IMG/VR virus record: IMGVR_UViG_3300035145_000254
Span: 1-22,533 of that record
Length of the DNA: 22,533 bases
Strand: one strand, 5' to 3'
DNA from: a virus
Both the position numbers and the translations under genes were made by a program. Under the pieces are notes generated by a model that worked only from the letters and a program-made list of their open reading frames with translations, did not search any database and had not been told where the DNA came from. Numbering within the stretch: position 1 is the stretch's first letter; every line of letters begins with the position of its first letter. Shown in pieces: positions 1 to 22,533 of this stretch.

Positions 1-225
1 AAGTGGACCAAAGAGGATTGGGGAACCAAGTCCGGCAAGAACTCCACTCAGGGCAAAGACGCTACCGGGGAGCGATACCTTCCCAAGAAGGCGAGAGACA
101 AGCTGAGCAAGAAGGAGTATGAGGCCACTTCACGCAAGAAGCGGGCTGATATGAAGAAGGGTAAGCAGCATTCCGCGCAGCCGAAGAAGGTTGCCAGGAA
201 GACATCTAGGGCTAAATTCGAGTGA
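1..225 (+). CDS. C-terminal part of a small lysine-rich phage protein (DUF5872-like)
   Basis: An open frame enters from the left edge and runs 74 codons to TGA at 223-225, so the start is outside the window. The peptide is very rich in Lys and Arg and contains GKNSTQGKDATGERYLPKKA followed by a TSRKKR stretch. This pattern recalls short phage proteins I know as DUF5872-like, which lie near structural genes. No catalytic motif is visible. Such basic proteins may bind nucleic acid or occur in the virion, but the role is unknown. Two further small basic genes follow directly, which suggests one translational unit leading into the head-tail genes. The family name comes from memory of the motif. 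Confidence 0.7.
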   Translation, partial: KWTKEDWGTKSGKNSTQGKDATGERYLPKKARDKLSKKEYEATSRKKRADMKKGKQHSAQPKKVARKTSRAKFE

Positions 226-233
226 GGTGCAAT

Positions 234-329
234 ATGCGAAACATGAAAGGCGCAATGAAAAAGGGCGACAAGAAGAAAAAGAAGAACCGCAAAAGCACTT
301 ACAAGGATAAGAACGGAACCTACGAGTAA
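234..329 (+). CDS. 31-residue lysine-rich peptide
   Basis: A short frame starts at ATG 234, eight bases after the preceding stop, with GAGTGAGGTG just upstream as a possible ribosome binding site. It ends in TAATG, so its stop overlaps the ATG of the next gene, which implies translational coupling. The peptide is almost half Lys/Arg, including a KKGDKKKKKNRK run, and ends YKDKNGTYE. No family is recognised. Its basic charge matches both neighbours, so a nucleic-acid-binding or packaging-related role is possible but is inference only. It could also be non-coding. Coupling on the 3' side and the good codon frame favour a real gene. Confidence 0.55.
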   Translation: MRNMKGAMKKGDKKKKKNRKSTYKDKNGTYE

Positions 330-517
330 TGGCTAAGGGTGTACCGCACTACACGAAAGATGGCTCTCTCCATACTGGTGAGTACCACAAGATGCCGGAC
401 GGCTCTCTGCATTCCGGCAAGAAGCATACGAAATCGAGCAAGCCTCTGTTTCATATGAATGAGCTTCCTAAGAAGGTACAGAGCAAGATCAAACAAAGAG
501 GCATGAAGTTTGAGTAA
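329..517 (+). CDS. Small basic conserved phage protein with internal repeat
   Basis: A 62-residue protein joined to both neighbours by TAATG overlaps (329 and 517). Two near-copies of a short unit are visible: YTKDGSLHTGEYHK and MPDGSLHSGKKH. The charged C-terminal half contains FHMNELPKKVQSKIKQRGMK. Similar small proteins with paired DG-x-H-x-G units sit beside P22-like connector genes in other podoviruses, as I remember them, but no function is established. His residues are frequent, so metal or nucleic-acid binding is conceivable. The tight fit between a basic peptide and the gp4-like gene makes a virion or assembly role likely. Confidence 0.7.
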   Translation: MAKGVPHYTKDGSLHTGEYHKMPDGSLHSGKKHTKSSKPLFHMNELPKKVQSKIKQRGMKFE

Positions 518-999
518 TGGCTACAGTCGCGCAGGTTGCTAAGGCAGCGTTACAAAGGATATTGGTACAGGCTAGTGAGTCTCCACTGCAGCCTGATGAA
601 TATAGTGACTTCATCTTTGCGATGAACAACTATATGAGCGAGCTAGACGCTCAGGGTATCCAATTAGGATATACAGAGGTCTCTGATCTAGGTGATACCG
701 TAACGATCCCCACAGGGGCTCTGAGAGGCTTGATCGCTAACATGGCGATAGAGGTGGCTCCAGATTACAACGGGGTGATCTCGCAGGGTCTGGTGAAGGC
801 TGCGCGTGATGGCTTCAATACCATGAGGCTGCTCGGTCAGAGTATGGGCGAGACCAAGATGCCCGCAACCCTGCCGATTGGCTCAGGCAACGAAGATACG
901 CTCTTCGGCTTCCCCGGGCATTTTTATCCAGAGTCAGAAGAGGATATCCTGGCGGAGTCCACTGGCTCGATCGGTTTGGAGCTAAACACAAATGGTTGA
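517..999 (+). CDS. Head-tail connector, P22 gp4-like (tail accessory factor)
   Basis: A 160-residue protein close to the length of P22 gp4 (about 166 residues). The N-terminal segment is typical of this family: an amphipathic helix from residue 5, a conserved SPLQPDEYSDFIFAMNNYM segment near 23-41, then GYTEVSDLGDTVTIPTGALR around 51-70 and a helix running through MAIEVAPDYN. In P22, gp4 docks under the portal ring after DNA packaging and builds the platform for gp10 and the tail. The gp10-like gene is two genes downstream, in P22 order. The 3' end overlaps the next ATG by 8 bases. The start follows the TAATG overlap. Confidence 0.85.
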   Translation: MATVAQVAKAALQRILVQASESPLQPDEYSDFIFAMNNYMSELDAQGIQLGYTEVSDLGDTVTIPTGALRGLIANMAIEVAPDYNGVISQGLVKAARDGFNTMRLLGQSMGETKMPATLPIGSGNEDTLFGFPGHFYPESEEDILAESTGSIGLELNTNG

Positions 1000-1837
1000 C
1001 AGATCACAAGGCAGGAAGAAGTCCGATTTTGTTGCGAAGACCACAGTAGAGTCTGGCGCGTTTATGGACTACTTTGTAAACGGCACAAATTACAAGATTA
1101 CCTATACAAATTTTCTTAATGGTCTAGGTGTTACTGGCTCGATCACGCAAACTGGTGATCCTACCGGAACGGCTGTTCTGGACATTGATGGCACAGTAAA
1201 CAAGATCAGAAACATAGAGAGCGGCGCTGGCATACTGGCTAGTGTATCGGCTCAGAACGGCGTTGAGCTAAAGCATAACTTTGCTGCTGATTCTACTGGC
1301 TCTCCGTTGTTACTTAACGTAACGGACGCAACTCCTGATATAGCGAGTATTGTTGGAGGAAACGGAATAAACGTAACATCAACAAGCAACTACGTTACGA
1401 TTGACGCTGAAGCGCAACCATACGCTCAGGTTAGTGTTCAAGGAAACACTGGAGCAACAACAATATCAACTGCTGGTACTCCCGTTAAGGCTTCTGCAAC
1501 CTATGTTGTTGGCATACAGTCTGGATTCACAGGAGATACAACAGGAAAGATTGTCTACAACGGTACTTCTGCGAGAGTTGCTGCTGTTCACGTTAGTGCT
1601 ACGTTTAGTCCTGTTTCTGCAAACAATCAAGAAGTATTCATACAGGTTGCTAAAAACGGAACAGTTGAAGCTGGCAGCAAAATAACCAGAAAGGTTGATT
1701 CGGCTGAGTCTGCCAATGCTTCTACGTTTTTCAATGTTTCTTTGGCTCAAAATGATTACATTGAGCTTTATATTGGTAACGACACGAGCACAGATAATGT
1801 TGTTTTGATTGATGCAATTGTGGGTATTGTGAACTAA
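992..1837 (+). CDS. Beta-rich virion protein, candidate jelly-roll C-terminus
   Basis: A 281-residue protein inserted between the gp4-like and gp10-like genes. Residues 1-30 are polar and basic (DRSQGRKKSDF). The middle is rich in Gly, Thr, Ser and Asn, with NGLGVTGSITQTGDPTG and GGNGINVTSTSNYVTIDA, as in phage fibre or decoration proteins. The last 125 residues alternate hydrophobic and polar positions, as in a TNF/C1q-type jelly roll (KIVYNGTSARVAAVHVSATF, then NDYIELYIGND). No enzyme motif is visible. Base composition is more AT-rich than in the flanking genes, and codons such as GTT, ACA and AAC are frequent, which hints at module exchange. A head fibre or tail-surface role is inference. 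Confidence 0.6.
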   Translation: MVDRSQGRKKSDFVAKTTVESGAFMDYFVNGTNYKITYTNFLNGLGVTGSITQTGDPTGTAVLDIDGTVNKIRNIESGAGILASVSAQNGVELKHNFAADSTGSPLLLNVTDATPDIASIVGGNGINVTSTSNYVTIDAEAQPYAQVSVQGNTGATTISTAGTPVKASATYVVGIQSGFTGDTTGKIVYNGTSARVAAVHVSATFSPVSANNQEVFIQVAKNGTVEAGSKITRKVDSAESANASTFFNVSLAQNDYIELYIGNDTSTDNVVLIDAIVGIVN

Positions 1838-3258
1838 TGCCGAAGGTTATTTTGCCAATAGCTAACGGATATTATGAGAGCGATTCTCTGCCGATATCGG
1901 CTCAGGAATGCACTAACTTTTATCCGAATATAGCTCAGGCTCCTGCGTTAAATCAGGAGACTCTGTTTGGCACGCCCGGTCTTACACAAGTAGCTAGCGC
2001 AAGTGACATCAGTAACTGCCGTGGCGCACATGAAATGAACGGTGTGCCTTACTTTGTTATTGATGGAAAGCTATACAGTATGTCAGCCAGCTATGTTCTA
2101 ACAGATCACGGTCAAATAGACGGATCTGGTAGAGTATCAATGGCTGACAATGGTACGCAGATGCTGGTTTTAGTGCCGGGAGGTAACGGCTACATTTACA
2201 ACCACGTTACGGATTCGTTCGCTCAGATTACGGATGCTGACTTCACAGCTAACGGTAACCCGCAGCAGGTAGTCTATATAGATGGTTATTTTTGTCTTAC
2301 TACAGATTCTAAGAAGTTTATTGTCAGTGCTTTGAATGATGGTCTGTCGTATAACGCACTAGACTTCGGTACTGCTGAGTCGGACCCGGATGAGATTGTT
2401 GCTCCGGTTGTATTTAAGAACCAGCTATTTATCGGCGGTTCGCAGACGATAGAAGCATTTCAAAACATTGGCGGTGCTGACTTTCCGTTTCAGCGCACTG
2501 GACTGTTCTTGAGCAAGGGCATATCGAGCCCGTTTAGCATTCAGTCAATACAGGATACGTTTGTGTTTGTTGGCGCTGGTGCTAACGAGTCACCTGCAAT
2601 CTGGGCTCTAAGCGGTAACAGTGTGGCGAAGATATCTACCACTGCGATCGACAAGGAGCTCAGCGCTCTTACAGAGGATCAGGTAAAAGACATTTATTCC
2701 TGGGCATACGCTGATAAGGGTGCTTACTTTGTGGGCTTTGCTCTACCTGAGACAACTCTCGTCTATGACGCGATCTCTAAGCGATGGCATGAAAGAAAGT
2801 CTTTGGTTAATGGGTCGCTTGGTGCGTACAGAGTGAACGCACTGATCAGGGCATACAATGAGTTGTGGGCTGGTGATTTTGTGGATGGCCGAATCGGCAG
2901 GGTTTCTCAAGATATTTATACTGAATATGGCAACAATATTCTGAGGACTATTGTGACTCAGCCCTTTCAGAACAATATGGAGTCTTTCGTGCTTCCAGAG
3001 CTAGAACTCACCGTCGAGAGCGGTGTAGGTAATTCTGACGCGATGGACCCAAAAGTAGGCTTGGAACGCTCGACAGATGGTAAACTATGGTCTGATGCCA
3101 GATACCGCAGTATTGGCAAGACCGGAGAGTACAACCGCCGGGTGATATGGAATCGCAATGGCAGGGCATCGAGGTTTGAGCTTTTTAGGTTCACTATGAG
3201 CGAGCCCGTTAAGCCGGTGCTGATTCAGATGACCGCCGATATAGTGGTGACGCAATGA
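1837..3258 (+). CDS. Packaged DNA stabilisation protein, P22 gp10-like
   Basis: The 473-residue length is almost that of P22 gp10 (about 472). The N-terminus shows the family pattern: a conserved PIANGYYESDSLPISAQECT segment and NFYPN, followed by LFGTPGLTQ. Further landmarks are RGAHEMNGVPYFVIDGKLY, a series of beta-propeller-like strands, and FSIQSIQDTFVFVG near the middle. In P22, gp10 forms the hexameric ring below gp4 that plugs the portal and holds packaged DNA in the capsid. The start overlaps the preceding TAA (TAATG), and the end overlaps the next start (ATGA). Order after gp4 agrees with the P22 scheme. This is one of the safest calls in the window. Confidence 0.9.
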   Translation: MPKVILPIANGYYESDSLPISAQECTNFYPNIAQAPALNQETLFGTPGLTQVASASDISNCRGAHEMNGVPYFVIDGKLYSMSASYVLTDHGQIDGSGRVSMADNGTQMLVLVPGGNGYIYNHVTDSFAQITDADFTANGNPQQVVYIDGYFCLTTDSKKFIVSALNDGLSYNALDFGTAESDPDEIVAPVVFKNQLFIGGSQTIEAFQNIGGADFPFQRTGLFLSKGISSPFSIQSIQDTFVFVGAGANESPAIWALSGNSVAKISTTAIDKELSALTEDQVKDIYSWAYADKGAYFVGFALPETTLVYDAISKRWHERKSLVNGSLGAYRVNALIRAYNELWAGDFVDGRIGRVSQDIYTEYGNNILRTIVTQPFQNNMESFVLPELELTVESGVGNSDAMDPKVGLERSTDGKLWSDARYRSIGKTGEYNRRVIWNRNGRASRFELFRFTMSEPVKPVLIQMTADIVVTQ

Positions 3259-3506
3259 GCTACAAGCTGAACGCAGCACAGCCGATTGTGGATGCTAACG
3301 GGACGATGGAGCAGCCCTTCAGGCAGTTTACGCAGGAAGCAGCCCTGTCTATACCGATAACGGGTGCTGGAAGCCCGGAGGGTGTAGTTGAGGCGGTACA
3401 GTTTAGTTTATATCTCGACACCACTGGAGGTGCGGGATCAATCCAATACAGAAAGATGCAGCCCGAGATCGGCGGTGACCGTACCCGTGGCTGGATAGCG
3501 GTTTAG
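3255..3506 (+). CDS. Small virion-associated protein
   Basis: An 83-residue protein starting at an ATGA overlap with the gp10-like gene. Visible segments are ANGTMEQPFRQFTQEAALSI and IQYRKMQPEIGGDRTRGW. I recall similar short proteins between tail-hub and ejection genes in P22-like podoviruses, but I know no tested function. It lies where P22 has the tail needle gene (gp26), yet it is far too short and lacks the long trimeric coiled coil, so it is not an obvious needle. Its predicted beta-strand character (VEAVQFSLYLDTTG) fits a small capping or hub-associated domain. That is inference from position. Confidence 0.65.
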   Translation: MSYKLNAAQPIVDANGTMEQPFRQFTQEAALSIPITGAGSPEGVVEAVQFSLYLDTTGGAGSIQYRKMQPEIGGDRTRGWIAV

Positions 3507-3516
3507 GAGAGTATAT

Positions 3517-4044
3517 ATGGACCCCTTAACGATTGGTCTAACTTTAGCCGGAGCGGGCGCTGGACTGTATGGCGCTAGAGAGCAGCGTAAGGCTGCTGAA
3601 GGTCAAACAGAGTCTTCGGAGCGTATGCGCCGGGAGGCCATGCAGGCTATCCAGAACTTCGGTCAGAGAGCCCTGCAGCCGCTCCCATCCGCTTACCAGA
3701 GGTCTCAGGACATCCGGCAGCAGAGCGCCAATCGAGCTATGGCCCTAGCAGGTCAGATGTTCAGACCTTCACTTGAGCAGTTTCGTGAGGGTAACTACAT
3801 GGCTCAACAACGAATCGCTGAGGCACAGCCGTTTATGCAGTCTGCAATACTTGGAACCGGATCTTTGGGATATATGCCGCAGGCTCAGCGAGTGCCACTT
3901 GATTACAGTCAACTAGAGCCCTTGATGAACCCGGCTCCAATGGAATTCACTCCTGTCCCCGGTGGTCAGGCAAATATGCAGGCATCTGCTCCGGTTGATC
4001 GGATGCAGCAGGCTGTTCTTCGATACCAGGGAAGAATGTCATGA
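3517..4044 (+). CDS. Candidate ejection protein, P22 gp7-like in position
   Basis: A 175-residue protein with AGGAGAG ending five bases before the ATG. Residues 3-20 form a glycine/alanine-rich hydrophobic segment (LTIGLTLAGAGAGLYGAREQ) like those at the N-terminus of phage ejection proteins. This is followed by a long Gln/Arg/Ala-rich helix (residues 22-100) and a Pro/Met/Gln-rich tail. P22 gp7 (about 229 residues) enters the host with DNA and helps form a trans-envelope channel. The first position in a run of four similar genes supports a role in the same complex. The match rests on composition, the hydrophobic N-terminus and order, because direct sequence similarity to gp7 cannot be checked here. 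It ends in an ATGA overlap with the next gene. Confidence 0.6.
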   Translation: MDPLTIGLTLAGAGAGLYGAREQRKAAEGQTESSERMRREAMQAIQNFGQRALQPLPSAYQRSQDIRQQSANRAMALAGQMFRPSLEQFREGNYMAQQRIAEAQPFMQSAILGTGSLGYMPQAQRVPLDYSQLEPLMNPAPMEFTPVPGGQANMQASAPVDRMQQAVLRYQGRMS

Positions 4045-5738
4045 GCTTGAACCGAGGAAAGCTAGAGGATACAGAGGGCGTAAGGGAGGCCGAGTTTGTC
4101 GTACTCGACTTTATCCGCTCCACTCCAGATGCAACCATTCCAGAGATAGCCCGTCTGATTGATGATGTCGGCGCTGATCTCCGTTACATTGCGAACGAGC
4201 TAGGGATTGACCCTGACGTAGCTCAGCAGGCTTACGATGAAGCCTTCGCGGTTGCGCCTCCGATCGAGCAGGTGATTGAGAAGCAGATCAATGCCGAGCC
4301 CATCGTGCCTCCACAGGCTCCTTTGGCTGAGGTCATCACGGTAGGTCCGGGCTCTTCCAATGCCACTGACGTTCCTGTTCCTCCTGCTGCACCAGAGCCG
4401 CAGGTCAGAGAGAACATCATTCCAGATGAACCAACTCCTACTACGCCCACAAGGGATGTAGTAACTGGCGCTCCCGCCGGAACTACTCTGCCGGTTGGAT
4501 TGGCCGCATCAGAGCAGGCGATCCGTGACGCTGAGGAAAGGGCAAGGCAAGATCTTCTGACAACCTTCAATATTTCCAGGGGTGACCTGGAGAGAGGCAC
4601 TGCAGCAGCCTCTGAGGCTCTTGCTGGAGGAACCAGAAGAGCAAGGAGTGACATTGAGGCTGGCACTCAGAGTGGCTTAGAGGCGCTCAGAGAAGGTCTG
4701 GGCGGGGCTCGCACTGATATTGAGGCGGGCTTCGGTAGAGCCGAGGGTATGTTTGATCCGTACACTCAGGCTGGCCGAGATGCGTTACAGCGGCAACTAG
4801 CTCTATCTGGCGCACTAGGCCAGGAAGAATTCCAGCAGGCTTATCAGGAAAGCCCACAGATGCAATTCCTGCGAGAGCAGGGTGAACGTGCGGCTCTTCG
4901 CACAGCGGCTGCTAGAGGCGGTCTGGGCGGCGGTAGGGTCATGCAGGAGCTTGCCCGGTACGGAACCGGATTGGCTTCTCAGGATTTACAGAATCAGATA
5001 GCCAACCTTCAGGCGCTGTCTTCTCAAGGTCTCGGTGCTACTGGCAGCGCGGCTAACATTGCTACAGGCGGCGCTCAGCAACTGGCAAATCTCGGAGTGC
5101 TAGGTGGCACTTCAGGGTTGCAGGCTTACACTCAGCAGGGTACGCAGTTGGCTGATCTGGCTCAGCAGTTGGGTGTCCGTGAGGCTGACCTGCAGCAAGC
5201 TCTGGGAGCCGGTCAGGCAAACATTGCGCTTGGATTAGGAACTCGCGCAGCGGACCTTTCTGCGGGGATGGGAACCAATATCGCGGGCATGAGGACTCGT
5301 GCAGGTGAACTGCTTGCAGGTCAGTTTGGAACAGCAGCATCACAGCTTGCCGATCTCCAACAGGCTCAGGGCGCTGGTACAGCGAATATGCTCGGAGCGC
5401 AGACAAGCTACATCAACCAGTTACAGCAGGCAGCAGCGGCAGGCGATGCAGCGGCTCAGACTGAACTGGCTCAACTGCAAGCTAACATCAACCTGGGTAT
5501 AGGTAGCTCTCTGGCGGGTGTCCCGGCTGCTCAACTCTTCCCGGTTGCAAACGCTGCAGGGTCGATCCTTGAGGGCGCGGCACTGGGTTACCAGTTAGGT
5601 GAGGGATTCGGCACTCCCAGCACTGCTAGACAGACATATCCGATATCAGGAATGACTCAGATGACAGGCATCTCTCCAACTGGATATCAGGCTTACAACC
5701 CGTTCCAAATATCAGCAAGCAACTTAGGTGAACTCTAG
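4041..5738 (+). CDS. Candidate ejection / DNA transfer protein, Ala/Gln-rich
   Basis: A 565-residue protein coupled by ATGA to its upstream partner. Residues 1-72 form a small acidic helical domain (REAEFVVLDFIRSTPDATI, then GIDPDVAQQAYDEAF). Residues 75-155 are a Pro/Ala/Val-rich linker. Residues 165-240 carry a loose repeat with DLERGT, DIEAGT and DIEAGF. A segment resembling DNA transfer proteins follows: YTQAGRDALQRQLALSGALG, a QESPQM-FLREQGERA block, and ARGGLGGGRVMQELARYGTG. From 300 on it is an Ala/Gln/Leu/Gly helix ending in a Gly/Pro/Tyr-rich tail. P22 gp20 is about 471 residues. Ejection with DNA into the periplasm or cytoplasm is known for that class; assignment here is by features and order. 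Confidence 0.7.
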   Translation: MSLNRGKLEDTEGVREAEFVVLDFIRSTPDATIPEIARLIDDVGADLRYIANELGIDPDVAQQAYDEAFAVAPPIEQVIEKQINAEPIVPPQAPLAEVITVGPGSSNATDVPVPPAAPEPQVRENIIPDEPTPTTPTRDVVTGAPAGTTLPVGLAASEQAIRDAEERARQDLLTTFNISRGDLERGTAAASEALAGGTRRARSDIEAGTQSGLEALREGLGGARTDIEAGFGRAEGMFDPYTQAGRDALQRQLALSGALGQEEFQQAYQESPQMQFLREQGERAALRTAAARGGLGGGRVMQELARYGTGLASQDLQNQIANLQALSSQGLGATGSAANIATGGAQQLANLGVLGGTSGLQAYTQQGTQLADLAQQLGVREADLQQALGAGQANIALGLGTRAADLSAGMGTNIAGMRTRAGELLAGQFGTAASQLADLQQAQGAGTANMLGAQTSYINQLQQAAAAGDAAAQTELAQLQANINLGIGSSLAGVPAAQLFPVANAAGSILEGAALGYQLGEGFGTPSTARQTYPISGMTQMTGISPTGYQAYNPFQISASNLGEL

Positions 5739-5748
5739 GAAGAAAACG

Positions 5749-6798
5749 ATGGCTGACAACTCTTCACTACTAGGCGGCATGATGCCGACACAGCGTAGAA
5801 CAGACATTCCCACGTTGCTCCGGGGCTTGGGTGCTGCTGCTACAGGTCAGGTTCCTCAGTTTCGGCAGCAGATGCGAGCAGAAGAGCAGTATCAGCGTCA
5901 GTCTGCCCTGCAGGATATTCAGATGCAGGATGTGCTTGCAAAGTCTGCTGCTCAAGATGCTTTGGCTTTGTTGCAGTTATCTGCCACTGGAAACACTAGG
6001 CAGGCAATGGATTTACTTGGAGACAGGGCTGAATTGATAAGAAGGATAGGGGGTGACCCTAGCTCAACAATGAACCTTCAAGAGCTTCTGATGTCAGGAG
6101 GGTTTGAAGCAATATTGCCGCAACTGCAAAGCACCGTTCAAAACGCTAGGGCTCTCGGCTTGATAAAGGGTGATGATTTCATCGGAGTGGAGAAGGGTGT
6201 AGCTATGTTCAGAACTCCTGGGGGAGCAATTAGAACGCAGCCGGTTGCCGGAATTCCTGCTATGTCTTCTGAGGAAATTAGAAAAGCTGAAACAGATTTA
6301 AGAAAAGAGTTTAACGCGCTACCGCAAGTAAAAGATTTTGCGATCAGGAGTAGCGCTCTTGATACGGTATTGGCTTCTGCAGAAGATCCTAGCCCTGCTG
6401 GAGATATCTCTTTGATTTTCGCATATATGAAAATGCTTGATCCAAATTCTGTTGTTCGTGAGGGAGAGTTTGCAACAGCCCAAAGCGCAGGATCAGTGCC
6501 GGAAAGTATCTGGGCTAAGTACAATCAAGCTGTAGAAGGAACGAGGTTGGCTCCTACCGTAAGGCAGGATTTTGTTGATAGAGCGCGCAGACTTTATGAT
6601 TCAAATGCTGAGTCTTTCGGAAGGGTTTATCGAAGATACGAGATGCTCGCCAAGAGAAATGATTTGGAACCAGAGAATGCCCTTATTGATTATCGCGTTT
6701 CTTCGCAGAGACCGTCATTACCATTGACAGCGATAAGCGCTGGCGTAACTCCAGAGGTATGGTCTGCAATGACTGAAGAAGAGCGAGAGTTATTCTAA
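5749..6798 (+). CDS. Candidate internal virion / ejection protein
   Basis: I chose ATG 5749 because AGGAAG (5737-5742) lies six bases upstream. A GTG in frame at 5728 has no such site. The 349-residue product opens MADNSSLLGGMMP, then has Gln/Ala/Arg-rich helices through residue 90, an IGVEKGVAMFRTPGGAI beta segment near 145-165, and a long helical half. The motif SLIFAYMKMLDPNSVVREGE, followed by FATAQSAGS, is one I know from several phage ejection and internal virion proteins. Its position between two other candidate ejection genes supports the same role. It has no transmembrane segment or enzyme motif. Exact correspondence to P22 gp20 or gp16 cannot be settled by eye. Confidence 0.7.
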   Translation: MADNSSLLGGMMPTQRRTDIPTLLRGLGAAATGQVPQFRQQMRAEEQYQRQSALQDIQMQDVLAKSAAQDALALLQLSATGNTRQAMDLLGDRAELIRRIGGDPSSTMNLQELLMSGGFEAILPQLQSTVQNARALGLIKGDDFIGVEKGVAMFRTPGGAIRTQPVAGIPAMSSEEIRKAETDLRKEFNALPQVKDFAIRSSALDTVLASAEDPSPAGDISLIFAYMKMLDPNSVVREGEFATAQSAGSVPESIWAKYNQAVEGTRLAPTVRQDFVDRARRLYDSNAESFGRVYRRYEMLAKRNDLEPENALIDYRVSSQRPSLPLTAISAGVTPEVWSAMTEEERELF

Positions 6799-6807
6799 GG
6801 AATTATT

Positions 6808-9180
6808 ATGGCAGATCAGGAAGAGATACAAAGGCGGCGCGAGCAAGCGATTCAGAACGCTACGGCTAGACTACAGCAAAGATCCTCTGCTTCTGTTGTT
6901 GGTGCTTCCGATGTTGCGCCGGGTCAAATTGTTGGCGCTCCGCCTCCTGCTGATCTGGAGGCAAGAAGACTAGCAGCTATTGAGAGAGCGGCAGACGCTT
7001 CTGAGTCAGCTAGATATGCCTCAGAGAGAAGGGCCGCATTTGAGCAAGCGCCAGAAATTTCGATGGCTGGTGTTGAGTCTATTATGACTCCGCTCTCTGA
7101 AGATGCTGGAATCATGCAGCGTGCGGGTAGAGAAGCTAAAGGACTTGGGCTAGGTGCAGTTGGTCTTACTACGTTTGATCCGTGGGAGTTTGGTCAAATG
7201 CTAATGAGGCAAGACCCAAACATAGGAGTAGTGCAGACTCCGGAGGGAGAATTCTTAGCTGTCAATCGCCAGACTAATCGAGTCGTTTCTTTGAACAAGC
7301 CCGGCATCAGCATGATGGATGTTATGCAAATGCTTGCAACAGTTGCTCCGGCATCAAGGGTTGCTTCGGGAACTACCATACCCGGAAGGATGGGGTTAGA
7401 GGCTGCAACTCAGTCAGGTATTGAAGCGGCGCAAACTGTCGCTGGAGGTCAGTTTAATCCTTCAGAGGTTGTTCTTGGAACCGCGGTTACTGGCGCATCA
7501 GATATTGTTCCGGGGGCATATCGAGGAGCAAGAGAAATGCTTGCCAGAAGAGCGCCGGAAGAAACCGGAATGAGGCAGGTAATATCTGAGATTGGCGAAG
7601 CGGCTATAAGCGATCAGCCTTCAAGGATAGCAAGAGCAGCAGAAACCGTTAGAGCAGATCCTACGCTTGTTGGAGCGGCGGAAAGGCTTGGCGTTGAGCA
7701 AACTGTACCAATAAGCGCATTGTCGGGTAACGAGCAGTTTAGAGCTGTCCAGGCGGGACTTACAGCAAGGCTAGGGTCAGACCTTGCTGACGATCAGGCA
7801 AATGCAATTTTAGCGCTATCCGAGAATGTCGCTAGAAGAATGGACGAATATGGCGCTGCAGCATCTCGTGGGGCGTTTGATGATGTTATACGGGACAGGA
7901 TACAGGATGATATTGCCAGCCTATCTGAGCAATCAAACTACTTATATAAAGCCTTAGATAAAGCGGTAGACAGGTTTGGTGGAAAGTTTCAGACAGTAGA
8001 AACGCCAATCCTAAACTCATATGTTAGTCAGCTAAATCAGGCGTATAGAAGCATAAATCAAATGCCTTCTGGTTTGAGAAATATACTTAACCAGATAACA
8101 GACCCGGAGGGCATATCTTACGAGGCGCTCGATCGCCTAAGACGAGCCACAGGAGAGCAATATGCCTCTGCTTTAAGGGGCTCCAATCCATATCCTGATA
8201 CTGATGTCAGATCACTTGGGCAAATCTATGACGTAATTACCCGGCAGCAGAACCAGGCGCTTGAGGGAATAGTCGGCACTAGGGCTCCTGAGATATGGGA
8301 CGCAGCAAAAGGCTTGGTGGCTCAGAGAAAGCAACTTGAAGAGCTTTCAATACAATCTCTCGGAAGAGATTTGACTAATGATCTGATGCCAAAGCTAGAG
8401 CAGTCTCTTGCGAGCATTACTAGGGGTAATATTCAGTCGTTTACCAGAAGAATCAACGCGATCCCGCAAGAGCTAAGACCACAGGCCATGATTACTGCAT
8501 TGAAGGGAATGATGCAGAAAACAGCTAGGTCTGCTGACGTTGATAAAGATTTCACAATGTCTCTGTCTTTTTATCCAAACTGGTGGAGGCAAGTAAAATC
8601 TGATTCAAAGGTTTTTGGTCTTGTTACTAAATACCTTGATCCAGAGCAGATTAGATTTTTTGACGATGTTGCTAGAATTGGTGGCAGTCTACAGAGAAGC
8701 ATTCAGAAACAGCCGATGAATGGAAGGCTTGTTGAGTTTGTTGATAACCTAGATAAGTCTGGAGGCTTAATCTCCAGAGTGCTTGGTAGGATAGGAACCG
8801 ATCGCGGTCCTGTTGGTATGGCCGCAAGGGGAGGCTCTGTTGTTTTTGATACCTTAGTCGGAGCAGCCGGTAGGAGCGATGTAACGCAGAGAATGTCGGA
8901 CCTTCTAAGGGATAACAATTTCCGAAGATTAGTTATAAGGGGAGCGGAAGGCGAGCCAGTTGATAGGGTTTCCGAAAGGCTAATAACGTCACGGGCTTTC
9001 ACCAATTGGTATAATTCTGCTTCTGATTCCGTTAAGTCAGCGATTCAAGAGCTAGGAAGAAGGGCTACTCAAGATATACCTAATGCCTCTGCTGAAAGAA
9101 TACTCGCGGCTGGGGTTGCGGACTACTTTACCCGCTCTAACATTGATGAGATCGAACAATATTTTACTGGTGAAGAATAA
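6808..9180 (+). CDS. Large ejection protein, P22 gp16-like in position
   Basis: A 790-residue protein with TAAGGAATT before the ATG. The first 80 residues are charged and helical (EEIQRRREQAIQNATARLQQ). Residues 100-240 contain Gly/Ala-rich, mildly hydrophobic stretches (AKGLGLGAVGLTTFDPWEFG). The rest is largely helical and Arg/Ala/Asp-rich, with a short MSLSFYPNWWRQVKSDSK segment near 585-602. It is longer than P22 gp16 (about 609 residues) and, like that gene, closes the ejection block just before the tail appendage gene. gp16 is the P22 protein that helps DNA cross the inner membrane. No transglycosylase or protease signature is visible. The 3' end overlaps the fibre start as TAATG. Confidence 0.65.
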   Translation: MADQEEIQRRREQAIQNATARLQQRSSASVVGASDVAPGQIVGAPPPADLEARRLAAIERAADASESARYASERRAAFEQAPEISMAGVESIMTPLSEDAGIMQRAGREAKGLGLGAVGLTTFDPWEFGQMLMRQDPNIGVVQTPEGEFLAVNRQTNRVVSLNKPGISMMDVMQMLATVAPASRVASGTTIPGRMGLEAATQSGIEAAQTVAGGQFNPSEVVLGTAVTGASDIVPGAYRGAREMLARRAPEETGMRQVISEIGEAAISDQPSRIARAAETVRADPTLVGAAERLGVEQTVPISALSGNEQFRAVQAGLTARLGSDLADDQANAILALSENVARRMDEYGAAASRGAFDDVIRDRIQDDIASLSEQSNYLYKALDKAVDRFGGKFQTVETPILNSYVSQLNQAYRSINQMPSGLRNILNQITDPEGISYEALDRLRRATGEQYASALRGSNPYPDTDVRSLGQIYDVITRQQNQALEGIVGTRAPEIWDAAKGLVAQRKQLEELSIQSLGRDLTNDLMPKLEQSLASITRGNIQSFTRRINAIPQELRPQAMITALKGMMQKTARSADVDKDFTMSLSFYPNWWRQVKSDSKVFGLVTKYLDPEQIRFFDDVARIGGSLQRSIQKQPMNGRLVEFVDNLDKSGGLISRVLGRIGTDRGPVGMAARGGSVVFDTLVGAAGRSDVTQRMSDLLRDNNFRRLVIRGAEGEPVDRVSERLITSRAFTNWYNSASDSVKSAIQELGRRATQDIPNASAERILAAGVADYFTRSNIDEIEQYFTGEE

Positions 9181-12100
9181 TGGCTAGATTTGGCGAGATA
9201 AACGCACAATACTTTGATGACGCTGGCGATCCGCTTGGAAGCGGTAAGCTGTATTTCTACGAGACGGGTACTACCACTCTCAAGACTACCTACAGCGATA
9301 TCAATCAGACGATCGCTAACACCAACCCGGTGATCCTGAGTGCTGCAGGTAGGCAGCCAGACATATTCTTCAGTGGTACTGCTAAAGCAATACTGGTGGA
9401 TAAGAACGATGTTCAGATTCTGGTTCGAGATCCTGTTGGAGAGACAGGAAACAACTTTGGCGAGGGCTGGGTATCGGTAACAGTATATGATGCCGATGAT
9501 GTTGTGCTGGGAAGTGACGGCCAATATTACCGAAGCCTGTCAGCAGGAAATCAAAACAACAACCCAGTATCGACTACCGGGTACTGGACGCTATTGTATT
9601 CAGTGGCCTGGAATGCGGGAATTAAATACCAAGAGGGCTCTGTAGTAACCTATAACCTTGAGCAATATCAAAGCCTGCAGAATAACAACCAAAACAACAA
9701 CCCATCTACATCACCATCGTATTGGACCCTTCTGAGCTTCGCATGGATATCTACTGCGACTTACGATAACGGTCAGAATGCGGTTGGATCTGATGGTGTT
9801 CTATATACATCTCAGCAGGCATCAAATACCGGAAATGATCCCACAGACGCAGCCAATCGTCCGACTTATTGGGTAGGGACATCAGCAGATGCGGCGGCTA
9901 GTGCTACAGCGGCTGCAGCATCAGAAGCGGCAGCGGCGGCTAGCGAGACTGCTGCTGCTACAAGCGAGACTAACGCAGCTACATCCGCAACCAATGCGGC
10001 AACATCAGAAACCAATGCGGCCACTTCCGCAACTAACGCTGCTACATCTGAGACCAATGCTGCAAGCTCTGAAACGGCAGCGGCGGCTTCTGCGGCAGCG
10101 GCTGCGGCAAGCTATGATGATTTTGACGATAGGTATCTTGGCGCGAAGGCCAGCGATCCCAATTATGATAATGATGGCAATCCTTTGATCACCGGGGCGT
10201 TGTACTTCAACACAACCCGTTCGGTCATGAAGGTCTATAACTCAATAGCATGGCAGGCTGTTGATTTTGATCCAGATAGTCTAGAAGTAAGCCTGATCCC
10301 GGCAACTGATGATACATACGATCTGGGATCGGCAACCTATCAATGGCGCGATCTATACATTGGCGGCACTATAACTGGCGGCACTATAACTGGCTCGTCT
10401 GGTAACGCATCTTCTCCTAGTTTTACGTTTGATTCAGACTCAAATACTGGTTTGTTTAGAGCGTTAGCAGATACTTTAGGGTTTTCTACTGCTGGCTCAG
10501 AAGCAATGCGTATTGTTTCAGACGGCTCATTGTTAGTTGGTAAGACTGTAAACGATAGTACAAGTGTTGGAATACGATTAAGCGGTAGCAGCCCAGGATT
10601 TGTTTCTCTTATAAGAGATAGTGGAAGGCCGCTTTATGTTGGCCGTAATACAACGGATGGTAGCATAGCTGAGTTTGCCAAAGATGGCACAAGCGTGGGT
10701 GTTATTGGTGTTGCTGGTAGTGGCACACAGCCATATTTTGTTCGGACAGGTCTTGGCGGTATAAAAATTGGAATTGATGGTTCTACCGCTCTTTTAATTC
10801 CTTGTAATTCAAGCGGAACTTCTGTCAATGGTGGCGCAGATTTAGGCACTTCATCAAACAACTTTAGAAATCTCCACCTATCAGGCACAGCCTCAATTGG
10901 CGTTTCATCTTCATCTAATGCTTCAGGCGATTTGGTAGTAGGGACAACTACTGGCGGGACTATAACTCTAACGCGAGAGAGTGAAAGCTACGCCCAAAAC
11001 GACCTTATTGGAAGAATTGATTGGTTCAATGAAGACAATTCAGGTGAGGGGCAAAACGTAGCGGCATACATTGGAGCTTATGCTGCTGGTTCTTTGGGTG
11101 ATGACGCATATTTGACCTTTAACACTGTTGCAGCAGGTGCTGGTGGTGCAGACGCAGGTGAAAGTATGCGCATAGATAGCGACGGCAACGTAGGTATTGG
11201 CACTAGTAGTCCTCAGTATCTTGGACACTTTGTAGACGGCGATGTTGCTATTGTTGATTCAGATGCAACTAACAACGCTGAAAAGCAATCTCTATTATTT
11301 GGTGGAGCTTCAGGTGAGTCGGCGGGATTAGCAGGTATAACTGGCTATAGAGGTGCTTCTGCCAGTGCAGGCGAACTTATTTTCAAAACGAATCAGGGTT
11401 CTGGCATTACAGAAGCAATGCGCATTGACAGCAGTGGCAACTTTCTTGTTGCTACTACTGATGAAGATACCCAGAATAACAATGCAGGTTCTTCTGCGGA
11501 TAATGGTCTTGTCTACAACATAGGTTCTGGTGGTTATTTTAATGTAGCTAGATATAACGGAACAGTTGGTTACTTTAATAGAACAGGTACAGAAGGCGAC
11601 ATTGTTCAGTTCCGCTTTGGTGGCACATCAGTCGGTAGTATTGGTGCTTCAGGTGGAGCATTACAGGTTTCAGGTAACACAAATAGTGGCTTGCAATTTA
11701 ATTCAAGCTCATTTGTTCCGATGCAAAATGGAGCAACAATAGATGCGACTATTGATTTAGGTTCAAGTGTTAGACGCTTCAAAGATCTCTACCTATCAGG
11801 CGGTTTACGCGCAGACACATTGACGTTTAGCACTCTTGCTGGCACAGAAGCAATGCGGATTGACTCCAGTGGCAATGTGGGTATTGGTGTTTCAGCACTG
11901 GAAACTACATCTTCTACTAGAACCGCCCTTACGATAGACAATTCATTTTTTGCGTGGGGTCGTGACAGCTACAACGAAGCGGGTGTTGCACAGGGTAGTT
12001 ATAGAAACTCTGCTGGAAATGATGAATACAGAACAACTGGCGTGGCTGCATCTCAAGTCGCATTTAGTGCTGGCACTATAAATCTTCAGGTAGCAGCATC

Positions 12101-12857
12101 TGGTACAAATGGAAATACTATAAGTTGGACAGATGGAATTGTCGTAGATAACAGCGGCAATGTCGGTATTGGCACTAATAGTCCTAACAACTTATTAGAT
12201 GTAGCTGGTTCTTCTGCTTTTGGAATAACATTAACAGACACTGACACTAATACTGAAGCCAGTATATCCACAAACGATAATGGCAATCTAACTTTATCAG
12301 CGGATGTAAATAACATAAGAGGTTCTTCTGCGCTTGTTATGCGCGTAGATGCCTCAGAAGCTGCTCGCATTGACTCCTCTCGCAACTTGCTTGTTGGTAC
12401 TACAACAGCTCCTGAAAGCAGTGGCTCTGGAGCAGGTTTTGTAACATCAACTAATTCAAGACGCATTTTACAGTTAGCAACAACTTCTACTGCTACTAAC
12501 ACTTTGCAAACTTTTAATAATCCAAATGGAACTGTTGGAAGCGTTGTCACTAGCGCATCAGCTACTACTTACAACACTTCATCAGACCAACGTCTCAAAG
12601 AAAATATTGCAGACGCAGATGACGCAGGCAGCAAGGTAGACGCTATTCAGGTTCGTCAGTTTGATTGGAAAGCTGATGGCAGTCACCAAGACTACGGCAT
12701 GGTTGCTCAAGAGTTAGTGACTGTTGCTCCTGAGGCTGTACATCAACCAGAAGACCCCGAAGAAATGATGGGTGTGGATTACTCAAAGTTAGTACCAATG
12801 TTAATCAAAGAAATTCAATCACTACGCAACCGTGTTGCAACACTAGAAGGAAATTAA
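9180..12857 (+). CDS. Tail fibre with carbohydrate-binding-like repeats and S74 autocleavage domain
   Basis: 1225 residues. Residues 1-95 are an adaptor-type N-terminus (FGEINAQYFDDAGDPLGSGK, YFYETGTTTLKTTYSD). About 97-232 hold three repeats ending in YWTLL, YWTLL and TYW, resembling chitin-binding CBM5/12 modules. Residues 235-311 are an Ala/Ser/Thr/Asn heptad stalk. From 440 on there are six EAMRIDSSGNVGIGT-like units and three DLGS-x-RxFKDLYLSG-like units, the outline of a beta-rich shaft. The last 91 residues form an intramolecular chaperone (peptidase S74 type): SDQRLKEN places Ser1135 and Lys1140 at the known Ser-x4-Lys spacing, with a terminal coiled coil. In that family the fibre is cut just before this Ser after trimerisation. 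The protein should bind the host surface. I see no depolymerase motif. Confidence 0.9.
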   Translation: MARFGEINAQYFDDAGDPLGSGKLYFYETGTTTLKTTYSDINQTIANTNPVILSAAGRQPDIFFSGTAKAILVDKNDVQILVRDPVGETGNNFGEGWVSVTVYDADDVVLGSDGQYYRSLSAGNQNNNPVSTTGYWTLLYSVAWNAGIKYQEGSVVTYNLEQYQSLQNNNQNNNPSTSPSYWTLLSFAWISTATYDNGQNAVGSDGVLYTSQQASNTGNDPTDAANRPTYWVGTSADAAASATAAAASEAAAAASETAAATSETNAATSATNAATSETNAATSATNAATSETNAASSETAAAASAAAAAASYDDFDDRYLGAKASDPNYDNDGNPLITGALYFNTTRSVMKVYNSIAWQAVDFDPDSLEVSLIPATDDTYDLGSATYQWRDLYIGGTITGGTITGSSGNASSPSFTFDSDSNTGLFRALADTLGFSTAGSEAMRIVSDGSLLVGKTVNDSTSVGIRLSGSSPGFVSLIRDSGRPLYVGRNTTDGSIAEFAKDGTSVGVIGVAGSGTQPYFVRTGLGGIKIGIDGSTALLIPCNSSGTSVNGGADLGTSSNNFRNLHLSGTASIGVSSSSNASGDLVVGTTTGGTITLTRESESYAQNDLIGRIDWFNEDNSGEGQNVAAYIGAYAAGSLGDDAYLTFNTVAAGAGGADAGESMRIDSDGNVGIGTSSPQYLGHFVDGDVAIVDSDATNNAEKQSLLFGGASGESAGLAGITGYRGASASAGELIFKTNQGSGITEAMRIDSSGNFLVATTDEDTQNNNAGSSADNGLVYNIGSGGYFNVARYNGTVGYFNRTGTEGDIVQFRFGGTSVGSIGASGGALQVSGNTNSGLQFNSSSFVPMQNGATIDATIDLGSSVRRFKDLYLSGGLRADTLTFSTLAGTEAMRIDSSGNVGIGVSALETTSSTRTALTIDNSFFAWGRDSYNEAGVAQGSYRNSAGNDEYRTTGVAASQVAFSAGTINLQVAASGTNGNTISWTDGIVVDNSGNVGIGTNSPNNLLDVAGSSAFGITLTDTDTNTEASISTNDNGNLTLSADVNNIRGSSALVMRVDASEAARIDSSRNLLVGTTTAPESSGSGAGFVTSTNSRRILQLATTSTATNTLQTFNNPNGTVGSVVTSASATTYNTSSDQRLKENIADADDAGSKVDAIQVRQFDWKADGSHQDYGMVAQELVTVAPEAVHQPEDPEEMMGVDYSKLVPMLIKEIQSLRNRVATLEGN
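9886..10112 (+). repeat. Heptad-coding tandem repeat in fibre stalk
   Basis: Roughly 21-base periodic repeats encode near-copies of the heptad AATSETN / AATSATN, flanked by Ala/Ser-rich runs (fibre residues 235-311). Synonymous codons vary between copies, so this is an old protein-level repeat and not a recent DNA duplication. Such heptads form trimeric coiled stalks in phage fibres, and the repeat number can change by recombination. Confidence 0.85.
10362..10394 (+). repeat. Perfect 15-base tandem duplication in fibre gene
   Basis: The unit GGCGGCACTATAACT occurs twice back to back (10362-10376 and 10377-10391), followed by GGC of a third unit. It encodes GGTITGGTITG at residues 395-405, just before the shaft modules. 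Exact identity, including third codon positions, indicates recent slippage. Downstream of it the gene becomes more AT-rich. Confidence 0.9.
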
Positions 12858-12858
12858 C

Positions 12859-13182
12859 ATGACAACTTTTAATTGGACTATCGCAACTCTTGAATACGAC
12901 TTACAGCCCTCTGAAATGGACGGCGCTGTTATTGTCGCACACTGGCGTTGCAATGCTGAGCAAGTAGACGGTGAGAATACTTACACTGCTTCTTCTTACG
13001 GCACTTGTGGCTTTAGCCCTGACCCATCAGCAGAAGGTTATGTACCTTACGCTGATCTTACTCAAGAAATTGTTCTTGGGTGGGTGTACGACTCAGTAGA
13101 CAAAGACGCTACTGAAGCAAGCCTGCAAGCTAACATTGATTTGCAGATCAACCCTGTAACAGCCTCGGGAGTCCCGTGGTAA
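12859..13182 (+). CDS. Small fibre-associated conserved protein (DUF7936-like)
   Basis: A 107-residue protein starting one base after the fibre stop, with AAGGAAA (12847-12853) upstream. It begins MTTFNWTIATLEYDLQPSEM and has an AVIVAHWRCNAEQ strand and a YTASSYGTCGFSPDP segment. The end contains LGWVYDSVDKDATEASLQAN and an Ile-Asn-Pro tail. I recall similar proteins, listed under DUF7936, next to fibre genes in aquatic phages, where they may be small tail or receptor-region proteins. No catalytic residues stand out. Its location and coupling suggest it works with the fibre as an accessory tip or assembly factor, but this is unproven. Codon use matches the AT-rich fibre 3' half, so the two may have moved together. 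Confidence 0.65.
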   Translation: MTTFNWTIATLEYDLQPSEMDGAVIVAHWRCNAEQVDGENTYTASSYGTCGFSPDPSAEGYVPYADLTQEIVLGWVYDSVDKDATEASLQANIDLQINPVTASGVPW

Positions 13183-13198
13183 CTTAGGAGAAAATCTA

Positions 13199-13411
13199 AT
13201 GAGTAAAGACAACAAAGCTCAGATGATTACGATAGACGAAGTAGAGTACGACACTGCTGATTTTACAGAAGAGCAGATTGTTCTAACCAACCACTGTCTT
13301 GATTTGGATAGGAAGATTGGGAATATGAACTTCCAACTCCAACAACTACAAGTCGGCAAAGAATCATTTTTGAAGATGCTCAAAGAGTCTTTGGAGACTG
13401 CTGAAGAGTAA
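13199..13411 (+). CDS. Small conserved phage protein, short coiled coil (DUF6447-like)
   Basis: 70 residues with AGGAG eight bases before the ATG. The N-terminal part reads MITIDEVEYDTADFTEEQIV, and the rest is a helix (LDLDRKIGNMNFQLQQLQVG) that probably forms a coiled coil. The layout of a short strand pair IDEVEYD followed by a helix matches small phage proteins I know as DUF6447-like, common near tail and lysis genes of aquatic phages. No function is established. It sits between fibre-associated and lysis-side genes, all co-oriented. Confidence 0.6.
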   Translation: MSKDNKAQMITIDEVEYDTADFTEEQIVLTNHCLDLDRKIGNMNFQLQQLQVGKESFLKMLKESLETAEE

Positions 13412-13423
13412 GAAGTATGTATT

Positions 13424-13636
13424 GTGGTTCATGTTTTTGTACTAATAATGACCATTGGAGGGGTGGAGGTAGCTAACGATACTTGTCGTGAAGCTATGTG
13501 TTTTTTTAATTTAGATACCTGCAATTCGTTTGCGGCTAAGTTAAGGCGCAGAGCTTCACCAAGTACACAAAACATAACGGCATATTGTAAGCCGATACTT
13601 GTAGACCCGACTCAAGAAGGCGTCCGGGTGTACTGA
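13424..13636 (+). CDS. Small cysteine-containing protein with hydrophobic N-terminus
   Basis: The start is a GTG at 13424, with AGAAG eight bases upstream; an ATG at 13416 is in another frame and closes quickly. Residues 2-13 (VHVFVLIMTIGG) form a short hydrophobic segment that could act as a weak signal or anchor. Four cysteines (21, 26, 33, 55) suggest a disulphide-stabilised domain outside the cytoplasm. Phage proteins beginning with similar IHVFVL-type N-termini and ending in an AYC-P-V segment are familiar from aquatic myo- and podoviruses, without known role. Secretion or an envelope role near the lysis genes is plausible but inferred. The end overlaps the next start as TGATG. Confidence 0.6.
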   Translation: MVHVFVLIMTIGGVEVANDTCREAMCFFNLDTCNSFAAKLRRRASPSTQNITAYCKPILVDPTQEGVRVY

Positions 13637-14100
13637 TGATTGATCCGGTATCAGCAGTAGCCACTGCAACAGCTGCCTACAATGCTTTGCAGAAAGGCAT
13701 CAAGATGGGCAAAGAACTGGAGAGTATGGCAGCTACTCTGGGAACGTGGTTCGATGCGTGCAGACAAGTCAAGGATGCCCAAGATGAAATAGAGAATCCT
13801 CCGCTATTTAAGTCTCTGACCAACAAGCAGTCTGTTGAGCAGGAAGCGTTATTAAATATGCAGAGACGCAAGCGCATCGCTCAGCAAGAATATGACCTGC
13901 GGATGACTATCTGTCTCAGGTATGGGGAGGAGGCGTATATTCAAATGATGCGCGATCGGGATACTATTACGGCAAACCGTAAAAGACAGGCAGAAAGACA
14001 GGCTCACAAGCGGAAAAACTTTGTTCTAAACGCCATACTATTTTCTTTGGTTGGCGTGACGATATACCTATTTTGGATTGTAATTAGGTTGTTCACATGA
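13636..14100 (+). CDS. Helical protein with C-terminal membrane anchor
   Basis: 154 residues. It begins MIDPVSAVATATAAYNALQK, then a charged helical region including GTWFDACRQVKDAQDEIENP, an Arg/Gln/Lys-rich helix (residues 95-128), and one strong transmembrane segment at about 129-152 (NAILFSLVGVTIYLFWIVI). Orientation is expected to be N-in by the positive stretch before the TM. Similar IDPVSA-type proteins occur near tail and lysis genes of T7-like and cyanophage genomes, as I remember them, without confirmed function. It might be an unrecognised lysis accessory or an inner-membrane partner. The TGATG and ATGA overlaps on both sides show tight coupling. Confidence 0.7.
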   Translation: MIDPVSAVATATAAYNALQKGIKMGKELESMAATLGTWFDACRQVKDAQDEIENPPLFKSLTNKQSVEQEALLNMQRRKRIAQQEYDLRMTICLRYGEEAYIQMMRDRDTITANRKRQAERQAHKRKNFVLNAILFSLVGVTIYLFWIVIRLFT

Positions 14101-15269
14101 AAAAGAATGGAGGCCGTAAGGTCATTAGTCCTGAGTTGTTGAGATACTGCACAACTGATTATCAGCGAGAAATAATCGAGCTTTATATGGAGCTTGGCAC
14201 TTCTCGCGCAGTTGGCGAAGAGATCGGGATCAAGGAGAGAACCGTCAGGGCAATAGTGGCGTCAATAGAGGCCAACGCTGCTAAAAAGGGGATGGGGTTT
14301 GATGGAAGCATCCCGGACGGATATCGGCTTCGAGGCAGGTCTACGCTTTTAGACGCTGACGGTAATACCAAGATTGAGTGGATAAAGACCGAAGTTGACA
14401 AAGAGCGCATGGAAGAGATGATGCGCGAAATTACCGAAGAGTTAGCTCAGGGCGTGAAGCCGTGGCCTGTAGTTAAGAAACCCGCGAATACAACCAAAGA
14501 CCTTTGCACGGTCTATACGATCACCGACTACCATATTGGAGCATATGCCTTCAAAGATGAGACGGGAGATGATTGGGATCTCAAGATAGCTGAGAACACA
14601 TTGTACCAGGGCATCAGCGACATGATGGCCGGGAGCCCGGATTCAGAGCAGGCTATATTTTGCCAGATGGGTGACTTCCTGCACTGGGATGGATTAGCTG
14701 CAGTAACGCCGCTCTCAAAGCATATTCTGGATGGCTCCGGGAGATATTCAGAGCTGGTGCAGCTGGCCGTAGAAACGTGCCTGAAGACAGTTGAAATGCT
14801 ACTTCGCAAGCACAAGAATGTTCACGTTATAATGTGCGAGGGGAACCACGATATTGCTGGTTCGCTTTGGTTGCAGGCCATCATGAAGATAGCCTTCAAA
14901 GACAACAAGCGTGTTACAGTAGATGACAGCGTATTTCCTTATTACAAGTTTAAGTGGGGCAAGGTGTTTTTAGGCTGGCATCACGGCCATTTGACTAAGA
15001 TAACCGGGCTGGCAGGAAAATTTTTCTCAGAGCCAAGATTCAGGCAAGACATGTCAGATGCTGAGTATATTTACTTGTCGACCGGGCATTTGCATACGAA
15101 GGAGTTGATGGAGCGATCTGGGGCTGTTCTCGAACGTCACCCGACTTTGTCTGCAAAAGATTCTTATTCGGCACGGGGATTCGAACATACGCAGAGGGGC
15201 GCGCTAGCAATTACCTACCACAAGGATAGGGGTGAGACTTCACGGGTGACGGTGGTCCCGGAAGGGTAA
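14097..15269 (+). CDS. Metallophosphoesterase with N-terminal helix-turn-helix
   Basis: 390 residues. All five calcineurin-like metallophosphoesterase motifs are visible in order: D144-x-H146 (ITDYHIG), G192-D193 (MGDFLHWDG), G249-N-H-D252, the G-W-H-H-G-H block at 293-298, and T-G-H-L-H at 329-333. These residues bind two metal ions in the family. Residues 15-60 form a helix-turn-helix-like segment (GTSRAVGEEIGIKERTVRAI), so the enzyme may be directed to DNA. Phage proteins of this design are common, but their substrate (DNA end, phosphorylated nucleotide or protein) is rarely known. The gene overlaps its upstream neighbour by ATGA and precedes the lysis cassette. The enzyme class is secure; the biological role is open. 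Confidence 0.9.
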   Translation: MKKNGGRKVISPELLRYCTTDYQREIIELYMELGTSRAVGEEIGIKERTVRAIVASIEANAAKKGMGFDGSIPDGYRLRGRSTLLDADGNTKIEWIKTEVDKERMEEMMREITEELAQGVKPWPVVKKPANTTKDLCTVYTITDYHIGAYAFKDETGDDWDLKIAENTLYQGISDMMAGSPDSEQAIFCQMGDFLHWDGLAAVTPLSKHILDGSGRYSELVQLAVETCLKTVEMLLRKHKNVHVIMCEGNHDIAGSLWLQAIMKIAFKDNKRVTVDDSVFPYYKFKWGKVFLGWHHGHLTKITGLAGKFFSEPRFRQDMSDAEYIYLSTGHLHTKELMERSGAVLERHPTLSAKDSYSARGFEHTQRGALAITYHKDRGETSRVTVVPEG

Positions 15270-15273
15270 AATT

Positions 15274-15513
15274 ATGGAAAACCGAATTGAAAGGATTGAA
15301 TCTAAGATTGACGATCTGCAGGAGGCCGTGATCTCATTGGCGCGTGTGGAAGAGAGAATAACAACCATTTTCAATCGACAATCAAATATAGAAGATAGAG
15401 TAAACTCGATGGACGAGAGGCTGGCTAAAATTTCACCATCCGTGGCCTTCGGGGAGCGTATATTTTGGATAATTATTGTTGCTACTGTGACCGTTATAGG
15501 ACGGATGTTATGA
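15274..15513 (+). CDS. Coiled-coil protein with C-terminal TM segment, XhlA-like
   Basis: 79 residues with GGAAGGG seven bases before the ATG. Residues 1-55 are a charged coiled coil (ENRIERIESKIDDLQEAVIS) and residues 60-77 a single transmembrane segment (ERIFWIIIVATVTVIG). This is the layout of XhlA-type haemolysin/holin partner proteins, which help holins release endolysin. It opens a run of three membrane-protein genes before the endolysin. The 3' end overlaps the next ATG as ATGA. A spanin is unlikely because there is no N-terminal signal anchor or lipobox. Function is inferred from layout and neighbours. Confidence 0.7.
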   Translation: MENRIERIESKIDDLQEAVISLARVEERITTIFNRQSNIEDRVNSMDERLAKISPSVAFGERIFWIIIVATVTVIGRML

Positions 15514-15623
15514 AGAAGATAGGTAAATTTGTACGAGGTTTGGTTCAGGACGCCACTGAGAAGCAGGTAGGCATTGCTACTGTGGTTCTGGTTATTATCC
15601 TTATTGCTCTCGGCGCGTCATGA
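15510..15623 (+). CDS. 37-residue single-TM peptide in lysis cassette
   Basis: This short frame runs MKKIGKFVRGLVQDATEKQV and then a strong hydrophobic helix (residues 20-36: GIATVVLVIILIALGAS). It shares ATGA with the previous stop and ATGA with the next start, so translation of three membrane proteins is linked. The N-terminus is basic and amphipathic, and the TM near the C-terminus has small residues like pinholin helices. It could be a holin partner, an antiholin or a small pore-former. It has no homologue I can name. Overlaps on both sides make chance unlikely. Confidence 0.7.
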   Translation: MKKIGKFVRGLVQDATEKQVGIATVVLVIILIALGAS

Positions 15624-16018
15624 TAAGCGCTCTGATAGGCCCTGTAAGCGCGATTCTTGATAAGGTCATACCTGATAAAGACCTTAAAGAGAAGCTCAGT
15701 CACGAGATCGCCACGATGGCTGAGCGTCATGCGCAAGAACAGGTGATGGCGCAGATAGAGGTCAATAAGATTGAAGCAGCTCACAATAGTATGTTTGTTG
15801 CGGGTTGGCGACCTGCCATTGGTTGGATATGCGCTCTGGGGATGGCTGGTAACTTCCTGATCATACCCTTTGTTAATATGGCTCTTGACCTGTTGGAAAC
15901 AGGCGTAGACGTTCCTCTGATCGCGTTGAGCGAGATGATGCCTGTTCTGATGGGGATGCTGGGTTTAGGCGCTATGCGTACCTTTGAGAAGACTAAGGGT
16001 GTCTCACGAGAAAAATAA
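15620..16018 (+). CDS. Holin, three-TM type (GTA-holin-like)
   Basis: 132 residues. The N-terminal helix (ISALIGPVSAILDKVIPDKD) is followed by a charged helix (residues 22-52). A conserved NSMFVAGWRPAIGWICALGM block follows (57-76), where the GWRPAIGW signature at 62-69 is typical of the family I know as Holin_3TM of gene transfer agents. Hydrophobic stretches at about 64-92 and 100-120 can span the membrane. Holins set lysis time by making the inner membrane permeable, so that an endolysin without its own signal reaches the wall. The endolysin downstream has no signal sequence, which fits. Both ends overlap neighbouring frames. Confidence 0.85.
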   Translation: MISALIGPVSAILDKVIPDKDLKEKLSHEIATMAERHAQEQVMAQIEVNKIEAAHNSMFVAGWRPAIGWICALGMAGNFLIIPFVNMALDLLETGVDVPLIALSEMMPVLMGMLGLGAMRTFEKTKGVSREK

Positions 16019-16205
16019 CGTGGTAGACCTGCCGGTCCTGTCGGCTGACAAGCTGGAGGATATGGCGGTTGAGGCTGATGAGCAGCTCTGTCGCTGGATA
16101 GAAACCAAGCTAGTGGCAGGCATCAGTCCCTATACTATTTTGGGAATACTCTCCATAAATCATAGCTGGCTTGCAGGCCAGATAACTGATGAACAAACTG
16201 ACTGA
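15999..16205 (+). CDS. Small unknown protein between holin and endolysin
   Basis: The frame is open from a TTG at 15984 and could begin there, at GTG 15999 (GAGA nine bases upstream) or at GTG 16020. I favour 15999. The 68-residue product has an acidic N-terminal half (NNVVDLPVLSADKLEDMAVE) and a mixed C-terminus (CRWIETKLVAGISPYTILGI, then NHSWLAGQITDEQTD). There is no clear transmembrane segment and no spanin feature. It overlaps the holin end by 20 bases and the endolysin start by 17, so expression is coupled to lysis genes. The role is unknown; a regulator of lysis or a small HTH-like protein are guesses. Confidence 0.6.
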   Translation: MSHEKNNVVDLPVLSADKLEDMAVEADEQLCRWIETKLVAGISPYTILGILSINHSWLAGQITDEQTD

Positions 16206-16599
16206 TCTACTCATAAAGCACGAAGGGCTGCGCCTGAGACCGTACCAATGCACTGCAGGCAAGACCACTATCGGCGTGGGGCGAAATCTCACCGATAATG
16301 GGATTACTGAGAAAGAAGCCCTGATGATGCTCAACCGGGACATCAATGTCTGCATTCAGGAGCTCGGTCAATACGAGTGGTTTGAAAGCCTAGACGGCGC
16401 GAGGCGCGATGCTATTATAGATCTGTACTTCTGCGTCGGCGGCCCTTCCTTCTCGCAATTCCGCAACTTAATTCGGGCAATCTCCACAGGGAATTGGGAG
16501 TCTGCTGGCGCAGAGGTGCTTGACTCCAAATTTGCTAGACAGACCGGCAACCGGGCTGTAGAACTTTCCGAAATGATGCGTACTGGCGAGTACATCTAA
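16189..16599 (+). CDS. Endolysin, GH24 (T4-type) lysozyme
   Basis: 136 residues, close to the shorter phage lysozymes. The active-site region HEGLRLRPYQCTAGKTTIGV gives Glu12, then eight residues, Cys21, then five residues, Thr27. That is the GH24 triad spacing, with Cys in the position where T4 lysozyme has Asp20; Cys is a known natural variant in this family. Downstream features are LNRDINVCIQELGQYEWF, RRDAIIDLYFCVGGPSFSQF and a closing GNRAVELSEMMRTGEY, as in other members. The enzyme cuts peptidoglycan glycan strands. No N-terminal signal or SAR anchor is present, so it should depend on the holin. The start overlaps the previous gene by 17 bases. Confidence 0.92.
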   Translation: MNKLTDLLIKHEGLRLRPYQCTAGKTTIGVGRNLTDNGITEKEALMMLNRDINVCIQELGQYEWFESLDGARRDAIIDLYFCVGGPSFSQFRNLIRAISTGNWESAGAEVLDSKFARQTGNRAVELSEMMRTGEYI

Positions 16600-16623
16600 A
16601 ACTAGCATCCCTACCACAAAGAG

Positions 16624-16667
16624 CGTACAATTCTCCTTCACATTCAATAGGGAGAACGTCATGTACG
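16624..16667 (+). promoter_or_regulatory. Hairpin enclosing ribosome binding site and start codon of the Rad52-type gene
   Basis: Two complementary segments can pair. CGTACA (16624-16629) pairs with TGTACG (16662-16667), and TTCTCC (16631-16636) pairs with GGAGAA (16651-16656). GGAGAA is the Shine-Dalgarno site, and TGTACG includes the T and G of the start codon at 16661-16663. The loop is 14 nt, with a 1 x 5 internal loop between the stems. As mRNA this would hide the initiation site and could act in translational repression, temperature response or autoregulation. It is a pairing seen by eye, not measured. Confidence 0.6.
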
Positions 16668-17419
16668 ACAAACTCAGACTGCCTCTGAAAATCAGTGAGG
16701 TGGAATTTAGGCAAGGCCGAACTTTCGGCAACAAGATAAGCTACTTGGCTTACAAGGATGCTCGGGTTGATCAGAGCCGTCTGGACGCAGTAGTTGGTCC
16801 GGGTTACTGGCAGCGAAAGCATGAGGTCATTGATGGCAACCTGTACTGCTCCGTAGGCATTTACAACCCAGAGATCAAGGAATGGGTGTGGGTGCAGGAT
16901 GTCGGAACACCATCCAATTTTGAGCCCGAGAAGGGCGCAGCGTCTGATGCGTTCAAGCGGGCTTGCTTCAATCTCGGCATAGGCCGAGAACTGTACGACT
17001 ATCCCAATATCGTTATTGAGCTAAAGAAGGGCGAAGACCCCAAGTATCTGAAGTTACGCTGGGAAGGCTTGACCGATGAGAAGGGTGTCGTGGAGCTTCG
17101 TGCCTACAGCGGCAACGAGCTTCGGTACAGCCATACCCGTGACGAGGGTTGGAAGCTCGATCAATTCATGCAGGAAAACACTCAGGCGATCCTGAACAAT
17201 CACGGGTTGATTCAGGACGTTAAAGAGGCGATTGATAGGTACTCCAGAGAAGAGAACCTTGAAGAGCTATACGCCGTTGCTGAGTTGTGGTTTGGATTAC
17301 CGCAGGACGATCAGCAATTGCTTTTTAGGGCTCCATCGAAAGGTGGGCCATTCACCACAGCCGAGAGAAAGGTAATCAAGGAGAAGTTTGTCTCGGCGTT
17401 AAATCAGGAGAGTTACTAA
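16661..17419 (+). CDS. Rad52-type single-strand annealing protein
   Basis: 252 residues. The first 115 form the Rad52/Rad22 core: SYLAYKDARVDQSRLDAVVG (28-47), GYWQRKHEVIDGNLYCSVGI (48-67), then VGTPSNFEPEKGAASDAFKR (81-100) and ACFNLGIGRELY (101-112). Phage homologues bind single-stranded DNA and anneal complementary strands in recombination-dependent replication and repair. The C-terminal half is helical and more variable, as in other members. It opens the recombination cluster after a 61-base gap following the endolysin. TAATG couples it to the next gene, whose product has an SSB-like tip, which supports a shared job on single-stranded DNA. The start follows GGAGAA with four bases spacing to the ATG, inside a possible hairpin. 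Confidence 0.9.
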   Translation: MYDKLRLPLKISEVEFRQGRTFGNKISYLAYKDARVDQSRLDAVVGPGYWQRKHEVIDGNLYCSVGIYNPEIKEWVWVQDVGTPSNFEPEKGAASDAFKRACFNLGIGRELYDYPNIVIELKKGEDPKYLKLRWEGLTDEKGVVELRAYSGNELRYSHTRDEGWKLDQFMQENTQAILNNHGLIQDVKEAIDRYSREENLEELYAVAELWFGLPQDDQQLLFRAPSKGGPFTTAERKVIKEKFVSALNQESY

Positions 17420-17664
17420 TGAGTTACGATAAAACCAATCGCGGAGCGGTCTGGAAGAATCAGAAGAGGACCACAGACAAGCACCCGCACTTCACCGGGA
17501 ACTGTGATATTGATGGCGAGGAGTATTTCATCAATGTCTGGAAGAATGACGTTTCCGACAACCCCAAGAAGCCACTGCTGAGCTTCTCCTTCAAGAAGAA
17601 GGATGAAAAGCCAGCCGCACCAGCTCAAACCTTAGACGTTGACTTAGAGGATGTACCGTTTTGA
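17419..17664 (+). CDS. Candidate single-stranded DNA-binding protein with SSB-like acidic tip
   Basis: 81 residues beginning at TAATG with the Rad52-type gene. Residues 1-56 form a compact basic/aromatic domain (NRGAVWKNQKRTTDKHPHFT, then DIDGEEYFINVWKN and LLSFSFKKKD), which could be a small OB-like beta barrel. Then comes a Lys/Pro/Ala linker and a final DVDLEDVPF. That ending is nearly the bacterial SSB tip, DDDIPF, which recruits replication and repair proteins. Similar small phage proteins with HP-FTG segments are common and usually unnamed. Binding to single-stranded DNA is therefore inferred from the tip, the basic domain and the annealing-protein neighbour; no known SSB fold was confirmed. 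Confidence 0.7.
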   Translation: MSYDKTNRGAVWKNQKRTTDKHPHFTGNCDIDGEEYFINVWKNDVSDNPKKPLLSFSFKKKDEKPAAPAQTLDVDLEDVPF

Positions 17665-17891
17665 GACTCAAGAAAATCAAGAAGCCGGCCCAATCATTCA
17701 GGCCGCGGTCTAAGGAACTACAGGCATTCCTTGAGCTCAAGAAGGGCAGCGATGAGTGTCTGTTCTTCTCTGATGAGGATGATATGCGCCGGACGCTCAC
17801 GAATCTCTGCAGCTTCTGCCGGAGGCATGAGTCTGACTTCAGGCCAACCAGCCGGAGCCTAGAAGATGGCTGGGCTATCTGGAAAACCTAG
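17661..17891 (+). CDS. Small unknown protein, possible DNA-binding domain
   Basis: A 76-residue frame beginning at TTG 17661, which shares TTGA with the previous stop, with AGAGG (17646-17650) as ribosome site. The N-terminus is Lys/Arg-rich (LKKIKKPAQSFRPRSKELQA). The end carries CSFCRRHESDFRPTSRSLED and GWAIWK, a layout of helix, basic turn and beta hairpin seen in short phage proteins of unknown role. One CxxC is present, not enough for a zinc site on its own. It lies between two genes of the recombination cluster. Direct evidence for function is absent. The non-ATG start lowers certainty about its first residues. Confidence 0.6.
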   Translation: MRLKKIKKPAQSFRPRSKELQAFLELKKGSDECLFFSDEDDMRRTLTNLCSFCRRHESDFRPTSRSLEDGWAIWKT

Positions 17892-18087
17892 ACAGATGGC
17901 GGCATACATTATGTCGCTAGACACCAAAGAAGAGCGCCGGGAGGCTCTGGACAATGTGCCGGAGCGCTTCCGCTCGCTCGTTAAAACTCATGTGGAGATC
18001 AGTTATGAGCGCAGAAAGCTGGCAAGAATTCGAGCAGCTGACAAAAGACTACGCGAAAGCGGAGGCCAATCGGGCTTATTTGATTGA
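17866..18087 (+). CDS. Small conserved phage protein with MAAYIMSL motif
   Basis: 73 residues. Residues 11-45 read MAAYIMSLDTKEERREALDN, then VPERFRSLVKTHVE, a pattern I associate with short phage proteins near recombination genes, described without function. The remainder is basic and helical (YERRKLARIRAADKRLRESG). Start options are ATG 17866, overlapping the previous frame by 26 bases, and ATG 17896, directly at the motif, just after that stop. I list the longer one. The 3' part overlaps the next gene by 83 bases in another frame, an unusually long overlap, so one of the two may start later than annotated or both frames are used. Confidence 0.6.
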   Translation: MAGLSGKPRQMAAYIMSLDTKEERREALDNVPERFRSLVKTHVEISYERRKLARIRAADKRLRESGGQSGLFD

Positions 18088-18331
18088 ATTCAGAAAGTCT
18101 AAAAAAGCAATCCTAATGGCCGATGCAGAGGCTAAGGAGCCGGGGTTAGCCATTGCCAAACAAGAGCGAGAGGCTTACTCTCATCCTGAGTACCAACAAT
18201 TACTAGAGGGCATCAAGGAGGCCGTGGAGCAGGCCACTGCATTACGGTTCCAGATTGAGGTCCGAAAGATGAGGTTCGAATCATGGCGGAGCAAGCAGGC
18301 AACGAGCAGGGCGGAAATGTCGTTGAGATGA
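18005..18331 (+). CDS. Helical conserved phage protein of recombination cluster
   Basis: I placed the start at ATG 18005 because GGAGA (17994-17998) lies six bases upstream. The frame is open from an ATG at 17954, but that extension (CRSASARSLKLMW) is a poor N-terminus. The 108-residue product is almost entirely helical: AESWQEFEQLTKDYAKAEAN at the start, a short SKKAILMADAEAKEPG turn, then a helix ending in RKMRFESWRSKQATSRAEM. Proteins ending in the same FESWR-x-x-QA-x-RAEM pattern occur close to annealing proteins and exonucleases in other phages, as I recall. Function is unknown. A coiled-coil cofactor for recombination is a reasonable guess. Confidence 0.7.
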   Translation: MSAESWQEFEQLTKDYAKAEANRAYLIEFRKSKKAILMADAEAKEPGLAIAKQEREAYSHPEYQQLLEGIKEAVEQATALRFQIEVRKMRFESWRSKQATSRAEMSLR

Positions 18332-18531
18332 GCTACGTTATCCAGCGGGAGATCAAGGAGATCATCGCGCGGAACGGGCTTATGAATAAGAAATCAAGCA
18401 TCGAGATGCTTCACTTTTACAGCAAGCGTATGAAGCCGCAGGCCGCAAAGCGGGCTCTGTGGACGATACAGTGCCTAAAATACAACTTAGCGTGGGATGT
18501 GAGACCGAATGAAAATAGCCTCTTCAGATAG
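18328..18531 (+). CDS. Small unknown helical protein
   Basis: The frame is open from ATG 18283 (82 residues) and contains ATG 18328, which shares ATGA with the previous stop. I favour 18328, giving 67 residues, because short overlaps are the rule in this cluster, although GAGG nine bases before 18283 makes the longer form possible. The product reads MSYVIQREIKEIIARNGLMN, then KKSSIEMLHFYSKRMKPQAA, ending in CLKYNLAWDVRPNENSLF. It is basic and helical, possibly a compact DNA-binding fold. No family is recognised. It overlaps the nuclease gene by 23 bases, so it is probably expressed with it. Confidence 0.6.
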   Translation: MSYVIQREIKEIIARNGLMNKKSSIEMLHFYSKRMKPQAAKRALWTIQCLKYNLAWDVRPNENSLFR

Positions 18532-18925
18532 GTGGTTCAGTAAGTGTGTGAGAGAGCGCAGCAACTGGACCTGTGAACATTGCGGGAAAGTGTATCCGCA
18601 GAACTCCCAGGGGCTCCACTGCAGTCATTACTTCGGGCGCAGGAACAAGTCCCTACGGTGGGATCCAGACAACGCATTCGCGCATTGTTTCGGCTGCCAC
18701 CAGAAGCTCGGGAGCAACCCGCACGACTTTCAGCGCTGGGCAGAGGAACGTCTGGGCTCCGGGACCGTAGAGATCCTGAACGAGAAGCGGAATGACCTGA
18801 ACTTGGCGAAGAGCCTCCACAAAGCGGAGAAGGAGATCGCCGCGCACTACAAGCTGGAGTATGAGACCATGCTTTCCCGCCGGGCTGCAGGTGAGTCTGG
18901 CCGACTAGAATTCACAGGATTTTGA
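18509..18925 (+). CDS. HNH-type nuclease, NinG/Rap-like
   Basis: 138 residues. Two Cys pairs lie around a histidine-rich core: C22-x2-C25 (CEHC), H37-C-S-H40 in GLHCSHYFGRRNKSLRWDPD, N55 and C60-x2-C63 (HCFGCH). This arrangement of paired Cys around an H-x2-H core and a D-P-D-N-x-x-x-x-C segment resembles lambda NinG, also called Rap, a Holliday-junction endonuclease, and HNH zinc nucleases in general. A long charged helix follows (EKRNDLNLAKSLHKAEKEIA). Its place behind the annealing protein and SSB-like gene fits recombination-intermediate resolution. The exact substrate cannot be read from sequence; a homing or packaging HNH is the main alternative but less likely here. Confidence 0.8.
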   Translation: MKIASSDRWFSKCVRERSNWTCEHCGKVYPQNSQGLHCSHYFGRRNKSLRWDPDNAFAHCFGCHQKLGSNPHDFQRWAEERLGSGTVEILNEKRNDLNLAKSLHKAEKEIAAHYKLEYETMLSRRAAGESGRLEFTGF

Positions 18926-18926
18926 G

Positions 18927-19133
18927 ATGAAATTAGAAGAGATTACCTTCAACATCATGACCCCGGACGAGCTGAACGAGTGGTTCATGAAGAGCCACAG
19001 CAGGTTCTCCGGGAAGGATCATGACGCGATCAACACAATGAACTTCTTCCTGAAGATGATTGAGGATTGGTTTGAGGAGAATGACCAGTACATCGACAGC
19101 TACGAAGAGTACGTCACAAGGGAATTGCATTGA
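18927..19133 (+). CDS. Small acidic unknown protein
   Basis: 68 residues starting one base after the nuclease stop, with a weak AGGA site upstream. The product is strongly acidic (KLEEITFNIMTPDELNEWFM, then a FFLKMIEDWFEENDQYIDSY segment) and aromatic-rich in its C-terminal half. No motif is recognised. Acidic small early proteins in phages often bind host enzymes or mimic DNA, but there is no specific evidence here. It is the last gene before the long non-coding block and may share a transcript with it. Confidence 0.6.
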   Translation: MKLEEITFNIMTPDELNEWFMKSHSRFSGKDHDAINTMNFFLKMIEDWFEENDQYIDSYEEYVTRELH

Positions 19134-19146
19134 TTCCGGTTTGGAA

Positions 19147-19587
19147 TTAGGATTGGGAAGTCGGTCCGAGTGACAAGCTCAGCGAGCCGACAGATGGGAA
19201 TCAAGGGAGAAAGAAGCTGTCAGCGCCCGACTTGGGTAGTATTGTAGCACTTTCTCTCCTCTTCTCAATGAAAATGGCAGGCATATGCGTTGGTCAGCCC
19301 GTGGGCTTCTCCCGGCATATAAAATCTGAGGGACACTGAGAAAGTCCTGTCAATAGCGTTATGAGTGGCCAGATACGCGCTCCGATTGGGCAACCTTCGG
19401 CAGTACGCACATCTGGCGCGGTAGAACGCTCTCAGGCGGCGCGTACGGGCCGTAATCTACCGAGAAGGGTGTACCTACCTATGGCCCTTCCCCTGTCTTC
19501 GATGGCGACTGACGGCGGCATATCACTAAACCGGGGCTTCGGTCCCGGCTAGGGTGAGTATTGCCCTGTAATATCTCCGGCTCCTAA
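19147..19587 (+). ncRNA. Candidate large structured (ornate) RNA
   Basis: This 477-base gap (19134-19610) has no convincing gene but many nested complementary stems. Ends: TTAGGA 19147-19152 with TCCTAA 19582-19587, plus three pairs inside. Others: 19160-19164/19187-19191 (GTCGG/CCGAC); a 9-bp stem 19205-19213/19250-19258; 19262-19267/19337-19342; 19283-19288/19315-19320; 19296-19299/19304-19307; 19355-19360/19425-19430 around 19368-19374/19411-19417 (GCCAGAT/ATCTGGC), leading to CCGA/TCGG capped by GG-GCAA-CC, a GNRA loop; 19464-19469/19485-19490; and CCGGGGC-TTCG-GTCCCGG at 19531-19548. CGGTAG 19419-19424 with CTACCG 19457-19462 would form a pseudoknot. It lacks tRNA, tmRNA, RNase P or group I intron signatures. 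Strand is assumed from the genes. Size and phage context recall GOLLD or ROOL, but no match was shown. Confidence 0.6.
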
Positions 19588-19610
19588 CAGCAGCATAACA
19601 AGGAATATGT

Positions 19611-19766
19611 ATGAATGAACTTGAAAACAAATCCTGCCACTGTGGAAAAGTAGCGGTGCAGGTCATTGGATATGACGATAAAGACCAGCCATTCAGGCAG
19701 GGTTGGTACTGCCCTGGATGCCGCGGATTCGACAAGGCAATTGGCCGGGAACGGGTTGTGAAATAA
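19611..19766 (+). CDS. 51-residue zinc-ribbon-like protein
   Basis: A short frame with AAGGAA (19600-19605) five bases before the ATG. Cys9-His-Cys11 (KSCHCGKVAV) and Cys34-Pro-Gly-Cys37 (WYCPGCRGF) form two metal-binding knuckles about 22 residues apart, as in small zinc ribbons. The rest is charged (IGRERVVK at the end). Small zinc-ribbon proteins are frequent in phage early regions and may bind nucleic acid or host RNA polymerase. It directly follows the candidate structured RNA, so that RNA could also be its long leader. A promoter lies 25 bases downstream. Confidence 0.7.
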   Translation: MNELENKSCHCGKVAVQVIGYDDKDQPFRQGWYCPGCRGFDKAIGRERVVK

Positions 19767-19790
19767 TTTATAAAAATGTGTGAAAAGTGC

Positions 19791-19818
19791 TTGACTCCAT
19801 ATGTGGCTCGCGTAGAAT
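19791..19818 (+). promoter_or_regulatory. Sigma70-like promoter for the small-gene block
   Basis: TTGACT (19791-19796) and TAGAAT (19813-19818) are separated by 16 bases, close to consensus TTGACA-17-TATAAT. The preceding 25 bases are AT-rich (TAATTTATAAAAATG), like an UP element. Transcription would start near 19825 and read the gene at 19866. ATGTGT just upstream also occurs in the operator-like repeats at 20555 and 20576, so a shared regulator is possible. This is the best promoter in the window by eye. Confidence 0.65.
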
Positions 19819-19865
19819 CCAAATTGTGGGGAGGCGATGGGCCGAACCAAACCGGAGAAAAACGA

Positions 19866-20204
19866 ATGAACCAAGTCAAATTCGGAATCAGATTTACTGT
19901 TAACCACTATGCTTATAGCGAGCTGTCAAATTTCATCGAGTGTACTGACAACCTTGATGGCGAGCAGAATCTGTCACAGCGATACATCGACTTTCTGGAA
20001 GGTCTATTGTCCAAGAAGGTTAAGCCTTCAACTCTGGTTGATGTAGATGTCCTGCAAGTCTTTGCTAGCGACTTGGACAACCGGGCTCACATCGACTTTT
20101 TAGAAGGTCACTGGGACGATGATCCCGATATCGTAAAAGGCGGCGAGATGTTCTACGGCAGGTACAACAAACTCAAGCAAATTCACGGCGAGATACTGGC
20201 ATAG
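19866..20204 (+). CDS. Unknown early protein
   Basis: I placed the start at ATG 19866, with GGAG (19854-19857) eight bases upstream, because the open frame before it covers the promoter. The 112-residue product starts MNQVKFGIRFTVNHYAYSEL, then SNFIECTDNLDGEQNLSQRY and a long acidic C-terminal part with DFLEGLLSKK and HIDFLEGHWDDDPDIVKGGE. DFLEG occurs twice, which suggests internal duplication. There is no known motif. It is the first gene after the sigma70-like promoter and carries the ACCAAACCGGAGAAA leader shared with the two genes that follow. Early regulatory or host-interaction roles are possible but not shown. Confidence 0.7.
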   Translation: MNQVKFGIRFTVNHYAYSELSNFIECTDNLDGEQNLSQRYIDFLEGLLSKKVKPSTLVDVDVLQVFASDLDNRAHIDFLEGHWDDDPDIVKGGEMFYGRYNKLKQIHGEILA

Positions 20205-20223
20205 CCAGAGACTCGCAACCGAA

Positions 20224-20251
20224 ACCAGACCCGCTTAATTGCGGGTTTGGT
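20224..20251 (+). repeat. Hairpin copy 1 (CCCGC TTAATT GCGGG)
   Basis: An 11-bp stem from 20224-20234 with 20241-20251 (one G-T pair) and a six-base loop TTAATT. The core is the same AACCCGC-type hairpin found at 20596 and 22065, with TTT after the G run. It resembles an intrinsic terminator with a very short U tract, so it may act as an attenuator or RNA-processing site between two genes. It lies 30 bases before the next ribosome site. Confidence 0.75.
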
Positions 20252-20256
20252 GGTAG

Positions 20257-20275
20257 AAACACACCAAAACCGGAG
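20257..20275 (+). repeat. Leader repeat AAACACACCAAAACCGGAG, copy 1
   Basis: This 19-base stretch includes the GGAG ribosome binding site of the gene starting at 20282 and occurs again, base for base, at 20625-20643 before the ParB-like gene. A shorter variant lies at 19846-19860. Such exact sharing of an upstream leader points to common control of translation or to duplicated expression cassettes. Confidence 0.85.
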
Positions 20276-20281
20276 AAAGAA

Positions 20282-20536
20282 ATGACAGATATTGACCAAA
20301 TCATTGACCTGGACCAGCAGATCGCTGAACTCAAGGCTCAGCAGCAAACCCTGATCGCCAGCTACAAGAAGGCAGGCGCAGGCAAGTATCAAGGCAAGCG
20401 CGGAGTCCTGACCATCTCTGTGGCAGAGCGCAAGACGCTTGATATGAAGGCCGTAAGAGCCAAGCTGTCACCGCAGTTTATAACTGCCCACACCAAGCTG
20501 CAGGAAGTCATCAGCGCTCGCATCACCAAGAGCTAG
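20282..20536 (+). CDS. Small conserved phage protein, helical N-terminus
   Basis: 84 residues. The first 30 form a coiled-coil-like helix (DIDQIIDLDQQIAELKAQQQ), then KYQGKRGVLTISVAERKTLD as a beta segment, then MKAVRAKLSPQFITAHTKLQ and EVISARIT. This helix-strand-helix-strand layout with an AHTK segment occurs in many phage early-region proteins, as I recall, without assigned function; a distant Gp157-like relation is possible. The ribosome site GGAG comes from the shared leader. It is flanked on both sides by hairpin/leader cassettes, making it an independently controlled unit. Confidence 0.7.
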   Translation: MTDIDQIIDLDQQIAELKAQQQTLIASYKKAGAGKYQGKRGVLTISVAERKTLDMKAVRAKLSPQFITAHTKLQEVISARITKS

Positions 20537-20555
20537 GGGCATCCCGCAATCAAAA

Positions 20556-20590
20556 TGTGTATATACACAAGACCAATGTGTAAATGCACA
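20556..20590 (+). promoter_or_regulatory. Two operator-like palindromes, 21 bases apart
   Basis: TGTGTATATACACA (20556-20569) is a perfect 14-base palindrome. TGTGTAAATGCACA (20577-20590) is an imperfect one with the same TGTG and CACA arms. Starts are 21 bases apart, two helical turns, as expected for two dimers on one face of DNA. They lie before the ParB-like gene, and ATGTGT recurs beside the 19791 promoter. No repressor gene is identified. Confidence 0.6.
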
Positions 20591-20595
20591 CCACC

Positions 20596-20615
20596 AACCC
20601 GCTTAACTGCGGGTT
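20596..20615 (+). repeat. Hairpin copy 2 (AACCCGC TTAACT GCGGGTT)
   Basis: A 7-bp perfect stem with a TTAACT loop. Bases 20596-20617 are identical to 22065-22086. Outer segments TGCAC (20585-20589) and GTGCA (20621-20625) can extend the stem and overlap the second operator-like palindrome, so DNA-level and RNA-level control may compete here. Confidence 0.75.
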
Positions 20616-20624
20616 TCTGGGTGC

Positions 20625-20643
20625 AAACACACCAAAACCGGAG
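20625..20643 (+). repeat. Leader repeat AAACACACCAAAACCGGAG, copy 2
   Basis: Identical over 19 bases to 20257-20275. It supplies the GGAGG ribosome binding site of the ParB-like gene starting at 20650. Confidence 0.85.
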
Positions 20644-20649
20644 GAAGGT

Positions 20650-21381
20650 ATGAAAGTAGAAAAAACGACAAACTATAACCGCTTCAAGATTCTGGGCGGT
20701 AACCGGGTCATCTCCCGAGCGCACGTTAAGCACATCAAGTCTTCGATGGTTGAGAAGTCTATCCCTGTGCCGATCATCGTGAATGAGCATTTTGAGATCA
20801 TTGACGGTCAGCACCGATTCTCAGCTGCGGAAGAGCTGAAGAAGCCGGTCCACTATCTGCGGATACCCGGTCTCAATCTGTCTGATGTTCAGCGTTTGAA
20901 CAGTGACAGCAAGAACTGGAATCTCAACGATTATCTGCAGAGCTATCTCGATCTTGGCAAGAAGCACTACGAGGTCTATGCTGATTTCCTGCAGGAGTTT
21001 GGCTTCAAGCACGAGCAGAACTTTATCCTTCTGACAAACGGTCAGATTGACTCCAAGACCCGCCGAGACCACTTCAAGCGCGGAAAGCTGCGGATCACAG
21101 AGGATCAGCTGGCGTGGGGAAAGATGGCCGCTAAGCGGATCATTGAGATCGGCTCTAAGTTTGACAAGGAGCGCGACTGCACTGGGAAGCGGTACTTTGT
21201 GGCTGCTTGCTGCAAGGCATTCAATGTGCCGAAGTATAATCACGCGCACATGATGAAGAAGATACACGCTCGGCGTAATCCGTTACTACCGCAGCCTAGT
21301 CTGCAGGACTACACTCGGATGCTCGAAGATGTGTACTTCTATCACATGAGCGATTCCAAGAAATTCAGGCTTGACGTTTAA
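20650..21381 (+). CDS. ParB/sulfiredoxin-like domain protein
   Basis: I chose ATG 20650, since GGAGG lies a few bases upstream and the earlier in-frame ATG (20584) would translate the hairpin. The 243-residue protein has a ParB-type N-terminal domain: RAHVKHIKSSMVEKSIPVPI, then NEHFEIIDGQHRFSAAEELK with Asp52-Gly-Gln-His-Arg56, the conserved nucleotide-binding box. The remaining 170 residues are helical and basic (KTRRDHFKRGKLRITEDQLA), and no classical ParB helix-turn-helix is obvious. Phage ParB-like proteins act as regulators, nucleases or CTP switches in various systems. Here the domain is clear but the task is not. The operator-like sites upstream make a regulator possible. Confidence 0.85.
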   Translation: MKVEKTTNYNRFKILGGNRVISRAHVKHIKSSMVEKSIPVPIIVNEHFEIIDGQHRFSAAEELKKPVHYLRIPGLNLSDVQRLNSDSKNWNLNDYLQSYLDLGKKHYEVYADFLQEFGFKHEQNFILLTNGQIDSKTRRDHFKRGKLRITEDQLAWGKMAAKRIIEIGSKFDKERDCTGKRYFVAACCKAFNVPKYNHAHMMKKIHARRNPLLPQPSLQDYTRMLEDVYFYHMSDSKKFRLDV

Positions 21382-21396
21382 TTAGGGGAGAAAGAT

Positions 21397-21606
21397 ATGG
21401 CAATTTCACTTAATCAGCATCGCGTAACATCAATCGACTTGGAATGCGATGGAGAGTGGATAGAGCTGTCCGCTAAGGATGAAGACGGTAATACATTGGA
21501 GATTACTTTCTTCACCCGCACGATCGCGGATGACAGCGACAACAAGAAGATCGAACTGCTGCAGGATCTTCAGTCACAGATCAGGAGGGCTCTGCGCGAT
21601 GAATGA
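21397..21606 (+). CDS. Small acidic unknown protein
   Basis: 69 residues with AGGGGAGAAAGAT before the ATG. It reads SLNQHRVTSIDLECDGEWIE, then LSAKDEDGNTLEITFFTRTI and a charged helix ending RRALRDE. The first 45 residues alternate as a small beta sheet, and the end is a helix. No family is recognised. It ends 8 bases into the next gene, implying coupling. Confidence 0.65.
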   Translation: MAISLNQHRVTSIDLECDGEWIELSAKDEDGNTLEITFFTRTIADDSDNKKIELLQDLQSQIRRALRDE

Positions 21607-21973
21607 TATCGTTAAGCAAAAGCAGCAACAGGAGTACCGCAGGCTACTCAGTATTGTCTTGGATAACGTGGATAACCTTATCCAATTCGGAGAGTACGCT
21701 CCAAAGGATTGCGTCCTGGACGAAGTGATCGAGGCTCTCATAGACATCTGGGGCAAGGAAGATGTTTGGGATGATGCGATGGAGGATGAAGACATCCTTC
21801 CTGGGCTAAGTGCTGATCTGTTCGGTGCTGACCGAGCTGAGAAGGATCGTATCGCCAATCAATTCAGGATCAGAGTCGAGAAGCGGTATCGCAAGCTAGC
21901 TGAAATGAAGTTAGCGGACTTCGAGCCTGAAGCATGGACAGAGTGGGAGGCTAAAGCCGTTCCATTTGGATAG
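21599..21973 (+). CDS. Acidic helical unknown protein
   Basis: The start is placed at ATG 21599, ten bases after AGGAGG (21583-21588); the open frame to its left lies over the previous gene. The 124-residue product begins NDIVKQKQQQEYRRLLSIVL and has an EVIEALIDIWGKEDVWDDAM segment and two acidic blocks (EDEDILPGLSADLF). It ends FEPEAWTEWEAKAVPFG. No known domain is seen. Its acidity and early-region position are typical of small phage-host interaction proteins, but that is inference only. It is the last gene before another hairpin-rich gap. Confidence 0.65.
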   Translation: MNDIVKQKQQQEYRRLLSIVLDNVDNLIQFGEYAPKDCVLDEVIEALIDIWGKEDVWDDAMEDEDILPGLSADLFGADRAEKDRIANQFRIRVEKRYRKLAEMKLADFEPEAWTEWEAKAVPFG

Positions 21974-22107
21974 CTCCGGTAGGCGGGTGCTGCGCGATTA
22001 CTTAACTCCCGCCGAGACAGCCCAACAACGCGAAAGGCAGCATACAACAGCCGCGTTGGCCCTTAACCCGCTTAACTGCGGGTTTCGTGGTAAAGGAGGA
22101 AAGGAAG
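21974..22107 (+). other. Non-coding gap with three hairpins
   Basis: No gene is supported in these 134 bases. Stems visible: GGCGGG 21982-21987 with CCCGCC 22008-22013; CAACGCG 22026-22032 with CGCGTTG 22052-22058; and the repeated AACCCGC/GCGGGTT hairpin at 22065-22084. It may be an RNA-processing or attenuation zone ahead of the next small gene. Confidence 0.55.
22065..22084 (+). repeat. Hairpin copy 3 (AACCCGC TTAACT GCGGGTT)
   Basis: Exact copy of the hairpin at 20596 with two more identical bases at the 3' side. It is followed within 10 bases by a strong ribosome site (AAGGAGG), so its loop-and-leader arrangement is like the other two copies, although the AAACACACC leader is absent. Confidence 0.75.
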
Positions 22108-22251
22108 ATGGTCAAGATAACTTATCACTACACATACGGACCGACTTATACAATTAGGCTGCACAGGTCTCTGTTTAAGAAGGTCTATGGTGGAAAACTG
22201 GCTCGATACTACAGGAAGGGTATATCCGGGTATCACTGTCCACCGCTTTAG
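22108..22251 (+). CDS. 47-residue basic peptide
   Basis: The ATG lies eight bases after AAGGAGG (22093-22099), one of the best ribosome sites in the window. The product begins MVKITYHYTYGPTYTIRLHR and ends KLARYYRKGISGYHCPPL. It is basic and unusually rich in Tyr (eight residues). No family is recognised. The strong ribosome site and conserved upstream hairpin argue for a real gene; nucleic-acid binding is only suggested by charge. Confidence 0.6.
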   Translation: MVKITYHYTYGPTYTIRLHRSLFKKVYGGKLARYYRKGISGYHCPPL

Positions 22252-22386
22252 GATCGTCAGCCGGCGGTGCGTGGGAGCATATTCCCAAAAACACCGGCAG
22301 CTCAGGGCAGTAATACGGCATGAGCAGGAAACTGCTAGCCCCTCCCTGCTGAGCCTGAGCCGTCTAGCCCACGAGACGGGCTTTCT
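22252..22386 (+). ncRNA. Candidate short structured RNA or structured leader
   Basis: A gene-free 158-base gap (22252-22409) with several stems: GCCGG 22260-22264 with CCGGC 22294-22298, enclosing GGGA/TCCC; GCTCAGG 22300-22306 with CCTGAGC 22354-22360, enclosing AGCAG-GAAA-CTGCT (22323-22336), a GNRA-type tetraloop hairpin; and a terminator-like end at 22366-22386. It could be a small RNA with its own terminator or the leader of the 29-residue peptide. No known riboswitch is recognised. Confidence 0.5.
22366..22386 (+). terminator. Terminator-like hairpin
   Basis: AGCCC (22366-22370) pairs with GGGCT (22378-22382) around ACGAGAC, followed by TTCT. A longer alternative pairs AGCCGTCT with AGACGGGCT. 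The U tract is short, so efficiency may be modest. Confidence 0.5.
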
Positions 22387-22409
22387 AAACTATAGAAAAG
22401 GAGAAAGTC

Positions 22410-22499
22410 ATGAAGCATGTTTACGAATTGTTAGCTTTTCTGATGACATCAGCCCTTATGATTTTCATCGGCCTGCTGGTAATAGCAGCGTGGAGCTAA
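22410..22499 (+). CDS. 29-residue membrane peptide
   Basis: The ATG follows AGGAG (22399-22403) at six bases. After MKHVYELL the peptide is almost wholly hydrophobic (AFLMTSALMIFIGLLVIAAW), one transmembrane helix with Ser at the end. No name is known. Tiny membrane peptides in phage early regions often act on host membrane proteins or block superinfection; nothing here proves that. It follows a terminator-like hairpin, so it needs its own promoter or read-through. Confidence 0.6.
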   Translation: MKHVYELLAFLMTSALMIFIGLLVIAAWS

Positions 22500-22533
22500 G
22501 AGAGCATCAAGTCCGGGCTATTGAGATGGTCCG

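Follow-up and report, generated by a model that had tools for sequence, protein, structure and literature searches.

A conserved structured RNA of about 440 nt, apparently undescribed, in recombination and replication regions of uncultivated phages

To our knowledge few classes of large structured RNA are known, and those of phages, such as GOLLD and ROOL, are without an established function. GOLLD is a large, ornate RNA of phages and prophages, conserved in its 3' region and less so in its 5' region, whose function is unknown and which forms a homo-oligomeric RNA cage (PMC12286853). ROOL env-120 is 659 nt long, and ROOLs often lie near tRNA islands (PMC12286853). The Vibrio phage ICP1 has an abundant ncRNA of about 800 nt that lies outside tRNA islands (PMC7567579).

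The RNA described here was recognised in a 22.5-kb IMG/VR virus fragment of a marine-type podovirus (hereafter the window, meaning the whole 22,533-nt stretch of DNA that was analysed). The fragment carries P22-like head genes (PF11134), whose best deposited relative is Pseudoalteromonas phage vB_PspP-H6/1 at 43% protein identity, and it also encodes an exonuclease, an Erf/Rad52-like annealing protein and a NinG-like endonuclease. Upstream of the RNA lie the NinG/Rap-like endonuclease (18509-18925, + strand; PF05766, phrog_5034) and a 68-aa ORF of no family (18927-19133, +), and downstream a 51-aa zinc-ribbon-like protein (19611-19766, +) with a CxC..CxxC pattern and a weak DUF5816 match; in one relative, L004, an additional ORF separates the RNA from this last gene. 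We place the whole structured element at 19144-19587 (+), its ends being inferred from conservation and from the outer stem.

Like GOLLD, this is a large phage RNA of unknown function whose 3' region is better conserved than its 5' region, and one copy (L183) lies near a tRNA; unlike GOLLD, it has no Rfam match, is about 440 nt long against more than 800 nt for many GOLLDs, and occurs mostly in recombination/replication regions without tRNAs. With ROOL it shares being a large, structured, intergenic phage RNA of unknown function, but again there is no Rfam match, and proximity to a tRNA island, which is typical of ROOL though not strictly defining, does not hold for it in the member loci scanned, apart from tRNAs in L183 and L208. 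Because neither family model matches, we did not file the RNA under either; on our best reading it is comparable in kind to GOLLD and ROOL, its closest counterparts, and a member of neither. It resembles the ICP1 ncRNA in being a large phage ncRNA outside tRNA islands, and the ICP1 stretch of about 1 kb without ORFs reported to give that abundant ncRNA (L196, 4098-5108) was not matched by our covariance model R2, described below; the ICP1 ncRNA may belong to a different family.

A sequence-only reading of the window had proposed that the block holds no gene and folds into many nested stems, as a candidate undescribed structured RNA. The first proposal was borne out: the largest ORFs inside the block, of 63 aa (19361-19552, +) and 42 aa (19265-19393, -), are disrupted in sister sequences by one-base indels and stops and stay open only in L002, which is 97% identical, and no conserved protein frame was found in the homologues. 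The block 19144-19587 (+) is non-coding. The claimed complementary stems are indeed present in the sequence; however, the minimum free energy of -171.4 kcal/mol corresponds to a z-score of -0.98, and 16 of 100 shuffles were equally or more stable. Since the single sequence folds no better than shuffled ones, the stem count alone is no evidence, and we dropped free-energy z-scores as uninformative.

Homologues of the window clade (group A) were sought through the NinG and zinc-ribbon proteins, giving 60 and 48 loci, and with blastn and nhmmer the block was found in 12 other IMG/VR contigs at identities to the window block of 97% (L002), 85-87% and 75% (L004). The clade alignment contains one-base, frame-breaking indels. 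RNAalifold returned 140 pairs, 18 of them with two-sided changes, and in our named structure, which has 96 pairs, 97.8% of cells were paired, with two-sided changes in 13 pairs (equalled by none of 500 shuffles); when partners were slid by one column, pairing fell to 40-45%. The covariation is carried by P6, P4, P5, S1 and the 3' hairpin, P1 contributing none. Conservation and covariation are far above chance, unlike the folding energy.

The outer stem P1 (19147-19157 with 19576-19587, +) is assigned only tentatively, with 92% of cells paired and no covariation. The sequence-only reading had joined the two ends through 19147-19152 and 19582-19587, and this pair exists and, among eight close sequences, is largely kept in seven; it shows no covariation, however, and L004 breaks it, as it does P1 generally. 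The two tetraloops of that reading did not hold up as conserved features, the UUCG loop not being kept in L004 and the GNRA loop (GCAA) being lost in L004 and most other sisters.

The 5' strand of P2, AAGTCGG (19158-19164, +), has two competing partners. The overlapping GTCGGT (19160-19165) can form 6 bp with the local GCCGAC (19186-19191, +), or the whole strand 7 bp with the distal CCGACTT (19227-19233, +). The distal pairing covaries between groups (AAGUCGG/CCGACUU, GUGUCGGU/ACCGACAC and UUGUCGG/CCGACAA), in the pairs that flank its core, and near and far CCGA-type partners of one 5' strand with a UCGGU core, mutually exclusive, were present in all seven members of groups A, B and C that were checked (window, L014, L004, L122, L160, L085 and L136). 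A competition of this kind could represent a switch or an intermolecular contact, and is not proof of either.

Further in, P3 (19275-19282 with 19344-19352, +) occurs as four differing sequences, each of which pairs best with its own partner, and the P4 hairpin (19283-19320, +) is paired in 100% of cells with two-sided changes in two pairs. The motif GTTATGRGTRG (19358-19368, +), about 100 nt before GTAAT, is conserved in groups A, B and C, with the variant GTTAAG in L160. It runs into the P6 arm (19368-19417, +; 19368-19374 with 19411-19417), whose inner loop ends in TACGCA and whose outer pairs show two-sided changes at four of seven positions within the window clade.

In the S1 module (19420-19461, +), GGTAGA (19420-19425) and TCTACC (19456-19461) enclose ACGC...GG, a hairpin and GTAA (19452-19455). 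In groups A, B, D and E stems of differing sequence lie directly against the start of the loop and GTAA, and in group C they lie one base off; they read GGUAGA/UCUACC, GCAUUGA/UCAGUGC, GCGGUA/UAUCGC, GGAGCA/UGUUCC, GAUCGA/UCGAUU, GCAGAG/CUCUGC and AGAGAG/CUCUCU, and all six pairs covary. S1, valid in all groups in which both strands are present, replaced the AGCGTT/AACGCT pairing that RNAalifold gave for the window clade, which may still occur in groups A and B as an alternative or tertiary pairing. In these two groups GCGTT (19356-19360) can pair with AACGC (19425-19429) in competition with S1, as a possible tertiary or alternative helix. The P5 hairpin (19464-19490, +) covaries across groups in six of seven pairs. 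The 3' module (19517-19565, +) consists of GGCA..TCACT, a hairpin (19531-19548) in which seven of seven pairs covary across groups, and the near-invariant GGGTGAGTATTGCC (19552-19565), which is common to all detected groups. Its invariance is partly a matter of selection, because it served as search anchor for several groups; nevertheless L085, found through a protein neighbour and nhmmer with no requirement for GGGTGAGTATTGCC, carries it.

The divergent members were found by motif scans and nhmmer, and comprise groups B (L122/L118/L160), C (L085/L142 and L136), D (L154 and L167) and E (L178/L169 and L183). At least seven sets of uncultivated phages, very different from one another, keep the shape of the RNA but not its sequence, and in groups A, B and C the spacing is nearly constant, with 94-100 nt from GTTATG to GTAAT and 104-108 nt from GTAAT to GAGTATTGCC. 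In permutation tests, in which strand partners were dealt among the groups and the true assignment ranked, the true partners were the best of 5040 for both S1 and P5 and the best of 24 for P3; for P6 they ranked among the best 2 of 720, and for the 3' hairpin among the best 4 of 40320. All of these except S1 are weakened by our having picked the strand windows by eye, and it was to avoid that choice that we turned to covariance models.

Model R1 was built on sequences of the window clade only, with a structure string informed by the group comparison, and it found L122 (E 3e-7), L178 (1.9e-6), L160 (3e-6) and L085 (0.03). Model R2, built from the members that R1 had found, recovered the held-out L136 (3e-19), L154 (2.5e-11), L183 (1.6e-9) and L167 (5e-8); these E-values are rough. 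Over the same 98 loci R2 gave no further match up to E 10; in 61 more loci it found L169, the sister of L178 (E 1.8e-27), besides chance hits at E 0.3 or worse. Nothing else was convincing in about 1.4 Mb of other DNA. Pattern hits outside these groups, L126, L171, L176 and L187 among them, were judged to be chance, and a suspicion that contig ends often fall within the RNA was dropped, since L154 and L176 turned out to lie mid-contig. Because MAFFT mis-registered S1 in the divergent groups, the cross-group alignment (A5) was model-based; in it 94.8% of cells are paired and two-sided changes occur in 22 of the 32 pairs; none of 500 shuffles attained any of these measures, and sliding the partners left at most 50% paired. 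A5 leans towards structure, since the alignment was fitted to structure, but the held-out matches and the covariation within the window clade do not rely solely on it. With covariation among homologues strong both within the clade and across the groups, we regard it as virtually certain that the block encodes a conserved structured RNA.

Searches against known families returned nothing to which it could be assigned. Rfam 15 at the gathering threshold gave no match, to GOLLD, ROOL, an intron, a ribozyme or any other family, for the RNA of the window, L183, L178 or L154, and none for L122 and L136 up to E 5. For the window block up to E 10 the only match was PhotoRC-I, rejected as chance (E 0.74; it scores 14.4 bits where the cut-off is 45), its likeness being a 31-nt overlap with the UUCG hairpin. 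ARAGORN and Rfam found no tRNA, tmRNA or RNase P in the block, in agreement with the sequence-only reading, which had seen no tmRNA, RNase P or intron signatures and could not tie the block to GOLLD or ROOL. In blastn against 50,697 deposited phages several members had no credible copy, coincidences with RtcB being chance matches of 20-36 bp. A pattern scan of bacterial and archaeal genomes yielded five hits, all chance on inspection and none found by R2, and R2 over 298 genomes of one phylum had no match, which is uninformative. With no Rfam match, covarying homologues and no conserved protein frame, the proposal of a candidate undescribed phage RNA is supported. Fremin and Kyrpides have reportedly published a large-scale list of structured RNAs from viruses; the RNA appears undescribed, though an earlier unnamed listing cannot be excluded.

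The RNA is found in recombination/replication regions, in many cases 0.05-2.7 kb ahead of a phrog_16 helicase, and each of the eight member contigs scanned has a single copy. Downstream of the RNA, groups A, B and C have a helicase of the phrog_16/ResIII type, and in L004 the next protein after it has a DnaG-type CHC2 zinc finger; in L183 the helicase precedes the RNA. L206 contains an SSB by family match and exonuclease- and RecT-like ORFs recognised by eye, and L207 has exonuclease-, Erf- and O-like ORFs, likewise recognised by eye. The RNA is missing from five records, 25-35 kb long, in which related NinG, zinc-ribbon or helicase genes are present, so that it is accessory, relatives that share the gene order being without it. 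The zinc-ribbon-like protein of the window (19611-19766) adjoins NinG/HNH and helicase genes in related phages, with or without the RNA.

How the RNA acts was weighed against this context. One rival proposal, unlikely in our judgement although the strongest of them, is that the RNA acts in cis on downstream replication genes as a leader or switch (riboswitch-like, an antiterminator or a translational control), with the P2 alternatives as the switch. In groups A, B, C and D1 there is, as in a leader, a start codon some 20-60 nt downstream, and in L122/L160 the end of the 3' motif and the helicase start are 54-57 nt apart; the local and distal P2 pairings also compete in every A, B and C member checked. 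Dense phage genomes, however, place start codons near almost everything, no terminator or SD-sequestering hairpin was recognised at the 3' end, and the downstream gene varies between groups, being by member a zinc ribbon, another ORF, a helicase, a small ORF or a methyltransferase, while the next ORF after the L167 RNA is convergent and the next gene after the L183 RNA is tRNA-Pro. Because the downstream neighbour is not constant, we favour a stand-alone RNA over a leader, as a moderately probable inference without transcript data.

That the RNA serves phage replication at the level of DNA or of a transcript, as an origin transcript or a primer RNA for instance, is improbable: NinG, Erf/Rad52, exonuclease, SSB, helicase and primase-like genes are neighbours in several groups, but the RNA is missing from relatives with the same replication genes, and GU wobbles that keep pairs in stems of variable sequence point to RNA structure and not to a DNA site. 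Still less probable is a self-cleaving ribozyme or self-splicing intron-like element, for although the nearly invariant GUAA, GGGUGAGUAUUGCC and GUUAUGRGURG within covarying helices resemble an active-site core, no Rfam intron or ribozyme family matches even up to E 5-10, and the RNA lies between genes with no split gene seen.

The preferred explanation as a whole, a discrete trans-acting RNA of about 440 nt forming a new family of large phage RNAs, seems to us fairly probable in the absence of transcript data. Its transcription would be shared with the early recombination/replication genes or, in some groups, driven by a promoter of its own. No sigma-70 promoter was found ahead of the window copy and no clear terminator was seen behind the copies scanned, so that the window RNA probably belongs to an operon transcript; promoter-like sites seen in L206 and L207, about 430-440 nt ahead of where the 3' motif ends, are close to what chance would give. 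The RNA would fold into a compact multi-helix form with a conserved 3' domain (S1 module, P5 and 3' module) and act in trans during infection on a target that is not known. We would speculatively prefer a scaffold or decoy, possibly self-associating like GOLLD and ROOL, and, equally as speculation, the competing P2 pairing would allow two states or intermolecular pairing. Against a stand-alone RNA we count the missing promoter at the window copy, the want of a clear terminator behind the copies scanned, the nearby start codons and the ordinary folding energy. Conserved structure and accessory occurrence are established by these data; function is not.

Were the preferred explanation correct, a further unrelated family would be tied to recombination/replication genes and not to tRNA islands. 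We hold only tentatively that it represents a class of large phage RNA not recognised before and without relation to GOLLD or ROOL, which distantly related phages share in their early recombination/replication regions and whose two-state 5' pairing and conserved 3' core would serve a mechanism unseen in known phage RNAs. Its presence in some relatives and absence from others provides natural presence/absence pairs for questions about its role in infection, and the compact conserved domain of about 155 nt is testable for what large phage RNAs do there.

Among the member loci scanned, tRNAs lie near the RNA only in L183 and L208. The RNA region of L183 holds three tRNA genes and two Rfam int-alpA RNAs (3561-3637, 4107-4171, 7804-7869 and 8431-8586). 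In their 5' half the E-group RNAs (L178, 637-1010, -; L183, 3030-3390) have a second S1-like module, with the stems ACACAG/CUGUGU and AACUGG/CCAGUU, the 3' strand of each following directly after CCGUAA.
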